A stretch of DNA of 64,000 nucleotides, taken from Mesotoga prima MesG1.Ag.4.2 (GTDB taxonomy: Bacteria > Thermotogota > Thermotogae > Petrotogales > Kosmotogaceae). The number at the start of each line of letters is the position of its first letter. Positions within the stretch are counted from its first letter, which is position 1. Position numbers and translations under genes: made by a program. This document shows positions 1 to 64,000 of this stretch, in pieces. The stretch lies in contig NC_017934.1 of NCBI RefSeq assembly GCF_000147715.2, positions 1,426,001 to 1,490,000 on the forward strand, given 5' to 3'. The notes under the pieces are model-generated. The model ran no database searches, had not been told where the DNA came from, and saw nothing but the letters and a program-made list of their open reading frames with translations.

Positions 1-802
1 CGGCTTCGAAGATGGCTCTACATTATCGGGAACGCTCCTGACTTATTCACCTGCCGAGGAACGCTACGCAATGGGCATCTATTATGCAAACTTCAAACCT
101 CAACTTGCCATTGACCACGGACAGTTTAGAGAAGGAGACATCCTGCTTTCAGTCAACGGTATGAAGACTGAAACAAGTTATGATCTAACCACGATGAGTC
201 AGTTGTTGGCTCTGAAGCCCGATGAGCTCTTGATTCAGTTCACCGGGAAAGAAATCTCCTTTGCCGAATTCGGCTTTCCCGACGAATTCGTTGTTTCTGT
301 TGAACGGGAAGGTCAATTAATAAATTTGACAGTGAGTAAAAACGAGATGATAGCCCTGGTCGAAGAGGCGGGAGCCTTTGCTCAAGGAAGCAGTTATTGG
401 TACCCCGATACTGCATTGGAGGCGGTAGGTCTCGGCGTTCAGTGGGCAAACAATCTATTGATAGCTCTGGTTAAGGTAGTAGGGAGCCTCTTCACCGGGG
501 GAGCCAACATCAACGAATTCACCGGCCCCATTGGACTGGTAACCATAGTTGATCAGGCGGTCAGTCTTGGATTAAGAATAGTCCTTTACCTAGCTGGGTT
601 TATATCTCTCAACCTGGGAGTAATAAATCTAATTCCCTTTCCGGCACTAGACGGTGGAAGAATGTTGCTTGCCCTCATTGAAATGATTACAAGAAGAAGG
701 CTCGATCCAAAGATAGAGGGTCTGATCAATGTGATCGGATTCATGGTCTTGATGGGGTTCATGATTTACATTACTTTCATTGATATAGGTAGGTGGCTAT
801 GA
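1..802 (+). CDS. rseP: Site-2 (RseP/RasP-type) membrane metalloprotease, C-terminal part
   Basis: The frame is open from the window edge, so the N-terminus with the HExxH zinc motif lies outside. What remains is a PDZ-like segment, then a hydrophobic C-terminal third containing NLGVINLIPFPALDGGRM, the second zinc-ligand motif (NPxPxLDGG type) of site-2 proteases, and closing membrane helices. The family cleaves substrates such as anti-sigma factors within the inner membrane. The stop overlaps the start of ispG. This protease-ispG order is common in bacteria, usually with dxr upstream; dxr just outside the window is inference. Family assignment is firm; the substrate is unknown. Confidence 0.9.
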   Translation, partial: GFEDGSTLSGTLLTYSPAEERYAMGIYYANFKPQLAIDHGQFREGDILLSVNGMKTETSYDLTTMSQLLALKPDELLIQFTGKEISFAEFGFPDEFVVSVEREGQLINLTVSKNEMIALVEEAGAFAQGSSYWYPDTALEAVGLGVQWANNLLIALVKVVGSLFTGGANINEFTGPIGLVTIVDQAVSLGLRIVLYLAGFISLNLGVINLIPFPALDGGRMLLALIEMITRRRLDPKIEGLINVIGFMVLMGFMIYITFIDIGRWL

Positions 803-1839
803 GCGGGGTCGTTCGCGTTGGAGATGTTCTGATAGGTGGAGGAAATCCAATCACGGTCCAATCAATGACAAACACCAAGACTTCTGACGTAAACAAAACT
901 GTTGAGCAGATCAAAAGGCTCGAAGATGCAGGTTGTGATCTGGTAAGGGTATCAGTTCCAGACTTTGAGTCGGCTTCCGTACTGAAGGAGATCACTTCTT
1001 TAAGCAGGATACCTGTCATAGCAGATATTCACTTCGACTATAAACTTGCCGTAGAATCGATCAAAAACGGCGCTGCAAAGGTGAGAATTAACCCAGGAAA
1101 CATCGGTCAAGATTGGAAAGTCAAAGAAACTGTGAAAATCGCAAAGGAATATGGCGTTCCAATACGAGTCGGAGCTAACTCCGGTTCTCTTGACAAGAGA
1201 TTCAGCTCGTACGAAAAACCTATAGCCCTTGCAGAAAGCGCCCTGGCTCAAGTTAAAATACTTGAGAGCGCGGGGTTCGAAGACATTGTGATATCGCTGA
1301 AATCCTCTTCAGTTATTGAGACGGTTGAAGCAAACAAATACCTCTACAACAAGACTGACCACCCACTTCATCTAGGTGTTACCGAAGCGGGCTTTGGTTT
1401 GGACTCGACGGTCAAGTCGTCAATCGGTATTGGCACGCTTTTGCTCAACAAAATTGGAGATACAATTAGGGTTTCAATGTCGGGCGACCCTGTTCAGGAA
1501 ATCGAGGTCGGGTTGAGCATTCTCAGGTCGCTGAAACTGAGAAGGGGGGTCGATGTGATTTCCTGCCCAACCTGCGCGAGAACGGAAATAGATGTCGAAG
1601 CTCTCGCCAGAAAAGTCAATAGCTGGGTCGGCAACACAGATGCAGACCTCTCGGTTGCAGTGATGGGCTGTGTGGTCAATGGAATCGGAGAGGGCACTGA
1701 AGCAGACATTGGGATCGCTGGAACGGCTTCAGGCGGAGTGATTTTCGTGAAAGGCGAAATCGTTGAAAAAGTAGAAAGGGCAGACCTTGAAGCAAGATTC
1801 CGTCACTGGTTCAAGACGGTCTTGTCAGGAGGAGTATGA
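799..1839 (+). CDS. ispG: (E)-4-hydroxy-3-methylbut-2-enyl-diphosphate synthase (flavodoxin/ferredoxin)
   Basis: This iron-sulfur enzyme converts methylerythritol cyclodiphosphate to HMBPP in the MEP isoprenoid pathway. The protein opens with the conserved GNPITVQSMTNT segment of the TIM barrel. Its C-terminal domain carries the 4Fe-4S ligands in SCPTCAR and MGCVVNGIGE. Length (346 aa) fits the short two-domain bacterial form. The ATG at 799 overlaps the protease stop (ATGA) and has AGG about 9 bases upstream; a GTG at 793 in the same frame is the alternative. It is translationally coupled to both neighbours, and ldh overlaps its stop. Confidence 0.95.
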   Translation: MSGVVRVGDVLIGGGNPITVQSMTNTKTSDVNKTVEQIKRLEDAGCDLVRVSVPDFESASVLKEITSLSRIPVIADIHFDYKLAVESIKNGAAKVRINPGNIGQDWKVKETVKIAKEYGVPIRVGANSGSLDKRFSSYEKPIALAESALAQVKILESAGFEDIVISLKSSSVIETVEANKYLYNKTDHPLHLGVTEAGFGLDSTVKSSIGIGTLLLNKIGDTIRVSMSGDPVQEIEVGLSILRSLKLRRGVDVISCPTCARTEIDVEALARKVNSWVGNTDADLSVAVMGCVVNGIGEGTEADIGIAGTASGGVIFVKGEIVEKVERADLEARFRHWFKTVLSGGV

Positions 1840-2786
1840 TGAAAGTAACGATAGTCGGAGCCGGTATGGTGGGCTCGTCAATAGCTTATGCATCGATGAT
1901 AAAAGGTGTTGCAAGAGAGATAGCTCTTGTTGACATAAACAGGGAACTCGCCAAAGGTCAGGCAATGGACTTGAGTCATGGCAATGCCTATGTTAGACCA
2001 ATGAGAATTCATGGCGGAGATTACGATGTCTCTTCAGACTCGGATGTAGTCGTAATAACGGCCGGTAGACCTCAAAAAGGAGGAGAGAGTCGCCTACAGC
2101 TTCTAAAGGACAACGCAAGGATAGTGAAGGAAGCGGTGGCTAAATCTCTTTCCTACAGCAAAGAGCCAGTTTTCATAATCGTGACGAATCCCGTCGACGT
2201 TCTTACATGGGTGGCATGGAAAGCGTCCGGTTTACCAAGAAACAGGATAGTAGGCTCTGGAACGACTCTAGATACGGCAAGGCTCAGACAGAGCATTGCA
2301 GACCACTGCCAGCTTGACCCAAGAAACGTACATGCTTATGTTCTTGGTGAACATGGTGACAGCGAGATCGTCAACTGGTCTCACGCAGACATTGCGGGAA
2401 TTCCTCTAACCGACTTCTGCAGAAATTGCAGGAGAGACTGCGAGGCTGACCTCTTCCAGAAGCTTTTCGAAGAAACTAAAAATGCTGCTTACAAAATTAT
2501 AGAAAAGAAGGGTTCAACATTTTACGGAATAGGCCTGGCTGTATCAAAAGTGCTTTCAACAATTTTCAACAACCAGCATTCAGTTCTAACTGTTTCCAGC
2601 GTTCACCCGGAGTTTGAAGGTCTGAAGGATGTTCCTTTCAGCGTTCCCACAATACTTGGCAGAGAGGGAGTTGAAAGGATTCTGAAGGTAGGCCTGTCGT
2701 CAGCGGAATTAAAGGGACTATCAAACTCAGCAGGAATTATCGCCAATGCCATAAAAAACCTAAGGGATGAGGAGGGATTAGCGTGA
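1836..2786 (+). CDS. ldh: L-lactate dehydrogenase
   Basis: NAD-dependent cytosolic enzyme that reduces pyruvate to L-lactate. The protein starts with a Rossmann loop (TIVGAGMVGSSIAY). It has the substrate loop AGRPQKGGESRLQLL with Gln and catalytic Arg, DTARLR with the carboxylate-binding Arg, and GEHGDSE with the catalytic His. Gln in the substrate loop, where malate dehydrogenases have Arg, favours lactate. Length of 316 aa is normal. The ATG at 1836 overlaps the ispG stop behind AGGAGGAG; ATG at 1839 is equally possible. Being in an operon with isoprenoid and protease genes looks like shared transcription, not shared function. Confidence 0.93.
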   Translation: MMKVTIVGAGMVGSSIAYASMIKGVAREIALVDINRELAKGQAMDLSHGNAYVRPMRIHGGDYDVSSDSDVVVITAGRPQKGGESRLQLLKDNARIVKEAVAKSLSYSKEPVFIIVTNPVDVLTWVAWKASGLPRNRIVGSGTTLDTARLRQSIADHCQLDPRNVHAYVLGEHGDSEIVNWSHADIAGIPLTDFCRNCRRDCEADLFQKLFEETKNAAYKIIEKKGSTFYGIGLAVSKVLSTIFNNQHSVLTVSSVHPEFEGLKDVPFSVPTILGREGVERILKVGLSSAELKGLSNSAGIIANAIKNLRDEEGLA

Positions 2787-3856
2787 AAAAGGCTTTGCTC
2801 TTAGCAATTGTATTCTTAAGTGTTTCTCTTTTTGCAACCTCGGTTTCGTACGATCCACAGGGGCTGATGTTCTTGAGCAGACCGGGGGCGAGTATCAATG
2901 TTAACGTAAGTCTGAACAAAGGTATGGGATCAACTTATTATGGCGGTGAATCGCTCGGACTATCTTTTTCAGTAGATAGAAGTGCTTACGTGGCAGTTCT
3001 TGACATCGATCCGTCTGGTCAGATTCAGGTTCTCTTCCCAAACGTATATGACCAAGACAACTATCTGCAGGGTGGAAGAACCTACACCTTGCCGACCGAC
3101 AAAGCTACAACGAGGTACAATCTACAGGTCCAGTCACAGAGAGGAAGAGAGACTATCGTAGTCGTTGCTTCCACATCTCCGTTGAACTTCCTGGGCAACG
3201 TCTTCTCTCTCTTCGACAGATATCCGTTTCCCTACTTGAGTCAGAGCATCAACAACCTTTCGGTAGTTATCGATCCGGTTTTCAACACAAGCTGGGGATT
3301 GGGCTACACCTACTTCTACAACAGCTATGTTCCTTTCACAGTAAGAACAACGATAAACGCAGACAGAAAGGATGCCAACGTCTACGTCGATGGAATATTC
3401 ATGGGAAAATCCCCGGTTACGACAACACTTGAAGCCGGTCCTCATACTGTGTATGTGTACACGGAGAGGAACCTTGTTTATGGTCCTGCGACGATAAATG
3501 TCCAGCCCGGGTCAAGCGATTTTTATTTCTCACTACTGCCAAATTACGTTTACGGTTATCTGGAAGTCACATCGATTCCCGACGGACAGGTTTACGTAGA
3601 TGGACAATACGCCGGCGACACTCCATACAAGGACTTCGAGAAAGTTGGGAGTCATACAGTAACCGTTTCCAAATGGGGTTATCATGACTCGAAGCAGAAC
3701 GTGTACATAAACAAAGATATGGTGACCTCAGTCAGTTTCACTCTAACCGAGAAAACCGAAGAAGAGAAGAAAACCGACAACATTATTCTCTTCTCCATAA
3801 TTGGAGTGCTGATAGCGGGAGTTGTCATTGCAGTGATACTCGGCGCATCTGATTAA
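2783..3856 (+). CDS. Exported PEGA-domain protein with N-terminal DUF4384-like region
   Basis: GTG start overlapping the ldh stop (GTGA). Residues 1-18 form a clear signal peptide (MKKALLLAIVFLSVSLFA). Residues about 20-150 resemble DUF4384 (FSVDRSAYVAVLDIDPSGQIQVLFPN). Two PEGA-type beta repeats follow, around residues 190-240 (DANVYVDGIFMGKSPVTTTL) and 250-320 (DGQVYVDGQYAGDTPY). A C-terminal hydrophobic helix (about 333-352) ends in a short polar tail. The topology suggests an envelope protein exposed outside the cytoplasm and anchored at its C-terminus. Function unknown; PEGA domains occur in surface and S-layer-linked proteins. Confidence 0.8.
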   Translation: MKKALLLAIVFLSVSLFATSVSYDPQGLMFLSRPGASINVNVSLNKGMGSTYYGGESLGLSFSVDRSAYVAVLDIDPSGQIQVLFPNVYDQDNYLQGGRTYTLPTDKATTRYNLQVQSQRGRETIVVVASTSPLNFLGNVFSLFDRYPFPYLSQSINNLSVVIDPVFNTSWGLGYTYFYNSYVPFTVRTTINADRKDANVYVDGIFMGKSPVTTTLEAGPHTVYVYTERNLVYGPATINVQPGSSDFYFSLLPNYVYGYLEVTSIPDGQVYVDGQYAGDTPYKDFEKVGSHTVTVSKWGYHDSKQNVYINKDMVTSVSFTLTEKTEEEKKTDNIILFSIIGVLIAGVVIAVILGASD

Positions 3857-3887
3857 GAGCCCCCCGAAGAAGACACTTCCAGGTTAG

Positions 3888-4769
3888 ATGAAGCTAAAGT
3901 CGAAGGCATATGTAAACCTATTACTCGTAGTAATATTCTGGGGATTGACCTTTCCGGTGCAGAAGAACATACTGGAGGGTCTATCCCCGGTATTCTATAA
4001 TGCGCTTCGTTTTTCGATCGCTCTCTTGATTCTGATTCCCCTGAGAAAGAAGCTCGGCCTCAAGATCACAAATAAGAGCCTTACTCAAGGTTTGATTTTA
4101 GGACTTTTCCTTTCGGGAGGATATGTTTTTCAGACGTGGGGACTTGTCTATACAACTGCATCCAAGAGCGCTTTTATTACGTCTCTTTACGTTGGTTTGG
4201 TCGCAATCATTGGTCCCGTTGTAGACAGGCGAATCCCCAGCCGCTATCAGATTCTTGCTCTGGGGGTATCATTAATCGGCTTGTATTTTCTTACAACACC
4301 CGAGACAGGATTCAACTTTGGTGACCTGCTAACCGCTCTTTGCGCAGTTTCTTTCGCCCTGCATGTCGTTTTGATCTCTTATTTCACCCAGAAGGAAGAT
4401 GTCGACGAAATGGAGCTTCTCGTTCCTCAATTTGTCGTAGTGCTTCTTGTCAATATGGCGCTGATTCCTTTCGTCAAAGGAAGTGTGTTTATAAACGGTT
4501 CAATACTCTTTGTTGCGCTGTTTTCTGCAGTTTTCGCAACTATCTTCGCGGTTGCAGTGCAGTTGAAATATCAGAGGTTTCTCGGTTCCGTAGGAGCCTC
4601 TCTGATCTACGTAGGTGAACCGGCCTTCGCACTGTTCTTTGCAATGATCATACTCAGAGAGATTCCGGGTAAAATGGAAGTGGTGGGTTTGCTTCTCATG
4701 ACTGCTGGAATGGTACTTGGAGGGATCTCGTCCTTCGTAATGCGAGATAGGAGTGTGAAGAAGGGTTGA
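3888..4769 (+). CDS. EamA/DMT-family membrane transporter
   Basis: Ten predicted membrane helices arranged as two EamA halves, with the typical opening LLLVVIFWGLTFPVQK and the second-half signature QRFLGSVGASLIYVGEPAFALFFAMIILRE. Length of 293 aa is standard for drug/metabolite transporters. Substrate cannot be told from sequence; members export amino acids, metabolites or drugs. It lies 31 bases after the PEGA gene and its stop overlaps the start of the response regulator, so it is probably co-transcribed with the two-component system. Confidence 0.88.
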   Translation: MKLKSKAYVNLLLVVIFWGLTFPVQKNILEGLSPVFYNALRFSIALLILIPLRKKLGLKITNKSLTQGLILGLFLSGGYVFQTWGLVYTTASKSAFITSLYVGLVAIIGPVVDRRIPSRYQILALGVSLIGLYFLTTPETGFNFGDLLTALCAVSFALHVVLISYFTQKEDVDEMELLVPQFVVVLLVNMALIPFVKGSVFINGSILFVALFSAVFATIFAVAVQLKYQRFLGSVGASLIYVGEPAFALFFAMIILREIPGKMEVVGLLLMTAGMVLGGISSFVMRDRSVKKG

Positions 4770-5428
4770 AAGGAAGGATAATGGTCGTAGAAGACGATAT
4801 GCATATTGGAAAATTGCTTCGCTTGGAGCTAGGCCATGAAGGATACGAAGTAGAAGTTTTGACCGATGGAAAGGAAGCGCTAAAGCATCTAGAAAAAGAG
4901 CTTCCAGATCTTCTTATCCTTGACGTGATGCTTCCCGGTTTGGATGGTTTCTCGGTGCTGGAAGAAATCAGAGAGTATATTTCCACCGATCTTCCCGTTA
5001 TAATGCTTACCGCTAAAGGTGAAGTTAAGGACAGAATACGAGGTTTGAAGAGCGGTGCAGATGATTACTTGCCGAAACCATTTGTAATTGAGGAACTTCT
5101 GGCCAGAATCGAAGCAGTACTTAGACGCAAAGGGAAAGTGGAAAGGATCAGCTACTTCGAAATCACCCTCGATATGCAATCTCGTGAAGCCTTTCTCAAT
5201 GGAGAACCTCTGCAATTGAGCAAGACCGAGTTTGATCTGCTGGCAGTTCTGCTATCGAACGCTGGAATTGTGATGTCAAAGGAAAGATTACTCGAAAAGG
5301 TTTGGGGAAGCGAGGACTGGGGCAACCCCAATGTTGTGGAAGTATATATTAACTACTTGCGTAAGAAACTGGGAAAGACGGGCGAAAGAATAAAAACGGT
5401 GAGGGGCTCTGGCTACGTTGTCAGATAG
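4766..5428 (+). CDS. OmpR/PhoB-family response regulator
   Basis: Receiver domain at residues about 4-118 with the acidic pair VVEDD, phosphoacceptor Asp in LLILDVMLPG, the conserved Thr in VIMLTAKGE and Lys in YLPKPF. A winged-helix DNA-binding domain follows at about 130-218 (LSKTEFDLLAVLLSNAG; VVEVYINYLRKKLG; RIKTVRGSGYVVR). The TTG at 4766, overlapping the transporter stop, keeps the first beta strand (KGRIMVVEDD); ATG at 4781 would cut it off. It pairs with the histidine kinase that overlaps its 3' end. The regulated genes are unknown; the linked operon is the obvious candidate. Confidence 0.93.
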   Translation: MKGRIMVVEDDMHIGKLLRLELGHEGYEVEVLTDGKEALKHLEKELPDLLILDVMLPGLDGFSVLEEIREYISTDLPVIMLTAKGEVKDRIRGLKSGADDYLPKPFVIEELLARIEAVLRRKGKVERISYFEITLDMQSREAFLNGEPLQLSKTEFDLLAVLLSNAGIVMSKERLLEKVWGSEDWGNPNVVEVYINYLRKKLGKTGERIKTVRGSGYVVR

Positions 5429-6695
5429 GAGGAAGCTCTCTACAGCGACTCAGGTAGCCATCTACTCGGTGGTTCTGATCGTATCCATTCTCTTTGCCTC
5501 GGCCATATTCGTTTATGGAGTCTCCGAAAGTGTCTTCATTCGCAATTACTCCGCAGAGATGAGAAAGATCTTCATGGATTCTCCCATGGGCAAAGGGTTT
5601 AGGTATGGCGTGGGAAGAATGGCCATAGGCAGAGGAACTACAGAGTTTTACGTGAGCGTTGATGGAAACGTGGTTCAGAATCCAACAGGACTGAGCAGCG
5701 TTCCGGATGTTGAGGGATATGTAAAGACGAGGATAGATGGCAGCTCCTATCTTCTCTACGGATTCTTGAATGGAGAGGAAAAAGTGATTCTCGGTGCAAG
5801 AATGGACGATCTCGATTTCTTCCTAGAGAGTCTCGCCACCACTCTCCTTCTTTCAGTCTTGGTTGGTGTTGTCCTTTCAATCATCGGTGGCCTCTTCCTT
5901 GGAAGCAGGGTCTCTAAACCTATCAAAGAAACTTCACGTCTGTTAAAGGAGATAACGCTGAATGATCTTTCAAGAAGACTGGAAAGCGATCCGAAGACTT
6001 CCGAACTTGCCGAACTCAAAAAAGCACTGAATAGAGCTCTAGACAGAATTCAAGATGGATACACCAGGCAGGAACAGTTTTCATCAGACATTGCGCATGA
6101 GATTCGCTCTCCACTGACTTCAATCCTTGGCTTCTCGAGACTGATTCTTCGCTGGGGTTCTGACGACCCAGAGGTTGTCAAGGAAGCCGCTGAAAGTATC
6201 TCCGACACAGCCACCAAGATGATGACAATTACTGAATCTCTGCTTTTTCTCTCGAGACCCGAGATCGAACTAAACGAAACAAGTTTCAACCTCAGAGAAC
6301 TGGTACTCGAGATCACCAATAGCGTTCCAGCCGATCAGTCGGCAGAGATGAAGATCGAGATTCCAGATATCGAAGTCCGAACCGATAGAGTTCTGCTTAA
6401 GATAATTGTAAAAATTCTTGTTGAAAATGCCTTGAAGTTTGGAAAGAATGGCCCGATAGAGATCAATTGGTCAGATGGTACATTAAGTGTTAGGGATCAT
6501 GGCATGGGAATCAACGAGGATGAAAAAGAACGAATATTCAACAGATTCTACAGGGGCGACTCTTCAAGAGGTGGTGAAGGTCATGGATTGGGTCTTTCCA
6601 TTGCCAGCAAGATCTGTAAGGTGTTGAAACTCTCAATCGATGCAGATAATTGTGAGGATGGAGGAGCAGTATTCAAAGTGGAGGGATTAAGATGA
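5418..6695 (+). CDS. Membrane sensor histidine kinase
   Basis: Two membrane helices (about residues 13-35 and 138-162) flank a roughly 100-residue extracytoplasmic sensor region. Then come a HAMP-like linker (LGSRVSKPIKETSRLL), a HisKA domain with phospho-acceptor His in SSDIAHEIRSPLTSILGFS, and an HATPase domain with N box (VENALKFG), G1 box (RDHGMGI), F box (RIFNRFYRGD) and G2 box (GHGLGLSIA). TTG start at 5418 overlaps the response regulator end by 11 bases. The sensor region matches nothing I recognise, so the signal is unknown. Its stop overlaps the start of the next gene. Confidence 0.93.
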   Translation: MSDRRKLSTATQVAIYSVVLIVSILFASAIFVYGVSESVFIRNYSAEMRKIFMDSPMGKGFRYGVGRMAIGRGTTEFYVSVDGNVVQNPTGLSSVPDVEGYVKTRIDGSSYLLYGFLNGEEKVILGARMDDLDFFLESLATTLLLSVLVGVVLSIIGGLFLGSRVSKPIKETSRLLKEITLNDLSRRLESDPKTSELAELKKALNRALDRIQDGYTRQEQFSSDIAHEIRSPLTSILGFSRLILRWGSDDPEVVKEAAESISDTATKMMTITESLLFLSRPEIELNETSFNLRELVLEITNSVPADQSAEMKIEIPDIEVRTDRVLLKIIVKILVENALKFGKNGPIEINWSDGTLSVRDHGMGINEDEKERIFNRFYRGDSSRGGEGHGLGLSIASKICKVLKLSIDADNCEDGGAVFKVEGLR

Positions 6696-8206
6696 GAATT
6701 GCGATATCGGTTGCGGAGCTGGCAGTAACCTGGATAATCATTCCCTTTCTCCTCTTTTCCGGAGCACCGTTTTCAGCGGGATTAGGAGTGACGATAGTCG
6801 CTTCGATTATCATCATTTTGTCTCTTCTTCTAGCGATCTATTCTGCTCTTGTGGTATATTACTGGTCCGGAAGACTGCCGACCGTTATATATGGGCCCGA
6901 AAAAACCGTTCAAAGCGGCCCATACAGATTTGTTCGCCATCCATTCAACCTGGGTTACATACTTTTCCTTTTCGGTCTTGGATTGTTGAGTGGAAACTAT
7001 TGGACGCTTCTTTACGTTGCAGTCATAGGCGCAGTGATAGTTGTGTATTCTTTGCTCCAAGAAAAACTCGCTCTGAAAAGAATTGAAGGCTACGAGGACT
7101 ATAAAGAGAAGATACCTTTCATGATCCCAAATCCCGGAAGAAAGATACCCTTTGATAAATCGACATCCATTCCCTGGCAATTCATCGTGGCATCATTCGT
7201 TGTGAAGCTGGTAATTCTGATTGTTCTACCCTCTAAGGTAAAGAATGCAAGAGTGCTCAGAGAAAAGAGGCCCTTCGTTCTCGCTCTTGCTCACCAAACT
7301 CATTTCGACGGTCCTCTTATCTTTTACTCGACGTCGCGTTACCTGAGGTTCGTAGGCACCGCAATCTACGTTGATAGACTCGGGTTGCTTAACTGGCTCG
7401 CCGTAATTCCTGTCAGAAGATATGCTGTCGATACATCCGCCATAAGACAGATGCTTTCGACAATAAAACAGGGAGTTCCACTGGGAATTGCACCTGAAGC
7501 AGCGAGATCATGGGACGGAAGACCACTACATACAAAAAGAGAGATATGGAAGCTTTTCAGGATGTTGAAAATCCCTGTAATCCCAGTGAAGTTTTATGGA
7601 GTACAGAGACTTTGGCCTAGATGGGCAAAGATTTTTGCATTGGGGACTTCGACCGTAGAATTCGGTGATCCGGTCGAAGCAGATGATCCCCAGCTAGAAG
7701 AAAAAGTGATGGGCTTCCTCGCCAAGGAGGATCCAACCTTCAAGCTTCCTTACCGAAACTACAAACGTATAGAAAAGCTGATCTGGCGCTGTCCAAGCTG
7801 TGGCGCCGTTGCCTCTATCAAAGGCTTCAAAACTGGCTTCTCATGTTCTTCGTGCGGAAAAAGCTGGACCAAGCCAACTGTAAACGAAGTAATTCAAATC
7901 CACGACAGGATAATGCCTGGAAGCATGGGCCTTTCCTTCCCCATAAAGGATGAGGTAATATTCAATGGAGAGAGGGTAACGGCAAACATATACGAGGACC
8001 ACGCGATGATCGGAGACTACAAGCTGGATTATAGCGTCATAAATAACTCCAGTATAGAAAAAAGTATAGAACCGGTCTTTGGGATTGCAAATGAAATGGT
8101 TAGTTTCGTCTCTACGACCAGCGCACTAATGTGGCAGGAACTGGTAGACTTCCAGATCAAATTCAGACTTAAGAAAGAAAACTATCACACCGATCTCTGG
8201 GGATAG
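6692..8206 (+). CDS. Three-part membrane protein: isoprenylcysteine/phospholipid methyltransferase-like + PlsC acyltransferase + zinc ribbon
   Basis: ATG overlaps the kinase stop (ATGA). Residues 1-150 contain several membrane helices and the ICMT/PEMT-like signature GPYRFVRHPFNLGY (76-89), with the family's typical tail EDYKEKIPFMIPNP. Residues about 185-350 form a glycerolipid acyltransferase with HQTHFD (201-206, the HX4D catalytic motif) and a PEAARS block (269-274) in place of EGTRS. A CxxC...CxxC ribbon follows (CPSC 367-370, CSSC 385-388), then about 115 residues I do not recognise. Likely role is membrane lipid modification at the cytoplasmic membrane, possibly controlled by the adjacent two-component system. 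The fusion as a whole is unfamiliar to me. Confidence 0.78.
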   Translation: MRIAISVAELAVTWIIIPFLLFSGAPFSAGLGVTIVASIIIILSLLLAIYSALVVYYWSGRLPTVIYGPEKTVQSGPYRFVRHPFNLGYILFLFGLGLLSGNYWTLLYVAVIGAVIVVYSLLQEKLALKRIEGYEDYKEKIPFMIPNPGRKIPFDKSTSIPWQFIVASFVVKLVILIVLPSKVKNARVLREKRPFVLALAHQTHFDGPLIFYSTSRYLRFVGTAIYVDRLGLLNWLAVIPVRRYAVDTSAIRQMLSTIKQGVPLGIAPEAARSWDGRPLHTKREIWKLFRMLKIPVIPVKFYGVQRLWPRWAKIFALGTSTVEFGDPVEADDPQLEEKVMGFLAKEDPTFKLPYRNYKRIEKLIWRCPSCGAVASIKGFKTGFSCSSCGKSWTKPTVNEVIQIHDRIMPGSMGLSFPIKDEVIFNGERVTANIYEDHAMIGDYKLDYSVINNSSIEKSIEPVFGIANEMVSFVSTTSALMWQELVDFQIKFRLKKENYHTDLWG

Positions 8207-8803
8207 CTCCCGGGATGTAACGCTGAATGCCGGGGATGCGGGTTCGTAAGAGCAAAAGGAACTGGTTGACCGTTGAGCGGTTCTCCGTTCTCCGAAGAAA
8301 ACCCGTTCTTCGTTCCGACGCTCCGCGTCCAGGTTCTTCGTTCTTGGGCAAGGTGATGATTCAAGAGCGTTTGGACTCCAACCAGTCATGAAAAAACAGC
8401 ACTCACCGGAAACTCTCTTCTGGTTCTCTAGCTTGCAACTGATCTCCACAGCTTAAAGCAGCTTCTAGATACGAGATCCCGATCAGTTTCATATCGGGAT
8501 GACCAAAGAGGAGAATAGAGATGATGTCTCTGCTTAACACCGATCAGCGGATCCTTGCTTTCTGTCGTTCAGCGGTTCTTAGATGCGAGATCGCGTGCAA
8601 AAGCATCACGGGATGACGGAAGTGGATAACGAACATAATCCATATTGGCGCAGACTCTACGGGATAAGAGTGCTTGGAAATAACCGGATGATACAACATG
8701 ATTTAAGGGCAGGAGACTCTCCCTTCTTGTCATCCTGACAATGCTCCTGTTCAGGATCCCTGTCTTTCGCGGAAAACGGGACAGACAATAGGAGCGTTTG
8801 GGA

Positions 8804-8864
8804 GCCAGTCTGCTAACGCACGCCAGTCGCACTTCGTGCGGCCAGTTCCGACTTAGTCGGGCAG
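8804..8864 (-). repeat. Mini-hairpin array, reverse orientation
   Basis: Three GCCAGT linkers (8804, 8822, 8841; spacing 18 and 19) separate small hairpins. CGCAC-TTC-GTGCG is at 8828-8840 and CCGAC-TTA-GTCGG at 8848-8860; a degenerate TGC/GCA stem lies between the first two linkers. Read on the minus strand the loops are GAA and TAA closed by C-G, and the linker is ACTGGC, so this is the same design as the array at 9244-9337 in opposite orientation. Confidence 0.7.
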
Positions 8865-9043
8865 AAGAGCCTTGTTTAGAAGCGGGTTACGAAGTGCGGG
8901 TTAGAAAGATCGGGTTTATAAAAGCGGGTTGTCAGAACCGGGTTCTTAAAGAGCGAGATCCCGTGCAGTTTCCCTGAACAGAATCTTTTCAGGGCAGGCG
9001 CTACGTGATGACAATTTAAGATGACTGTGCAGTTCTCTTGTAG

Positions 9044-9063
9044 GGGCGAACGGCCGTTCGCCC
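9044..9063. repeat. Perfect 20-bp palindrome
   Basis: GGGCGAACGG directly followed by its reverse complement CCGTTCGCCC. It sits in the non-coding repeat region, with no T-tract or gene beside it that would make it a terminator. It resembles short GC-rich palindromic elements scattered in many bacterial genomes; that likeness is from memory. Confidence 0.7.
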
Positions 9064-9243
9064 GAAAAAGGTCCTGGTTGGAATTTCTGCCTTTTACGCG
9101 AAAAATGGGACATGAGGAGAATTGTCAGTCCCTATTTTCGCTCTCATCTTCTCGTGAGCGAAGCGAACGTCTCCGACGTGCTCTTTCTCGGTTTTTACAG
9201 CGACCAGCGGGGTTTCGTTCTTAAGCGTTCAGCGGCTCCTAGC

Positions 9244-9337
9244 CCGCGAAGCGGAACTGGCCACCGAAGGTGACTGGCCTCTGCCGGAGGCAGAGACTGG
9301 CCAGGCGGAGCCTGACTGGCCTGCGCAGCAGACTGGC
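9244..9337 (+). repeat. Array of five GNA-triloop mini-hairpins joined by ACTGGCC
   Basis: Five consecutive hairpins: CCGC-GAA-GCGG (9244-9254), CACC-GAA-GGTG (9262-9272), CTCTGCC-GGA-GGCAGAG (9279-9295), CAGGC-GGA-GCCTG (9302-9314) and CTGC-GCA-GCAG (9321-9331). Every loop is GNA closed by C-G. ACTGGC or ACTGGCC follows each hairpin (starts 9256, 9273, 9296, 9315, 9332). Stem sequence and length differ in every unit but always pair, so structure is kept while sequence changes. A seven-T run follows at 9340. GNA loops closed by C-G are known to give unusually stable small DNA hairpins. Confidence 0.85.
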
Positions 9338-9707
9338 ATGTTTTTTTGCAGCCCTAAGACCGCCGACGTTTCATGGCGCATTTCGTCTTATGTTTTATAG
9401 TAGAATCACTTCTGTTCTTTGTCTCGGAGGACGGAGAACCGTTGACGGTGGACCTGATAAGGCCTCCTGCCGAAGGCAGCCTTGAGTCCACTGATGCTCC
9501 TCAGTGCATTGCGTCCCGGCCCGATCTTCGCCGGCATTGCGTCAAATGTTCTAAAAGGGCATCACTTCTGCTCTTGCCAGACCCTAGACTCCACAACCCT
9601 GGTCCCGGTTCTCCCTTCTCCCTTCGTTAATTAGACTGCCTACTTTCATTTACTTAGATGTGCTTTTTCTTTCTTAATGAGTCCACATGATTGTAGTAAG
9701 ATAGTAC

Positions 9708-9719
9708 TGTTTCGAAACA
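9708..9719. promoter_or_regulatory. 12-bp palindrome upstream of the nucleotidase
   Basis: TGTTTCGAAACA, about 107 bases before the nucleotidase start and inside the only plausible promoter region, could be a repressor site. No -35/-10 pair stands out beside it, so this is a weak call. Confidence 0.3.
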
Positions 9720-9825
9720 TTCTTTGGAATCCTCAATTATCTTCAGCATTGGATTCTTACGGTCATGGGTCAATAATTCTATCCGGCGAAAATTGGGCTG
9801 GTCAACTCAAATGGAGGTGGAGCTT

Positions 9826-11616
9826 TTGAACTGGAAGAAAGGAATTCCTGCAGTTGTTATCGTTCTATTTGTTGCTGCGTTAGTCCCTGTAGTGGCATTC
9901 GGAACGGTAACCGTTCACGAACTAGTCGTTCTGGGCACGACTGATCTTCACGGCTATGTAATGCCCTATGATTATCTTACTGTCAAAGAAGTCAGTGATT
10001 ACGGGGCTGCAAAGACCTTCACACTGATAAAGTGGGCAAGGGAAATGTACAACAACACCATCTTGATCGACACGGGAGATGCCATTCAGGGTAGCGTTCT
10101 CGCAGAGCGTGAAGCGAGAATAGATCCAATCAAGATGGGAGATACTCCCTCGATAATCAAAGCCATGAATATCATGGATTATGACGTAGTTGGAATTGGA
10201 AATCACGAATTCAATTTCGGTCTCGAATATCTGGACCTGGCCATTGCTTCCGCTGACTTCCCGATGATCTCGGCAAATCTTTACAACGAAGACACGAAAG
10301 AGCTCAGATATGACCCCTATGTGATATTGGAAAGAGAAGTCGACGGAATTCCAATCAAGATTGGCGTTATAGCCTTTTTACCTCCGGAAATAATGATGTG
10401 GGACAGAGTCCTCCTCGAAGGAAAAGTCTATGCTGAACCTATAGTAGACGCGGCTGCCAAGTATGTGCCCAAACTACGCGAAGAGGGCGTCGATCTGGTG
10501 ATAGTCTCCCTTCACCAGGGAAGCTCAGACGCTGAAGCAATACTCGAAAACGTTGAAGGAATAGACGCCATCATCATGGGTCACAGCCACGGGAAAATTG
10601 CCGACAAAATAGATGGAGTCCCGGTGACAATGGCAGGAAGCTGGGGAAACTCCTTAGGTTTGATACATTTCCATCTTCTGAACATTGATGGAGAGTGGGA
10701 GGTATTTTCTTCATGCCCGCAGTTGTGGCACGTCGACGAAAAAGTCGAGGCTGCTCCGGAGATAGTTGAAGCAGTTAAAGAACAGCACGAAGCCACTATT
10801 GATTACGTAATGGCTCCCGTGGGAACGACAGCTGTACCGATCAAGGGCTATTTCAGCAGGGTAATTGATAATGAAGTCACTCAGCTCGTCAACGAAGCCC
10901 AGCTTTGGTACGTTAAAGAGTATTTCAAGGGCACTGAATATGAGTCTATGCCTCTCCTTTCAGCTGCAGCTCCGTTTAGAACAAATACCAGTGTAGACGC
11001 AGGGGACGTAAGAATTATGAACGCTGCAGATATCTATATATACTCGAACACACTCCATGTTGTGAAGGTGAATGGTCTCGAATTGAAAGGCTGGCTTGAA
11101 AAGAGCGCGGAGAATTTCAATCAGATCGATCCTAACAGCACGGAAGAACAGAATTTGCTCGCAAGGTTCTCTTCATACAACTTCGACGTAATCGAAGGAA
11201 TAGACTATCAGATAGATGTTCGAAACCCCGTAGGTCAGAGAATTGTAAATCTCACTTATGAGGGTGAAGAAGTCGAAGACGACATGGAGTTTCTCGTCGT
11301 GACAAACAACTACCGCGCAGGTGGCGGCGGCTATCATCTGGTCGATGCCGACATCGTCCTCTCCTCAACAGTCGAGAATCGAAGCGTAATCATCGACTAT
11401 ATTATCGAGAAGGGCACTATCAATCCAACACCATCCTTCAACTGGTCAATAGTTCCATTCGAGTCTGCCGGAAAGATCACTTTCTCCTCAAGTGATGAAG
11501 CGGCAACTCTACCGGAAGAACTTGGAATAAAGGGTATAAAGTACATCGGAGACCGACTCTTTGAAGTAGACCTCATAGAGCTTGCAGAGAACGTCCCTCA
11601 GGCGGTTGCCAATTAG
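9826..11616 (+). CDS. Exported 2',3'-cyclic-nucleotide 2'-phosphodiesterase / 5'-nucleotidase family protein
   Basis: TTG at 9826 sits 6 bases after GGAGGTG and gives a clean signal peptide (NWKKGIPAVVIVLFVAALVPVVAFG). The metallophosphatase domain has TTDLHGYV, DTGDAIQGS, GNHEFNFG and GHSHG, the metal and catalytic motifs of the UshA/CpdB family. The C-terminal nucleotidase domain includes NNYRAGGGGYHL. CpdB-like spacing favours release of phosphate from cyclic or 3'-nucleotides outside the cytoplasm for phosphate and nucleoside scavenging. Length is 596 aa, and it is followed by a strong terminator. ATG at 9811 would overlap the SD and is less likely. Confidence 0.88.
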   Translation: MNWKKGIPAVVIVLFVAALVPVVAFGTVTVHELVVLGTTDLHGYVMPYDYLTVKEVSDYGAAKTFTLIKWAREMYNNTILIDTGDAIQGSVLAEREARIDPIKMGDTPSIIKAMNIMDYDVVGIGNHEFNFGLEYLDLAIASADFPMISANLYNEDTKELRYDPYVILEREVDGIPIKIGVIAFLPPEIMMWDRVLLEGKVYAEPIVDAAAKYVPKLREEGVDLVIVSLHQGSSDAEAILENVEGIDAIIMGHSHGKIADKIDGVPVTMAGSWGNSLGLIHFHLLNIDGEWEVFSSCPQLWHVDEKVEAAPEIVEAVKEQHEATIDYVMAPVGTTAVPIKGYFSRVIDNEVTQLVNEAQLWYVKEYFKGTEYESMPLLSAAAPFRTNTSVDAGDVRIMNAADIYIYSNTLHVVKVNGLELKGWLEKSAENFNQIDPNSTEEQNLLARFSSYNFDVIEGIDYQIDVRNPVGQRIVNLTYEGEEVEDDMEFLVVTNNYRAGGGGYHLVDADIVLSSTVENRSVIIDYIIEKGTINPTPSFNWSIVPFESAGKITFSSSDEAATLPEELGIKGIKYIGDRLFEVDLIELAENVPQAVAN

Positions 11617-11632
11617 GCCCTGAATTACTTTA

Positions 11633-11662
11633 AACCGGAGGTCCCAGACCTCCGGTTTTTTT
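11633..11662 (+). terminator. Rho-independent terminator of the nucleotidase gene
   Basis: AACCGGAGGTC, loop CCA, then GACCTCCGGTT and a T run. The perfect 11-bp stem with T-tract lies 16 bases after the stop codon. Confidence 0.93.
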
Positions 11663-11664
11663 GT

Positions 11665-12008
11665 TCTTCAACTACAATCTTTGCCTTCTTGCGGTGGAGA
11701 TTTCGAATCACGTTCCATCAAGCCAGTAATTCTGTTGGTTTTCCTGAAACTACTTAACTGAACAAACAAAACCATCGCTTAAGTGGAATATAGAGATTTT
11801 TACACGTTTTCTCTGCTCCAATACCTCAAAATGAAACGCACAAATTGCAGCCTTCACTTTTCGTCAGGCTTGTGAAAAGATCAGAAGAAGTGAATGAGCA
11901 AAGCAGTTTGAAGGTTCATATGGTCAGAACTTCCCGCTGTCATCATCTACATAGAGGAGTATTTCGGAATCAAATGCAAACCATTAATCAAATGATCTAA
12001 CTCAAGAT
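11665..12008. other. Intergenic stretch without recognisable features
   Basis: AT-rich sequence between the nucleotidase terminator and the 3' end of the DUF4097 gene on the other strand. I see no gene, hairpin with T-tract or repeat in it. Confidence 0.5.
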
Positions 12009-13088
12009 CTAGTCGTCGGACCGTCTGTTTTCTATCATGATGTTGGAATTACTTGTCTTCAGAGTGATGAGGAGGCCGTTGCCGCCATTGAGATTACCCT
12101 TCATACTTGTAGAAGTTGAGCTGGTTACGGCTACCATAAGATCCTTCAAGTTCACACTGCCATTTGTTGTCGATGCGTCAAACTCAGCCTTCAGAGAGTC
12201 ATCTACTAAGAGGTTCACTTGTCCGTTAGTGGTCATTATTTCGAAAACACCTGTTTCGGGCAGAAGGGCGTCGCATAGTATTCTTGCGTTGGAAGTTTTC
12301 AAGTAATTTTCGCTGCCAAAGAGAGTGCTCTCGGTGATTGTGATGGCGCCATTTGTAGTACTTACCGAAAGGTTCAGATCTCCATCTTCGATTGTAACTG
12401 GCGCATTGCTTGTTTCGATCACAAAACTTCCGCTAATTCTTCTTCCGTTGAACGATCCGTTAGTAGATCTAAGTTCCATTGTCCCAGCTGAATCTTCAAC
12501 AAAAATGGGCGCATTGGATGTCTCAAGCGTGACAGCTCCCGAGGCGGAGATCAATTCCAGACCTCCGTTGCTGCTTCTGCCACTTATAGAAGCTGCGATC
12601 GACTTGAAAGTCATTGCACCGTTACTGGTTCTTACTTTTATGTCTTCGAGATGCTTTTTCGGGACACTCAAATATATCGAGGCTCCCTGACCTCTCAGTT
12701 CATTTGTTTTCTGAAGTACGGGAGTAACTATCATCAGTTTCCCTTCTTCAATACTAATAACTGGAGTCGTTTTCTTAAGGTACTTATCTTCAAGGTCTTC
12801 ATTCGAAACCCAAATCGATTGCTCGACAAGTATCTCTATGTAGTCTTTGTCCCAACCTGTCACCGCGACCTTGCCGTTTATCGTTTCAACTTCGATAAAC
12901 TTAGTGTTCTCGGTAATTGTCTCCGTGAAACTTCTGGTGAATTTTATTCCGGTGATCGACCAGTCGGAAGACATACCGAATCTCGCTATTTCGGGACGAA
13001 GGATTACAGCTATACCAATAAGCAGAAGCCCTATTCCAAGCAGTAAACCTGCGACTGCCAAACCCTTGCTTCCACAAGTTCTCATCAT
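12009..13088 (-). CDS. Membrane-anchored DUF4097-type beta-repeat protein
   Basis: The ATG at 13088 follows AGGAGTGG by 4 bases (a second ATG is the next codon). One N-terminal membrane helix (GLAVAGLLLGIGLLLIGIAVIL) is followed by a long run of short beta units with recurring TTNG or TSNA turns (VETINGKVAVTGW, RTSNGAMTF, ETSNAPIFVED, STTNGAITI, TTNGQVNLLV). That is the pattern of DUF4097/DUF4098 putative adhesin-like beta-helix proteins. It is probably anchored in the membrane with the beta domain on one side. No enzymatic motif is visible. It stands alone, divergent from the peptidase gene. Confidence 0.8.
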   Translation of the reverse strand: MMRTCGSKGLAVAGLLLGIGLLLIGIAVILRPEIARFGMSSDWSITGIKFTRSFTETITENTKFIEVETINGKVAVTGWDKDYIEILVEQSIWVSNEDLEDKYLKKTTPVISIEEGKLMIVTPVLQKTNELRGQGASIYLSVPKKHLEDIKVRTSNGAMTFKSIAASISGRSSNGGLELISASGAVTLETSNAPIFVEDSAGTMELRSTNGSFNGRRISGSFVIETSNAPVTIEDGDLNLSVSTTNGAITITESTLFGSENYLKTSNARILCDALLPETGVFEIMTTNGQVNLLVDDSLKAEFDASTTNGSVNLKDLMVAVTSSTSTSMKGNLNGGNGLLITLKTSNSNIMIENRRSDD

Positions 13089-13587
13089 AGAACCACTCCT
13101 AGCCAATGTTCACTCGAAACTACTCTGCAGAATATATCATCCATCAACGCAGATTTCAACTTATCACATAATTTCTCAATCTAAGTTCCCAACTTTTCAT
13201 TCATCCAAGAGCAACTCCAAATCGCATAGTCGCTCTTCGAAAATCCTACAAGGGTTTTTCTGTCAAGGTTTATCGGTAGAAACTTATCATTTCCATTTGA
13301 GCGATCCAACTACCAGTGAATGAACCTGCAAGATGATTCGTAAGCGCGGAGAAAATTATGAATCGTTGAATGTGATCGAAAAAAGCGACAAGGAAAACGA
13401 TCGAGACTTCCCGGAGTGGCTTTTCTTACAGGAGATCCGATTAGTTATCGATCCAAACCTATTTATATTGTATATGTTATATGATTGCACTATAAGGATT
13501 TTTGGTAATCACGCACCTTCAGGCGACTATTCATTTAAAAACCAAAATCAGCGCTTTCTTGATCAATAAGGATTAGGAGGATCAATA
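13089..13587. other. Divergent intergenic region
   Basis: About 500 bases between two divergent genes. The S9 peptidase promoter is inside (13468-13496). A 78-codon open frame at 13333-13569 contains that promoter, has no ribosome site and no familiar sequence, so I treat it as non-coding. No other feature was seen. Confidence 0.55.
13468..13496 (+). promoter_or_regulatory. Sigma-70-type promoter of the S9 peptidase gene
   Basis: -35 TTGTAT (13468-13473), 17-base spacer, -10 TATAAG (13491-13496), giving a leader of about 85 bases before the ATG at 13588. Confidence 0.6.
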
Positions 13588-15381
13588 ATGGCCGAAAAGA
13601 AGTACACAATCGAGGAACTGATGCAAAATGAGACGATTGCATCTTTCGCGGTTTCCGCAGATTCAAGGAAAATTCTCTATTCTTCCGACAAGACTGGCAA
13701 CTACAACGTATTTGAACTAGATCAAGAGAAGGGAAGGCACAGACAGACTACGTCCCTCGATGAGAACGCATTAGTTTCTTTCATTTTCGAGGACGGAAGC
13801 TTCATTTTCGCGATGGATAAGGGTGGAGATGAGCTGCACCATCTCTATCTATTTTCTGATGAAGAGATCAGAGATCTCACCCCTTTCGAAAAAACTAAGT
13901 CAGGATTTCACATGAGTGTGGGTGACAAGGTTTACTACTATTCGAACAGGATTGACAAAAGTAGATTCGATCTTTACCGATTCAATGAAGGTGATTTAAC
14001 AAGCGAGCTGGTCTTCGAAAACAAGGACCTGTTCGAGCTGGGTCCGATTTCCAGTGATGAGAGGTTTATTGCTCTTCGTAAGCTCCGGACTGCAAACGAT
14101 TCGGATATTTATCTTTATAACTTTGTAAACGGGGATATAAAACTTCTCTCCCCCCATCAAAGTGAAGCAAATTTTAAACCTCTCTTCTTCTCAATAGATT
14201 CACTGAAGCTGTACTATGTATCGGATTCGGCCGGAGAGTTCATGACGCTCTGGGAAATGAACATTGAAAGCAGAGTCAGTGAAGAGATCCTTGACTTAGA
14301 ATGGGACATAATTGCAGGAAGGATGTCGGAAGACGGAGAAAACGCTGTGCTTGTACTGAATAGAGATGGTTTTTCCGAACTCCATGTGATCGAAACGAAA
14401 AGCAATTCTCTCAAGATGCCACCTATAAAAACCAGTGGTGTTGTCTATGATCAGTGCTTCAGTAAAGATGGTCAGCTTCTGTATTATCTTTGCGATTCGG
14501 CGACATCATCTCCCAACATCTTTTCGATAAACCTCGAGACAAAGAAGACAAAGAAGCTCACTGATTCAATGAGTCGAAACGTGAACAGCAATGATCTTTC
14601 CGAAGCATCGGTTCTCCGCTTTGTTTCATATGACGGTCTCGAAGTACCAGGTATTTTCTATCCGCCCAAGAACGTACCTGCCGGCGAGAAAGCCCCCGCC
14701 GTTGTGTGGGTCCATGGAGGACCTGGCGGCCAGTCTCTACCGAAATACAGCCCGGAAATCCAATTCATCGCGAATCATGGCTATGCAATCTACGCGGTGA
14801 ATAACAGAGGAAGCTCCGGTTATGGAAAGAGCTTCTTCAGAGCGGCAGATCACAAGCACGGAGAAGCTGATCTGGATGACTGCGTGGAAGCCGCCAGGTT
14901 TCTAGCCACACTTGATTTTATCGATGAAGAAAGAATCGCCATAAATGGAGGGAGCTACGGAGGTTTTATGGTGCTCGCAGCACTGGCTTTTAGGCCGAAG
15001 GAGTTCAAGGCAGGTATAGATCTTTTCGGTGTCTCAAACTGGGTGAGAACACTCAAAGAGGTGCCTGCCTGGTGGAAGGCCATTAAAGATCTACTATACA
15101 CGAAGATTGGAAACCCCTTTGAAGAAGAGGAATACCTCAAGAGCATCTCCCCTCTCTTCCACGCCGAGAGAATTGAAAGGCCACTCCTTGTTCTTCAGGG
15201 TGTAAATGATCCAAGAGTATTGAAAGTGGAGTCGGACGAAATCGTTGAGAGCCTTAAGAAAAACGGTGTTCCAGTTGAATATGTTGTATTTGAGGATGAG
15301 GGACATGGCTTCAAGAAGAAGGTTAATAGAATCAAAGGGGCTAAAGCAATGCTTGCGTTTCTAGATAAATACCTGCGCTAA
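13588..15381 (+). CDS. S9 family serine peptidase (prolyl oligopeptidase/acylaminoacyl peptidase type)
   Basis: The N-terminal half is a beta-propeller-like repeat region (about residues 10-330). The C-terminal alpha/beta-hydrolase domain has the oxyanion-side HGGPGGQ, nucleophile Ser in NGGSYGGFM, Asp in LQGVNDPRV and His in EDEGHGF. The propeller restricts access to short peptides, so the likely role is cytosolic breakdown of oligopeptides; there is no signal peptide. ATG at 13588 follows AGGAGG by 7 bases. It fits the peptide-fermenting profile of the window and appears to be monocistronic. Confidence 0.92.
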   Translation: MAEKKYTIEELMQNETIASFAVSADSRKILYSSDKTGNYNVFELDQEKGRHRQTTSLDENALVSFIFEDGSFIFAMDKGGDELHHLYLFSDEEIRDLTPFEKTKSGFHMSVGDKVYYYSNRIDKSRFDLYRFNEGDLTSELVFENKDLFELGPISSDERFIALRKLRTANDSDIYLYNFVNGDIKLLSPHQSEANFKPLFFSIDSLKLYYVSDSAGEFMTLWEMNIESRVSEEILDLEWDIIAGRMSEDGENAVLVLNRDGFSELHVIETKSNSLKMPPIKTSGVVYDQCFSKDGQLLYYLCDSATSSPNIFSINLETKKTKKLTDSMSRNVNSNDLSEASVLRFVSYDGLEVPGIFYPPKNVPAGEKAPAVVWVHGGPGGQSLPKYSPEIQFIANHGYAIYAVNNRGSSGYGKSFFRAADHKHGEADLDDCVEAARFLATLDFIDEERIAINGGSYGGFMVLAALAFRPKEFKAGIDLFGVSNWVRTLKEVPAWWKAIKDLLYTKIGNPFEEEEYLKSISPLFHAERIERPLLVLQGVNDPRVLKVESDEIVESLKKNGVPVEYVVFEDEGHGFKKKVNRIKGAKAMLAFLDKYLR

Positions 15382-15623
15382 AGAAGATGAACATTAGGAA
15401 CACGGAGCGAGCGGTTCGTTTAACTCAGAATTGTATCTGAAAGAGGGATACAGAGGGTTTCAATTCACCCGCTGAAATGACTGAACAAAAAGGGCGTTTC
15501 TGATGTTTCAGCTATTTCGCTGAAAGACACGTCTCTCTTCGCTATCAACAGTGCAGAACGAAGAAAATTAGTCCGCTCTTTCAACTGATGTTCCGGGCGT
15601 CGAACACAAAGCGATCCGGACCC
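15382..15623. other. Short intergenic region with one clear hairpin
   Basis: Between the peptidase and degV ends. An inverted repeat TTTCAGC (15506-15512), six-base loop, GCTGAAA (15519-15525) could help end transcription, although no T-tract follows. Nothing else is recognised. Confidence 0.4.
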
Positions 15624-16448
15624 TCACAACGCAAGTATTAGTCCACCTTCTCCGGCGTAAGTCGCAATGGCAGGCCCCATCTTTCCAATTATGACTTCAG
15701 AGTCGGGGACACGTTTCCTTATCTCTGAAGAAAAGAATTTCGCATCTTCGAGATTGTTAACATGTGTTATGCCAAAGATCTTCTTACCGGTCTTTGCAGA
15801 TTCCTCGATCAGCTCTATAATTGCCGCTCTGAATCTTTTGTTTCCCCTCACTTTCTTCAGAAGTTTGACCTCCCCATTTACTCCATGCAGGATGATCTTC
15901 ATGTTGAGAATATTGACCACACTTCCCTGGAACTTACTCAGGCGTCCTCCTTTGACGATGTTTTCTACAGTTGCCAGCGGAATGATTATTTTCACATTAT
16001 CTCTGTAGATTCTTAGCGCCGATAAAATGTCTTCAACGGTTGCACCGCTTTTAGCCATTCTCGCCGCAATCAAAACTTGAATTCCATGAGAAATAGACCC
16101 CGCAAGAGAGTCGAAAACAATCGCCTTGCTGCCTGTCATTTCAGCGCCCAAAACCGCCGACTGGTAAGTACCACTTAGCTTGGATGAAATAGTAATACAC
16201 AACGGAGTATCGCCCTTCTTCTGAATCTCTTCGAAGATTCCTGCAAAGTCTGCCGGGGAGGGTTGAGAGGTTTTCGGAAGCTCGTGGGATTTGCTCATTG
16301 ACTGCCAGAATTCCTCCGGAGTTATGTCTATGTCTTCCTTGAACGTTTGATCTTCAACGAAAATGTTCAGGGGAGCAAATGGAATCTCGAACTCCTTTAG
16401 AGTATCGATAGGTAGATCACATGAGCTGTCCGTAACTATTTTGATCAC
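15624..16448 (-). CDS. DegV family fatty-acid-binding protein
   Basis: The protein starts IKIVTDSSCDLP, the DegV N-terminal signature. It contains the typical ITISSKLSGTYQSA segment (head-group/phosphate-binding Ser-rich loop) and the second-domain block VKGGRLSKFQG, and ends TYAGEGGLILAL. Family members bind fatty acids; in Firmicutes the FakB subunits present them to the kinase FakA, which I do not see here. GTG at 16448 lies behind GAGAGGAGGGG, so I prefer it to the longer upstream frame. Length is 274 aa, and it is a single gene. Confidence 0.88.
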   Translation of the reverse strand: MIKIVTDSSCDLPIDTLKEFEIPFAPLNIFVEDQTFKEDIDITPEEFWQSMSKSHELPKTSQPSPADFAGIFEEIQKKGDTPLCITISSKLSGTYQSAVLGAEMTGSKAIVFDSLAGSISHGIQVLIAARMAKSGATVEDILSALRIYRDNVKIIIPLATVENIVKGGRLSKFQGSVVNILNMKIILHGVNGEVKLLKKVRGNKRFRAAIIELIEESAKTGKKIFGITHVNNLEDAKFFSSEIRKRVPDSEVIIGKMGPAIATYAGEGGLILAL

Positions 16449-16587
16449 AGTACCCCTCCTCTCAGATCCGATAATTAAATTATAGGTCATAGAGAGAAAT
16501 ATCCAATGTTTAGTCGGAGTTTTGGAATACTTTTTGATCCCGTTCATTTAACATCGGCCGATCCCTCTATTCCTTGATAATAAATAG

Positions 16588-16614
16588 GAAGAGAGCGGGG
16601 AAACCGCTCTCTTC
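16588..16614. terminator. Strong hairpin between degV and the DUF2202 gene
   Basis: GAAGAGAGCGG, loop GGAAA, CCGCTCTCTTC: a perfect 11-bp stem 21 bases beyond the DUF2202 stop (minus strand). The minus-strand sequence after it is AT-rich (CTATTTATT) but not a clean T run. Confidence 0.65.
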
Positions 16615-16634
16615 TATCTTGGTAAATCGCAACT

Positions 16635-17198
16635 CTATTTCGCAGAAACAATCTCGTTGAATCTATCAACACTCAAGACTTCAGGAGAATAACTTCCCGC
16701 AAGCTTCTCATATTGCCTGAGAAACGCTCTGAGGTGACTCTCCGACCCTCGAAGAAGGTTCTCGTAAACCGTTCTTGTTCTCGAGCCAATCTCTCCTGCA
16801 AGAAGTTCTTCGATGTCGGCAATGTCTATCTCTTCTATCAATAAACCGACCTCAACCGCATCCAGTAGAGACTTGCTACCCTTTTCAATTAGCTCGTCGT
16901 AAAGCTTTTGAAGCTCCGGATCGGTGAATACACCAATGTCGTTTTCACCGACTGGGTCTTCGAGACCAATCTCACCAATCAGTGAAAGGACAGCATCCGT
17001 ATGCTGTTGCTCACTTTCGGCGATGTTCTTGAAGACGTTCACGTTCCAAATTTCGTAAAGCACTGTGTAAACATCACGGGCAAGCTTTTCTTCTTCTCTC
17101 ATGAATACAATTCCATCTTCCTCTGCGGTTAGCCCGCTCGCCAGTGTCATCGTACCGATAATTAGAACCATCAATATTGCTGAAAACAATCTCTTCAT
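16635..17198 (-). CDS. Exported DUF2202 ferritin-like protein
   Basis: The ATG at 17198 is 7 bases after GGAGGT. Residues 1-22 form a signal peptide (KRLFSAILMVLIIGTMTLASG). The mature part has helix signatures of the ferritin-like DUF2202 family: FMREEEKLARDVYTVL, NIAESEQQHTDAVL, IEEIDIADIEELL and LLRGSESHLRAFLRQY. The acidic/His pairs are consistent with a four-helix di-metal site. Function is not established for the family; a metal or redox role outside the cytoplasm is inference. It is monocistronic with a strong hairpin downstream. Confidence 0.85.
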   Translation of the reverse strand: MKRLFSAILMVLIIGTMTLASGLTAEEDGIVFMREEEKLARDVYTVLYEIWNVNVFKNIAESEQQHTDAVLSLIGEIGLEDPVGENDIGVFTDPELQKLYDELIEKGSKSLLDAVEVGLLIEEIDIADIEELLAGEIGSRTRTVYENLLRGSESHLRAFLRQYEKLAGSYSPEVLSVDRFNEIVSAK

Positions 17199-17458
17199 AT
17201 TCAATACCTCCATTATTTGGATCTCGAGGAGATTCTAACCGTCCATTCTTAGAGTTTCCTGAGAATCCTTGCTTATAGTTCGCTTAGAGTCCCGGCCTTA
17301 TGCAGAACTGCCATAGGAATTATCTTGGCCTGGCAGTCAAGACGAAGTGTCATCTTCTCCAAAAGAGAGTGACTGAAGGATTAAGATGGTCTCAATCTTT
17401 CTAGGCGGTCGACCATGGAGGTTAAGGATAGAACCTTTACAAGAGAAAGTCTTTTCAG

Positions 17459-18208
17459 CTAGTCCTCGAATGCCCTTCTGGCCGCTTTTAGTGCGACAGC
17501 CCTGGGTACGAGTCTTGATCCCGTTGCAATGACCTTGTTAATCACTCCGCTTACCACACTTCTCTTACCTTTCTCAAAGGAATCAAGAGCTCTCCTAACA
17601 ACTTCCTCGGGACTCATCGAGCCGGGAAGTTTCTTTCTGCCTCCCGAAGCAACGTCAAAGAACTCAGTCTTAGTTGGTCCGGGGGACAAAACCATCACTT
17701 TGAAACCTTTTGACTTAAGCTCCTCGCTAATCGCCTCGCTGAAACTCAGCACAAAGGCTTTTGTCGCTGCATAGACCGCCATACCAGGCACAGGAAGATA
17801 AGCTGCAGTTGAGGCCACGTTAATGACTCCTCCGCCGATGCCTACTCTGCACAAGGTATATTTCTTAGTCAAGTAGTAGAGAGCTCCAATGTTCAAGTTG
17901 ATCATTTGCATCTCTCTATCTGTTTCCAAATCCTCAAATTGACCTATCATTCCAAACCCAGCATTGTTTATCAGAAGGTCAACTTCGTTTAGGCTTTCTG
18001 AGACTCTCAAGAGATCACTTTCACTGGTTAAGTCTGCCTTTAGAGGAGTTGAAACGATGCCATAATCCCTTTCTATTCGGTTTGAAATTGCTTCTAGACG
18101 GTCATATCTTCTCGCTACGAGTACCGTTCCAAAGCCTCGTTTGGCAAGTTCATAAGAGAATATTTCACCGATACCCGACGATGCTCCAGTAATTAACGCT
18201 TTCTTCAA
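17459..18208 (-). CDS. Short-chain dehydrogenase/reductase
   Basis: Classical SDR: cofactor loop TGASSGIG near the N-terminus, followed by VLVARR (Arg after beta-2 suggests NADPH), NNAGFG, the catalytic Ser in NVASTAAY and YAATK catalytic Tyr/Lys, then SPGPTKTEF. The relatively divergent C-terminus ends in basic residues. Substrate unknown. The TTG at 18208 follows GGGGTGATC, an extended match to the 16S anti-SD; GTG at 18217 is the alternative. It is divergent from the exported protein gene at 18324. Confidence 0.88.
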   Translation of the reverse strand: MKKALITGASSGIGEIFSYELAKRGFGTVLVARRYDRLEAISNRIERDYGIVSTPLKADLTSESDLLRVSESLNEVDLLINNAGFGMIGQFEDLETDREMQMINLNIGALYYLTKKYTLCRVGIGGGVINVASTAAYLPVPGMAVYAATKAFVLSFSEAISEELKSKGFKVMVLSPGPTKTEFFDVASGGRKKLPGSMSPEEVVRRALDSFEKGKRSVVSGVINKVIATGSRLVPRAVALKAARRAFED

Positions 18209-18288
18209 ATTGATCACCCCGGCTATTTAGACTCTTTCCAGCTATTATAGCTCTCTAAACTCTTGCTCGCTTTCGCCGAAGAAAGTTG

Positions 18289-18294
18289 TATAAT
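18289..18294 (+). promoter_or_regulatory. -10 element of the gene at 18324
   Basis: Perfect TATAAT about 30 bases before the GTG start, in the divergent region. No good -35 is seen at 17 bases, so the promoter may be extended or activator-dependent. Confidence 0.4.
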
Positions 18295-18323
18295 TTCATT
18301 ACTGAATTTTTGGGGGTGATATT

Positions 18324-18887
18324 GTGAAGAAGGCGGCAATGTTATTGATTCTTGTTCTTGTAGGGAGCGTTTTCGCATCATGGATACCGTTGCAGGACTA
18401 CTCTACGGTGAAGTACGTCTACAACAAGATCACGTACTTTGAGAACGGAGAGCAGAAGGAAATGCTATACGGAGTGACAATAGATAAGGATGAAGATCAG
18501 TACGTCCTGAATTACGATACTACCTACTTTCTGCCGCTCGATACAGAGCTCACCGCAGATATGATGTTCGGGCAGCAATTCTCTATGATGCTATTCACAT
18601 TCTTGAATCCGATGCTTACTTTCATATATGATGCTATCGATCTCGATGAGCAAATGAACACAAAGCTCTATGGATTCGGTACTTTGAAATATGAAGGACA
18701 GCATTCCGTTCAGGGAAAGAATGGAACTTACACTGGAACGAAAGTCTCTCTCTATAATGAAGACGGAGAGCTGTCAATGTACTGGATAATCGATCCGAAT
18801 ATACCTTTTGCTCTGGAGACTTTTATGGGAGAGGATTACGCGGAAGATTCAACTTTGATTAAACTCTGGGATTACGCACTGAATTGA
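18324..18887 (+). CDS. Exported protein of unknown function
   Basis: GTG start behind GGGGGTGAT. Residues 1-18 are a signal peptide (KKAAMLLILVLVGSVFA). The mature part (about 168 aa) is beta-rich with many aromatic residues (VKYVYNKITYFENGEQ, LPLDTELTADMMFGQQFS, YEGQHSVQGKNGTYTGT) and ends IDPNIPFALETFMGEDY. That is reminiscent of lipocalin-like or LolA-like periplasmic folds, but I recognise no family. It is monocistronic with a strong terminator. Confidence 0.65.
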   Translation: MKKAAMLLILVLVGSVFASWIPLQDYSTVKYVYNKITYFENGEQKEMLYGVTIDKDEDQYVLNYDTTYFLPLDTELTADMMFGQQFSMMLFTFLNPMLTFIYDAIDLDEQMNTKLYGFGTLKYEGQHSVQGKNGTYTGTKVSLYNEDGELSMYWIIDPNIPFALETFMGEDYAEDSTLIKLWDYALN

Positions 18888-18902
18888 TCTCGGCTTCAAA
18901 GA

Positions 18903-18931
18903 AAGGCGCCTTCTTATGAGGCGCCTTTTTT
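18903..18931 (+). terminator. Rho-independent terminator
   Basis: AAGGCGCCT, seven-base loop, AGGCGCCTT, then a T run, 15 bases after the stop of the exported protein gene. Confidence 0.9.
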
Positions 18932-19077
18932 GTTTATAATTGTGAAGCGGCAAACTCGATTCGTCGTGTGCAAATCCTGGTTAAAGAACCCGTTCTTCTC
19001 GAATATTCTCCTAATGCAATGGGTAGGGAGTTGTTTCTGAACCTCAATGACTAAGATTTCCAGAGGGGGGCATCGAT

Positions 19078-20139
19078 ATGGATTTGATCAGAGTTAGACA
19101 TAGCTTGCACGAGATACCGGAAATTGGATTCAAAGAGTTTAAGACTCAATCATATATAATGAGCCTTCTTGATCGTCTCGATGTTCCCTACGAGAAGGTA
19201 TCGGATACCGGGATTTTGGCGCGATGGAAGAAATCCGACGGCCCTTTCACTCTCTTCAGAGCCGATATGGACGCTCTACCGGTATTCGAAGAAACGGGAG
19301 TAGAATTCAAGTCCAAACATGAGGGATTCATGCACGCTTGCGGCCACGATGTTCATATGACTATCCTCATTGGCCTGATCGAGAGAGTGGTTGTCGCAAA
19401 CCTGAAGCGAAATCTCCTGTTCCTATTCCAACCAGCAGAAGAAGGGGGCGGCGGAGCAGAAAGATGTATGCCTGCACTTGAGCAGTACGATATAAAGGAG
19501 GCATGGGCACTTCATGTGAACGATGAGTTCCCTGAAGGGACTGTATACTCAAGACCCGGAGTTCTCTTTGCTTCGGCCTTCGAAATGGACTGCACTTTCA
19601 CGGGAAGATCGGCACATGTCGCTTTTTATAAGAAGGGAAGAGACGCTATCGAGGGAGCTATGGATTTCCTGCAGAGAGTTTACTCCGCTGAAAGAGGAGA
19701 CTCCGTTCTCAGGTTCGGCTTAATCGAAGGGGGAAGGGTGAGAAACGTAGTAGCCGATTCTTGCACCCTTTACGGAACTGTGAGAACGAGAGCTTATGAG
19801 CTTTCGGAGAAGGCGATCTGCGAGCTCGAAGAGCTCGGTAGAGATGTTGCTTCAAGTAGAGGACTCGAGTTCAAGCAGAAGATCGGATCGAAATATCCTC
19901 AAGTTCAGGTGGACAAAGACCTTTACGAAAAGCTTTGCGGCCTGGTCGACGTAAATCCTGTGGAAATGAAATACGTAGGTGAAGACTTTGGTGTAATTGC
20001 TCTGAAGTATCCCTCCGTTCTTTTCTGGCTAGGCACTGGACGAGAGGAACGCCATGGTCTTCATAACTCAAAGTTCCTGCCTCAGGACTCCGTTATAGAA
20101 AAGGGAATTGAGATCTTCTGGAAGGTAGCCAGCAACTAA
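19078..20139 (+). CDS. M20 family metal-dependent amidohydrolase (N-acyl-amino acid/hippurate hydrolase type)
   Basis: Cytosolic zinc amidohydrolase. Motifs: RHSLHEIPEIGFKE at the start, RADMDALPV, HACGHDVHM (metal ligands), FQPAEEGGGGA (catalytic Glu) and GRSAHVAF in the dimerisation lid. Such enzymes remove acyl groups from N-acyl amino acids or related amides. At 353 aa it is about 30-40 residues shorter than typical members, mostly in the C-terminal part. The ATG follows GAGGGGGG. It ends one base from the convergent pcm gene. The exact substrate cannot be read from sequence. Confidence 0.88.
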   Translation: MDLIRVRHSLHEIPEIGFKEFKTQSYIMSLLDRLDVPYEKVSDTGILARWKKSDGPFTLFRADMDALPVFEETGVEFKSKHEGFMHACGHDVHMTILIGLIERVVVANLKRNLLFLFQPAEEGGGGAERCMPALEQYDIKEAWALHVNDEFPEGTVYSRPGVLFASAFEMDCTFTGRSAHVAFYKKGRDAIEGAMDFLQRVYSAERGDSVLRFGLIEGGRVRNVVADSCTLYGTVRTRAYELSEKAICELEELGRDVASSRGLEFKQKIGSKYPQVQVDKDLYEKLCGLVDVNPVEMKYVGEDFGVIALKYPSVLFWLGTGREERHGLHNSKFLPQDSVIEKGIEIFWKVASN

Positions 20140-20140
20140 C

Positions 20141-20857
20141 TCAGATGATTTGAAACCTTCCGTCTGTCAATCTGAGGCTGAACTCTCTGTTGTGATAGAT
20201 AGGATCCGGTTCTGACTCCTCTGCCACCATGAAAACGGCTCCGGTTATCTCCGAAACCTTCAAAGTCGTATCGTCGGTTCTTTCGAATAGGAAAACAGGA
20301 GTATCCATGTAACTCCTGTAAATTGGAGATACGCACCTCCCTCCAATTTTCATCTGACTGAAGAGCACTTCACTCATTCCCGAGAGTGCAACCGTTGAGA
20401 TTATTTTGTCGTAAGGAGCGTCGCTTTCATAACCGTACCGTCCGTCACCAATCACAAGGCGAACGTTTTTCATACGATAGCGCTCGAAATTTCTCGAAGC
20501 GACTGAAGCAACTTCTCTGTCCTTTTCTACGGTGATTACACTTCCCTTCTTTGCCATCTTCCCAAGTATGCAGGCACAGAAACCAGTTCCCGTTCCCAGA
20601 TCCAACACCCTATCTTCATCTCTCATTCCCAACTCCTCGATCATCGTCACGAGAAGCGACGGTTGGGTCGAAGTGGAGCATACTTTGCCAGAACTGCCAA
20701 AGCTCAAAAGGGCTATGTCCTCATATGCCCTGTCGCGCACTTCGGAAGAGACGAAATCGGCCCGATCAAGCTCCATCATGGCGGCCTCTATTCGCGGGTC
20801 TTTCAAGTATCCCAACTTCTTCAAGTATCTTATAAGATCAATCATCTCGTTTCTCAT
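20141..20857 (-). CDS. pcm: Protein-L-isoaspartate O-methyltransferase-like protein
   Basis: Contains the Pcm motifs: RADFVSSEVRDRAYEDIAL, STSTQPSLLVTMIEEL (usually TISQPYIVA) and the SAM-binding VLDLGTGTGFCACILGKM. The family repairs isoaspartyl residues in damaged proteins using SAM. The C-terminal 60 residues differ from the standard enzyme, so substrate range is less certain. It is the last gene of a run with gpx, ohrR and the TSUP permease (11 bases after the permease), which suggests a damage-response role. Confidence 0.85.
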   Translation of the reverse strand: MRNEMIDLIRYLKKLGYLKDPRIEAAMMELDRADFVSSEVRDRAYEDIALLSFGSSGKVCSTSTQPSLLVTMIEELGMRDEDRVLDLGTGTGFCACILGKMAKKGSVITVEKDREVASVASRNFERYRMKNVRLVIGDGRYGYESDAPYDKIISTVALSGMSEVLFSQMKIGGRCVSPIYRSYMDTPVFLFERTDDTTLKVSEITGAVFMVAEESEPDPIYHNREFSLRLTDGRFQII

Positions 20858-20867
20858 TCTTTTTCCC

Positions 20868-21599
20868 CTAAAAGAAGAGATACTTCACAGCATTTAGAAT
20901 TACAATTGTCAGCAATATCCATCTCACAAAGCCACTTCCTTTTCTAATCGAAAGCTTCACTGCAAAATATGCGCCGATAACGTTCCCGGCAGCAAGAACC
21001 AAACCGGGAACCCAGTATATCATCCCCTTTGAAAGGAAGACAACGAGAGCAAACACCGTATAAACAAAAACAATTACGACCTTTGCGAAGTTTGTTTTCA
21101 CAAGATCATACCCGTACGTGAGAGTTATTGCTCCAATCAAGAAGAAGCCAACACCTGCTTGCAAAAAACCACCATAGAAGCCCACTCCCAAAAAGATCAG
21201 CGCTGTAAGTAGTTGGGAAGGTTTCGAAATATTCGGTTTCCCAGGTTTCAGAAGCACTAGAACTGCTACTGCAAGAAGCATCAACGCAATGACTCTCTCC
21301 AGGAGATCCTTTGGAATACTAGAGACGAACATAGAACCAATTACTGATCCAATTGTAGAAAACACAATCGCCGGAACGATCGATTTCTGAAGTCTGATAC
21401 CCGATGAATGAAAGGTCTTCATTCCAATGGCACTTTCGAATAATACTCCCAGTCTGTTTGTCGCATTTGCAACGGGAGGGGGTATTCCAATCCACATAAG
21501 CAACGGGAGTGTGACCATAGAGCCACCTCCCGCAATAACGTTCATGAAACCTGCTGCCACCCCGGCAAGGTAAATCAAGACGATCTGCAAAAATGTCAT
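20868..21599 (-). CDS. TSUP family (TauE/SafE-type) membrane permease
   Basis: About eight membrane helices with the family signature AGVAAGFMNVIAGGGSMVTLP in the first helix pair and NRLGVLFES after it, and the repeat-like GGFLQAGVGFFLIGA in the second half. Members move sulfite, sulfonates or other sulfur compounds and small organic anions; the substrate here is unknown. It lies between ohrR (13 bases upstream) and pcm (11 bases downstream) in one operon, so a link to thiol or peroxide stress is plausible but inferred. Confidence 0.88.
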   Translation of the reverse strand: MTFLQIVLIYLAGVAAGFMNVIAGGGSMVTLPLLMWIGIPPPVANATNRLGVLFESAIGMKTFHSSGIRLQKSIVPAIVFSTIGSVIGSMFVSSIPKDLLERVIALMLLAVAVLVLLKPGKPNISKPSQLLTALIFLGVGFYGGFLQAGVGFFLIGAITLTYGYDLVKTNFAKVVIVFVYTVFALVVFLSKGMIYWVPGLVLAAGNVIGAYFAVKLSIRKGSGFVRWILLTIVILNAVKYLFF

Positions 21600-21612
21600 T
21601 TGGGTTTATTTC

Positions 21613-22092
21613 CTAGTGTGAAGAAGCTTTCGAGTCGTCCATGTCGATCTTCTTCATCAACTTCCTGAGAGATGCCATAAGCGATGCGAACTCGGCCTCG
21701 GAAATATTCACCTGATTCGCAATTCTCAAAGGTATCGAAAGAGCCTTTTCTCTCATCTCTTTGCCTTTATTGGTCAATCCAATAATGACGTGCCTTTCAT
21801 CACCTTGAGATCTTTCTCTTGTTAGTAGGCCAAGTTTTTCCATTCTCTTTAGCAAAGGAGTAAGGGTCCCCGAATCGAGGAAAAGCCTTTCTCCCAGCTC
21901 CTTAACTGTAAGCGGTTCCTTTTCCCAAAGGACAAGCATAACCAGATATTGAGGATACGTAATACCAAACTCCGAAAGCACAGGCCTGTACAATCTAGTT
22001 ATTCCTCGGGAACTGGAATATAGGGCAAAACATAGCTGATTGTCAAGTTTAAGAAGTTCCTCTCCATTGGGAACAGATGGGTTAGTCTTCAT
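21613..22092 (-). CDS. ohrR: OhrR-like MarR family peroxide-sensing repressor
   Basis: LDNQLCFALYSSSRGITRLYRPVL at residues about 16-39 matches the OhrR N-terminus, including the peroxide-reactive Cys in LCFALY. TYPQYLVMLVLWE is the next OhrR hallmark. The winged helix has SGTLTPLLKRMEKLGLL and ERSQGDERHVIIGLT. OhrR proteins leave DNA when organic hydroperoxides oxidise that Cys. The ATG follows the gpx stop directly (TGAATG), so the two are translationally linked. The target is presumably the promoter of its own operon at 22591-22619. Here it accompanies a glutathione-peroxidase-type enzyme instead of Ohr. Confidence 0.9.
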   Translation of the reverse strand: MKTNPSVPNGEELLKLDNQLCFALYSSSRGITRLYRPVLSEFGITYPQYLVMLVLWEKEPLTVKELGERLFLDSGTLTPLLKRMEKLGLLTRERSQGDERHVIIGLTNKGKEMREKALSIPLRIANQVNISEAEFASLMASLRKLMKKIDMDDSKASSH

Positions 22093-22572
22093 TCACCTTA
22101 CCGCCTCCTCGATTGCAGAGCGAAATGTCTCCGGTTCCTCTTTTGGTTCGAACCTTCCAATAATCTCACCATTTCTATCTATTAAAAACTTCGTGAAGTT
22201 CCACTTCACTTTTCCCGAAAACTCCTTTTTTCCTCCGCCACTTGTCAGGTACTCATAAAGTGGATGAATGTTCTTTCCCTTTACATGAATCTTGGAAAAC
22301 ATGGGAAAGGTGATATTGAAGTTAGTGCTGCAAAACGTCTTTATCTCTTCATCACTCCCGGGCTCCTGACGAAGAAAATCGTTAGAGGGGAAACCCAAAA
22401 CGACAAAGTCCTTTTCCTTGAATTCTTCATAAAGCTGTTGCAGGCCTTCATACTGAGGTGTATATCCACATTTACTCGCAGTATTTACCAGCAGAACAAC
22501 CTTACCTTTGAAGTCTTCCATAGACTTGTTCCAACCGTCAATAGTAGTCAGTTCAAAGTCATATATGCTCAT
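22093..22572 (-). CDS. Glutathione peroxidase family thiol peroxidase
   Basis: Thioredoxin-fold peroxidase of 159 aa. The peroxidatic Cys is in NTASKCGYTPQY (Cys, not selenocysteine), with the GPx landmarks GFPSNDF, QEPG and KWNFTKFLID (Trp and Asn of the tetrad). The usual Gln of FPCNQF is Asp here and its Cys is Ser, a variant seen in other bacterial members. Bacterial forms mostly use thioredoxin and reduce organic peroxides. The ATG at 22572 sits behind AGGAGGTGAAGTA; the upstream extension is not needed. First gene of the gpx-ohrR-TSUP-pcm run. Confidence 0.9.
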   Translation of the reverse strand: MSIYDFELTTIDGWNKSMEDFKGKVVLLVNTASKCGYTPQYEGLQQLYEEFKEKDFVVLGFPSNDFLRQEPGSDEEIKTFCSTNFNITFPMFSKIHVKGKNIHPLYEYLTSGGGKKEFSGKVKWNFTKFLIDRNGEIIGRFEPKEEPETFRSAIEEAVR

Positions 22573-22590
22573 TACTTCACCTCCTATCTT

Positions 22591-22619
22591 ATTGTACACT
22601 ATTTAGTTGTATCATGCAA
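22591..22619 (-). promoter_or_regulatory. Promoter with candidate OhrR operator upstream of gpx
   Basis: On the minus strand: -35 TTGCAT (22619-22614), exactly 17 bases, -10 TACAAT (22596-22591), about 19 bases before the ATG. The spacer carries the imperfect dyad TACAACTAAATAGTGTA. A second dyad TGCAA-N5-TTGCA (22615-22629) overlaps the -35. Either could bind the co-encoded OhrR; the TACA half resembles known OhrR boxes. Confidence 0.6.
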
Positions 22620-22629
22620 GTAATTTGCA

Positions 22630-22850
22630 CAATAAGCCTTCTCAGTCATTTCACCTTTTGAGACATGAAAGAATTGGTAGCTGCCGAAAAAAGAGTGTTG
22701 AAAGCTTCTACATCGAAATCTGTAGTTGATCGATTTCTACTGCAACAAATATAGCTCACATCCGGGTATTCGAGGCAAATGAGTAGGTAAAGTGTTATAA
22801 ATGAATCATCATATCTGTTTCCTAGATTTTTCTTAAGTAGGTGTTAGTTC
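22630..22850. other. Divergent region between gpx and fumarase genes
   Basis: About 220 bases without a gene. GTTATAAAT near 22796 may hold a -10 for the fumarase operon, but no good -35 accompanies it. A loose inverted repeat GAAATC/GATTTC lies near 22715-22740. Confidence 0.35.
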
Positions 22851-23669
22851 TTGATAGATGAGAATACGATTGTAAACAGAATCGAAGAAGCCCTTGTTAA
22901 GGCAAACACCATTCTCGATAATCGGGCGAGGGCCTTTCTGAATGACTACACTGGCCCATTTTCGGCTATCCTTCGGGAGAACGCAGTGATTTCGGAGGAG
23001 TCGGGACTGCCTTTATGCCAGGACACGGGGTTTATCGAATTCTTTGTATTCATGGGTCATGAAGTAGTCCTTGAAAGACCGATCTCAGAAATCCTCGACC
23101 GTGCTGTAAGGAATGCATATTCAAGTAATCCTTACAGGTACTCAGTTGTAAAGGACCCTCTTCATCATAGAGAAAATACCGGCGACAATACCCCGTCGGT
23201 AGTTCACACGTTCATCCGGACGGGGAAGAGACTGGAAATTCGTTTTCTGGTGAAGGGGGGAGGAAGCGAGAACCTTTCCAGACTCTTCATGCTCAACCCA
23301 ACGACAACTCAGCAAGAACTTGTAGATACAATTGTACACTCGGTCTTGGAAAATGGAGCAAGGGGCTGCCCTCCGTTGAAGATTGGAATCGGAATCGGTG
23401 GAAGCTCGGAAAAGTCGATGATTCTCTCGAAGCTCGCACTGACAAGAGAGATAAACGTGGCGAATCCCGATCCTTACTACGCTATGCTGGAGGAACGGCT
23501 TCTCCGCGAGATAAATAATCTCGGGATCGGTTTTCAAGGCCTTGGCAAAGGTATTACTGCCTACTCAGTGAGTATTGAGACTGCACCTACCCACATCGCC
23601 ACTCTCCCAGTTTCACTTGCGGTGGACTGCTATCTCTGCAGAAGGGGAGTGGTGGTCTTTGAAGATTGA
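22851..23669 (+). CDS. Class I fumarate hydratase, alpha (N-terminal) subunit
   Basis: Iron-sulfur hydro-lyase subunit for fumarate to malate. Matches: SEESGLPLCQDTGFIEFFVFMG (first cluster Cys), GSENLSRLFMLNP, ENGARGCPPLKIGIGIGGS (second Cys) and VDCYLCRRG near the end (third Cys candidate). The split two-subunit form is typical of Thermotogota, archaea and other anaerobes. TTG at 22851 follows AGTAGGTG. It overlaps the beta-subunit start by 11 bases, implying coupled translation. L-tartrate dehydratase is a close relative, but the malic enzyme next door favours fumarase. Confidence 0.9.
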   Translation: MIDENTIVNRIEEALVKANTILDNRARAFLNDYTGPFSAILRENAVISEESGLPLCQDTGFIEFFVFMGHEVVLERPISEILDRAVRNAYSSNPYRYSVVKDPLHHRENTGDNTPSVVHTFIRTGKRLEIRFLVKGGGSENLSRLFMLNPTTTQQELVDTIVHSVLENGARGCPPLKIGIGIGGSSEKSMILSKLALTREINVANPDPYYAMLEERLLREINNLGIGFQGLGKGITAYSVSIETAPTHIATLPVSLAVDCYLCRRGVVVFED

Positions 23670-24153
23670 CGATCTTGTTTGCTGTCAGGAACTATACTAT
23701 ACAGGCAAGCTACTGGTTATGAGAGATGCGGCCCAGATGCGTTTGAAAGAACTTCACGAACAAGACCGGCCTTTGCCAGTTAAGTTGGAGGGGGCAGTGG
23801 TTTTCTACGCCGGTCCGGCAAAGCCAACCAAGGAAAGCTTTGGAGCTATTGGACCTACTACTTCCATAAGGATGGACTGTTTTCTGGAAATGCTTTTTCA
23901 ACAGGGTGTTCAGGCTACAATAGGTAAGGGAAAGAGATCGGATCTCTCAACCTCGCTGTGCAGAAGATACGGAAGAGCCTACCTGCTTGCACCGAGTGGA
24001 GCTGCAGCTTCGCTATCAAAAAGGATCAAATCGTTACGAGTCATCGCATACGAAGATCTGGGAACCGAAGCAATATATGAAATCGAAGTCGAAGACTTTC
24101 CGCTAATTGTTGCAACAGACAAGAATGGTCTGGATATCTTTTCTTTAGAATAG
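23659..24153 (+). CDS. Class I fumarate hydratase, beta (C-terminal) subunit
   Basis: Contains RDAAQMRLKEL, VVFYAGPAKP, FGAIGPTTSIRMD (catalytic Ser/Thr region), GKGKRSDL and APSGAAASL, all typical of the beta subunit. I place the start at the TTG at 23659 (KIDDLVCCQELYYTGK), 11 bases inside the alpha gene and behind GGGGAGTGGTGG. Upstream in-frame sequence overlaps alpha and does not look like this family. The N-terminus is therefore short and lacks the usual LTTPL lead. Together with alpha and malic enzyme it converts fumarate to pyruvate. Confidence 0.88.
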   Translation: MKIDDLVCCQELYYTGKLLVMRDAAQMRLKELHEQDRPLPVKLEGAVVFYAGPAKPTKESFGAIGPTTSIRMDCFLEMLFQQGVQATIGKGKRSDLSTSLCRRYGRAYLLAPSGAAASLSKRIKSLRVIAYEDLGTEAIYEIEVEDFPLIVATDKNGLDIFSLE

Positions 24154-24164
24154 AAGGTGATTTA

Positions 24165-25388
24165 GTGAATGAAAGAGCGCTGAAACTTCACAAGGATCTC
24201 AGGGGAAAGCTTGAGGTAAGAAGCAGGGTGAAAGTTGATAGTATGGAGGCATTGTCTTTGGCATACACTCCGGGGGTCGCAGACGTTTGCCGCACAATCG
24301 AGAGAAAAAAGGAACTGGCATATGACTACACCAACAAGTGGAACTACGTCGCAGTTGTCTCAGATGGAACGGCGGTTCTGGGCCTCGGAGACATCGGCCC
24401 TGAGGCTGGTTTACCTGTAATGGAGGGAAAGGCAGTTCTTTTTAAGGAATTCGCCAATGTCGATGCCTTTCCTCTGTGTATAGATGTCCATACTGCGGAA
24501 GAGATCATTTTCTTTGTAAAGGCTCTCGCTCCAACCTTCGGAGGAATTAACCTGGAAGATATAGCTTCCCCGAAGTGTTTCTTCATCGAAAGAGAGCTCC
24601 AGAGAAGTCTCGATATTCCTGTCTTTCACGATGATCAACACGGAGCTGCAATAGTAGCAGTTGCCGCATTACGAAACGCGCTTAAAGTAGTTGGAAAAAA
24701 GATCGAAGAACTTAAGATCGCGACGGTTGGAGTCGGTGCTGCCGGCGGAGCAACCATCAAAATGCTTTTGGCCGCTGGTGCGAGGAACATTGTTGCTGTC
24801 GATAAGAACGGGATTCTCAACAGAAAAGACTCTCGTACTCTTCTGAATGAGTTTCACTCAGAGATCGTTCGAGAAATAAACCCCGAAAACCTCAGCGGAA
24901 ATCTTGAAGATGCAGTCAAGGGTGCGGATCTATTCATTGGAACCTCGGTAGCAGGCCTTCTTACACCGGAAATGGTAAGACAAATGGCCCCCGATCCAAT
25001 CGTATTTGCATTGGCAAATCCTGTACCGGAAATCATGCCAGACCTCGCAAAAGGCGCAGGTGCAGCGATTGTCGCCACTGGCAGATCTGACTTCCCAAAC
25101 CAGATAAACAATGTACTTGCCTTCCCCGGAATCTTCAGAGGCGCTCTAGATACCAGATCGAGAGAAATAAACGAAGCCATGAAGCTAGCTGCGACCAAAG
25201 CTCTCTCTTCAGCAGTACCTGAAGAAAATCTTTCTTCAGACTATATTCTACCGAAACCCTTTGAGCCTGGCATTGCGAGAAGGGTCGCCCTAGCCGTAGC
25301 GAAAGCATCGATCGAATCAGGTTGCTCGAGGCTGTCTGGGAACATAGATCTTGACGAGTTAATAGATAGAGGATTGAAGAGGTACTAA
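24165..25388 (+). CDS. NAD(P)-dependent malic enzyme
   Basis: Oxidative decarboxylation of malate to pyruvate and CO2. Seen: YTPGVADVCRTI, SDGTAVLGLGDIGPEAGLPVMEGKA, VFHDDQHGAAIVAVAALRNAL (metal-binding region), Rossmann ATVGVGAAGGATIKMLLAAGA, FALANPVPEI and FPNQINNVLAFPGIFRGAL. At 407 aa it is the short single-domain bacterial form without the phosphotransacetylase tail. GTG start with AAGGTGA upstream, 11 bases after fumB. It provides the exit from fumarate/aspartate carbon to pyruvate. Confidence 0.93.
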   Translation: MNERALKLHKDLRGKLEVRSRVKVDSMEALSLAYTPGVADVCRTIERKKELAYDYTNKWNYVAVVSDGTAVLGLGDIGPEAGLPVMEGKAVLFKEFANVDAFPLCIDVHTAEEIIFFVKALAPTFGGINLEDIASPKCFFIERELQRSLDIPVFHDDQHGAAIVAVAALRNALKVVGKKIEELKIATVGVGAAGGATIKMLLAAGARNIVAVDKNGILNRKDSRTLLNEFHSEIVREINPENLSGNLEDAVKGADLFIGTSVAGLLTPEMVRQMAPDPIVFALANPVPEIMPDLAKGAGAAIVATGRSDFPNQINNVLAFPGIFRGALDTRSREINEAMKLAATKALSSAVPEENLSSDYILPKPFEPGIARRVALAVAKASIESGCSRLSGNIDLDELIDRGLKRY

Positions 25389-25609
25389 CGTTGCTCCATT
25401 ATGAGAACCTCCTGGATCGGCTGGGGATTTTCAAATATGAATTTGATTGCATATCTGCACGTTTTTGCATGCAATTGTTTTCGCGGCTTTTCCACAGATT
25501 TCTTAAAATACTCTGTAATATACTTTCAATGAGAGTTTCCACGAGAAGCCGTCAGTTGGCATGTTGTTGCTTGCAATTTAGTAACGAATATAGATAGGGG
25601 GTGTACTCG

Positions 25610-26839
25610 GTGACCGAAAAATTCTCGAAAATCGCACTCAGGATGAAATCCAACGTCATTAGGGAGCTTCTAAAGGTTACTTCAAAACCAGGTATGATTT
25701 CTTTTGGAGGAGGCGTACCTGATCCTGACACATTTCCACGTTTTGAAATGGCTGAAATATCTAAAGAGATTCTAGAAAACGAATACAAGCTCACTCTTCA
25801 GTACGGATCAACAGAGGGGGACCCTATACTCAGGGAAGAGTATATATCTTTACTAAAGAGAGAGAGTGGAATAGAAGGAATCGACGTTGACAACCTGCTC
25901 GTTACAGTGGGCTCTCAAAGTGCGCTCGATCTGATTAGCAAGATCTTACTGGATGAAGATAGCATATATTTCGTCTCTAAGCCTGTTTACCTGGGGGCGG
26001 CTAGCGCCTTTTCTCTCAGATCAGATCGCCATGTGTACATGTCATTGCGCGAAGACGGTGCAGATATTGATGAAGTTGAACAAAACCTCCAGGAGATAGA
26101 GAACAGAGGTGAACTCAACAAGGTTAAGTTTATCTACACCATTTCGAATTTCCACAATCCAGCTGGAGTAACGATGAGTCTTGAAAAGAGAAAGAGACTT
26201 GTTGAAATTGCAAATAAGTACGATGTTCTCATAGTTGAGGATGATCCTTACGGTGACTTGCGGTATGAGGGCAAACCAATCGATCCGATCTTCAAGATCG
26301 GGGGTCAGGAAAGGGTATTGCTGCTGAAGACATTCAGCAAGATACTGTCACCCGGACTAAGACTTGGCATTGTGGTTGGTAATAAGACTATTGTGAAGAA
26401 AATGGTAACTGCAAAGCAGGCTACTGATCTCTGTACTCCTAGTCTCACACAGCGAATAGCTGCGAGATATCTTCAGAGATATGACTTGCTCTCCCAAATA
26501 GAACCTACGATAGCCCTTTATAGAGAGAAAAAGGACCTAATGCTTGCTGAGCTGGAAAGAAGCTTTGGGAGTATGGAAGGGTTCCACTGGACCAAACCGG
26601 AAGGTGGTCTATTCATATGGTTCACTCTGCCCGAGGGATTCGATACGGCAGAAATGCTTGAAAGAGGAAAGGCAGCAAACATACTCTTTGTCCCGGGAGA
26701 GGCCTTCTCGTTGGACAACACATGCAATAATTCGATGCGATTGTCCTTCTGTCTTCCTCCCAGAGAAGATATTATAGAAGGGGTAAGAAGGCTGAAGAAG
26801 ATCGTTGTGGAGTACGGCAAAGAGAAGAATCTTCTCTAA
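25610..26839 (+). CDS. PLP-dependent class I/II aminotransferase (LysN/2-aminoadipate type)
   Basis: Fold type I aminotransferase. Seen: MISFGGGVPDPDTFP, QYGSTEGDPILREEY, TVGSQSALDLISKILLD, FHNPAGVTMSLEKR (substrate Asn), VEDDPYGDLRYEG (PLP Asp) and LKTFSKILSPGLRLGIVVG with the Schiff-base Lys. LysN-like enzymes have broad specificity including branched-chain, aromatic and 2-aminoadipate substrates. GTG at 25610 lies after TAGGGGGTG; GTG at 25601 would overlap the SD. First gene of the acyl-CoA/ATP-yielding operon, so it probably supplies the 2-oxoacid. Confidence 0.9.
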   Translation: MTEKFSKIALRMKSNVIRELLKVTSKPGMISFGGGVPDPDTFPRFEMAEISKEILENEYKLTLQYGSTEGDPILREEYISLLKRESGIEGIDVDNLLVTVGSQSALDLISKILLDEDSIYFVSKPVYLGAASAFSLRSDRHVYMSLREDGADIDEVEQNLQEIENRGELNKVKFIYTISNFHNPAGVTMSLEKRKRLVEIANKYDVLIVEDDPYGDLRYEGKPIDPIFKIGGQERVLLLKTFSKILSPGLRLGIVVGNKTIVKKMVTAKQATDLCTPSLTQRIAARYLQRYDLLSQIEPTIALYREKKDLMLAELERSFGSMEGFHWTKPEGGLFIWFTLPEGFDTAEMLERGKAANILFVPGEAFSLDNTCNNSMRLSFCLPPREDIIEGVRRLKKIVVEYGKEKNLL

Positions 26840-26851
26840 AGGAGTGGAAAG

Positions 26852-27907
26852 ATGAAGATCCTTGCTATAAACCCCGGCTCAACTTCAACAAAGATAGCTG
26901 TTTTCAATGACGAAGAGGAGATTGTTAGAGGTTCGATTCAGCACTTCTCGTCTCGGAATGATCGAAGTCAAGACATTCAAGATAGAGCAGAGGAAATCCT
27001 ATCCTTCCTAAAAGAAAGCAGTATTTCTTTCGATTTTGACGCCATTGCCTGTAGAGGAGGCATATTGCCACCTATGGAAAGCGGTACATATCTGGTAAAC
27101 GATAAGATGGTAGATTTTCTCCTTCATCGCTCGGCAATTGATCACCCATCGAATCTTGCGGCTCCCATAGGTTTAAGGCTCTCTGAAGGGAAGATTCCCG
27201 TGTTTATAACAGATCCAATCTCCGTCGACGAGTTGTGCGAAGAGGCTCGTTTGTCAGGCCTTCCTCAACTTCCAAGAGTCTCTAGACTTCATGCGCTTAA
27301 CATGAAAGCTGCCGCGAGACAAATAGCCTTTGATCTTGGGAGAGATGTCCAAAATCTCAATCTGGTAATCGCCCATCTGGGCGGAGGTATCTCTGTTGGC
27401 CTGCAGTTGAGAGGGAAGATGGTGGATGTCAACAACGCAACCGATGAGGGACCTTTCAGCCCAAACAGAACTGGGGAGCTTCCAGTAGGTGATGTAGTGG
27501 AAAAATGCTTCTCGGGAGAATACTCGGAAAGGGAGCTTCTCAACAGATACTTAAAATTCGGCGGACTTCTCGCCTATCTTGGAACCGACGATCTAAGAAA
27601 GGCGCTGGAATTTGCAAAAGAAGATGACGACGCAGCTCTAGTTGTAGACGCAATGGCTTATCAGATTGGGAAAGAGATCGGAGGAATGGTTGCTGTAGCT
27701 GGTGGTTCGATCGACGCAATTGTTTTGACCGGTGGGATGGCATACAATACTGAATTCGTCCAAAAGATTAAAGAATACATTGGGAAGTTCGCGCTGGTAG
27801 TCATAGAACCTGGCGAAAACGAGCTTCTTTCTCTTGCTCTAGGAGCAAAGAGAGTACTGGAAGGAACTGAAAAGGCAAGAACTTTTGATCCGGAGGTGGC
27901 GATGTGA
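26852..27907 (+). CDS. buk: Butyrate kinase (first copy)
   Basis: ASKHA-fold acyl-phosphate kinase: acyl phosphate + ADP to acid + ATP. Seen: ILAINPGSTSTKIAVF (phosphate 1), IACRGGILPPMESGTYLVND, VIAHLGGGISVGLQLRGKMVDVNNA, DEGPFSPNRTGELP and IVLTGGMAYN (adenosine motif). Length of 351 aa is typical for Buk. It follows the aminotransferase by 12 bases and overlaps ptb (GTGA). Its natural substrate may be isobutyryl- or isovaleryl-phosphate, given the branched-chain setting; that is inference. Confidence 0.93.
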   Translation: MKILAINPGSTSTKIAVFNDEEEIVRGSIQHFSSRNDRSQDIQDRAEEILSFLKESSISFDFDAIACRGGILPPMESGTYLVNDKMVDFLLHRSAIDHPSNLAAPIGLRLSEGKIPVFITDPISVDELCEEARLSGLPQLPRVSRLHALNMKAAARQIAFDLGRDVQNLNLVIAHLGGGISVGLQLRGKMVDVNNATDEGPFSPNRTGELPVGDVVEKCFSGEYSERELLNRYLKFGGLLAYLGTDDLRKALEFAKEDDDAALVVDAMAYQIGKEIGGMVAVAGGSIDAIVLTGGMAYNTEFVQKIKEYIGKFALVVIEPGENELLSLALGAKRVLEGTEKARTFDPEVAM

Positions 27908-28803
27908 TTCCACATCTCTCACAACTCATAGATCAAGCTAAGAATAACCCAAAGACAGTTGCCATTGCAGCAGCTGAGGACTCAATAGTTCTGGCCGCGG
28001 CTAAAGAGGCTGCAGAGCATGGCATTGCATCGTTCATTCTATTTGGTCAAAAAAAGAAAATCGAGGAAATAAACAATGAGCTTAGCTTTTCTGAAGGCTT
28101 TACAATAGTCCACTGTTCCACAAAAATCGAATCAATTGAAAAGGCAGTAAAGGCCGTTTCCTTAAAAGATGCAGAGATTCTTATGAAGGGCAATGTCAAG
28201 ACCGGGGAACTTCTAGGCATCTATTTGAAAGATGAGTTTGGTCTCAAAACCGGAAGAACAATGAATCTAGTAACTGTTTTCGAGATAAAGAGATACCACA
28301 AGCTGCTACTTGTAACAGATGCAGGTATGGTTATCGCTCCTGATCTCAATCAAAAAGCCGATTCAATAATCAACTCGGTTTCTGTTGCGCGAGCGCTGGA
28401 AAACAAAAGACCGAAGGTTGCAGTTCTCGCGGCAATAGAGACTGTCAACCCAAAAATGCCCGCAACTATTGAGGCCGCGATTCTTTCACAGATGGCAAGG
28501 AGGGGGCAGCTTGGATCTGTCGATGTTGATGGCCCTTTTGCTCTAGACAACGCTATCTCACGTGAAGCTGCAGAGCACAAGGGGATTTCCAGTTCAGTGG
28601 CGGGCGATGCAGATATCTTGATAATGCCCGACATCGAAGCAGGTAATATCTTCTATAAAGCCATGGCATTTCTTTCTGAATGTCAATTAGCAAGCACTAT
28701 AGTTGGGGGGAAAGCTCCGATAATACTCACTTCGCGTGCAGATTCAGCGGAAACTAAGTTGTACTCGATAGCTCTAAACGTCCTTCTTGCGGGAGTGATA
28801 TGA
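27904..28803 (+). CDS. ptb: Phosphate butyryltransferase
   Basis: Phosphotransacylase: acyl-CoA + Pi to acyl phosphate + CoA. Seen: VAIAAAEDSIVLAAAKEAAEHG, AEILMKGNVKTGELL, LLVTDAGMVIAPDLNQKADSIINSV, VDGPFALDNAIS and MPDIEAGNIFYKAM, all characteristic of Ptb in contrast to Pta. Length of 299 aa is standard. GTG start overlaps buk1 and the stop overlaps buk2 (ATGA), so it sits between two kinases. It uses the acyl-CoA made by the oxidoreductase encoded downstream. Confidence 0.93.
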   Translation: MIPHLSQLIDQAKNNPKTVAIAAAEDSIVLAAAKEAAEHGIASFILFGQKKKIEEINNELSFSEGFTIVHCSTKIESIEKAVKAVSLKDAEILMKGNVKTGELLGIYLKDEFGLKTGRTMNLVTVFEIKRYHKLLLVTDAGMVIAPDLNQKADSIINSVSVARALENKRPKVAVLAAIETVNPKMPATIEAAILSQMARRGQLGSVDVDGPFALDNAISREAAEHKGISSSVAGDADILIMPDIEAGNIFYKAMAFLSECQLASTIVGGKAPIILTSRADSAETKLYSIALNVLLAGVI

Positions 28804-29888
28804 TGTCGGTTGTCTTGGTTATCAACCCCGGCTCGACTTCAACAAAATTGGCTCTATTCAGAGATTCAGAGATGATCGGTGAGCATACGATCAGACACTC
28901 GCCTGACGAACTGAGTAAATTTCCTTCATTATATGAGCAGCGTGAATTCAGAAAGGCCTTAATTGTAAGGTTCTTGGAATCAGTGAAGCACCCGCTCTCG
29001 GAAATCGATGCAATCATCGGGAGAGGTGGGATGCTCCGCCCTCTCGAAGGTGGTACATACGCGGTAAACGAAGAAATGATAGAAGACCTTAGATTGGCAA
29101 AATACGGTGAACATGCGTCTAATCTTGGAGCAATACTGGCAAACGAGCTTTCACTCGAAAGCGGAAAGGGAATCCCGGCTTACATAGCCGATCCGGTTGT
29201 AGTAGATGAAATGGAACCAGTCGCAAAATTTTCGGGACATCCGGACTATACGAGGAGATCGATATTTCACGCTTTGAATCAGAAAGCAGTTGCAAGGGAA
29301 GTAGCATCAAGGTATGGAAAGAAATATGAAGAGATGAATTTCGTTGTAGTTCATATGGGCGGGGGGATTTCCATCGGTGCTCACAGAAGGGGAAGGGTGG
29401 TCGATGTAAACAACGCTCTAAATGGAGACGGGCCGTTCAGCCCGGAAAGAGCGGGGACTCTCCCTCTCACTGGTTTGATAAAGCTATGTTTCTCTAATGA
29501 ATATACCAAGGATGAAATCAGAAAATTAATAAAGGGAAAAGGCGGCCTCATGGCTTATACGGGGACCAGTGACTGTCAGAAAGTTCAGCAAGCAATACTA
29601 GACGGAGATCGGGAATCTGAACTAGCTTATAAGGCAATGGCATACCAGATTGTTAAGTGGGTAGGAAGAATGGCAGCAGCACTATCCGGCGAAGTGGATG
29701 CGATAATAATAACCGGCGGAATAGCTTATGATAGTAGATTTATGGTTCCGTGGTTGACAGAGAAACTGAGCTTTATCGCACCCATAAACGTTGTTCCAGG
29801 TGGAAACGAAGAGCTATCTCTTGCCGTCGCGTGTTTGAGAGTACTTGAAGGAAGCGAGAAAGCAAAACAATACAGGGGGAAATCGTGA
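28800..29888 (+). CDS. buk: Butyrate kinase (second copy)
   Basis: Same family as the gene at 26852: VLVINPGSTSTKLALF, IIGRGGMLRPLEGGTYAVNE, VVVHMGGGISIGAHRRGRVVDVNNA, DGPFSPERAGTLP and IIITGGIAYD. The two copies share motif order but differ throughout, so they are older paralogues and not a recent duplication. Start overlaps ptb and its stop overlaps the ATPase gene (GTGA). Having two kinases for one phosphotransacylase suggests different acyl preferences or an obligate heteromer; sequence alone cannot decide. Confidence 0.93.
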   Translation: MMSVVLVINPGSTSTKLALFRDSEMIGEHTIRHSPDELSKFPSLYEQREFRKALIVRFLESVKHPLSEIDAIIGRGGMLRPLEGGTYAVNEEMIEDLRLAKYGEHASNLGAILANELSLESGKGIPAYIADPVVVDEMEPVAKFSGHPDYTRRSIFHALNQKAVAREVASRYGKKYEEMNFVVVHMGGGISIGAHRRGRVVDVNNALNGDGPFSPERAGTLPLTGLIKLCFSNEYTKDEIRKLIKGKGGLMAYTGTSDCQKVQQAILDGDRESELAYKAMAYQIVKWVGRMAAALSGEVDAIIITGGIAYDSRFMVPWLTEKLSFIAPINVVPGGNEELSLAVACLRVLEGSEKAKQYRGKS

Positions 29889-30556
29889 ACTTCACTAAAA
29901 AGATCCTTATCTTCATGGGGATGTTTGGAAGCGGAAAGACGGAAATTGCGCTTAACGTATCCAGGCTACTCACAAAAAAGGGAGAACGGGTCGCGCTTGC
30001 AGACATTGATACTGTAAGCCCATACTATAGATCTCGCGATATGAGAGACTCGTTTGAACAGCTCGGAATAAAGATCATCGCTCCAAAAGGAAAATTGGCA
30101 AACGCGGATTTGCCAATAATTCCTCCGGAGATTTTCGGCTATGTAGAGAACCCAGAGTTCAGGGTTGTCCTTGACGTTGGAGGAAGTGATGACGGTGCCG
30201 TCGTCCTATCCTCACTGAGCTCAAGGCTTCCGTATGACAACTGTGAAACATTTTACGTGTTAAATCGTTTTAGGCCATTCAATGACACCGTAGAGAACGC
30301 CGCTTCTCACTTTTTCAGACTTCAAGAAAAGTCGAGGATGAAAATCAACTACCTTGTGAACAACACCAACATTGGTCCCGAAACGATCTCAGAGACGATC
30401 GACAAGGGTGAGGAGTTCGTGAAACAACTGTCCGAAAAAGTTTCTGTTCCTGTAGCTTTCACGGTTGTCATGAATGGCTTGAATAGAGAACCGCGCTTGT
30501 TTGAGCAGCTTGAAATTAAGAAATATATGTTGAATCCATGGGAGGTAGAACAATGA
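29885..30556 (+). CDS. P-loop ATPase of unknown role in the oxidoreductase operon
   Basis: SIMIBI-like P-loop protein of 223 aa. Walker A is MGMFGSGKTEIALNVS near the N-terminus, then RVALADIDTVSPYYRSRD (switch-like) and FRVVLDVGGSDDGAVVL (Walker B region), and a guanine/adenine-loop-like NYLVNNTNIGPE. It resembles MinD/CobQ-type ATPases. No target domain or metal motif is visible. GTG overlaps buk2 and its stop overlaps the ferredoxin gene, so it is tightly embedded. A role in assembling or regulating the iron-sulfur/TPP oxidoreductase is possible but unproven. Confidence 0.72.
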   Translation: MNFTKKILIFMGMFGSGKTEIALNVSRLLTKKGERVALADIDTVSPYYRSRDMRDSFEQLGIKIIAPKGKLANADLPIIPPEIFGYVENPEFRVVLDVGGSDDGAVVLSSLSSRLPYDNCETFYVLNRFRPFNDTVENAASHFFRLQEKSRMKINYLVNNTNIGPETISETIDKGEEFVKQLSEKVSVPVAFTVVMNGLNREPRLFEQLEIKKYMLNPWEVEQ

Positions 30557-30777
30557 GCAAAAACTTCGTGAAGATTGACGAAGAGCGTTGCAAAGGCTGC
30601 GGCCTATGCATCAACTTCTGCCCGAAGAAAGTACTGAGCTTTTCGGACAAATTCAACAGCAAAGGATATCGTCCTGCTCAGCTGCATGATCTCGAAAACT
30701 GTATCGGATGCGGATTCTGTTATATGATGTGTCCAGATGCAGCAATAACCGTCTTCAAAGAAACGGCCGAGGTATAG
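30553..30777 (+). CDS. Ferredoxin-type delta subunit of 2-oxoacid:ferredoxin oxidoreductase
   Basis: 74 aa with two 4Fe-4S motifs, CKGCGLCINFCPKKVL and CIGCGFCYMMCPDAA. It is the electron-carrying subunit of the complex encoded by the next three genes. ATG at 30553 overlaps the ATPase stop (ATGA) behind GGGAGGT; the upstream in-frame ATG is less likely. Confidence 0.92.
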   Translation: MSKNFVKIDEERCKGCGLCINFCPKKVLSFSDKFNSKGYRPAQLHDLENCIGCGFCYMMCPDAAITVFKETAEV

Positions 30778-30787
30778 GGGGGAGATT

Positions 30788-31846
30788 ATGGCTGAAAAGA
30801 TTATGGTAAAAGGGAATGAGGCAATGGCTGAAGCTGCAGTAAGAGCCGGTTGTAGATTGTATTTTGGCTATCCCATTACCCCACAGTCGGAATTTACAGA
30901 ATACATGGCGAGAAGGATGCCAGAAGTCGATGGCGTCTTCCTTCAATCCGAGAGTGAAGTTGCTGCAGTAAATATGGTCTACGGCGCCGCATGTACGGGT
31001 CACAGGGTTATGACATCCACATCCAGTCCGGGTTTTAGTTTAATGCAGGAAGGTGTTTCTTACATTGCCGGGGCGAAGTTGCCGGCTGTGTTTGTAAATG
31101 TTGTCAGAGGTGGCCCTGGACTTGGTGATATCCAGCCTGCCCAGAGCGATTACTTCCAGTCCACCAAAGGCGGAGGTCACGGCGATTACCACTTGATTGT
31201 TCTAGCGCCGGGGAGTATTCAGGAAGCTGTTGATCTCATGGAAACTGCTTTCAGACTAGCGGACAATTACAGAGTCCCGGTTATGATGCTTGCCGACGGA
31301 ATGCTTGGTCAGATGATGGAGCCAGTTGTCTTCCCAGAGTTTGTCAAACTCGAGGAAATCAACGATCATTCAAGCTGGGCGTTAAGAGGCGCTGATGGAA
31401 GAGAACCTCATAAAGTTACTTCTTTCGATATCGATCCCGTTAGACTCGAAGAGATGAATACTGAAACACACAAGGTCTACGAAAAGATTAGATCAAAAGA
31501 AATCCGTTTCGAGACTCATGACCTTGAAGATGCCGATTATATTCTTGTTGGATATGGAACTATGGGAAGGATTCTTGGAAGCGTTGTTAAGACGGCAAGA
31601 AAACAGGGCATAAAAGTTGGACTTTTCAGACCGGTCTCTCTTTGGCCCTTTCCATATGATGAGCTGAAAAAGGCCGCAAGGGGAAAGAAGTTCTGCACAG
31701 TTGTAGAGATGTCAACGGGTCAAATGGTAGAGGATGTTCGTCTTTCAGTTGAGGGAAGCTTACCAGTGCATTTCTACGGAAGAACTGGCGGAATGGTCCC
31801 GACACCTGACGAAGTCTTCAGGGAACTCGTCAGACTTATAGGATGA
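30788..31846 (+). CDS. 2-oxoacid:ferredoxin oxidoreductase, alpha subunit (VorB/KorA type)
   Basis: Pyrimidine-side subunit of the CoA-acylating oxidoreductase. Seen: KGNEAMAEAAVRAGCRLYFGYPITPQSEFTEY split by normal linkers, MTSTSSPGFSLMQEGVSYIAGAKLPAVFVNVVRGGPGLG, and a C-terminal GRTGGMVPTPDEV. The short opening and separate subunits match 2-oxoisovalerate (VOR) or 2-oxoglutarate (KOR) enzymes more than pyruvate oxidoreductase. With ptb/buk, oxidation of branched-chain 2-oxoacids to acyl-CoA is favoured. SD GGGGGGAG lies upstream of the ATG. Confidence 0.9.
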   Translation: MAEKIMVKGNEAMAEAAVRAGCRLYFGYPITPQSEFTEYMARRMPEVDGVFLQSESEVAAVNMVYGAACTGHRVMTSTSSPGFSLMQEGVSYIAGAKLPAVFVNVVRGGPGLGDIQPAQSDYFQSTKGGGHGDYHLIVLAPGSIQEAVDLMETAFRLADNYRVPVMMLADGMLGQMMEPVVFPEFVKLEEINDHSSWALRGADGREPHKVTSFDIDPVRLEEMNTETHKVYEKIRSKEIRFETHDLEDADYILVGYGTMGRILGSVVKTARKQGIKVGLFRPVSLWPFPYDELKKAARGKKFCTVVEMSTGQMVEDVRLSVEGSLPVHFYGRTGGMVPTPDEVFRELVRLIG

Positions 31847-31855
31847 GGTGATTAT

Positions 31856-32608
31856 ATGGAAAAAGCGACATACAAGAAACCCAAATCGCTTGCTGAGAAG
31901 GAATTTTCCTATTGCCCAGGATGTCACCACGGCATTATTCATAGACTCGTAGCGGAAGTCATCGATGAACTGGATATTCAGGGAAAGACTCTTATGGTTG
32001 CTCCAGTTGGATGTTCAGTTTTCGCGTACGAGTTCTTCGATATTGACGGTACGGTTGCCCCCCACGGAAGAGCTCCGGCAGTTGCAACTGGAATGAAACG
32101 GGCAATGCCGGAGAAAATGGTCTTCACTTACCAGGGCGACGGAGATCTCGCCGCAATTGGAACGGCTGAGATCATTCACGCCGCAAACAGAGGTGAAAAG
32201 ATCACAACGATCTTCGTTAACAATGCGATATATGGAATGACGGGAGGTCAGATGGCCCCTACTTCCCTCCTTGGAATGAAGACGACAACTTCACCGTACG
32301 GAAGAAAAGCTGAGACTGAGGGTTTCCCAATTCATGTCTCGGAGTTACTAAAAGAGACCGCAGGAATAGTCTATCTCGAAAGAGTTTCCGTAAGCTCGCC
32401 TCAAGAAGTAATTAAGGCGAAGGCTGCAATAAAGAAGGCGTTCATTGCGCAGAAGAAGGGCCTGGGATTCTCGTTGGTCGAAGTTCTATCAACCTGTCCC
32501 ACAAATTGGGGGCTTGACCCGATAGAGTCCATCAAATGGCTAAACGAAAACATGAAAAAAGAATACCCAGAAGGTGTATTTGTCGACAAGGTCGGTGATA
32601 TTAGATGA
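31856..32608 (+). CDS. 2-oxoacid:ferredoxin oxidoreductase, beta (TPP-binding) subunit
   Basis: Thiamine-diphosphate subunit. Seen: FSYCPGCHHGIIHRLVAE, VAPVGCSVFAYEFFDIDG, HGRAPAVATGMKRA, the TPP motif YQGDGDLAAIGTAEIIHAANRGE...FVNNAIYGMTGGQMAPT. It binds TPP with Mg and forms the active site with the alpha subunit. ATG follows GAGGTGATTAT. The stop overlaps the gamma gene by 4 bases. Confidence 0.92.
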   Translation: MEKATYKKPKSLAEKEFSYCPGCHHGIIHRLVAEVIDELDIQGKTLMVAPVGCSVFAYEFFDIDGTVAPHGRAPAVATGMKRAMPEKMVFTYQGDGDLAAIGTAEIIHAANRGEKITTIFVNNAIYGMTGGQMAPTSLLGMKTTTSPYGRKAETEGFPIHVSELLKETAGIVYLERVSVSSPQEVIKAKAAIKKAFIAQKKGLGFSLVEVLSTCPTNWGLDPIESIKWLNENMKKEYPEGVFVDKVGDIR

Positions 32609-33144
32609 GTGAACATCTTCTGATAGCAGCGGGATTTGGCGGACAGGGAGTTATGTTGATCGGACAGATTCTGGCAACGGCTGGGATGTTCGACAACAAG
32701 CACACAACCTGGCTACCCTCATACGGCCCCGAGATGCGTGGAGGGACGGCCAACTGTACCGTAGTTGTAAGTGATGAACCTATCGCCTCTCCGATAACAA
32801 ACACGCCAAATGAATTGATTATTATGAATATTCCCTCTCTCATAAAGTTTGAGAAAGAGATCCAGTCTGATGGACTGATGGTGATAAACACGTCGGTTGT
32901 TGACAGAGATACGATTAGAGATGACATCTCCATAATAAAAGTAGATGCTAACGCTATCGCTGAGAAGTTGGGCAATCTGAAAGTAGCCAATATGGTTGTT
33001 CTTGGAGCATATCTCCAAAAGACGGGCGCAGTTACTCTTGAAGGTGTAAAAAAAGCGCTAGAAGAGAAACTTACCGGAAGTAAAGCTGCTCTTGTAAACC
33101 TGAACATTAAGGCAATTGAAGAAGGGATGAAATCAGTAAGCTGA
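32605..33144 (+). CDS. 2-oxoacid:ferredoxin oxidoreductase, gamma subunit
   Basis: The gamma-domain signature AAGFGGQGVMLIGQILA (residues about 7-23) and SYGPEMRGGTANCTVVVSD identify the catalytic gamma subunit that joins the alpha/beta core. 179 aa, standard length. ATG overlaps the beta stop (ATGA). Last gene of the operon, followed by a UUCG hairpin. Confidence 0.92.
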   Translation: MSEHLLIAAGFGGQGVMLIGQILATAGMFDNKHTTWLPSYGPEMRGGTANCTVVVSDEPIASPITNTPNELIIMNIPSLIKFEKEIQSDGLMVINTSVVDRDTIRDDISIIKVDANAIAEKLGNLKVANMVVLGAYLQKTGAVTLEGVKKALEEKLTGSKAALVNLNIKAIEEGMKSVS

Positions 33145-33156
33145 ACTCGTATAATG

Positions 33157-33178
33157 GGGCGTACCTTCGGGTACGTCC
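33157..33178 (+). terminator. UUCG-loop hairpin after the oxidoreductase operon
   Basis: GGGCGTACC-TTCG-GGTACGTCC: a nine-pair stem with one G-T pair and a UUCG tetraloop, 13 bases after the stop. The following tail (TTGTT) is only moderately T-rich, so termination strength is uncertain. Confidence 0.7.
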
Positions 33179-33243
33179 TTGTTACGCTGATATGCTCGCT
33201 CACGTGATTCAAATACTTAGAGCGCTGGTTCCCAAACTGGATG

Positions 33244-33249
33244 TATAAT
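33244..33249 (+). promoter_or_regulatory. -10 element of the ZIP transporter gene
   Basis: Perfect TATAAT 30 bases before the ATG; no convincing -35 at standard spacing. Confidence 0.4.
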
Positions 33250-33278
33250 CTTGGCAAGGTATTCTATGGAGGACTGAA

Positions 33279-34073
33279 ATGGAACTTGAAAATTTCTGGA
33301 CAGCGCTTTTTCTAACTTCTTTTGCGGGCCTTTCCACTGGAATCGGTAGTATTCTTGCAATTTTCACAAAGAAAACCAATACGAAATTTCTTTCAGTTTC
33401 ACTAGGCTTCTCGGCCGGGATAATGATATACGTATCGTTCGTGGAGATCTTTGTCAAGAGTGGTGAATCTCTCCAGAAGGCTATGGGAGATGGCATAAGC
33501 AACTGGGTCAATGTGATTGCTTTTTTTGGAGGCATAGGTGTTATTGCACTGATTGACTTTCTCGTGCCTAAGGCAGAGAATCCTCACGAAATGAGAGACG
33601 TCGACGAAATGGAAGCAAGCAGTAAGACTCTCTTGAGAATGGGCGTCTTCGTTGCCCTCGCAATTGCCATTCATAATTTTCCAGAGGGGCTAGCAACATT
33701 TCTAGCTGCCTTAGAGGAGCCTTCTCTTGGAATTCCGATAGCGTTTGCCATAGCTATTCATAACATTCCAGAGGGAATAGCTGTAGCTGTTCCGATATAC
33801 CATGCAACGGGTAGCAGAAAAAAAGCCTTCTTGTATTCGTTTCTCTCCGGTCTTGCAGAACCTGCAGGCGCTTTGATCGGCTTCTCTTTGATTAACATTC
33901 TGTTCAACGAGATCGCGTTTGGCGTTATATTTGCCGGTGTCGCGGGAATCATGGTTTACATTTCTCTTGATGAGCTTTTGCCTTCGGCAGAGAAGTATGG
34001 TAAACACCATCTGTCGATCTCGGGATTGATAGCGGGGATGGGTCTTATGGCAATAAGCTTGCTACTACTGTAA
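33279..34073 (+). CDS. ZIP family divalent metal transporter (ZupT-like)
   Basis: Eight membrane helices. The metal-binding helices carry [16 protein letters not shown] and [17 protein letters not shown], the two HNxPEG motifs of the ZupT/ZIP family, and [13 protein letters not shown] follows. Imports zinc and possibly iron or manganese into the cytoplasm. 264 aa, typical. The ATG lies behind TGGAGGACTGAA. It has its own -10 element and appears to be monocistronic. Confidence 0.93.
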
Positions 34074-34209
34074 ATTGCCAATCATATAACTACATCTGGC
34101 TATTCTATGTGAAACTGCTTGACGCGGTTTTGTGGTCGCTCTGTGATTCGCTCGGTTCAATAAGTGTTACAATAATATGCGAAATTCCCAAGCTTTGGAG
34201 GTGCTTCGT

Positions 34210-35301
34210 TTGAACTGGTTAAACAAAGTGGAAGTTCGGTCAAGTACGGCCTGCGACCTTCTTCACGGTATGTTCAGATTGAACAACAACGACAGATTCC
34301 TCGAGCTCTTCGCTTCTCCGCAGTTCAAGGGAAAGTTTGAACCTTACAGGAACATACAGACCTGGGTAACAGAAACAAGGGAATTATTGACCTCCGATAT
34401 TGTAGAAAAACTGAAGGAGTTTTTCGACTGGGAAACATTTCTTGGAATGTGCCTTCTTCCAGATATTACCCATTCAAATCTCGAGAGTGCCAGTCAGTTG
34501 ATCGAATTTGTTCAAGAGATGCCTGAAAGAGTTCTTTTAATTCACTTCATCTATTCGGGTTATGGACCTCGAATGGGCACTATCGATATGGATGCTTTCG
34601 ACAAAATTATGAAGAATGATAGAGATATGCTTCTCTTCGTATCTAACGATATGTCATTTTCGATCGAAAGGAAGGCTATCCTATTTGAAATGTTGTCTCA
34701 CCCTGAAAGAACAAAGGAGGATCTACTTTACTTACTGGAGTGGTTCTACGAAAACGTGTTCTCGACAATAGAACCTAGAATAGCAAAGATTCATTCAAAA
34801 GCGGTCAATGAAATCGAAAGGGAAATTAGTGATTCAGGTGAGAAATTTCTTAGGGCAATTATAAAAAACATCGACTACACTCGTAATGAAGTACTTGAGA
34901 GGACCGTTATCTGTCCCAGTTATTTCTCGGAATTCCTTATTTCAAACGCCAGTATCCCTTTTGTAAAAGAAGATATGTACACCATCGGCTTTCGCTTCAA
35001 AGAAGTAATGGCAATTCCTAAAGAGGCCCTGGAAATAACAGCGGAAACCTTCGATGCCCTTGCACACGAAAAGAGATTGGCGATAATAAGATACCTCTCG
35101 GCGGGACGATCTTCTGGGAACGAGTTGGCGAGAGCGCTTAACCTTTCCAACTATGAGGTGGGGGAACATATAGGTATCCTTCGCGAAGCCGGTATGGTGT
35201 TAGCCGAAAAAGCGAACCAGGTAACGTATTTCACACTCGACAAAGCAATCGTGAGGCAAGAAATCTCTAGGGCACTTGAAGATCTTCTTGAATCGAGCTA
35301 A
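34210..35301 (+). CDS. ArsR-type winged-helix protein with large unknown N-terminal domain (copy 1)
   Basis: TTG at 34210 lies 6 bases after GGAGGTG. Residues about 1-270 form a helical domain I do not recognise. The C-terminal 85 residues are an ArsR-like winged helix: FDALAHEKRLAIIRYLSAG, then SSGNELARALNLSNYEVGEH and LREAGMVLAEKANQVTYF. No Cys metal motif is seen in the sensor helix. The gene at 51798 encodes the same architecture, with shared blocks such as TKEDLLYLLEWFYENVF. Probably a transcription regulator with an uncharacterised sensing domain; the target is unknown. It has no operon partner. Confidence 0.75.
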   Translation: MNWLNKVEVRSSTACDLLHGMFRLNNNDRFLELFASPQFKGKFEPYRNIQTWVTETRELLTSDIVEKLKEFFDWETFLGMCLLPDITHSNLESASQLIEFVQEMPERVLLIHFIYSGYGPRMGTIDMDAFDKIMKNDRDMLLFVSNDMSFSIERKAILFEMLSHPERTKEDLLYLLEWFYENVFSTIEPRIAKIHSKAVNEIEREISDSGEKFLRAIIKNIDYTRNEVLERTVICPSYFSEFLISNASIPFVKEDMYTIGFRFKEVMAIPKEALEITAETFDALAHEKRLAIIRYLSAGRSSGNELARALNLSNYEVGEHIGILREAGMVLAEKANQVTYFTLDKAIVRQEISRALEDLLESS

Positions 35302-35303
35302 GA

Positions 35304-35783
35304 CTAATGATCTTCGTTCAGCTTACGATGCATTATCTCTATCTCGAGCAAGCGGAGCTTCCTGAATGACTTTTCATCTTTTTGGTTCTTGAGAAGCTGT
35401 AGAGCAACCTTGGCACCGATCGATGCAAGACTCCCCAGAGTCTTCCCCGTTGTATACCATTGTTTCAACGGAGTCTCTTTGAGAATTATTTCAACCGGTG
35501 TCACCGATTCCCCCTTCATTACAACACTATGTGGCCTAAAGCTCTTCTGCTGCCTATCGAGCTTTTTCTCGAGGTTATCGCACATCTTCTTTATGCTGCT
35601 CAGTGAAACCAGACTCTCAACCGAATAGCCAGACACAACCCTCGATTTTAGAGAAAAATCATATAATTCTAGAGCATCTCTAAGATCTGCTTTTTCTTCA
35701 GCTGCTTCTCTTCTTTCATTTTGAAAGCTGGAATGAAGTTGAATGCCCCGATTCTTAAGTTGAATACGTTTCTCATCGCTCAT
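35304..35783 (-). CDS. Unknown cytoplasmic protein, coupled to the upstream membrane protein
   Basis: 159 aa, charged and helical, with basic N- and C-termini (NRGIQLHSSFQNERREAAEEKADL; NQKDEKSFRKLRLLEIEIM) and a middle hydrophobic patch LGSLASIGAKVALQLL. No family recognised and no signal peptide. Its ATG overlaps the stop of the gene at 35780 (ATGA), so the two are translationally coupled and probably work together. Ends two bases from the convergent ArsR-HTH gene. Confidence 0.6.
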   Translation of the reverse strand: MSDEKRIQLKNRGIQLHSSFQNERREAAEEKADLRDALELYDFSLKSRVVSGYSVESLVSLSSIKKMCDNLEKKLDRQQKSFRPHSVVMKGESVTPVEIILKETPLKQWYTTGKTLGSLASIGAKVALQLLKNQKDEKSFRKLRLLEIEIMHRKLNEDH

Positions 35784-36739
35784 ACTTCTAACGCATCCTT
35801 TTCCGTTTCCGTCATGATTCTTGTAACTTCGAACTTCAGATCTTCGTCTATGAGAGAAAAGATATAACCATAAACATAATTAAAATACTGCATGGTAGGG
35901 CCATCAAAATACGAAGTGTTGAGAGATCCAATTCTCTCTTTAAGAATCACGGGAAGAGAACTCCCACTTTTGGACAGCTCCTTTTCGTTTTCGGAGAATT
36001 CATCAATAAGCTTTTTCAATCTCTCTACAGCCTTCCTATTATACCTGGCGTATCTTGCGCTTCTAAGAGATTCGACTTTTTCTTCAGCCATCCTGTAGAA
36101 CCCGTTCTTCACTTCTCGATACCTCTCGTTCTGACCTTCATCTAGAATAGATAAGTCGAGCCCGGTCTCCAGTCTTGCCGCATTGTTCATTTCATCCCTT
36201 ATAGCCATTTCATCATTTGAAGCCCTAATTCCTTCCAAAACACTTTCAAGCTCTTTCAGAATCTCCTCATTACGCTCGTACCGCTTACGCTCGAGCTCCA
36301 TATCCCTTTCCTTTCTCAGAGAGTAGAACTCCTGCTGAGCTTGAACAAGCCTCTTTGAATACTCAGTGACAACTCCTATGGAATTTGTGCTAGAAGCAGC
36401 CCCAAACTCCTTCAATAGTCTTTCCCCTCGAAGAAAGACTTCCTCCACTTCCTTCTCGCTCTTAGCATCTCTTAGATCGGAAAACACTTTGTCCATCGCA
36501 AGCTTGAAGAACTCCAGATTCTCCGGAAACTTGCTTGTCGCAGCACCGAGGACAAGCCTGCTTTCGAAGTCCTGATTGCGTTGCTGTAGTTCCTTCAAGC
36601 GACGCAGATAATCCTCAGGACCCGGCTCCTTTCGAAACTTGATTGCGTAGGGACCTAGAAAGATACCTCCCTCTCTCAATATCAACCTGTATGCAACATA
36701 GCCAAGCAAAATCGCCACGACTATCAGCAGAAAAAGCAT
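35780..36739 (-). CDS. Unknown membrane-anchored coiled-coil protein
   Basis: 319 aa. Residues 1-16 are a membrane helix (LFLLIVVAILLGYVAYRLIL), then RKEPGPEDYLRRLKELQQRNQDF and long charged helices through residue 280 with coiled-coil character (YSLRKERDMELERKRYERN split by normal turns). No enzymatic motif seen. The single N-terminal anchor places the rest probably in the cytoplasm. Coupled to the downstream 159-aa protein. I do not recognise the family; a membrane-associated scaffold is one possibility. Confidence 0.6.
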   Translation of the reverse strand: MLFLLIVVAILLGYVAYRLILREGGIFLGPYAIKFRKEPGPEDYLRRLKELQQRNQDFESRLVLGAATSKFPENLEFFKLAMDKVFSDLRDAKSEKEVEEVFLRGERLLKEFGAASSTNSIGVVTEYSKRLVQAQQEFYSLRKERDMELERKRYERNEEILKELESVLEGIRASNDEMAIRDEMNNAARLETGLDLSILDEGQNERYREVKNGFYRMAEEKVESLRSARYARYNRKAVERLKKLIDEFSENEKELSKSGSSLPVILKERIGSLNTSYFDGPTMQYFNYVYGYIFSLIDEDLKFEVTRIMTETEKDALEV

Positions 36740-36880
36740 AGGAATCCCTCCTGTAACATACCTTCAAATAGGATAATACCATTTTTCGATTGTAAGCGGT
36801 TCAAACAAGTACTGACAACCACCGACGCTTTTTATGAATACGAGCTGCAACAGTAGGGACACTCGCGAAAAACCGTCCGA

Positions 36881-37930
36881 TCATTTACCGTGTGTAAGCT
36901 TTTCGGGATTTCTTTGCCATTTTGCGAGGAAACTGCCTGAAAGGGCCGTTATCACTGGCTCTGGAATATATCTTATCATGAGATAAAGAACACCCATGTT
37001 GATAATCCAGTAAGCAAACCAGAATCTTTCCATGATCTCTATTGGGTCGCCAATCAAATCGAAGAGAGGATAAACGAGAAACCCCGCTGCGATGTGGTAG
37101 CCAAGAACAAAAAGCGTTCTCCTGCCAAATAGCGACAGAACATTCCTCACAGCCTTGCTTTTCTGCAGAATCTGAGAGAGTCCGGAAACGGCGATTATTC
37201 CAATAAGGGCAGCAATAACGTAAAGGAATGGCAAAGTGCCGAAATAGTCCTCCATCAGGTAAACTTCATTACAAAAGGCAGAAGTAATTATATAAAGGCT
37301 ACAGGCTAATGCGGTGAAAAGAAATGAAAGCCTTTTTGAAAAAAGATCGCGGGATCTCACAAACTTACCCAACGCAAAATAAGGAAGGACGGCAAGCGCT
37401 ACATCGAGTTTGAATGGAAGCGATCCATAAAAAAAGTACATGGAAACAAAACCTATGGTGATCCCAACAATCAGTATTCTAAGCCTTCTCAGAAGCGAGT
37501 AGTATATTTCCATGACAAAGACGGCGGGGAGAAACCATAGAGGAATTATGTTCAAAGGAATAATGCCAACCGCCGTCCTAACAGTTAAGACGTTTGCTAT
37601 CACAGACCCCAAAGTGAAATTCATCTCTTGCCTCGGCACTATTGCTTTTGCTATAAGCCAAATAGCGGTATTTGCTAAAGCCATGGTGTAGTACGGAATC
37701 ATGATCTGTTTGAATCTCTTAGATATACTATCTTTCAGCGGTATATCCCTAGATATAAGCCCGGAAAGAAAAAAGAAGGTGCATGCTGCAGGGTTAATGA
37801 GATTAGCAGCGATCTGCGGAGGGAGCGTATGGTACATAACGACCAGCGCCATCAAAAAGCCTCTGGCAACATCTATCCAGACAACTCTTTCATCACTAGA
37901 AGTGAGGCCCTCAATCCGACGTCTCGACAA
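36881..37930 (-). CDS. Acyltransferase family 3 membrane protein
   Basis: About ten membrane helices. The opening VVWIDVARGFLMALVVMYH and PAACTFFFLSGLISRDIPL are hallmarks of the acyltransferase 3/OpgC/NolL-type family, which O-acetylates or O-acylates sugars and glycans at the membrane. The TTG at 37930 follows GCGGGGTGT by about 6 bases; ATG at 37957 lacks a ribosome site but is in frame. The acceptor is unknown; envelope polysaccharide is plausible. No operon partner. Confidence 0.85.
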   Translation of the reverse strand: MSRRRIEGLTSSDERVVWIDVARGFLMALVVMYHTLPPQIAANLINPAACTFFFLSGLISRDIPLKDSISKRFKQIMIPYYTMALANTAIWLIAKAIVPRQEMNFTLGSVIANVLTVRTAVGIIPLNIIPLWFLPAVFVMEIYYSLLRRLRILIVGITIGFVSMYFFYGSLPFKLDVALAVLPYFALGKFVRSRDLFSKRLSFLFTALACSLYIITSAFCNEVYLMEDYFGTLPFLYVIAALIGIIAVSGLSQILQKSKAVRNVLSLFGRRTLFVLGYHIAAGFLVYPLFDLIGDPIEIMERFWFAYWIINMGVLYLMIRYIPEPVITALSGSFLAKWQRNPEKLTHGK

Positions 37931-37957
37931 GAATAAACACCCCGCACAAAATCTCAT

Positions 37958-38275
37958 AGTCAGTATAACACAGGCGATATGGATTCATTCAAGGTACTTC
38001 TCTTTAGATGCGTGACACGGTTATCGGAAGCCAATCAGTGGCTATCATTTTCCGAAATATCCCCTGTCTTCCTTAATATTGGAGAGAAACAAAAGAAAGG
38101 TTAACTGACCCGGTTACAACAATTCCAAAGTCACACAATGCTGAATTATAACGCCGCCATTGATATACTTATCTATATAAGGAATTCGCGGAGTTGAAAC
38201 TTAGTAAAGCAATACGAATAGTTCTCGAAATAAAAATCCACGAGTTTAGCGGCCATCTGGCAGGAGGTGTGATAT
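37958..38275. other. Divergent promoter region
   Basis: About 320 bases between the acyltransferase and the coiled-coil gene. AT-rich with several -10-like hexamers (TATAAC near 38148, TATACT near 38165, TATAAG near 38176), none with a good -35. An 85-codon frame from 38194 overlaps the real gene in another frame and is not coding. Confidence 0.4.
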
Positions 38276-40390
38276 ATGAAAAAGATCATTCTGATGACGG
38301 TAGTGGTTATTTCATGTATAACATTCGCTCAACAATTCGACGAGTTGTTCAACAACCTTTTGTTGAAGAGCGAAGACTTCGTATCTTTTTCAGGAGCGGG
38401 TTTCGATGCTCGTTTCGTTCCAACTTATGCTGCTACCGATTCCGAAATTAGATTTTCGGATGGTCAAAATCTGTTGGGCATACTCGTTGTCAGGTCTACC
38501 AGAGTGATGGATATCGAAATCAACAACGTTGTAATAATCAACAGTGAAGACGACTCTAGAGTGGCTTTCAAAATCTATAAAGTGGAAGATCTCACCTCTC
38601 CCGTGGAACTACCGTTTTCTTTGCCTTCTGGAGGAGTTCTTGTACTCACATCAGAGACACCTCTGCAAGACTACTTCATGGACATAAGAATCCAGCAGAT
38701 TCTGCTTCCCTGGAGAGTTAAGACATCTGAGCCCGACAAAGTAGTGGAGATGGCTCCAGTAACTTTGGAGGAGACAGCTTCGGAAGTTGACGTGGAAGGA
38801 AACGACAACTACGATTCTCTAACCGTTAGCATTTCCGATTTGAACGATAGACTCGACTTCTTGCAGGACAATGTGGAGGGACTTAATCTTCAATTCAGGA
38901 GACTGAACACTCTCTTTCTTGACACACAGGTTGCACTTGCCGAATACAAAGCTGCGGTTGATGAAGGCGCTTTTGACACCGAAGAGTTCGCGATGACTAT
39001 AGAAAACAGATTGACCGCTCTTGAAGAAACCGTTGTTGATAATCCCATTACCAGGATCGAGTTTGAAGAACTAAGCGAATCGCTTGATCGCTTGTACTCA
39101 TCATTAGCAGAATGGAGCGACGAGATTTCGAAAATCGAGACACTGGAAGCTTCTCAGACCGGCCTTCAGTTATCTATAGAGAATCTGGAGAACACGGTTA
39201 AGAGTCTGCGCGAGATCATACCTCAACAATCCGATTCCGAAGATATTGTTTCGATCAACGATAAGATCGGCGAGATTACTACGTCGTTATCAGCTGCTGA
39301 AAACGAACTGCAAGAAATGAAAAGTTTTATCGGGTTGCAGTCGGAAGAAATCAGCACAGTCAGGAATGAGCTTGGAGATGCACTTGACAGTCTGACAGCT
39401 CGTTTGAACTTTGTAGAGCTCTCTGCGAAGACTAGCAGCGAAAGCATCGGCACAAACAATGAGCTGCTCGCCGAAATAACTGCTGAAGTCGATGCACTGT
39501 CCGACTACGTGTCAGAACAGGCCCTCTCTCAGATGGAGAAGTTTAGATCACTATCCGAGGCTTTCTCAGACATTGAGAAGAGGGTAATCGCCGCAGAAAC
39601 TTCTCTGTCTGATTTTGAAGAGATCAAGGCCAGGCTTTCCGCTTCGGAATCTGCAACTCGCATTCTCTCTGACAGAATAAGTTCACTAGAAGTCTTTTAT
39701 TCTTCAGCAGAAGATATTATCCCAATACTCGAGGAAAAGGTCGGAAATCTCGAAACCAGTGTCTTTGGAACAGGCAAGATAAATATGGATGAACTTGAAA
39801 CTGAGATACTCCAGCTCAGGGAAATTGCCGACAGTTTGTCACGGGGCTTTGTAAAATTCAACTCCGAGCTGATAACCTTGAGAGAATCTATTCCTCCCGA
39901 AGGAGTATCGATCGAAACCTTCGAAAATTCCATAAATGAGTTATCCGACGCCATCATAAATATCAACGCAGACCTCTCCGAAATAAGGAGTTCAGTAGCT
40001 GAGCTGGAACTTTCACTAGGGGTTCTTGAAGACTCTCTTGTCGGAGTATCTGTGGGTCTTGACAGCATGAAGGGAAATTTCGACGGCTCCGTTGCAGCAA
40101 TAGATAGCAACCTGAAGGCGATTCAAAAGATCGAGGATGACTTGCTGCTTACCCAAGAGGATCTTGCAAAGACCAGAGATCAGCTGTCAACTCTGACGAA
40201 AGAACTAGAAAAAACACTGGTCACCCGGGAGGAAATTATCACAATAACTGAAGAAGCAGTAAAACAATCTAGAGAAGCCACGGCGCAAGAGATCTCTTCA
40301 CTGAGAAGAACAAATAACATCTGGTTGACTGTGGCAGTAATTTCCTCTCTGGCAGCTATCGTGCTGGGAGTGGTAAATATCCTTCCTTAA
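38276..40390 (+). CDS. Exported coiled-coil rod protein with C-terminal membrane anchor
   Basis: 704 aa. Signal peptide (residues 1-18, KKIILMTVVVISCITFA). N-terminal beta-rich domain about 20-145 (EIRFSDGQNLLGILVVRSTRV). Residues about 170-670 are heptad-rich coiled coil, heavy in Leu, Ser and Glu (ISDLNDRLDFLQDNVEGLN; LENTVKSLREIIPQ). A final membrane helix (WLTVAVISSLAAIVLGVVNIL, about 681-701) has almost no tail. The layout resembles Omp-alpha of Thermotoga, which spans the periplasm and tethers the toga, but I see no N-terminal SLH domain. ATG behind AGGAGGTG. Confidence 0.7.
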   Translation: MKKIILMTVVVISCITFAQQFDELFNNLLLKSEDFVSFSGAGFDARFVPTYAATDSEIRFSDGQNLLGILVVRSTRVMDIEINNVVIINSEDDSRVAFKIYKVEDLTSPVELPFSLPSGGVLVLTSETPLQDYFMDIRIQQILLPWRVKTSEPDKVVEMAPVTLEETASEVDVEGNDNYDSLTVSISDLNDRLDFLQDNVEGLNLQFRRLNTLFLDTQVALAEYKAAVDEGAFDTEEFAMTIENRLTALEETVVDNPITRIEFEELSESLDRLYSSLAEWSDEISKIETLEASQTGLQLSIENLENTVKSLREIIPQQSDSEDIVSINDKIGEITTSLSAAENELQEMKSFIGLQSEEISTVRNELGDALDSLTARLNFVELSAKTSSESIGTNNELLAEITAEVDALSDYVSEQALSQMEKFRSLSEAFSDIEKRVIAAETSLSDFEEIKARLSASESATRILSDRISSLEVFYSSAEDIIPILEEKVGNLETSVFGTGKINMDELETEILQLREIADSLSRGFVKFNSELITLRESIPPEGVSIETFENSINELSDAIININADLSEIRSSVAELELSLGVLEDSLVGVSVGLDSMKGNFDGSVAAIDSNLKAIQKIEDDLLLTQEDLAKTRDQLSTLTKELEKTLVTREEIITITEEAVKQSREATAQEISSLRRTNNIWLTVAVISSLAAIVLGVVNILP

Positions 40391-40409
40391 CGGGAAGGGT
40401 TTCGCGAGA

Positions 40410-41435
40410 ATGAAACTGAAAAGAGAAATCCTTATTATTGCCACTTCTTGTGTCTTGCTATGCCCGACAAATTTCTCTGCTTATTCATTGTCGGAGATTG
40501 GAGAACTTGCAGAGCTTCTTAAGCAATTATTTCTGGCCTCAAGAACGGCCAGAGATTTCTCTCTTGAGAGTCTCAAAGTCGATACCGAAGAATTCCCTGC
40601 AGTTGACTTTGTGGTTAAAGAGGATGTCGTTTATTCGGAAGTTGATGGAGAGATACTCACAATGGATGTTTACTATCCTGCCAGAACTACTGCTCCAAGA
40701 CCTGCAATACTGTATGTTCACGGAGGCGCCTGGATTACTGGAGACAAAAGGAGTGGACCCGGCGTAGTAGTTACCGGTGAGCTTATAAGAGCCGGATTCA
40801 TCGTATTCTCCATCGACTACCGGCTCGCCCCCAAATGGAAGTTCCCATCGCAGGTCATTGACGTAAAAACGGCAATTCGATTTGTAAGAGAAAATTCCAC
40901 CGAATTACTGATTGATCCTGAAGCAATCGGAGGCTTCGGAACAAGCGCCGGTGCACATCTTGTAACGCTTGCTGCATTGACGGCAAATACCGGCATGTTT
41001 TCTGAAGACAAATACTCAGGTCAGGATGAAAATCTTTTCTGTGTCGCTGATCTCTACGGACCCACCGATCTTGAAGCCCTATTCGAAGGTATTGAGAGAG
41101 AGGTAGCGGAGTTGATCTTTGGGAATGAAGAGGGAATACTTAGAAAGGCGAGTCCAATCAACTATGTAAATAAAGATTCCCCACCATTTCTGATAGTTCA
41201 GGGTGATAGCGATCTTGTCGTACCGGTCGATCAATCGAAACGCTTCTTCGAAGAGCTCACTGCTGCCGGATGCTATAGCAAACTGGTGGTGGTAGAAAAC
41301 GCCGGGCACGGGTTGGTGCCCGACGGAGGAGAAATCAAACCTTCACTTATAGATGTCGCAAAAATAGTTGTCGGCTTCTTTCAAAGGCAAATGATTATCC
41401 AACAATCTCGGATAAATCTTCTTCTACGGTTCTAA
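40410..41435 (+). CDS. Exported alpha/beta hydrolase (esterase/lipase of the HSL/BD-FAE type)
   Basis: N-terminal signal-like segment (LIIATSCVLLCPTNFSAYS split by charged start). Then a hydrolase core: YVHGGAWITGDKRSG (oxyanion HGGAW), DYRLAPKWKFP, GGFGTSAGAHLVTLAAL (nucleophile Ser), Asp in VQGDSDLVVP and His in ENAGHGL. Acts on esters outside the cytoplasm; substrate unknown. Starts 19 bases after the coiled-coil gene, so probably co-transcribed. Its last 41 bases overlap the convergent hcp gene. Confidence 0.85.
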   Translation: MKLKREILIIATSCVLLCPTNFSAYSLSEIGELAELLKQLFLASRTARDFSLESLKVDTEEFPAVDFVVKEDVVYSEVDGEILTMDVYYPARTTAPRPAILYVHGGAWITGDKRSGPGVVVTGELIRAGFIVFSIDYRLAPKWKFPSQVIDVKTAIRFVRENSTELLIDPEAIGGFGTSAGAHLVTLAALTANTGMFSEDKYSGQDENLFCVADLYGPTDLEALFEGIEREVAELIFGNEEGILRKASPINYVNKDSPPFLIVQGDSDLVVPVDQSKRFFEELTAAGCYSKLVVVENAGHGLVPDGGEIKPSLIDVAKIVVGFFQRQMIIQQSRINLLLRF

Positions 41436-43053
41436 TAGGCTTTATATCGAAGTTTTCCACAAGAACTTTCAGAACATTCGGTGAAATGAAAGCTGGCAGT
41501 ACCGGACCTAAACGAATCCCCTTTACTCCCATATATAGAAGCGCAAGGAGTACAGCTACCGCCTTTTGCTCGTACCAGGCAATATCATACTCGATTGGGA
41601 GATCATTTATATCCTCCAGACCGAAAGCCTCTTTAAGCTTCAAGGCAGTCACAACCAACGAGTATGAATCGTTGCACTGCCCTGCGTCTACTACTCTGGG
41701 AATGCCTCCTATGTCGCCCAGATCTAGCATGTTATACCTGTATTTTGCACAACCCGCGGTTAATATTACCATGTCTTTAGGCAGCCTCTCGGCCAGGTCC
41801 GTGTAGTACTGTCTCTTTTTAGCATGTCCATCGCAACCGCCCATTACCACAAACTTCTTAATTGCACCTGTTTTCACTGCATCAATTATCTTATCGGAGA
41901 CCTTTGACAGCTGATCGTGGGCCAGCCCAACAACGATTTTCTTGCCTGGTCTAGCTCCGATATCGCCTATTTCAAGAGCCTTTTCGATGATCGGCGTGAA
42001 ATCCTTCTCTTTCCCGTCAACTCTGTTTGGGATGTGCGATACCTCGGGCCATCCGACAAGACCAGTAGTAAATATCTTGTCCTTATAAGATTCCCTCGGC
42101 CTCTGAATACAATTCGTGGTCATTAGAATGGGACCCTTGAATTCTTCGAATTCCTTCTGCTGATTGTACCAGGACGTTCCGAAATTGCCTCTGAGGTGAG
42201 AGAACTTTTTCAGTCCGGGATAACCATTCGCAGGAAGCATTTCACCATGAGTATATATATTTATTCCCTTTCCCTCGGTCTGTTTCAGGAGCTCTTCTAG
42301 ATCAAGAAGATCGTGCCCACTAACCAATATCCCCGGTCCTTCATACGTGCCGGTATAGACTGACGTGATTTCCGGGTTTCCATAGCTGCCGGTGTTTGCT
42401 TCGTCCAGTAAAGCCATTGCCTTAACTGCATACTCGCCCGCTTTCAAAACTAGCGCAACGTAGTCTTCAGCTGTCAATGAGTCGTTAAGACAGGAAGCGA
42501 GCGCCTCCTGAAGAAAGTCTAGTATAGAATTGTCAGAGTGCTTTAGGATATAGGCGTGATCTGTGTATGCTGCAATTCCTTTTAGGCCGTAGGTGAGAAG
42601 CTCCCTCAACGAACGAATATCTTCATCCTGCGTATCAAGAACACCCACTTGAGCACCTTTGGCCTTATAAGACTCCACTCCACGTGATGACTCCCAAGTG
42701 CATGCTTCAGGCATCGGTTCGCTGAATTCCTTTCCTTTCTCTTTTCTGTAAGCCTCTTTGAAGATTCTTTCGATTCGTCTTCTTACATTGAGGGCCCTGT
42801 CAATCTTCTTACCCAGACTCTCGGGATCAAAATCCACATTTGTAATCGTTGTGAAGAGGCCTTCAGCAACATAAAGACCGGTTTCAGAATCTTTCACTCC
42901 CATTTCTTGCGCTTTGACGCCCCACAAGGAAATCCCTTTCAAAATCCATATCAGAAGATCCTGGAGATCGGCTACTTCCGGTTCCTTTCCGCAGATACCT
43001 TGGACAGTGCAGCCAGTACCCTTCATCGATTCAGAACACTGAAAACAAAACAA
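41395..43053 (-). CDS. hcp: Hybrid cluster protein (hydroxylamine reductase / NO-stress protein)
   Basis: The TTG at 43053 follows AAAGGAGGGATTAGA and gives MFCFQCSES at the N-terminus. Cys 3, 6, 15 and 21 (CX2CX8CX5C) are the class I spacing for a cubane 4Fe-4S cluster found in anaerobes. Hybrid-cluster ligands appear in LVSGHDLLDLEELL, TTNCIQRP, GGCDGHAKKR, GCAKYRYN and GQCNDSYS. 552 aa, standard. The family reduces hydroxylamine or NO and protects against nitrosative stress. It is preceded by a perfect GTAAC-N4-GTTAC palindrome. No hcr partner gene is adjacent. Confidence 0.93.
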   Translation of the reverse strand: MFCFQCSESMKGTGCTVQGICGKEPEVADLQDLLIWILKGISLWGVKAQEMGVKDSETGLYVAEGLFTTITNVDFDPESLGKKIDRALNVRRRIERIFKEAYRKEKGKEFSEPMPEACTWESSRGVESYKAKGAQVGVLDTQDEDIRSLRELLTYGLKGIAAYTDHAYILKHSDNSILDFLQEALASCLNDSLTAEDYVALVLKAGEYAVKAMALLDEANTGSYGNPEITSVYTGTYEGPGILVSGHDLLDLEELLKQTEGKGINIYTHGEMLPANGYPGLKKFSHLRGNFGTSWYNQQKEFEEFKGPILMTTNCIQRPRESYKDKIFTTGLVGWPEVSHIPNRVDGKEKDFTPIIEKALEIGDIGARPGKKIVVGLAHDQLSKVSDKIIDAVKTGAIKKFVVMGGCDGHAKKRQYYTDLAERLPKDMVILTAGCAKYRYNMLDLGDIGGIPRVVDAGQCNDSYSLVVTALKLKEAFGLEDINDLPIEYDIAWYEQKAVAVLLALLYMGVKGIRLGPVLPAFISPNVLKVLVENFDIKPIRTVEEDLSEIVG

Positions 43054-43078
43054 TCTAATCCCTCCTTTACTGACAGTA

Positions 43079-43123
43079 ATTATCTTACAGACGCCCAGAG
43101 GGAGAATCGGTAACATATGTTAC
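43079..43123 (-). promoter_or_regulatory. Candidate HcpR (CRP/FNR-type) site and -10 of hcp
   Basis: GTAACATATGTTAC at 43110-43123 is a perfect 14-bp palindrome with CRP/FNR-like five-base halves. GATAAT (43084-43079, minus strand) is a plausible -10, putting the palindrome centre about 44 bases upstream of the expected transcription start, close to the class II activator position. A GTAAC-N4-GTTAC motif has been predicted for HcpR in some anaerobes (from memory). Confidence 0.6.
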
Positions 43124-43135
43124 ACAGGAGATCGA

Positions 43136-43915
43136 TCAATAATATGTGTACACCCTTGAGTAAATAAATTCTTCGGGAGCGCTTGAGCTATCCAGGAACT
43201 CAATTCTCCTAAGTTCCCGAACAGGGTTGCCTTGTTCGTCCGTGAGGAGTATATCGATTCGACTTCTGAACTCCGAAGCCTGTTCCCTGCCTTCCCTTCT
43301 AACCCTAACTACTGTCTTCTCGCCCACCAAATGTCCATTGGAATCATAAGTGAATGTGCTTTCCACTACTATGTTAACCTCCATATCTAGTTCAGAAACG
43401 TTTTCTCGAATGAGGGAATACCTCTCTGATTTTCTTCCGTTCTCATCGAAGAAGAGAGTATTCGTTGAAACGCCAGTTTCGGTTTCAACAGAAAAGATCA
43501 GAGTTCTTTCTTCGCTGTTAATCCAGTAGCGAGTTCTTTCGAGTTCAATACCTGAATCGTCAAAGGCCACGGCATCGTAGTGATCATCTTCATAGAGCAC
43601 TTCAACCCTCTGGAAAACTGTACCGTCTCGGTTGATGAAGTCCTTTCTTCTCAGTCTGCCGGAGTCGTCATAGAAGTATTCTATCTTCACTTCTTCAGTC
43701 TCCCTCGAGATTAGAAAACCCTTTTCATTAAAGGTCAGCGTCTCCGGATCGGAAATCAATAGTTCTGCTCCTAACTTTGCTATCTCTATCTGTACAGTAT
43801 GTACCTTTCCAGAAAAACCAAACTGTAAAGCAGACAGATCTTCCTCCATAAAAACGGCAAAAAGCGAGCTTAGAAGCACAAAGAAAGACAGTGCAATCAC
43901 GAATACTTTTCTCAT
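43136..43915 (-). CDS. Exported protein with YD/RHS-like repeats, unknown function
   Basis: 259 aa. Signal peptide residues 1-20 (RKVFVIALSFFVLLSSLFAVF). The mature part consists of short beta units with a Tyr-Asp/Asn-Gly turn: FTYDSNGHLVGEK, YFYDDSGRLRRKDFINRDGT, AFDDSGIELERTRYW, FFDENGRKSERYSL. The pattern recalls RHS/YD repeats but without the long array or a toxin tip. Probably an envelope protein. Its stop lies 13 bases from the hcp palindrome. Confidence 0.65.
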   Translation of the reverse strand: MRKVFVIALSFFVLLSSLFAVFMEEDLSALQFGFSGKVHTVQIEIAKLGAELLISDPETLTFNEKGFLISRETEEVKIEYFYDDSGRLRRKDFINRDGTVFQRVEVLYEDDHYDAVAFDDSGIELERTRYWINSEERTLIFSVETETGVSTNTLFFDENGRKSERYSLIRENVSELDMEVNIVVESTFTYDSNGHLVGEKTVVRVRREGREQASEFRSRIDILLTDEQGNPVRELRRIEFLDSSSAPEEFIYSRVYTYY

Positions 43916-44077
43916 ACTCTCGCCTCACTCACTCGAAAATAGAATCTAAGACAATCATAACAAATACTGATCTAGCCGGAATGAAAAACCGGCAGTGCCT
44001 GCAAAGTTTCTATTAAATGTCAATTCTTCTGATATACTGAGAGTGATGATGAACAAGCTTCTCACGGGGTGATCACT

Positions 44078-44587
44078 GTGACTTTCAAAGAACTGTCTGA
44101 GCGAAGTGGTATTAGGTACGAAACGGTACGAAACTATGTGAAAGTCTTAATAGAAGAAGGTCTTATCGACGAAGTAAGCGAAGAAGTTGTCGAGATCGTC
44201 AAGAAGATGCCTGACTACACTTCTCAAGGGCTCACAGTAGTCGAAGCAGCACACAGAGCGGTTAGTGGCGAGCAAAAAGATAGCCGCACATCTACCGAGA
44301 CTCTGAAGCTTAAAGAGAGAATCGCATGTCTTGAAGAAGAAAACAAATTGCTGAAGGCTGAACTTGACAAAGAAAGAGCTCCGACAAAACAGCTTGAGGA
44401 GAAAATTCAATCTCTTGAAGGCGGTCAGACTAGTTCATCTGGAATAGCAGTTTACAGGGAAGAGGCAAAGACTGCTGCAGAAGCACTCAAAACCGCGATA
44501 AAATCCGCTGGAAGCGGGTTTGTTCAGTTCCTTCAGTGGCTATTTGGCGCAGAAGCCGAAAAAGTTGAAGAGAAATCAGAAAAGTAG
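44078..44587 (+). CDS. HTH + coiled-coil protein of unknown function
   Basis: The GTG at 44078 follows GGGGTGATCAC, an extended anti-SD match. The N-terminal 35 residues look like a MerR/winged HTH (TFKELSERSGIRYETVRNYV). After a linker, residues about 75-110 form a leucine coiled coil (LKERIACLEEENKLLKAEL). The tail GSGFVQFLQWLFGAEAEK is amphipathic and may touch membrane or partner. 169 aa. This could be a small DNA-binding protein or a MerR-like regulator without a recognised ligand domain. No operon partner. Confidence 0.6.
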   Translation: MTFKELSERSGIRYETVRNYVKVLIEEGLIDEVSEEVVEIVKKMPDYTSQGLTVVEAAHRAVSGEQKDSRTSTETLKLKERIACLEEENKLLKAELDKERAPTKQLEEKIQSLEGGQTSSSGIAVYREEAKTAAEALKTAIKSAGSGFVQFLQWLFGAEAEKVEEKSEK

Positions 44588-44613
44588 CGCATTATGTTAT
44601 CGTTGTGAAACAA

Positions 44614-44644
44614 ATTCAGGAGACGCTTAGAATGTCTCCTGAAT
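44614..44644. terminator. Hairpin between convergent genes
   Basis: ATTCAGGAGAC, nine-base loop, GTCTCCTGAAT: a perfect 11-bp stem between the HTH gene and the gene at 44669. No clear T-tract on either side, so it is a probable bidirectional terminator only. Confidence 0.55.
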
Positions 44645-44668
44645 ATTGTGGGTAATACTCTCTATAAA

Positions 44669-45919
44669 CTAGAAATCAAGCGTCGCTAGAATCCCGGTGT
44701 ACCACTCTGCCCACATAACCGCTTCTTCGTAGTCTGCCAATCCCAGAAGGACAAAGTATTCTCGGGGGCCAAAGAACTCAGCATCATGTGATTCAGAATA
44801 GAGGGCCATCCAGCAGAGCTTTCCCGAAAAGTCGAGAGCATAGACGTTCACTACGGACTCTCGATCCACATAACCAGTATAGCTATCCACCAACTCATAG
44901 TCACCGAAACTACCTAGGTACTGATAGACGTATTGATTTAGCACGTCGCCTGTGGAAGCTGACTCTTCCGACTCACCAACGAAGATCTTGCCTACGACTG
45001 TGCCCTGAAATCCCAGATCGGCCACTTCGAAGTAGTCTGCCAGATAGAAGGCCACGGAAAACTCCGGTGGCATCATGAACCCGAAGTAATCACCTTCAAC
45101 TTCTATCCAGTCGTCGATATATATATCGAGGTCTTCTTCGCTCAGCAACGATTCAACCATCCTGACGAAAATATCTGTGTGCTCCTCTTTCTCAGAAGGC
45201 AATGCAATGACTTCTTCTTTCTCTTCAGGTTCTTCTTCAGCCGAGATAAGGCTCCCCACGATTCCGGCAATTATCTCCTTAGCTTTGTCAAGCTCGCTTC
45301 CTGAATAATTAAGGGGCTCAAAAACACACATTGTAACTGCACCGGGCTCAGTTATCTCTGCCTCTTCCGATGGAGAGTAAACAACTACGAATGGATAATC
45401 GACTTCCGGTCTGATTTTGAGAGAAACAAGGTAAGCAATCCGTCCGTCATCCAGTTCAACAGTCTCCTCGTAGCTACTCTCAGTTGTTGCGCCTTCTCCA
45501 TAGAGAGAACCTACAACGGCACTAATCAGCTCTGACCTGGCGTAAGACTCGAGCTGATACAAAAATAGCCTTCCAAAAAGAAGCTCTTCCTTGTCAAAAA
45601 TCTGCACATCGTAGTTTAGACCGGTCTTCTCCTGAAAGATTGAGAAATCCTGGGGAATCATTATCTCTGTAGACCCTATCATCTCCACTTTCCAGGAGGG
45701 ATCGTCGGGAGACGTCCATCCTTCTCTGAAGGAAACAAGCAGAGGATCAATGGTTCTCAGAGAAAGTGTATTCAACTCCTCACTATCGGGTACAATTTCT
45801 CCCGTTTCCGACGCATCGGCAGTCTCAGTTGGTTCTGGAGTCAGGGTTCTCAGTCCGAGCTGCCCAAAAAGTCCGACAGCAAATATTACAGTCAGTGCGA
45901 TGAGCAAGAGTTTCTTCAT
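44669..45919 (-). CDS. Exported protein of unknown function
   Basis: 416 aa with a signal peptide (residues 1-19, KKLLLIALTVIFAVGLFG) and ATG behind GAGGTGTAATA. Two similar-looking halves: SSYEETVELDDGRIAYLVSL and WIEVEGDYFGFMMPPEFS, each followed by aromatic/acidic beta segments. An acidic linker (EEEPEEKEEVIALPSEKEEH) sits between about residues 225 and 250. This suggests an internal duplication of a PsbP/DUF-like beta domain. No catalytic motif and no recognised family. Monocistronic. Confidence 0.6.
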   Translation of the reverse strand: MKKLLLIALTVIFAVGLFGQLGLRTLTPEPTETADASETGEIVPDSEELNTLSLRTIDPLLVSFREGWTSPDDPSWKVEMIGSTEIMIPQDFSIFQEKTGLNYDVQIFDKEELLFGRLFLYQLESYARSELISAVVGSLYGEGATTESSYEETVELDDGRIAYLVSLKIRPEVDYPFVVVYSPSEEAEITEPGAVTMCVFEPLNYSGSELDKAKEIIAGIVGSLISAEEEPEEKEEVIALPSEKEEHTDIFVRMVESLLSEEDLDIYIDDWIEVEGDYFGFMMPPEFSVAFYLADYFEVADLGFQGTVVGKIFVGESEESASTGDVLNQYVYQYLGSFGDYELVDSYTGYVDRESVVNVYALDFSGKLCWMALYSESHDAEFFGPREYFVLLGLADYEEAVMWAEWYTGILATLDF

Positions 45920-46026
45920 TATTACACCTCCTGATTCTTCTAGACTCGGATATCGAAACTGGTTCAGAAGAATTGTACTACCAGGAGAAGCTTTATGATA
46001 CTTTTGTCGAGTGACTCTCCAGAAAT

Positions 46027-46653
46027 TCAGGCCGTCCTGTCAAACCCTTTTGAAGAATAGTAGAATCTCATTCCTACATACTCAAGCGCCTTTCTCAAGG
46101 CCGAGTTTATTGAATAAGTTCTCGAGCCCATGTGAGGATCAATTCCCTGTACCCGTTTCAAATAATCTGAGAAGACTGGAATCTCAAGCCCTGAAGAAAA
46201 TTTCTCGGTGAACCTTTCAACAGAAAGCGGATAGCCCGTTTTTACGTATTTGCAGATCACCGGGGCCACCCGACCCAACCTATCGATTACTCCTGAGAAG
46301 CCAAAGAGCCTGCAAATTAGTGGCCTAAAAGCATATTCGGTGCAACCACCTTCATTTCTAATCTCTCCAGAACCTTCGAAGAGAATGCAGCGATCACTGT
46401 CAGGAACATCTTCTAGCCTTCGAAGTAAGTCGTCTGCTCTACCCTCGTTCCAGAGTCTCAGCGAAAGAGGAAGAAACTCTGTAATTGTCACCTGAATGGA
46501 GTCACCGGATGTCTTACAACACTCTCTACATGAAGGCAGGCATCTTAAACCAGTCTCTATCTGAATATCTCTAATTGTTCTACAGGCATCGTCGTAAATT
46601 TCTAGAACCTCAGAAGCCTTTTGATACAGATCATCAAACGATAAACCGCTCAT
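46027..46653 (-). CDS. YkgJ-like Cys-cluster (zinc/iron-binding) protein
   Basis: 208 aa. CLPSCRECCKTSGDSIQVT, RCILFEGSG, GGCTEYAFRPLICRLFG and VICKYVKTG give the CxxxC..CC...C...RPxxCR pattern of the YkgJ/UPF0153 family, whose members carry a putative metal or Fe-S cluster. Role not established. ATG at 46653 follows AGGAGGTAATACC; a TTG one codon earlier is possible. The gene stands alone, with a long AT-rich upstream region. Confidence 0.8.
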   Translation of the reverse strand: MSGLSFDDLYQKASEVLEIYDDACRTIRDIQIETGLRCLPSCRECCKTSGDSIQVTITEFLPLSLRLWNEGRADDLLRRLEDVPDSDRCILFEGSGEIRNEGGCTEYAFRPLICRLFGFSGVIDRLGRVAPVICKYVKTGYPLSVERFTEKFSSGLEIPVFSDYLKRVQGIDPHMGSRTYSINSALRKALEYVGMRFYYSSKGFDRTA

Positions 46654-47117
46654 CAAAGGTATTACCTCCTGCAAACATACTGAGAAGATCATCCCACCTT
46701 GCAGCGAACGAATCAATTCGTCGAAAGTAAATTCTCCATGGATATACCGCGATCGAGAGGTGAATTTATTCCGTCAGAAAGAAGCAAACTTGTTGACATT
46801 TTGATTGTAATTTCCTTTGTTGTTCACAGATTTTGAAATCCACAATTCAGTGAACTATGGACCTTAACTGACAACCGGAGACTTCGTCTTTTTCGGCAGT
46901 TAGTTTCGAAGGCATTTCAAAGACTTTTGACAGAACTCCAAGAAGAAGTACGTATAATCATGATCTCTAAAGAGGAGAGTAGAAAGCCGCTCAGTATACA
47001 ATTGTTTTGTCTCGATAACAAAGGAATCGATCTCAAGAATCACTGGTTGACATACAGATAATGAAGTCCAAATCTAACTCAAAGGGAGGTGTTCTTAATC
47101 TCCTTCATCTCGACTTC

Positions 47118-47177
47118 GAGTAGATTTTATTTTGATGCATTAACTCTCTCTTGAGTAGATTTAATTATGATGCATTA
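47118..47177. repeat. Two 25-bp imperfect direct repeats, 35 bases apart
   Basis: Both copies begin GAGTAGATTT and end TGATGCATTA; they match at 23 of 25 positions. The spacing between starts (35 bases) is a little over three helical turns, as for a cooperatively bound regulator. The sequence between them is CT-rich. Confidence 0.65.
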
Positions 47178-47252
47178 CGGGAATAATCGATCTGAAAGAA
47201 TGAAAATAACGTTCAAGCAATGCAAATAGATTTCTCAGTGCTTCAAAAAGAA

Positions 47253-47278
47253 GCGAGCAACCAATTATGATTGCTCGC
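47253..47278 (-). terminator. Terminator of the xyl operon
   Basis: GCGAGCAA, ten-base loop, TTGCTCGC, followed on the minus strand by TTCTTTTTG, 22 bases past the xylA stop. Confidence 0.75.
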
Positions 47279-47299
47279 CTTACTCTCAGAGGGTGAAGA

Positions 47300-48622
47300 T
47301 TACTTTTCCGCCGAAATTATCGCCCAGTTCACCAGCCTTTCAAGATACTCCTGATTTGAAGGTTCTGGAAGAGGGTTCTTCTTGTCGATTATGTATTCTT
47401 CAAGCGACCTGAAGTCTGCTATGCCTTCGGTGATCTCCTTGCCTACACCCGATTGATAACTACTGTATCTGTCTTTCAAGAGACTTTCCAGGGTACCTTC
47501 GTCGATTAGTTTGGCTGCCGCCTTCAATCCCAGAGCAAATGTGTCCATGCCGGCAATGTGTCCGATAAATAGATCCCGCTCATCATAAGAACCTCTTCTC
47601 ACCTTTGCATCGAAATTCAAGCCTCCAGGATTTAATCCTCCGTTCTTGATTATCTCGTACATCCCAAGGGTCGTCGAATAGAGATCGGTTGGAAATTGAT
47701 CTGTATCCCACCCCAGAAGAGGGTCACCTTGATTGGCATCAACACTTCCAAGCAAATCGTTGATTCTTGCAAACCTTAGTTCATGCTGGAAGGTATGACC
47801 TGCGAGGGTCGCATGGTTTGCTTCAACATTGAACTTAAAATTCTCTTCTAGACCGAATTTTCTTAAGAAGGCCAGTGCATTCGCAACATCAAAATCATAT
47901 TGATGCTTGGTCGGTTCCATGGGCTTGGGCTCTATTAGGAACTGCCCAGAAAAACCTATCTCTTTAGCGTAATCTGCTGCCATGTGGAAGAATCTTGCAA
48001 GATTTTCCAGTTCTAGACGCATATCAGTGTTGAGTAGAGTCTCGTATCCTTCCCTTCCACCCCAGAAGACGTAATTCTTCCCACCAAGTTCCTTGGTAAC
48101 CTCGATTGCCTTTTTCACCTGGGCAGCAGCGTACGCAAAGACGTCCGCATCACATGATGTCGCCGCTCCATGCATAAACCTTGGACTCGAGAAGAGATTT
48201 GCCGTTCCCCATAGTATACCGACATTACTCGTCCTCAAATGATCGGAAATATGTCTCACAATTTCGTCTAGATTCTTGTTTGTCTCTCTGAGAGTCTCTC
48301 CTTCAGGAGCTATGTCTCGATCGTGGAAACAGAAGAAGTCGATACTCAGCTTCTCACAGAGTTCGAAGACGGCATCAACTTTCAACTTTGCTAGAGCAAT
48401 GGGATCCTTGATGGAATCCCAGCTTCTTCTCATTGTGGGCTTCCCAAACATATCAAGCCCATCACCCTGAAAGGTGTGCCAGAAGGCAACCGCGAATCGA
48501 AGATACTCTTTCATGGTCTTCCCCATGAACTCTTCTTCTGGATTGTAGAAGCTGAAGGCCATTGGATCTTTGTTATCCGGGCCCTTATACTGGATCTTTT
48601 CTATCTTGTCGAAGACACTCAT
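47300..48622 (-). CDS. xylA: Xylose isomerase
   Basis: Converts D-xylose to D-xylulose (and glucose to fructose) in the cytosol. Class II type of 440 aa with the long N-terminal extension. Active-site landmarks: [12 protein letters not shown] (catalytic His), [24 protein letters not shown] (metal-binding Glu), [12 protein letters not shown] and [18 protein letters not shown] at 48622 sits behind AAGGAGGAAGGGGA, 14 bases after the xylB stop. Last gene of the xylR-xylB-xylA operon. Confidence 0.96.
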
Positions 48623-48636
48623 TCCCCTTCCTCCTT

Positions 48637-50112
48637 TCATTTCGTGATACTTTCCTGCACCTTGCTTATCTTCTTGTAGCTGTCTCTTATTTTTGGATAC
48701 AACTCTTTGTAAATTGAGAAAACATTGTCATAAACCGCCCTGAAATCCCCGTTCGGTCTGAATTCTTTCTTCATCCTTATCCATGATGAAGTGCCTATGC
48801 CAAGAGCTTCTGCAGCCAAGCGAGCCGAACCGTAAGCTGCCCCTTCATCTACTTCCGGGAGCCAAATCGTCTTGCCGAGATTGTCGGCAACGATCTGACA
48901 CCACGTTTCGCTCCTTGAACCGCCTCCAACAATTCTGACGTTATTCATCTCTGATCCGAGACTCTCGATCAGCTCTGCCCCTTCTCTGAGAGCAAAGCCC
49001 ACTCCTTCATATATGCTCCGGAATACATCGCCCCTGCTGTGAAAAGAGGAAAAGCCGAAAAGCGTTCCTCTTGCGCTGGGATCACGATGAGGCGTTCGCT
49101 CACCATTCAAGTACGGCAAGAAAACCACTCCATTTGATCCTGAGGGCGTCTGTTTAACCATCTCTTCAAGTGATTCAAAAGAAAGGTCGTTTCCAAATCT
49201 ATCTTTAAACCAGTTTAGCGAATTCGTCGCTGAGAGAATTACCGCCATATGGTAGAAATCCCTACCCGTGACATGTCTAAAAAGATGAATTCCGCCAGAT
49301 CTATCTGGTATCCCCTGTTTAGTCAAGGCTACCACTGTACCGGAGGTCCCGATGCTTATCATTGCGTCTCCCGTCTTCTCGACACCGCAACCATAAGCCG
49401 ACGAAGCATTATCTGCTCCTCCGTTAACTACCGGAATGCCTTCTAGCTCCGAAAGGGAGGGCGAACTTACTGTCCCCACGATCGTACCTGACCCGATCAA
49501 TTCGGGATATGAACGAGGATCAATACCGATTATTTCTGGAATTCTCTCATCGAATTCCCCTTCAATATCCAGCATAGAAGTTCCTGAAGCATCGGAGAAG
49601 TCAGTTACAACACGTCCCGTCAATTTCATTACGACGTAGTCTTTCGGAAGCATCCATTTCTTGATCTTCTTGAACCTCTCAGGCTCACTCTCTGCCAACC
49701 AGAGGATTTTGGGAAGCGTGAATCCTGTCAGTACTGGATTTCCGAAACTTCCTATTACTTTTTCTTCTCCTCCCAACAAGTCCGTAACTTTTGCACACTG
49801 GCTTTCAGTTCTCTGATCGCACCAAAGGATCGCCGGATAGACAACCTTCCCTTCTGCATCAACGGCAACAAGGGAATGCATTTGACCGCTGACGGAAATT
49901 GCCGATGGCAGTCGACCTCCCTTTGCAACTAGATCTCTCAAAACAACGCAAACTGCGTCCCACCAAATCTCTGGATGCTGCTGTGCCCAACCGGGCTTCG
50001 GGGTTTCCATAGGAATAGGTTTTGAAGAAGAAGTCAAGATTTTTCCGCTCTTATCAACCGAGATTCCTTTAACAGAATTTGTTCCTACGTCTATACCGAA
50101 AAACGTACCCAT
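48637..50112 (-). CDS. xylB: Xylulokinase
   Basis: FGGY-family sugar kinase: D-xylulose + ATP to xylulose 5-phosphate, entering the pentose phosphate pathway. Seen: [30 protein letters not shown] (xylulose-specific), [30 protein letters not shown] and [19 protein letters not shown]. 491 aa, standard. ATG follows AAAGGAGAT, 12 bases after xylR. Confidence 0.95.
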
Positions 50113-50124
50113 GACAAATCTCCT

Positions 50125-51300
50125 TTATACTAAATCGACCGTCTTACGATCAATTATGTGTAGAGCTGCTCCTATCATTTTCGAGCTTGCCATGCCTTTT
50201 TCGTGGAGCATGCTCCTTATTACTTTCACGTTCTGCCCAGTAGCGTATAGAACCCTTGAGTTGACAAAATCGAGCAGATTGCGCAATGATACTTCCGGAA
50301 GTATCGAAGCAACTCCGCCAAGAACAACAACTTCCGGATCCAAGGAATTTACGATGTTAACAATTCCTACGCCAAGGCTTCTCTCGATCTCACGAAGAAG
50401 TGGTTCATAACTTGCATCTGTTGAGCGCAGACAGTTGAGATACTTCTCATTGTTACTGGTTCCTTTGAGTTCAAGCCCCAACTCAGTTGCTAGATTGACG
50501 ATGGCTTCAGTAGAGGCGATAGTTTCCCAGCAACCAAAGTTTCCGCAGTAGCATTTCTTGCCGTCAATCTGAACCGTCATGTGGCCAAATTCGCCGGCAG
50601 AATAATCGCGCCCTCTATAAATCTGGCCGTCAAACATAACACCGCACCCGATTCCCTCAGATACATAGACGAAGACAATATCTCTTACTGACACTACATC
50701 TGGATTGTTCCACTTCTCAGCAATCAACGAGAGATTTGCTTCATTATCAAGAAAAACCGGATACCGTCGAGAGAGCCGTTCTCTGAGTACGAGATCCTTC
50801 CATCCGAGATGAGGCACGTATACGATTCTGGAATTCTCCACATCAACGATTCCCGGAACTGACAACGAGTATCCGAGGAATCTGGATTTTGGAATATTTC
50901 TCGAAATCAAGGAAGTCTTTTTAGTTAAGAGATCCATGAACTGATCAAAGTCACGTGGAGTTCTAAATCTACTCACAACTGAAACTGAGCCATCAAAGAA
51001 TCCCTTACCTATAATTGTCTCTTCGACACCAATATCGATGACTACAGACATGAACGCCTTTCTGTTTAGTCTAAGGACGATTGCCTTTCTCCCAATTCGA
51101 CCGGTCTCTTCTGCTCTCACTTCCTCGCAAAGACCCATTGATAGAAAATCCTTGATTATTTTCGTCACCGTGCTTGGATTCAACCCCGATGCTACTGCAA
51201 GATCTCTTCGAGTAGTAGCGGGATTCTTTCTAAGCAACTGAAGAATCAGCTTTCTATTTGATCTTCCAATATTCTCTGAATCCAGCTTTTTACCAACCAA
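50125..51300 (-). CDS. xylR: ROK family transcriptional regulator (XylR type)
   Basis: An N-terminal winged helix (NRKLILQLLRKNPATTRRDLA; SGLNPSTVTKIIKDFLSMG) is followed by a ROK sugar-kinase-like domain: AGEFGHMTVQIDG and the zinc motif CYCGNFGCWE, then VVLGGVASILPEV. Located first in an operon with xylB and xylA, so xylose-responsive repression is likely. TTG start behind GGGGGAT. Candidate operators are the inverted repeats just upstream. Confidence 0.9.
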   Translation of the reverse strand: MVGKKLDSENIGRSNRKLILQLLRKNPATTRRDLAVASGLNPSTVTKIIKDFLSMGLCEEVRAEETGRIGRKAIVLRLNRKAFMSVVIDIGVEETIIGKGFFDGSVSVVSRFRTPRDFDQFMDLLTKKTSLISRNIPKSRFLGYSLSVPGIVDVENSRIVYVPHLGWKDLVLRERLSRRYPVFLDNEANLSLIAEKWNNPDVVSVRDIVFVYVSEGIGCGVMFDGQIYRGRDYSAGEFGHMTVQIDGKKCYCGNFGCWETIASTEAIVNLATELGLELKGTSNNEKYLNCLRSTDASYEPLLREIERSLGVGIVNIVNSLDPEVVVLGGVASILPEVSLRNLLDFVNSRVLYATGQNVKVIRSMLHEKGMASSKMIGAALHIIDRKTVDLV

Positions 51301-51341
51301 GCTGAAATCCCCCTTTCTACTCTAGCTTACTATTAATAAGA

Positions 51342-51373
51342 GATTTGATTAAATCTAAACAGAACCGTTTAGA
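51342..51373. promoter_or_regulatory. Candidate ROK/XylR operators
   Basis: Two inverted repeats 42-73 bases upstream of xylR: GATTT-GATT-AAATC (51342-51355) and TCTAAAC-AGAACC-GTTTAGA (51354-51373), overlapping by two bases. Their position in the promoter region fits autoregulation of the operon. Confidence 0.5.
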
Positions 51374-51797
51374 GACAGCTGGTGGGGAATATCGCCCATA
51401 AGATGATTCTTCCTAATTTATTTATTGCCGCAAACAATTGAAAGAATCTTCTTCGCCCAGACTCTAAAAAACTTTCCGACCAAGCAGCGAAACTCAAGAA
51501 TAACGGACAAGTGATTCTTACTTGAGGCCTGGACGGATTTGAATCGCTAGTATGATTCTATCAGCTAAATGAATGATGCTAACGATGAAAGTTACTGCCA
51601 GTTCCGAGAATTTCCAGAATCTGTCGGTTTTTTGCCGATTATTTAGATTATCGAACCCGAGACTCTTCAAAAGCGGTTTGTTTTATGGTCATTCATTTCT
51701 GGCATAAATGGTCTTACTTGTTATCTTTGAATTGAATGATCAACAAGCAGTTCTTTAGTATAATTGTCTCAAGGATTATTACAAGGAGGTCCTGCCT
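51374..51797. other. Divergent region between xylR and the second ArsR-HTH gene
   Basis: About 420 bases, AT-rich, without a gene. TATAAT at 51759-51764 is the likely -10 of the gene at 51798 (about 34 bases before its GTG); the -35 is weak. Nothing else recognised. Confidence 0.45.
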
Positions 51798-52898
51798 GTG
51801 CTTCTCGAACGAATCAAGTATATAGATTGGCCTGCTTATGATTTTCTTCTTTGTCTTATGAGGGTCAACTGTAATGAGATGATAATCGAAGCCTACAAAG
51901 AACAAGATTTCAAAGATCAGTTTGTGCCTGACCCAGAGCTCCTTGAATGGGCAAAGGAAACAAAGAAGATTCTTCCTGACGATATAAAAGAGCTTCTCGA
52001 GCGATTTTTTGACTGTGAAACGTACTTCGGCGCAGGAACCTTTTCTCTTGTCCAGGAGAGAAATCTACGAGAACCCGAGGAGTTCATCAAAGCTCTCAAG
52101 AGCACATCCGAGAAAAGCATACTAGGGCGTTTCCTAAGAACTGGATTTGGAACCGATGTCAAGTCTAGAGACTCTTCTCAATTCGAGGAATTAGTTGAAA
52201 GGCTGACGGTAGATGAAAAGGAGATGCTCCTTTTCATAACTGAGAGTACTATTTTCTCGTCTTTTCAAAAGGCAAATCTTCTTGGATTTCTTGAAAACCC
52301 GGCTGAAACAAAACAGGATCTGATATATCTCTTTGAATGGTTCCTTGAAAATGTTTTCAACAGAATGCGGGACGAAGTTAGGAGGTCGAACGAGAAGCAT
52401 CTGAAGAACCTTGAGGAATACATTCGAAAGGGGGGCACATCGTATATTGAAAAATTGAACCTCTTGAGTTTCTTTGACATCCTCGAGACGGTTCAAACTA
52501 TAGAATTGAGTGTATCGCCATTCCTGGGCCTAGATCAAGCCGGCCTTATGGTTATGAAAGACAGATACCTCTTTATTCTCGGATATGACAGAATAGAAGT
52601 CCCCTTCAGGGAGAAAGATGAGAAACTTCAATGTATCGACGTCTTTAGCGCTCTGGCCCACAAAGAAAGGCTTGCAATACTTAGAGAACTTAGCAGAGAG
52701 CCTCATCGACCAGTTTCCCTTGCAAAAAAATTGCGAATCTCCGCCGGCGACCTGAGCAATCATCTCGAGAAGCTTAAAAAGGGGAGGCTCCTTGAAAGTG
52801 TTTATGATGGTGAGTATGTTGAATACACAGTCAATGCAAAAGAACTCAAGAGGCTTGTTAGCGAATCGCTTGACAAGCTGCTTGAAGAGCAGAACTAA
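51798..52898 (+). CDS. ArsR-type winged-helix protein with large unknown N-terminal domain (copy 2)
   Basis: 366 aa, GTG behind AAGGAGGT. Same layout as the protein at 34210: unknown helical domain (residues 1-270) then ArsR-like HTH (FSALAHKERLAILRELSRE; SLAKKLRISAGDLSNHLEKL; LESVYDGEYVEYTVNAK). Shared blocks with copy 1 include FFDCETYFGA vs FFDWETFLGM and TKQDLIYLFEWFLENVF vs TKEDLLYLLEWFYENVF. The N-terminal domain is therefore a conserved unit. No metal-binding Cys pair. Ligand and targets unknown. Single gene with a strong terminator. Confidence 0.75.
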   Translation: MLLERIKYIDWPAYDFLLCLMRVNCNEMIIEAYKEQDFKDQFVPDPELLEWAKETKKILPDDIKELLERFFDCETYFGAGTFSLVQERNLREPEEFIKALKSTSEKSILGRFLRTGFGTDVKSRDSSQFEELVERLTVDEKEMLLFITESTIFSSFQKANLLGFLENPAETKQDLIYLFEWFLENVFNRMRDEVRRSNEKHLKNLEEYIRKGGTSYIEKLNLLSFFDILETVQTIELSVSPFLGLDQAGLMVMKDRYLFILGYDRIEVPFREKDEKLQCIDVFSALAHKERLAILRELSREPHRPVSLAKKLRISAGDLSNHLEKLKKGRLLESVYDGEYVEYTVNAKELKRLVSESLDKLLEEQN

Positions 52899-52928
52899 AT
52901 CGATCAACGATTAACCCTATTTAAACAG

Positions 52929-52957
52929 AAACGGGGCTCTTCAGCCCCGTTTATATT
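52929..52957. terminator. Bidirectional terminator between convergent genes
   Basis: AAACGGGGCT, loop CTTC, AGCCCCGTTT then ATATTT: a 10-bp stem ending both the ArsR-HTH gene (+) and the hydrolase (-). The A/T flanks serve as tails on both strands. Confidence 0.88.
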
Positions 52958-52970
52958 TGAACTGTATCGC

Positions 52971-53759
52971 CTATCGCTCGACGAAATCTTCCAGAATCTT
53001 CACAAACAACTCCGTGTCCTCAAGAATAACACTGTGTCCGTAGTCAGGAAGCACACGGATTTCAACATCCCGAAGTATTCTCTCGAATCTCCTTGCCATC
53101 TCTTCAGTAACAATATTGTCAAGCTTTCCAACTACGACGAGGTGCGGAACCTCAATCTCACTGAGCGCTTCAGTGAAATCGTACTTTTCAAGCGCTCTAG
53201 CGTTCTCTACAAAACATCTTCCATCCATCAACAGAGCTTCGTCGACAAGCTGCTCAAGAAACTCGTCTACTTCACGGGTCGGCATTACACCAATCAGAGC
53301 CTTTTTAAGAAGCTCTCTATTCCCTCTGTACATCTCTAGATATGGGTAAACCTCTTCTGGAGTCTTTAGACCATCGGGAGGGGCAGGATCCACCAAAATG
53401 ACTCGATCGATCAGATCAGGCCTCTTAATGACTGCACTCTGAGCAACAGCTCCCCCAAGAGAATGGCCAACAAGAACCACACCATCTAATTCCATCTCAA
53501 GTATGAAATTAATCACGTAGTTGGCGTAATTATCGATACTCACCTCTTCAAGTCTGTCAGATCTCCCGAAATTCGGCAGGTCGATTGCATAACCTTTTAA
53601 TCCACTGGGGAGAATCTTGAGAGCAGGTTCAAACCATTTGCTCGACGCGAAATTACCATGGACGAATACCACGGGAATCCCATCGTCGCCCACTGTTTCA
53701 AGATAGAAGATCTTTTTGTCAACTATCCTTACGTACTGTTCGGCTATTGACCTTTCCAT
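52971..53759 (-). CDS. Alpha/beta-fold hydrolase
   Basis: 262 aa from the ATG at 53759, behind AGGAGGGATCTGGTA. Core motifs: VVFVHGNFASSKWFEPAL, YAIDLPNFGRSDR, VVLVGHSLGGAVAQ (nucleophile Ser), Asp in VVGKLDNIVTEE and His in PDYGHSVI. Typical of epoxide hydrolase/haloperoxidase-like esterases; substrate unknown. An in-frame extension to 53942 encodes a hydrophobic segment (LEKLLIVFFGICALGANFF) after GAGAGGTGAG, so a longer membrane-anchored form is possible. It follows the liv genes by about 200 bases. Confidence 0.82.
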   Translation of the reverse strand: MERSIAEQYVRIVDKKIFYLETVGDDGIPVVFVHGNFASSKWFEPALKILPSGLKGYAIDLPNFGRSDRLEEVSIDNYANYVINFILEMELDGVVLVGHSLGGAVAQSAVIKRPDLIDRVILVDPAPPDGLKTPEEVYPYLEMYRGNRELLKKALIGVMPTREVDEFLEQLVDEALLMDGRCFVENARALEKYDFTEALSEIEVPHLVVVGKLDNIVTEEMARRFERILRDVEIRVLPDYGHSVILEDTELFVKILEDFVER

Positions 53760-53965
53760 TACCAGATCCCTCCTGTCAGACTTGTGTGTTCTGTGTTCCT
53801 CACTTCTCATATTAACATTCAAAGCACAGTTCGAGGAAACCTCTTTGGTTTCATAGGCGAAAAGTCTCTCAGTCCGAAAGAAATTTGCTCCAAGTGCGCA
53901 TATTCCAAAGAAGACTATGAGCAACTTTTCAAGTATACACACTCACCTCTCAAATAATCTCCTTT

Positions 53966-54670
53966 TTACAAACCCAGGTATGAGCGCTTTACGTGTTCGT
54001 TGTGCATCAGGTCATCAGCAGTGCTTTCAATTGCAAGGGTCCCATTTTCTATTACGTACCCCCTATCAATGACTTTTAGGCCCTGTCGAACGTTTTGCTC
54101 GGAAAGGATCATGGAAACTCCCTCGGATTTGATCATTGAGAGTTTCTCAAAGAGCTCTGTAACCAAAGTGGGCTGAAGTCCAACTGATGGCTCATCTAGA
54201 ATTAGAAGCCGTGGGACTGCCATAAGAGATCGTCCAACTGCAAGCATTCTCTGTTGCCCACCGCTCATTGTTCCAGCCAATTGATAAGCCCGCTCTTTGA
54301 GTACTGGGAAAATTCCGAACACGAATTCCAGCCTCTCATTTACTTTGTCTCTAGCTTCCTTTATGTAGGATGCACCGATCTTGAGATTCTCTAAAACAGT
54401 CATAATTGGGAACAGCTCACCATCCTGAGGCACTACTGAAATCCCTTTTCTTACGATGGAGTGTGTTTCATAAGGAAGCAGTGATTCGCCTTCGAAGAGA
54501 ATCTCGCCCGACCTTGGCTTTACGAGACCAATGATCGAGTTGATCAGAGTTGTCTTTCCCGCACCGTTAGGACCGAAAAGCCCGACAGCTTCCGCTCCGA
54601 CATTGAAGGAGAAGTCCGTAATTACCTGAATCCTCCCGTATGAGACAAATAGATTCTTGACTTCGAGCAT
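53966..54670 (-). CDS. livF: Branched-chain amino acid-type ABC transporter ATP-binding protein LivF
   Basis: ABC ATPase of 234 aa. Walker A FGPNGAGKTTLINS, Q loop VVPQDGELFP, signature MSGGQQRMLAVGRSLM, Walker B LLILDEPSVGL and switch LSEQNVRQ. LivF-type length and C-terminus. Its ATG shares a base with the livG stop (TGATG). Forms the energising pair with LivG for an importer of branched-chain amino acids or similar compounds. Confidence 0.93.
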   Translation of the reverse strand: MLEVKNLFVSYGRIQVITDFSFNVGAEAVGLFGPNGAGKTTLINSIIGLVKPRSGEILFEGESLLPYETHSIVRKGISVVPQDGELFPIMTVLENLKIGASYIKEARDKVNERLEFVFGIFPVLKERAYQLAGTMSGGQQRMLAVGRSLMAVPRLLILDEPSVGLQPTLVTELFEKLSMIKSEGVSMILSEQNVRQGLKVIDRGYVIENGTLAIESTADDLMHNEHVKRSYLGL

Positions 54671-55386
54671 CAGGCATCCTCCCCCAAATAAGCAGTTATA
54701 ACGTTGTGCTGTTGCGATACTTCACTGTAAGGTCCCTCTGCAAGGATAGTACCCCTATCAAGTACTATGACTCGCTCCGTTATTTCTCTAATTACGCTCA
54801 TGACGTGCTCTATTATGCATATCGTCACGCCTGTTCCTCTAATCTTTCTTACGGTATCTATCATTTCTCTGGTTTCGTCCATGTTTAATCCCGACATAAC
54901 CTCGTCAAGAAAGAGGATCTTCGGTTTTGTGGCCATCGCTCTTGCGATCTCTATCTTCTTGATATCAAGAACAGTTATCTTATCAAGAGTTTGATCGGGC
55001 TCTTCAAGTCCTATTGTTTCACAAAGCCTAAGAGCGCTCTTTTTGCTCTCCTTAAGCTTTTCGCCGTTTCCAAAAAGTCCTCCGACCATTATGTTTTCAA
55101 CAACTGTGAGGTTCTTTAACGGTCGAGCAATCTGAAAAGTCCTTGCGATCCCAAGGTTGCATCTTTTGTGTGCTGGAAGAAAAGTGATATCGATGCCGTC
55201 GAATATAATTTTTCCCTCGCTCACCATATGGACTCCCGATATAAGATTTGTTAGAGTCGTCTTCCCTGCACCGTTTGGTCCAATCAAACCGAGAATTTCA
55301 CCCTGTTGGATCTCCATAGAGACGTTATCTACGGCGACTAGTCCACCGAAACGTTTTGTGACTTTATCAAGCTTAAGTATACTCAT
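54670..55386 (-). CDS. livG: Branched-chain amino acid-type ABC transporter ATP-binding protein LivG
   Basis: ABC ATPase: Walker A IGPNGAGKTTLTNLISGV, LivG-type ARTFQIARPLKNLTVVENIMVG, a degenerate signature region around TVLDIKKIEIARAMATKP, and Walker B ILFLDEVMSGLNMDE. ATG at 55386 is one base after the livM stop behind GGAGGAACG; the longer upstream frame overlaps livM. The signature lacks the usual LSxGQ (here LDIKK), while LivF keeps it, so ATP sites may be asymmetric. Confidence 0.92.
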   Translation of the reverse strand: MSILKLDKVTKRFGGLVAVDNVSMEIQQGEILGLIGPNGAGKTTLTNLISGVHMVSEGKIIFDGIDITFLPAHKRCNLGIARTFQIARPLKNLTVVENIMVGGLFGNGEKLKESKKSALRLCETIGLEEPDQTLDKITVLDIKKIEIARAMATKPKILFLDEVMSGLNMDETREMIDTVRKIRGTGVTICIIEHVMSVIREITERVIVLDRGTILAEGPYSEVSQQHNVITAYLGEDA

Positions 55387-55387
55387 T

Positions 55388-56326
55388 TTATCGTTCCTCC
55401 AGACGGCGTTTTCTGAATCCCGTAACATCTTTGATTGCGCCATACACACCGTTCGGCAAAAAGAGAACTACCACAACTATGATTACACCGTAGAAAATCA
55501 AATGTCCATAGGGCATTATTAACTTGAGATACTCAGATGAAAGACCCAGAATAATGGCGCCAAGGACTGGGCCAATAGTTGAGTATATTCCTCCCACCAA
55601 CGCCATGGCTATCGGTAGAAGAAGATAATGAGCTGAAAAACTGCTCTCTGGATAAACAAATCCATACTGAAGTGCGTATGTTGAACCTATTACTCCTTGT
55701 ATTATCGAAGTCACAACGAAAACAAATATCAGATATTTGTAGATATTTACTCCATGGGACTTAGCTACTGTTTCATCGGCTCTAATAGAATCGATCGCAA
55801 AATGAACTCTAGTTCTCTGAAACACTTCTGAAACCACAATTGTACCCACTGTAATACCCAACATGAGCCAGTAAACTTTGACTGAATCGTAGTTAAAAAG
55901 AGTTGTGTAAACTATCTTTCCACTTGGGCCTCCGGTAAGCTTATTCAGATTCCTTATGACTACCATGAATACGCTTGCGAGAGCCATTGTTGTTATTGCG
56001 AAATACAAACCACGCAATCGCAGAATTGCCATACCCAGTAAGAGAGAGACTCCTCCAGCCAAAAGACCTCCCAGGATAATCCCTACAAGTGGGTCCACAC
56101 CGAAGTCAGCGACTGCAATGATTCCTGTATAACCGCCGAGCCCGAAAAAACCAGCCGTACCAAAAGACAACTGACCCGTTCTGAGCATCATATCCCAGCT
56201 GATCGACAACGTCATGAACGTCAAGATAGTTATGGCAACACTTATGAAGTAAGCCTCAGTCACAACGGGAAGAAGAGCGGCTGCGATGAGCAATATGATA
56301 ATAACAAGTGACTTTGTGATCTTCAT
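55388..56326 (-). CDS. livM: ABC transporter permease LivM
   Basis: About nine membrane helices, with the LivM motifs DMMLRTGQLSFGTAGFFGLGGY and SFSAHYLLLPIAMALVGGIYSTIGPVLGA. 312 aa. ATG overlaps the livH stop (ATGA) behind AGGAGG. Second permease of the importer. Confidence 0.92.
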   Translation of the reverse strand: MKITKSLVIIILLIAAALLPVVTEAYFISVAITILTFMTLSISWDMMLRTGQLSFGTAGFFGLGGYTGIIAVADFGVDPLVGIILGGLLAGGVSLLLGMAILRLRGLYFAITTMALASVFMVVIRNLNKLTGGPSGKIVYTTLFNYDSVKVYWLMLGITVGTIVVSEVFQRTRVHFAIDSIRADETVAKSHGVNIYKYLIFVFVVTSIIQGVIGSTYALQYGFVYPESSFSAHYLLLPIAMALVGGIYSTIGPVLGAIILGLSSEYLKLIMPYGHLIFYGVIIVVVVLFLPNGVYGAIKDVTGFRKRRLEER

Positions 56327-57264
56327 AGTGATTGCCTCCTTAGGGATCTGATCATTATGACAGCTATCAGAACTCCAAAGAATACTATGTCTGACCAGCC
56401 GGCATAACCAGGTATAGATTGCACAATAGCTTCCCCAACTCCGAGAACAATACCACTAACAAGAATTCCGGGAAGATTTCCAAGTCCAGCCATTGCAACT
56501 AGACAAAAAGATTTCATTGTAAATGCCGAACCGACAGAAGGAAAGATTGCAAATCTTGGTACCATGACTCCTGCGGCAATTCCCAGAATAGCAATCGATA
56601 TCCCAAACACAAAGAGATACACGAAACCCGTGTTGATCCCAACAATTTTCGCGCCCTGTGGATTCTGACCGACGGCAAAAGTTGCCTGCCCTAGTCTTGT
56701 CTTCTTCAGAAAGAGCTGAAGTGCAATTAGCACTGCAAAAGCAAAAACAACATACAATAGCTCATAAGTGCCGAATCTTACACCTGCAATTGTTGTAGAC
56801 GAAGAAGAGTACTCAACGTAGACACTTCTAGGTCTTGATGTCCAGATGAGATTCATTGCTTCCAGTACAATCATCGATATTCCAAATGTGAGAAGCAACT
56901 GGTTCAAATGACCTGACTTCATTACTCTCGTAATAGTCAACTTATAGATCACCACTCCGAGGCCAAACAATAGAAAAAAGACTGGGATAATGGACACGAG
57001 AGGATCCATTCCTAGGTTTGTGGCAAAAAGATAGACAAAATAGATGCCTAGCGAGAGGAAATCGCCGTGGGCAAGGTTCATAATTCCTACAACTCCAAGA
57101 GTTAACGAAAGAGGCAAACCGACCAAAGAATATAGGCTTCCTCTTTGGAGTCCATAAATGGCGGCGTGAGGCTTCCAAATAGCCACCACGATAATTACAG
57201 CAATCAGGAGAAAGAGATTCCTGTGCTTTCTCAAGAACGAGATGCTCTCCAAGTCAGTCACCAC
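56323..57264 (-). CDS. livH: ABC transporter permease LivH
   Basis: About eight to nine membrane helices with the LivH signature LGVVGIMNLAHGDFLSLGIYF and GINTGFVYLFVFGISIAILGIAAG. GTG at 57264 or TTG at 57252 are both possible; SD GGGTGGTGA lies between. Preceded by a hairpin after livK. Confidence 0.9.
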   Translation of the reverse strand: MVTDLESISFLRKHRNLFLLIAVIIVVAIWKPHAAIYGLQRGSLYSLVGLPLSLTLGVVGIMNLAHGDFLSLGIYFVYLFATNLGMDPLVSIIPVFFLLFGLGVVIYKLTITRVMKSGHLNQLLLTFGISMIVLEAMNLIWTSRPRSVYVEYSSSSTTIAGVRFGTYELLYVVFAFAVLIALQLFLKKTRLGQATFAVGQNPQGAKIVGINTGFVYLFVFGISIAILGIAAGVMVPRFAIFPSVGSAFTMKSFCLVAMAGLGNLPGILVSGIVLGVGEAIVQSIPGYAGWSDIVFFGVLIAVIMIRSLRRQSL

Positions 57265-57290
57265 CCAAGCTACAGCTTATTAGATAGTAA

Positions 57291-57312
57291 GGTCGGGCAC
57301 GAGTGCCCGACC
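57291..57312 (-). terminator. Intercistronic hairpin between livK and livH
   Basis: GGTCGGGC, six-base loop, GCCCGACC in the 57-base gap. No T-tract, so it more likely slows decay or attenuates transcription after the binding-protein gene, which is usually needed in excess. Confidence 0.55.
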
Positions 57313-57321
57313 TCACACTAC

Positions 57322-58557
57322 TTATCTTCCTTCCCAAGAAGGAAATGGATAAATCGGTTCAGCGGTCTTGAGATTTAGCGGCCAAATAACCTGCTGTTCT
57401 CCGCCCTGCCACTGAAGTATTTTCTGACCAGTGAATCCCTGATGCTTTATTACATTGCTTGGAGACATCTTTAGGACTTCTCCTATCGGTGAAGCGTATT
57501 CTACTTCTTCTAGTGCCTTTATCAGTTCTGCCTTGTCAAGAGTTCCCGCGGCTTTGATTCCTTCCGCAAGGAAGTAGATGTTTGTATATCCCAGTGGTGC
57601 GAAATAAGTTGCCGGTTCTTCATTGTACTTTTCGATGTAAGCATTCCAGAAGTGCTCTGCAGTTGGACTTACCTTGTTTATTGTTGGTGCCCACATTCCG
57701 TAGAGTGTTACCGCTTCTGCTAGAGGAGAATCTCCGAAATGTGCCGGCCAGCCTGGAGGTGCTCCAACAAAGAACTTTGGAGCAAAACCAATTTCCTTAG
57801 CCTGCTGAAGCATCGGAAGAGCATCGGCATCGTAACCTGCCCAAACAAAAAGGTCCGGGTCATAGGCCTTAGCCTGCTGAAGCATTGCTCTGTAGTCTCC
57901 TCCACCAAGCGCCGCACTCTTGAAGGAGACTCCCATATAGTCTCCCATGACAGCTGCCCACGCACCTTCTCCCTGATTGGCCTGAGATTGAAGCACAAGA
58001 TAGGATTCATGAGAGGCAGATCCAAAACCGCCTTCTTCATAGGCAAGGAAGATTTTCTCAATTTCGATGTCGGGATAAGCCTCAGCTAATTCTGTCCAAC
58101 CCAGACCGTAGCTGGCACCCTGCTGGTAGTCCCATGGATGAAGATGAAAATACCAGTCGGCGTCCGGTCCAACTGCATTCTCGCATAGATATGAAGCCGC
58201 GCCGCTCCAGATAGTGATCTTCTGATACCTTTTCATTACTGGGATCTGCGCAAGATGGACTGAAGATGCCATACCTCCAACAAAGAAATCAACCTTATCT
58301 ACTGTAGCAAGTTTCTCAATTGCTGCAGCTCCCTTTTCGGGCTTCAGCTCGCTATCCACTACAATTAGCTCCAGAGGTCTACCAAGTAATCCCCCTGCAG
58401 CGTTGATTTCGTCGATGGCAAGCTTCATTGCTTTTGCAGACTGGTCACCCGTGATATCTCCCAGGGGTACGACGGCACCAATCTTGATTGGAGTGGCAGC
58501 AAATGCAACAAAAGCAGTTACAGCTACCACCAATAATACTAACAGTACTCTTTTCAC
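57322..58557 (-). CDS. livK: ABC transporter substrate-binding protein (LivK/branched-chain amino acid type)
   Basis: Signal peptide residues 1-20 (KRVLLVLLVVAVTAFVAFA), then PIKIGAVVPLGDITGDQ, the type I periplasmic binding fold with AAGGLLGRPLELIVVD and ATVDKVDFFVGGMASS. 411 aa. GTG behind GGAGGTGGGAAA. Binds the ligand outside the membrane for LivHMGF. The ligand could be a branched-chain amino acid or another small acid or amide, given the CoA-transferase genes upstream. Confidence 0.9.
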   Translation of the reverse strand: MKRVLLVLLVVAVTAFVAFAATPIKIGAVVPLGDITGDQSAKAMKLAIDEINAAGGLLGRPLELIVVDSELKPEKGAAAIEKLATVDKVDFFVGGMASSVHLAQIPVMKRYQKITIWSGAASYLCENAVGPDADWYFHLHPWDYQQGASYGLGWTELAEAYPDIEIEKIFLAYEEGGFGSASHESYLVLQSQANQGEGAWAAVMGDYMGVSFKSAALGGGDYRAMLQQAKAYDPDLFVWAGYDADALPMLQQAKEIGFAPKFFVGAPPGWPAHFGDSPLAEAVTLYGMWAPTINKVSPTAEHFWNAYIEKYNEEPATYFAPLGYTNIYFLAEGIKAAGTLDKAELIKALEEVEYASPIGEVLKMSPSNVIKHQGFTGQKILQWQGGEQQVIWPLNLKTAEPIYPFPSWEGR

Positions 58558-58654
58558 TTTCCCACCTCCTACGTAGGTTGTTCATAACGATTTTTGGTGC
58601 ACTAGTACATCTAGACTTCATTACAGAAACGCAGTATTTACGATTTGCAAGAGA

Positions 58655-59854
58655 TTAGACTCTCTTTACTACTACTGCGGTTCCCATTCCGCCGCCAATA
58701 CACAAAGAAGCTAGACCAAACTCGAGATTTCTCTTCTCCATTTCATACAGGAGAGTAACTATTATCCTGTTTCCCGATGCGCCTATCGGGTGGCCAAGAG
58801 CAATCGCACCTCCATTGACATTAGTTCTCTCAAGAAGCCATTCCCTTGAAACCCCGTAGATCTCCATGAGACCCTTCAGTACTGACAGAGACTGAGAAGC
58901 GAATGCCTCATTAAGCTCTATCAACTCCATATCCTTTATGTTCATTGAGACCTTTTTGAGTGCCTTTTCGACCGCTGGAACGGGACCGAATCCCATATAG
59001 GCGGGGTCAACACCGGCCTGAGCGTAAGCGACTATTTCTGCTATCGGCTTCAATCCGTATTTTTTTACTGCGTCTTCGCTCGCAAGGACTGTTGCACTGG
59101 CACCGTCATTTATTCCAGAAGAATTCCCGGCGGTTACTGAACCATCTTTCTTGAAGGCCGGCCTGAGTTTGCCAAGGATTTCCATGCTGGTATCTCTTGG
59201 GTGTTCATCGGTATCGAAAACGACGTCTCCCTTTCTTCCCCTTATCACAACCGGAACGATTTCATCTTTGAACCTTCCTGTCGCAATCGCTTCCTTGGCT
59301 CTCTTCTGGCTTTGAAGTGCAAATTCGTCCTGCTCGAACCTGCTTATACCGTATTTCTCGGCCAGATTTTCAGCAGTTACTCCCATGTGGTAGTCATTGA
59401 AAACGTCCGTAAGGCCATCCCGTATCATATGATCAACTATGGTACCGCTGCCCATTCTATATCCGAACCTTGCTTTGTCTAGCATGTATGGGGCAATAGA
59501 CATATTCTCCATACCGCCGGTAAGTACTAGCTCGGCTTCGCCTGTGAGAATATCTTGCGCCCCTATCATTGTGGACTTCATTCCTGAACCACAAAGCATA
59601 TTTACTGAGTATCCGGGGCTCTCAATAGGAACACCTGCACCAATCGATACCTGCCTTCCCGGTCCCATACCCTGGTTTGCAGTTAGAATACAGCCCATTA
59701 TCGTCTCTTGAATCTTCTTAGGATCGACCTTCGACTGCTCTATTGCGGCTTTTGAAGCAGTAACTCCAAGATCCACGGCCGGTACATCCTTTAAAGTTCC
59801 TCCAAAAGTACCGATTGCAGTCCTTTTTGCACCAACAATGAAGACCTTTTTCAT
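58655..59854 (-). CDS. Acetyl-CoA acetyltransferase (thiolase)
   Basis: Thiolase of 399 aa. Active-site Cys in VNMLCGSGMKS, NEAFASQ, His in GGAIALGHPIGASG and second Cys in CIGGGMGTA. Reversible: two acetyl-CoA to acetoacetyl-CoA, or cleavage of 3-oxoacyl-CoA. ATG at 59854 behind TAGGAGGTTCTTG, 10 bases after the CoA-transferase. With that enzyme it could degrade acetoacetate or longer oxoacids. Confidence 0.92.
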   Translation of the reverse strand: MKKVFIVGAKRTAIGTFGGTLKDVPAVDLGVTASKAAIEQSKVDPKKIQETIMGCILTANQGMGPGRQVSIGAGVPIESPGYSVNMLCGSGMKSTMIGAQDILTGEAELVLTGGMENMSIAPYMLDKARFGYRMGSGTIVDHMIRDGLTDVFNDYHMGVTAENLAEKYGISRFEQDEFALQSQKRAKEAIATGRFKDEIVPVVIRGRKGDVVFDTDEHPRDTSMEILGKLRPAFKKDGSVTAGNSSGINDGASATVLASEDAVKKYGLKPIAEIVAYAQAGVDPAYMGFGPVPAVEKALKKVSMNIKDMELIELNEAFASQSLSVLKGLMEIYGVSREWLLERTNVNGGAIALGHPIGASGNRIIVTLLYEMEKRNLEFGLASLCIGGGMGTAVVVKRV

Positions 59855-59864
59855 CAAGAACCTC

Positions 59865-61163
59865 CTATATTAATCCAATGTCGCGAGCTTGTTTTCTTAG
59901 CTCTGATCTGAAGTCCGGATGAGAAATATTCAGCAAGGCCTCTACTCTCTGGAATACGTTGAGACCTTTAAGCCTAGCAATCCCAAACTCGGTTACAACA
60001 TAATCAGTATCCTGTCTTGGAACGGTAACGGGTGAGCCAAGCGGAAGAAGAGGGACGATTGTAGAAACGGCGCCTTTCTTTGCTGTCGATCTAAGTGCGA
60101 TGATTCCCTTTCCATTCTTAGCCATGGAGGCACCTCTATGAGTGTCTAGTTGTCCTCCGGTACCGCTATAGTGCCGAGTTCCAATTGCTTCGGAACACAC
60201 CTGCCCCGTGAGATCGACAGAGATTGCCGTATTTATAGAGACCATGTTTTCGTTCTGCGAGACAACGTACGGATCGTTGACATAGCTGCCTCTGAGCAGA
60301 AGCACACCAGGGTTGTCCTCAATGAAAGAATACATTTCCTTTGTGCCGAGTGCAAAAGTCGCAATAAACTTTCCGGGCCAAAGACTCTTCTTCCTATTTG
60401 TTATCGCTCCCTTTTCGAACAAGTGAATCATCGACTCAGTAAACATTTCGGTGTGAATTCCTAGGTCGTGCTTATCTTCCATAAGTCTTGCAACGGCGTT
60501 TGGAATCCCTCCGATTCCAATCTGCAAAGTTGCTCCATCTACAACAAGCGAAGAAATATGTCCCGCGATGTTCATTTCAGTCTCCGATGGTTCAGTGTCC
60601 GGCAGTTCAGGAATGTCAAAAGTGTTTTCTATCACATAATCGACCTCACTTATGTGAACGTGAGTGTCTCCATGAGTCTTCGGCGCTTTCTCATTTACTT
60701 CCAGAATTACCATCTTCGCGTTCTCTACCATATCTCTTTCATATACCGTGGACAACGAAACGGTCATGTATCCATTTCTGTCCATCGGCGAGGCAACACC
60801 CCAGAAAATATCGGGTTTGTTTGCCACAATACGCTCAATACCTGCAACATGAAGATTGTTTGGGATGTATGTCACTGTCCTAAGGCCGCTGCTGACTGCC
60901 TTCCTGGCACCCACCGAATGGAACCAAGACTCGTTCAGAAATCTGCCTTCATATTCTTTATTAACGAAGAACGGATACTCTCCAATAGTCAAACAAGTCG
61001 CAACGGCCACATTCTCTACGTCCTCAACTCTGTGGAGGTTCTTTAGAAGACCCTGAGCTTCCATTGCCGCCATGCTTGTCACAATCTTTGTTCCAGACTT
61101 AATGTTTCTCAGACCTTCATCAATCGATATCTTCTTCTTTCTGTATTCATCATTCCAGTTCAA
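59865..61163 (-). CDS. Acetyl-CoA hydrolase/transferase family CoA-transferase (4-hydroxybutyrate/butyrate type)
   Basis: 432 aa. Seen: GIGGIPNAVARLMEDK, LGIHTEMFTESMIHLFEKG, and DLTGQVCSEAIGTRHYSGTGGQLD with the catalytic Glu. Transfers CoA between acetate and a short carboxylic acid. TTG overlaps the TetR stop (TTGA) behind GGAGGT. Activates the operon's substrate or recovers CoA; the specific acid is unknown. Confidence 0.9.
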   Translation of the reverse strand: MNWNDEYRKKKISIDEGLRNIKSGTKIVTSMAAMEAQGLLKNLHRVEDVENVAVATCLTIGEYPFFVNKEYEGRFLNESWFHSVGARKAVSSGLRTVTYIPNNLHVAGIERIVANKPDIFWGVASPMDRNGYMTVSLSTVYERDMVENAKMVILEVNEKAPKTHGDTHVHISEVDYVIENTFDIPELPDTEPSETEMNIAGHISSLVVDGATLQIGIGGIPNAVARLMEDKHDLGIHTEMFTESMIHLFEKGAITNRKKSLWPGKFIATFALGTKEMYSFIEDNPGVLLLRGSYVNDPYVVSQNENMVSINTAISVDLTGQVCSEAIGTRHYSGTGGQLDTHRGASMAKNGKGIIALRSTAKKGAVSTIVPLLPLGSPVTVPRQDTDYVVTEFGIARLKGLNVFQRVEALLNISHPDFRSELRKQARDIGLI

Positions 61164-62338
61164 CTAAAAGCACCTCCATAACCTTTTGCCATAAGAGAAG
61201 CCAGTTCCAGCAAATACTCGTTCCATTTTTCGTAGTCTTTCTTCAATTTGAAAAGAAGATCAAGCCCCATGAAGTGTCCAATGCCCATCAGAAAGACGCC
61301 GAGATCACGCGAGTCTATCGATCTAATCTCATCCTTCAATCTAGCCTCTTCAAGAGCTCTTATGTAAGAAGTTAAGAGCCTTTCATAGTAGAAACGTCCA
61401 GTCTCAGGTTGTACAAACTCCGACTCACGAACTATGTTATATAGCTCCTTGTGAACATCCATGAAGAGCAAAAACGCCTTAAAGGACCTAATCTCTTTGT
61501 TTAACCTGCCTTCAACACCGGAGACCGCATCTCTCATCGTTCTTCTCAGATTTCTGTTTGCCTGATAAACAAGCTCTTGAAGTAACTTCCCCTTGCTTTC
61601 AAAATGAAGATAGAACGTACCCTGTCCGTAGCCCGCCTTACTTGTGATATCATATATCGATGTACCGAAATATCCCTTCTCCCCCATTAGTTTCTCTGCC
61701 GCCAAAAGGATGACCTCTTTAGCCTTTCCCTCACCGTTCGCTCTTACTCTATCTAGAGTGAATTCCAGAGACCTTCGATCCAGCTCTTCAGACTTAACAA
61801 AACCATTGAGGGTGAAGTCGACGAGAGATCGCACTGTCGAATCTGGCACCCTTGTATCGTTGTATATGATCCAGTAAATGGCGGCAAACCTGGAGCTTCC
61901 AATAAGAAACCACAGTTCAGGCATTGAAAGTGGAGACCTATCGTTTATCACAGTTGAGAGAAGAGCGTCCTTGTAGGTTTTGTCAACGGAGTTTTCCACT
62001 TCAGGAAACCTGTACTCGGCCTCATGAAAGGCAATGAACTTTCTCCGCGATTGCCAAAGAATATCAAAGACCTTTCTGTAAAGGTTATACAGCTTCTCTT
62101 CTACAGTGTTTCCCATGACCGAAGCAGAGGCGGACTCGAACCTGGTCTTGATATCCTGGACGATTTCTTTGAATACCTGTTCCTTACCAGTGTAATGTCT
62201 ATAGAATGCTCCATTTGACAGTCCGCAGGTTCTGCATATGTTCGCAACAGAGGTCATCTCGAAACCAAGGCGACTGAACAGCTCTTCAGCCGCCTCTTTA
62301 ATCTGTAGTCTTGTTCTCTCGCTTCGAGAGACCTTCAA
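61160..62338 (-). CDS. Double TetR-domain transcriptional regulator
   Basis: 392 aa containing two TetR helix-turn-helix domains. First at about residues 10-57 (SERTRLQIKEAAEELFSRLG; CGLSNGAFYRHYTGKEQVFK) with its own helical region. Second at about 205-252 (KEVILLAAEKLMGEKGYFGT; AGYGQGTFYLHFESKGKLLQ) with a second C-terminal domain. TTG overlaps the SDR stop (TTGA) and its own stop overlaps the CoA-transferase, so it sits in the middle of the catabolic operon and probably controls it. Tandem TetR proteins are uncommon. Confidence 0.88.
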   Translation of the reverse strand: MKVSRSERTRLQIKEAAEELFSRLGFEMTSVANICRTCGLSNGAFYRHYTGKEQVFKEIVQDIKTRFESASASVMGNTVEEKLYNLYRKVFDILWQSRRKFIAFHEAEYRFPEVENSVDKTYKDALLSTVINDRSPLSMPELWFLIGSSRFAAIYWIIYNDTRVPDSTVRSLVDFTLNGFVKSEELDRRSLEFTLDRVRANGEGKAKEVILLAAEKLMGEKGYFGTSIYDITSKAGYGQGTFYLHFESKGKLLQELVYQANRNLRRTMRDAVSGVEGRLNKEIRSFKAFLLFMDVHKELYNIVRESEFVQPETGRFYYERLLTSYIRALEEARLKDEIRSIDSRDLGVFLMGIGHFMGLDLLFKLKKDYEKWNEYLLELASLMAKGYGGAFS

Positions 62339-63075
62339 ATTACGAGACCCCCGTCAACGCCAATTACCTGACCGGTCAAATAACTCGACTCATCGGAAAT
62401 CAAGAAGAAGTAGACATTCGCAATTTCCTCAGGGAGTCCAATTCTTTTAAGAGGGATCTTCTCTTCAAGTGCCACCAGTATCTTCTCAGGCATTTTCTCA
62501 GTCATAGGCGTCTTTATGAAACCCGGTGCCACAGCGTTTACCCTTATCTTCGCGCCCTTTCTTGTCAACTCTTTAGCCCATGTCTTAGTCATTGCAATAA
62601 CTCCTCCCTTTGAAGCGGAGTAGTTAGACTGTCCGATATTTCCGTATACGCCGACAATCGATGAAGTATTGACAATCGAACCATAACCCTGATCTATCAT
62701 CACTGGAGCAACCGCCTGCGTCATGTTGAAAACACCTTTCAAATTGACGTTGATAACCAGGTCCCAATCTTCTTCGGACATTCTCTGAATCAGAGCGTCT
62801 CTAGTCACTCCAGCATTATTGATAAGCCCATCGATGCGGCCGAATTCGCTTTTGATTTCACCTATAAGTTCAGTTATTGCAGGCCTATCCGTCACGTTGA
62901 GTCTCTTCGGAATTACCTTGCCCGGAAGCTCGGAAAATTCCTTCTTCAGATTATCCAATCCTTCGACGTCCATATCGCAGGCGTAGACAATCGCTCCTTC
63001 GCGGGCAAACTTTTCGACTGCCGCTTTACCCAGTCCACTTGCGCCACCAGTTATGATGACGACTTTACCTTCCAT
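62335..63075 (-). CDS. Short-chain dehydrogenase (3-oxoacyl/3-hydroxyacyl reductase type, FabG-like)
   Basis: 246 aa. VIITGGASGLGKAA cofactor loop, ACDMD, LINNAGVTRDALIQRMSEEDW, catalytic Ser in VNTSSIVGVYGN, YSASKGG Tyr/Lys, VAPGFIKTPMT and the C-terminal GQVIGVDGG. Close to FabG/PhaB-type reductases acting on 3-oxoacyl thioesters. ATG at 63075 behind AAGGTGAGA, 17 bases after the KAS III-like gene. Asp after beta-2 (CDMD) suggests NAD(H). Confidence 0.9.
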   Translation of the reverse strand: MEGKVVIITGGASGLGKAAVEKFAREGAIVYACDMDVEGLDNLKKEFSELPGKVIPKRLNVTDRPAITELIGEIKSEFGRIDGLINNAGVTRDALIQRMSEEDWDLVINVNLKGVFNMTQAVAPVMIDQGYGSIVNTSSIVGVYGNIGQSNYSASKGGVIAMTKTWAKELTRKGAKIRVNAVAPGFIKTPMTEKMPEKILVALEEKIPLKRIGLPEEIANVYFFLISDESSYLTGQVIGVDGGLVI

Positions 63076-63092
63076 TCTCACCTTTTCGCCTC

Positions 63093-64000
63093 CTAATTCT
63101 TGCCCCATTTTACTGTCGTCGCTGCCCAGACGAAGCCCAATCCGGCACCAACCATTACAACCACGTCACCATCTTTAATCTTTCCCTCCATCAAACCTAA
63201 TTCTATCGAGAGAATCTGATCATTCTGCCCAAGATGGCCGTAGTAATCAAGGTAAGTACTCTGATTTTCCTTTAGCCCGAGCTCTTCAAGAACTGCAAAA
63301 TGAGCCGATCTTTTGAAATGCAAAATAGCTAAATAATCGATATCGCTTTCGGAGAAGCCACTCTTTCTGAGTGACTCTCTAATCACCCAGTAGAAATTAG
63401 GCATTGTAGTCTCTCCGAGGCGTTTCTTGAACTCTGCAGTATCTCCCTGGACGGAGAAATGATAGTTCCGCGTATCTTCGGGGGTCATAGGCCACTTCTT
63501 TGTCCCGCCGACAGGGACAACACACAACTCTGAAAATGATCCGTCACCCTTAAAGGCCGAAGATAGGACGACGTTTTCATTATGGCCTTTCTTAAGAACT
63601 ACAGCGGCCCCGCTGGCTCCTACATCAAGCATGAATGATGTTGATGGTTCAGAAAGATCCATAAGATCCACATTTCTATAGCCGCTCACTAGCAGAACAG
63701 TATTGACATCGTCTCTAGCGATCATGAGACTCTTTGCCACGTCAATGCCGGCCATCATAGATCCACACATGGCTTCCATATCGAAAGACCAGGCGTTTAC
63801 AGCACCGATTTCGTCTGCAACCTTCAATCCGGCCAGCCAGCAAGGGTAATCTTTATGCTGAGCGCCGTTCCAGATTAACAGATCAATGTCTTTGGGATCT
63901 ATCCTGGCATTCTCAAGAGCTTTCCGTGCCGCTTTTATTCCCAAATTACTTGTGGTTTCACCGGGACCTGGAACCAGTCTTCTCTTCACTCCAAATTTCA
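63093..64000 (-). CDS. KAS III (FabH)-like 3-oxoacyl synthase/thiolase, N-terminus outside the window
   Basis: The frame is still open at the window edge, so at least the first residues are missing. Seen: active-site Cys in FDMEAMCGSMMAGIDVA, His in ILHFKRSAHFAV (FabH His-Gln-Ala-Asn region, here altered), YGHLGQNDQ where FabH has YGNTSAAS, and a final GAGLGFVWAATTVKW. The altered Asn motif suggests it is not the housekeeping fatty-acid enzyme but a specialised synthase or beta-ketoacyl-CoA enzyme linked to the adjacent SDR, CoA-transferase and thiolase. Confidence 0.82.
   Translation of the reverse strand, partial: KFGVKRRLVPGPGETTSNLGIKAARKALENARIDPKDIDLLIWNGAQHKDYPCWLAGLKVADEIGAVNAWSFDMEAMCGSMMAGIDVAKSLMIARDDVNTVLLVSGYRNVDLMDLSEPSTSFMLDVGASGAAVVLKKGHNENVVLSSAFKGDGSFSELCVVPVGGTKKWPMTPEDTRNYHFSVQGDTAEFKKRLGETTMPNFYWVIRESLRKSGFSESDIDYLAILHFKRSAHFAVLEELGLKENQSTYLDYYGHLGQNDQILSIELGLMEGKIKDGDVVVMVGAGLGFVWAATTVKWGKN

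Follow-up and report, generated by a model that had tools for sequence, protein, structure and literature searches.

A single gene of Mesotoga prima MesG1.Ag.4.2, at positions 6692..8206 of the 64,000 nt stretch of DNA analysed here (the window), encodes a 504 aa protein that joins a phospholipid methyltransferase-like membrane module to a PlsC-type acyltransferase, a zinc ribbon and a conserved C-terminal domain. The pattern of sequence conservation suggests to us, with a probability of about one half, that the protein is an accessory lysophospholipid acyltransferase in which an ancestral lipid-methylating module has decayed, in Mesotoga, to a membrane anchor or to an altered activity.

The genes for several steps of membrane-lipid biosynthesis are unassigned in the Thermotogota, and a published account lists no known enzyme for the coupling step that yields the diabolic-acid lipids of T. 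maritima (PMC8788747). The fusion, conserved and combining two modules that modify lipids, represents a concrete enzyme candidate; it is a good enzyme lead, although it is built of known parts. In the literature that we searched, we found no relevant PEMT–PlsC fusion, Thermotogae lipid methyltransferase or ribbon-bearing PlsC.

Architecture and distribution of the fusion

The host genome comprises 2,975,953 bases in two contigs, and the window corresponds to G000:C1:1426001-1490000; the relatives closest to it in the comparison were MAGs of Mesotoga and other Kosmotogaceae. Within the window, the fusion gene and the genes immediately upstream have the following features:

3888..4769, + strand: EamA-family transporter, an upstream gene of the same overlapping string (profile match)
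4766..5428, + strand: OmpR-type response regulator (profile match)
5418..6695, + strand: sensor histidine kinase (two transmembrane helices, HAMP, HisKA, HATPase); its stop overlaps the fusion start
6692..8206, + strand: fusion gene (methyltransferase-like module, PlsC-type acyltransferase, zinc ribbon, C-terminal domain); 504 aa, ATG start
6692..7141, + strand: PEMT/ICMT-type membrane module, residues 1-150; Pfam PEMT match at residues 36-131 (6797-7084)
6917..6949, + strand: GPYRFVRHPFN, residues 76-86; canonical RHPxY changed to RHPFN, and the later EE to QE (residues 123-124)
7160..7249, + strand: hydrophobic helix, residues 157-186, between the methyltransferase-like module and the acyltransferase (hydropathy)
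7235..7726, + strand: PlsC-type acyltransferase, residues 182-345 (Pfam and 5kym matches, invariant residues)
7292-7309, + strand: HX4D acyltransferase motif (HQTHFD), residues 201-206
from 7493, + strand: PEAARSWDG, including the acyltransferase block PEAARS (residues 268-273)
7790..7855, + strand: C4 zinc ribbon, C367/C370/C385/C388 (RpoM and eS27 ribbon matches, weak)
7877..8203, + strand: C-terminal domain, residues 396-504, conserved in all full-length fusions

The initial annotation had placed the GPYRFVRHPFN, HQTHFD and CxxC...CxxC motifs in one protein whose gene overlaps the kinase stop, and this description was borne out: the motifs lie at residues 76-86, 201-206 and C367/C370 with C385/C388, and the start codon overlaps the stop codon of the kinase gene in the sequence ATGA, which GGAGGG precedes by a few bases. 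The starts of the regulator and kinase genes likewise overlap their preceding genes. Hydropathy analysis placed long hydrophobic stretches at residues 1-60 and 89-129, ahead of the helix at 157-186. The architecture described for the protein is confirmed as both real and conserved. Downstream of the fusion, positions 8207-9720 form 1.5 kb without a convincing gene. This region is made up of dispersed intergenic repeats: counting its own location, its pieces match the genome 141 times, with many of the matches clustered at C1:1.10-1.29 Mb.

A protein search detected full-length fusions in 29 of 103 Thermotogota genomes, and fragments in two more. The carriers include all ten Mesotoga genomes, the Kosmotogaceae genera g4 and g5, nine genomes of f7, six of f10 (one cut by a contig end) and G018, and the family alignment used below consists of 29 fusion proteins. 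Among 287 genomes of other phyla the fusion was found only in G108; the sister genome G390 carries it also, and G256, of the same family, has the acyltransferase-ribbon part alone. In a tree of the acyltransferase domain, f17 stands apart from the Thermotogota fusions, which are themselves separated from the unfused paralogues, while a tree of the methyltransferase domain places all fused modules in one group, although a weakly supported one (81/69). One old fusion followed by losses and two separate fusions are both possible readings of these sequences. One Kosmotogaceae genome carries the fusion twice in tandem, as strongly diverged copies on G018:C45 (L055, 7277-10369), away from the two-component genes.

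Acyltransferase constraint and methyltransferase motif loss

The acyltransferase half, like the ribbon, proved to be real, as the initial annotation had proposed. The Pfam Acyltransferase family (PF01553) matches residues 182-300 at 38.9 bits (cut-off 23, 9e-10), and it matches all 29 aligned homologues. The solved structure 5kym, which we take to be Thermotoga maritima PlsC (1-acylglycerol-3-phosphate acyltransferase), was matched at 8.6e-8 with the fusion protein and at 5e-19 with the fusion-family profile. Residues H201, D206, E269, R272, W274 and D275 are invariant in the 29 homologues, as are the four ribbon cysteines; other invariant residues include G76, P84 and W481. The replacement of an EGTRS block by PEAARS, to which attention had been drawn earlier, can be seen, but the proper alignment sets (P)EGTRS against (P)EAARS and retains both E269 and R272; the variants among homologues are EAARS, EAERS, EGERN, ENERS, ESERN and EGTRI. 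Judged by sequence, the catalytic residues of the acyltransferase are unremarkable.

Elsewhere in the genome we identified a canonical PlsC (113.7 bits) and a paralogue consisting of acyltransferase and ribbon (AT-ribbon), so the fused acyltransferase would be an accessory, third enzyme. Against the LPAAT reading, the fusion scores 27.1 bits with the NCBIfam model for 1-acylglycerol-3-phosphate acyltransferase (TIGR00530), far under the cut-off of 102.95, and the acceptor lipid is accordingly termed putative here. The AT-ribbon paralogue of L075 (G019:C1, 6643-7800) is split, with a reported in-frame TAG, and is a possible pseudogene or sequencing error.

Residues 1-150 had been read as an ICMT/PEMT-type module, with generic membrane helices as the alternative. 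Profile searches matched PEMT, which removes that alternative: Pfam PEMT (PF04191) reaches 33.5 bits over residues 36-131 (cut-off 25, 6.3e-8), with matches at E<=0.01 in 29/29 aligned homologues. Neither this match nor the one to the Acyltransferase family is explicable by chance. ICMT (PF04140) matches 27/29 homologues and scores 23.3 bits on the fusion, less than 1 bit under its 24-bit cut-off; the NCBIfam ICMT model NF040696 gives 22.4 bits, far under its cut-off of 160. The fusion-family profile finds the solved ICMTs 4a2n (5e-9) and 5vg9 (2e-7), and also 5v7p and AtTam46, the ICMT structures and AtTam46 spanning 5e-9 to 3e-7. In profile alignments, the solved relatives 4a2n, 5vg9 and 8xku all contain RHPxY and the later EE.

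The RHPxY...EE motif is kept in all six f10 fusions, in the two copies of G018 and in those of g4, the genus of Kosmotoga pacifica. It is mostly intact in the f7 fusions, which carry RHPxY or KHPxY with EE, ED or EN. In every Mesotoga fusion the motif is broken, and by two routes: six of the nine Mesotoga fusions examined, the window protein among them, have RHPF[N/S] with QE, and the other three have RQPxY with xE. The G033 fusion has RHPVT with IE. The RHP itself and the second E are still present in the window protein. As a control, we read the free-standing PEMT-type gene of Mesotoga genomes, which has RHPAY...EE in 7/7 copies. When the window genome is compared with the distant species G025/G026, this gene shows 73-75% identity, against only 36% in the fused methyltransferase module; the fused acyltransferase reaches 74%.

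In close Mesotoga pairs, the methyltransferase module has a dN/dS of about 0.15-0.4, and the values of the acyltransferase mostly lie at 0.02-0.08; the pair L037/L064 departs from this pattern, being very close and having too few synonymous changes. The values for the methyltransferase module are well below 1, so it is still under purifying selection. Taken as a whole, residues 1-150 show the lowest conservation of any part in each fusion clade, and some of the Mesotoga divergence is therefore general. The sequences thus point to a fused Mesotoga module that is still constrained, but unlike the standard enzyme of its family. Active methylation in this organism, as envisaged in the initial annotation, is doubtful because no Mesotoga fusion has an intact motif, and a PEMT family match in Mesotoga annotations should not be taken as phospholipid methylation. 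The natural variation amounts to a built-in experiment, with an intact motif in f10, most of f7 and K. pacifica, and a broken one in Mesotoga.

These observations are consistent with a model in which the N-terminal PEMT/ICMT-type multi-helix module and the one further helix would hold the acyltransferase at the membrane. There, His201 and Asp206 of the HX4D motif would activate the free hydroxyl on an acceptor resembling a lysophospholipid, to which an acyl group would pass from acyl-ACP or acyl-CoA, while the acceptor's phosphate would be held with the help of Arg243 and Glu269/Arg272; these motif roles are those generally known for PlsC. In the ancestral fusion, the methyltransferase module probably methylated the same lipid, or precursor class, using S-adenosylmethionine, and the fusion would couple both steps. 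In Mesotoga, the module would most likely anchor the protein in the membrane, act as a platform that presents lipids, or have a changed activity, since RHPxY...EE is broken in every Mesotoga species and the acyltransferase is strongly constrained. Decay of the module is opposed by the constraint that remains (dN/dS well below 1 and a PEMT score over the cut-off) and by the retained RHP and second E, which make the inactivation putative; in addition, membrane modules generally evolve faster.

The same signs of constraint would fit a Mesotoga fusion that is fully bifunctional, methylating and acylating one lipid to give an uncharacterized Thermotogota membrane lipid, with the changed residues tuning methyl transfer instead of abolishing it. 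The modules stay together across the phylum; the methyltransferase tree, albeit weakly, unites the fused modules, and the acyltransferase tree sets the Thermotogota fusions apart from the unfused paralogues. However, in every Mesotoga and in G033 the motif is broken, and in more than one way, whilst the Mesotoga genomes keep it intact in their free-standing PEMT-type gene, and we regard this reading as rather doubtful. We advance only tentatively the wider proposal of a Thermotogota-centred bifunctional enzyme, a single chain that would methylate (through its PEMT/ICMT-type integral membrane module) and acylate the same lipid to give an undescribed methylated membrane lipid, the methylating half having been retuned or silenced in Mesotoga.

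Gene neighbourhood, C-terminal region and substrate

The order EamA transporter, regulator, kinase, fusion is kept in the Kosmotogaceae genera g1 (Mesotoga), g4 and g5, where the gene string stands downstream of genes that resemble an rseP-type protease gene and ispG. The fusions of f7 and f10 have other neighbours and no adjoining two-component pair; in one f7 genus (L045/L049/L051/L052), the genes that follow the fusion in the same direction resemble two for BMP-type lipoproteins and those of a nucleoside-type ABC transporter. Neither regulator nor kinase lies beside the fusion in G018. Conversely, G019, a Kosmotoga (L085, G019:C1:958000-974000, 9557-11573), has orthologues of both the regulator (about 69% identity) and the kinase (about 43%) in the same position without a fusion, the same gene string stopping at the kinase.

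The pair without the fusion in G019, and the fusions without the pair in G018, f7 and f10, make the two-component link local and separable. The earlier view of the gene as lying under a two-component system therefore stands in so far as regulator, kinase and fusion form one overlapping gene string, but the pair adjoins the fusion in Kosmotogaceae only. It should be noted that co-transcription is not equal to regulation. The ATGA overlap and the gene order kept in Mesotoga, g4 and g5 could suggest a dedicated envelope-stress module, whose kinase and regulator, encoded next to the fusion, would serve to switch the enzyme on; given the separability seen in G019, G018, f7 and f10, we consider this unlikely.

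Pfam ribbon matches at residues 361-397 are weak. The last ~115 residues, initially described as unrecognized, match no named family, yet they include a domain (396-504) that is conserved across fusion clades, with hhalign probabilities of 96-99% between them. A link between this domain and the tail of the AT-ribbon paralogue was rejected, hhalign giving a probability of only 21%. AlphaFold2 prediction with four sequences was of low confidence (pLDDT 41 for the whole protein, 46 for residues 361-504). The C-terminal domain possibly has a PH-like fold, which we do not claim, as the hints are weak: one FERM_C and one Vps36 match among paralogues, at E about 0.02, and a strand pattern in the low-confidence model.

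The ribbon and C-terminal domain are well conserved in Mesotoga, where the methyltransferase motif is lost, as might be expected of a non-enzymatic or regulatory protein in which these parts bind a partner or lipid and the catalytic domains are relics. We find this very improbable in view of the HX4D, E269, R272, W274 and D275 residues, invariant in 29 homologues, and of the low acyltransferase dN/dS.

With regard to the methyl acceptor, PS decarboxylase, the usual source of PE, was not found in the window genome, nor in 99/103 Thermotogota (nearly all fusion carriers included), in a search in which control genomes gave matches. PE therefore appears unlikely as a substrate. A strict phospholipid N-methyltransferase converting PE to PC, coupled to acyl remodelling, would agree with PEMT as the best Pfam family of the module, but given the missing PS decarboxylase and the many substrates covered by Pfam PEMT, we give it hardly any weight. 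For the homologues with an intact motif, a natural guess is that the methyl acceptor is a lipid, or the precursor of one, on which the acyltransferase also acts.

Comparison with known enzymes

The putative accessory acyltransferase with its putatively decayed methyltransferase module can be compared with known enzymes part by part. With the ICMTs (4a2n, 5vg9) and the Pfam PEMT family, the fusion shares the helix pattern, the G-x-Y...RHP motif and the C-terminal E...Y...Y...P stretch. The Mesotoga fusion differs from them in that RHPFN replaces RHPxY and QE replaces EE, and it falls under the NCBIfam ICMT cut-off.

The HX4D, PE-x-x-R and xPVxPV regions of PlsC 5kym align with positions 175-341 of the fusion-family profile, whereas this PlsC is without methyltransferase module, ribbon or C-terminal domain. 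Closer in architecture are the AT-ribbon paralogues of the Thermotogota (~365 aa; the host's own copy is G000:C1:2891475-2892341), which share the acyltransferase, the PRW motif and the C4 ribbon followed by a C-terminal domain. Unlike the fusions, they have no methyltransferase module and carry PEGSVTWDG where the fusion has PEAARSWDG, and they form a separate branch of the acyltransferase tree (97/99).

Extra acyltransferases beside a principal PlsC, which provide condition-specific lipids, are likewise described for Shewanella livingstonensis (PlsC4 and PlsC5; PMC9541089) and Escherichia coli (YihG; PMC7277886). Their abstracts mention no fused methyltransferase module, and the parallel drawn here concerns their role as additional enzymes. 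Secondary LPAATs that favour particular chains and contribute to cold tolerance are known (PMC9541089).

Follow-up and report, generated by a model that had tools for sequence, protein, structure and literature searches.

A predicted HcpR2 operator upstream of hcp in Mesotoga prima and a putative four-gene nitrogen-oxide regulon in the genus

The perfect palindrome GTAACATATGTTAC upstream of hcp in Mesotoga prima is most probably the operator of an unlinked HcpR2-type activator of the CRP/FNR family, encoded at G000:C1:1120631-1121311, which would mediate class II activation of hcp and three further units in response to nitric oxide (NO). From the sequence evidence, this reading was given a probability of about 0.9. 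The window, meaning the whole stretch of DNA analysed, was 64,000 nucleotides in length (positions 1426001-1490000 of the contig). In the proposed mechanism, NO (or nitrite by way of NO) would bind haem held by HcpR2, and the HcpR2 dimer would then bind GTAACATATGTTAC centred at -41.5. The bound dimer would recruit RNA polymerase to an hcp promoter with a -10 (TAAGAT) and without a -35, as in class II activation, and the gene for the detoxifying enzyme Hcp would be switched on. The same dimer, acting at the same spacing, would activate the units of a flavodiiron NO reductase (FprA/NorV-like), a DUF438-hemerythrin-PAS protein and a cupin. The mechanism itself is already known; the four-gene regulon and the cupin are new.

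The palindrome is located at 43110-43123 (no strand assigned) and is perfect over all 14 bases, as the first-pass annotation had claimed. That annotation had also called it HcpR-type, and it does fit the published HcpR2 motif GTAACnnnnGTTAC, which was described together with its regulator class (PMC1274295). A one-mismatch scan of the window returned this palindrome as the sole match, and base composition predicts about 0.07 perfect matches per 64 kb. The whole genome (2,975,953 bases) contained four perfect copies of GTAACNNNNGTTAC against 3.3 expected from base composition, so the bare 10-base motif was not enriched and says little by itself. All four copies also carried an inner A..T (GTAACANNTGTTAC, the 12-base form), for which 0.25 occurrences were expected and one was found with the reversed-pattern control, and a start codon was present 56-64 bp downstream of each (56.5 to 63.5 bp from the site centre). 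The common inner A..T and the 56-64 bp start-codon distance in all four sites are beyond chance. The inner A..T was taken from these four sites and then applied to other genomes. By inspection, only two of the 56 one-mismatch matches in the M. prima genome kept it, one overlapping a start codon and one inside a coding region; the sites in this genome were therefore counted as four and not more. A scan of the same genome with a CRP-type motif gave three matches against six for the reversed control. An RNA element in the window was considered and rejected, as an Rfam scan of it gave no match.

The hcp gene, for the hybrid cluster protein / hydroxylamine reductase, occupies 41395-43053 on the reverse strand (552 amino acids) and was identified by NF003658 (810 bits, cut-off 367) and TIGR01703 (740 bits). 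Its best start is the TTG at 43053, on the basis of the conserved FCFQC and of the ribosome-binding site GGAGGG upstream, seen in the sequence at 43060-43065 on the reverse strand. The ATG given in the list of open reading frames was rejected as the start because it falls inside the palindrome. For the promoter, the first-pass annotation had proposed GATAAT (43079-43084, reverse strand) as the -10; this was replaced by TAAGAT (43082-43087, reverse strand), which overlaps it 3 bp out of register and is the hexamer conserved in relatives, as judged from the TAnnnT spacing there. With the transcription start thereby inferred at 43075, the site centre is at the canonical -41.5 instead of -44.5. 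The palindrome had been described as centred about 44 bases before the predicted start, which holds only if this is the transcription start inferred from GATAAT and fails for the start codon, 63.5 bp from the centre. Its placement at activator distance stands, as -41.5 is a class II position, and so does the lack of a good -35: the best TTGACA match at a spacing of 16-18 shared 2 of 6 bases. On the same strand, an open reading frame of 259 amino acids with no family match (43136-43915) ends 12 bp upstream of the palindrome, and relatives of this frame are found ahead of hcp elsewhere in the genus; read-through into hcp is therefore possible. Farther upstream, a 172-amino-acid frame on the forward strand (44069-44587) has a winged-helix N-terminus and a coiled-coil-like middle, with relatives near hcp in two other genomes (G001 and G009).

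The genes after the four sites of the M. prima genome are hcp (in the window), the flavodiiron gene fprA (NF008887, the NO-reductase flavorubredoxin model, 701 bits, cut-off 635), the gene of a DUF438-hemerythrin-PAS protein and that of a 108-amino-acid cupin. Across ten congeneric genomes, all 34 exact sites preceded one of these four genes. The site was present before hcp in 9/9 genomes with an hcp match (G005, 80% complete, gave none), before fprA in 9/9 where the upstream region was available (in G008 a contig end interrupts the gene), before the DUF438 gene in 8/8 testable genomes and before the cupin gene in 8/8, no cupin having been found in G001 and G005. For the DUF438 count, the copy of G008 was truncated and G004 gave no match, while the site and gene start of G001 were on a separate contig from the main match. 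The flanks of the sites had diverged among the genomes, while the same four genes and one spacing were retained (34/34). Both comparisons proposed in the first-pass annotation were thus borne out, the palindrome being present before hcp in close relatives and also before other nitrosative-stress genes. In the 2005 study (PMC1274295), the HcpR2 regulon of the Thermotogales is reported as hcp only. No description of a four-gene regulon in Mesotoga, Kosmotoga or the Thermotogales was found in the open-access literature. The present set therefore extends the published one and proposes, for mesophilic Thermotogota, a nitrogen-oxide regulon that is complete and open to testing.

Promoters activated in class II fashion by CRP/FNR proteins have a site centred at -41.5 or -42.5 and a -10, and have no -35. 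The hcp promoter of Mesotoga is alike in all three respects, its transcription start being inferred from the -10. TAnnnT was found in 34/34 promoters of the genus, starting 29.5 (n=26) or 30.5 (n=8) bases from the site centre, and the fullest TAnnnT column in 1000 spacer shuffles held at most 6. Taking the last T of TAnnnT as -7, the site centre was at -41.5 or -42.5 from the inferred start in all 34. The best TTGACA match at a spacing of 16-18 was no better in these promoters than in shuffled sequence. In other genera, TAnnnT, mostly as TATACT, was present at this distance in 23 of 25 near-gene sites; of the other two, one was cut by a contig end and one was the second fprA of G010. Judged by its sequence, the hcp site with its lone -10 is a class II activator layout. 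Agreement of the motif with the published consensus, the 34/34 sites before the same genes and the fixed -10 spacing all argue for HcpR2.

HcpR2 might instead be a repressor at the hcp site, released by NO. Proteins of the CRP/FNR family can repress, and such a model was proposed for a Desulfovibrio desulfuricans protein named HcpR2 (PMC5701242), a name in common that does not imply orthology to the Mesotoga protein. A repressor would, however, tolerate other positions than the -41.5 or -42.5 without a -35 seen in 34/34 promoters, and activation of hcp has been reported for the HcpR of Porphyromonas gingivalis (PMC12750200). Repression is accordingly considered improbable, and HcpR2 is taken here as a putative activator that would bind the site.

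Three matches to the cyclic-nucleotide-binding domain PF00027 were found in the genome (contig C1, 468966, 1120946 and 2019224). None was inside positions 1426001-1490000, so no CRP/FNR gene was seen in the window, in agreement with the first-pass annotation, which had also suggested a search for one elsewhere in the genome and had named its absence as grounds for refutation. The protein at 1120631-1121311 (L003, 227 amino acids) is the candidate; its sequence, its recognition residues and its place in the tree point to an HcpR2 orthologue. Its recognition helix, ARPSLSR, has Arg-Pro at CRP positions 180/181, as do 30/30 HcpR2 orthologues, and Pro-181 is described as characteristic of HcpR2 and as paired with the motif GTAACnnnnGTTAC (PMC1274295). 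Matches to L003 were obtained in all ten genomes of the genus (E <= 6.0e-86) and in 34 of the 41 genomes surveyed (E <= 1.2e-33). In a tree of 30 orthologues and eight other CRP-type proteins, the 30 HcpR2 proteins formed one clade (support 100/99), including hcp-linked regulators of other Thermotogota; the HcpR2 proteins covered by the tree were those of Thermotogota. An FNR-type conserved cysteine cluster was absent, only three columns having Cys in at least 5 of the 30 proteins, with a maximum of 23/30. Among solved structures, the best match to L003 was PDB 1o5l ("transcriptional regulator, crp family"; E 1.2e-31), which we take to be Thermotoga maritima TM1171. Both have Arg-Pro in the recognition helix, but 1o5l has His at the Met68 position, where HcpR2 orthologues have an invariant Met. 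On these grounds of orthology and recognition residues, the regulator can be identified from sequence, as can the site, its spacing, its conservation and the genes downstream.

The genome encodes one other full-length CRP-type protein, L001 (217 amino acids), and the site might also be read by L001 or by L001 together with HcpR2. L001 indeed belongs to the CRP/FNR family and has both a sensor and an HTH domain, but its recognition helix has Arg-Glu, as in CRP, and not Arg-Pro. Furthermore, all four sites are present in G007 (99% complete, one contig), for which a single CRP/FNR protein was seen among the full-length matches listed, and the sites of other genera adjoin HcpR2 genes, not L001-type genes. 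A part for L001 is therefore considered unlikely, slightly more so than repression. The orthologue of HcpR2, by comparison, carries Arg-Pro and adjoins site-bearing hcp, DUF438 or cupin genes in other genera, which favours it as the reader of the site. L002, the third protein with a cyclic-nucleotide-binding domain, was rejected as the regulator, no HTH domain having been found in it.

The likely sensing mechanism was suggested by a single residue. Met64 was invariant in 30/30 HcpR2 proteins and was the only conserved His/Met position (threshold 24/30). In L003 it aligned with a Met of the PDB 9day chain, and Met68 of P. gingivalis HcpR was placed in that local sequence by the translated primer sequences given in PMC12750200. 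According to the same study, Met68 is a haem ligand and is required for hcp activation. The P. gingivalis protein thus resembles the Mesotoga regulator in that it also regulates hcp and in that its Met68 aligns with the Met invariant in 30/30 relatives. The similarity of the two proteins is modest (E 2.8e-21), and P. gingivalis HcpR has Gln-181, where L003 has Pro-181, and recognises another site (PMC1274295). Haem binding and NO sensing by Mesotoga HcpR2 would be consistent with the shared Met.

The 12-base form was surveyed in 41 genomes, comprising that of M. prima and 40 relatives, and was found 63 times against seven for the reversed pattern. Of these exact sites, 59 had the start of hcp, DUF438, hcpR, fprA, cupin or a NapH-like Fe-S gene no more than 131 bp downstream. 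Exact regulon sites were present in 26/34 genomes with HcpR2 and in 0/7 without it, which, with the Met invariant in 30/30, argues for HcpR2 as the regulator. The site was also kept in other families of the phylum. A chance sequence or non-functional remnant was rejected as having almost no probability. In its favour are the roughly 3.3 bare motifs that chance would give per genome and the 4/63 exact sites (G022 L095, G034 L088 and L089, G039 L084) that overlap other open frames with no regulon gene near. Against it are the reversed-pattern control, the 34/34 sites that keep one spacing to a fixed set of four genes despite diverged flanks, and the conservation in other families. The eight genomes with HcpR2 and without an exact regulon site were seven of genus g6 and G033 (g12). 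Six of the g6 genomes had no exact site and G034 had only two, in coding frames. The inner bases of the site may have drifted in this genus, which keeps HcpR2. Looser sites, GTAACCCATGTTAC and GTAACCCAGGTTAC, were observed before DUF438 in G034 and G035 (L119, L120).

Among the other genera that carry the site, most have hcpR next to its targets. In other genera of the family (G011, G012, G015, G016) and in those of the sister family, hcpR was divergent from DUF438-hcp, cupin-hcp or hcp, with a single site between. In 15 of 16 divergent cases, 18-45 bp separated the site centre from the hcpR start, and in G028 the distance was 61.5 bp, which suggests autoregulation of HcpR2 in these genera. 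In the genus of Mesotoga, hcpR was not linked to hcp, the regulator and its targets being scattered in the genome, and no stretch with fewer than four mismatches to GTAACAWWTGTTAC was present in about 350 bp upstream of hcpR (300 bp in G008) in the ten genomes. The HcpR2 regulon of Rodionov et al. (2005; PMC1274295) is like that of Mesotoga in the motif GTAACnnnnGTTAC, the Pro-181 CRP/FNR regulator, hcp as a target and a regulator adjoining hcp in related genera. It differs in the Thermotogales, where hcp is its only reported member, while Mesotoga has four units and an unlinked regulator without its own site. As that report describes the regulator gene as "often" next to hcp, and not always, adjacency is not an obligatory feature of HcpR2. 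Since hcpR is elsewhere and without a site here and adjoins its targets in other genera, an ancestral block of hcpR and targets seems to have been split in this genus, each unit keeping its operator at the same spacing; fprA and a cupin are also part of the set. The regulon is thus scattered over the chromosome while every promoter holds its operator at one exact spacing. The unlinked regulator without its own site was counted against HcpR2, as were the lack of enrichment of the bare motif and the eight HcpR2 genomes without an exact regulon site.

Two further site-bearing arrangements were observed outside the genus. In genus g3 (G011, G015, G016; L093, L094, L090) an exact site and a TATACT box, at class II spacing, precede the gene of a NapH-like membrane Fe-S protein, which is a further regulon member there. 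In G010 (L155; G010:C134:9200-12300) a site occurs 90 bp before a flavodiiron gene of a second type, 32% to the M. prima fprA, followed by a cupin of a second family (51% to that of G021); the -10 spacing of this promoter is outside class II.

The M. prima cupin (L004:1125-1451; 108 amino acids) is a small, single-domain protein. The cupin is preceded by its own class II HcpR2 site in this genus and in G012, and in other Thermotogota the second cupin family is part of cupin-hcp or fprA-cupin units that follow HcpR2 sites. It is conceivable, though somewhat short of an even chance, that the cupin is an overlooked and widely shared part of the Hcp/hemerythrin defence against nitrogen oxides, handling nitrogen oxide, metal or haem for the pathway. 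This uncharacterised cupin would then act alongside Hcp and proteins of the hemerythrin type in several phyla. Among 79 loci of cupin relatives in public genomes (L243-L321), the three from Thermotogota were the only ones with an HcpR2 site before the cupin. The fetched flanks of 24 of the 79 contained hcp or DUF438, always on the same strand and often with a gap of less than 100 bp to the cupin. These 24 loci, L283 among them, are not independent, as most are from Bacteroidota MAGs; the set also includes Desulfatitalea (L246) and an Eremiobacterota MAG (L272).
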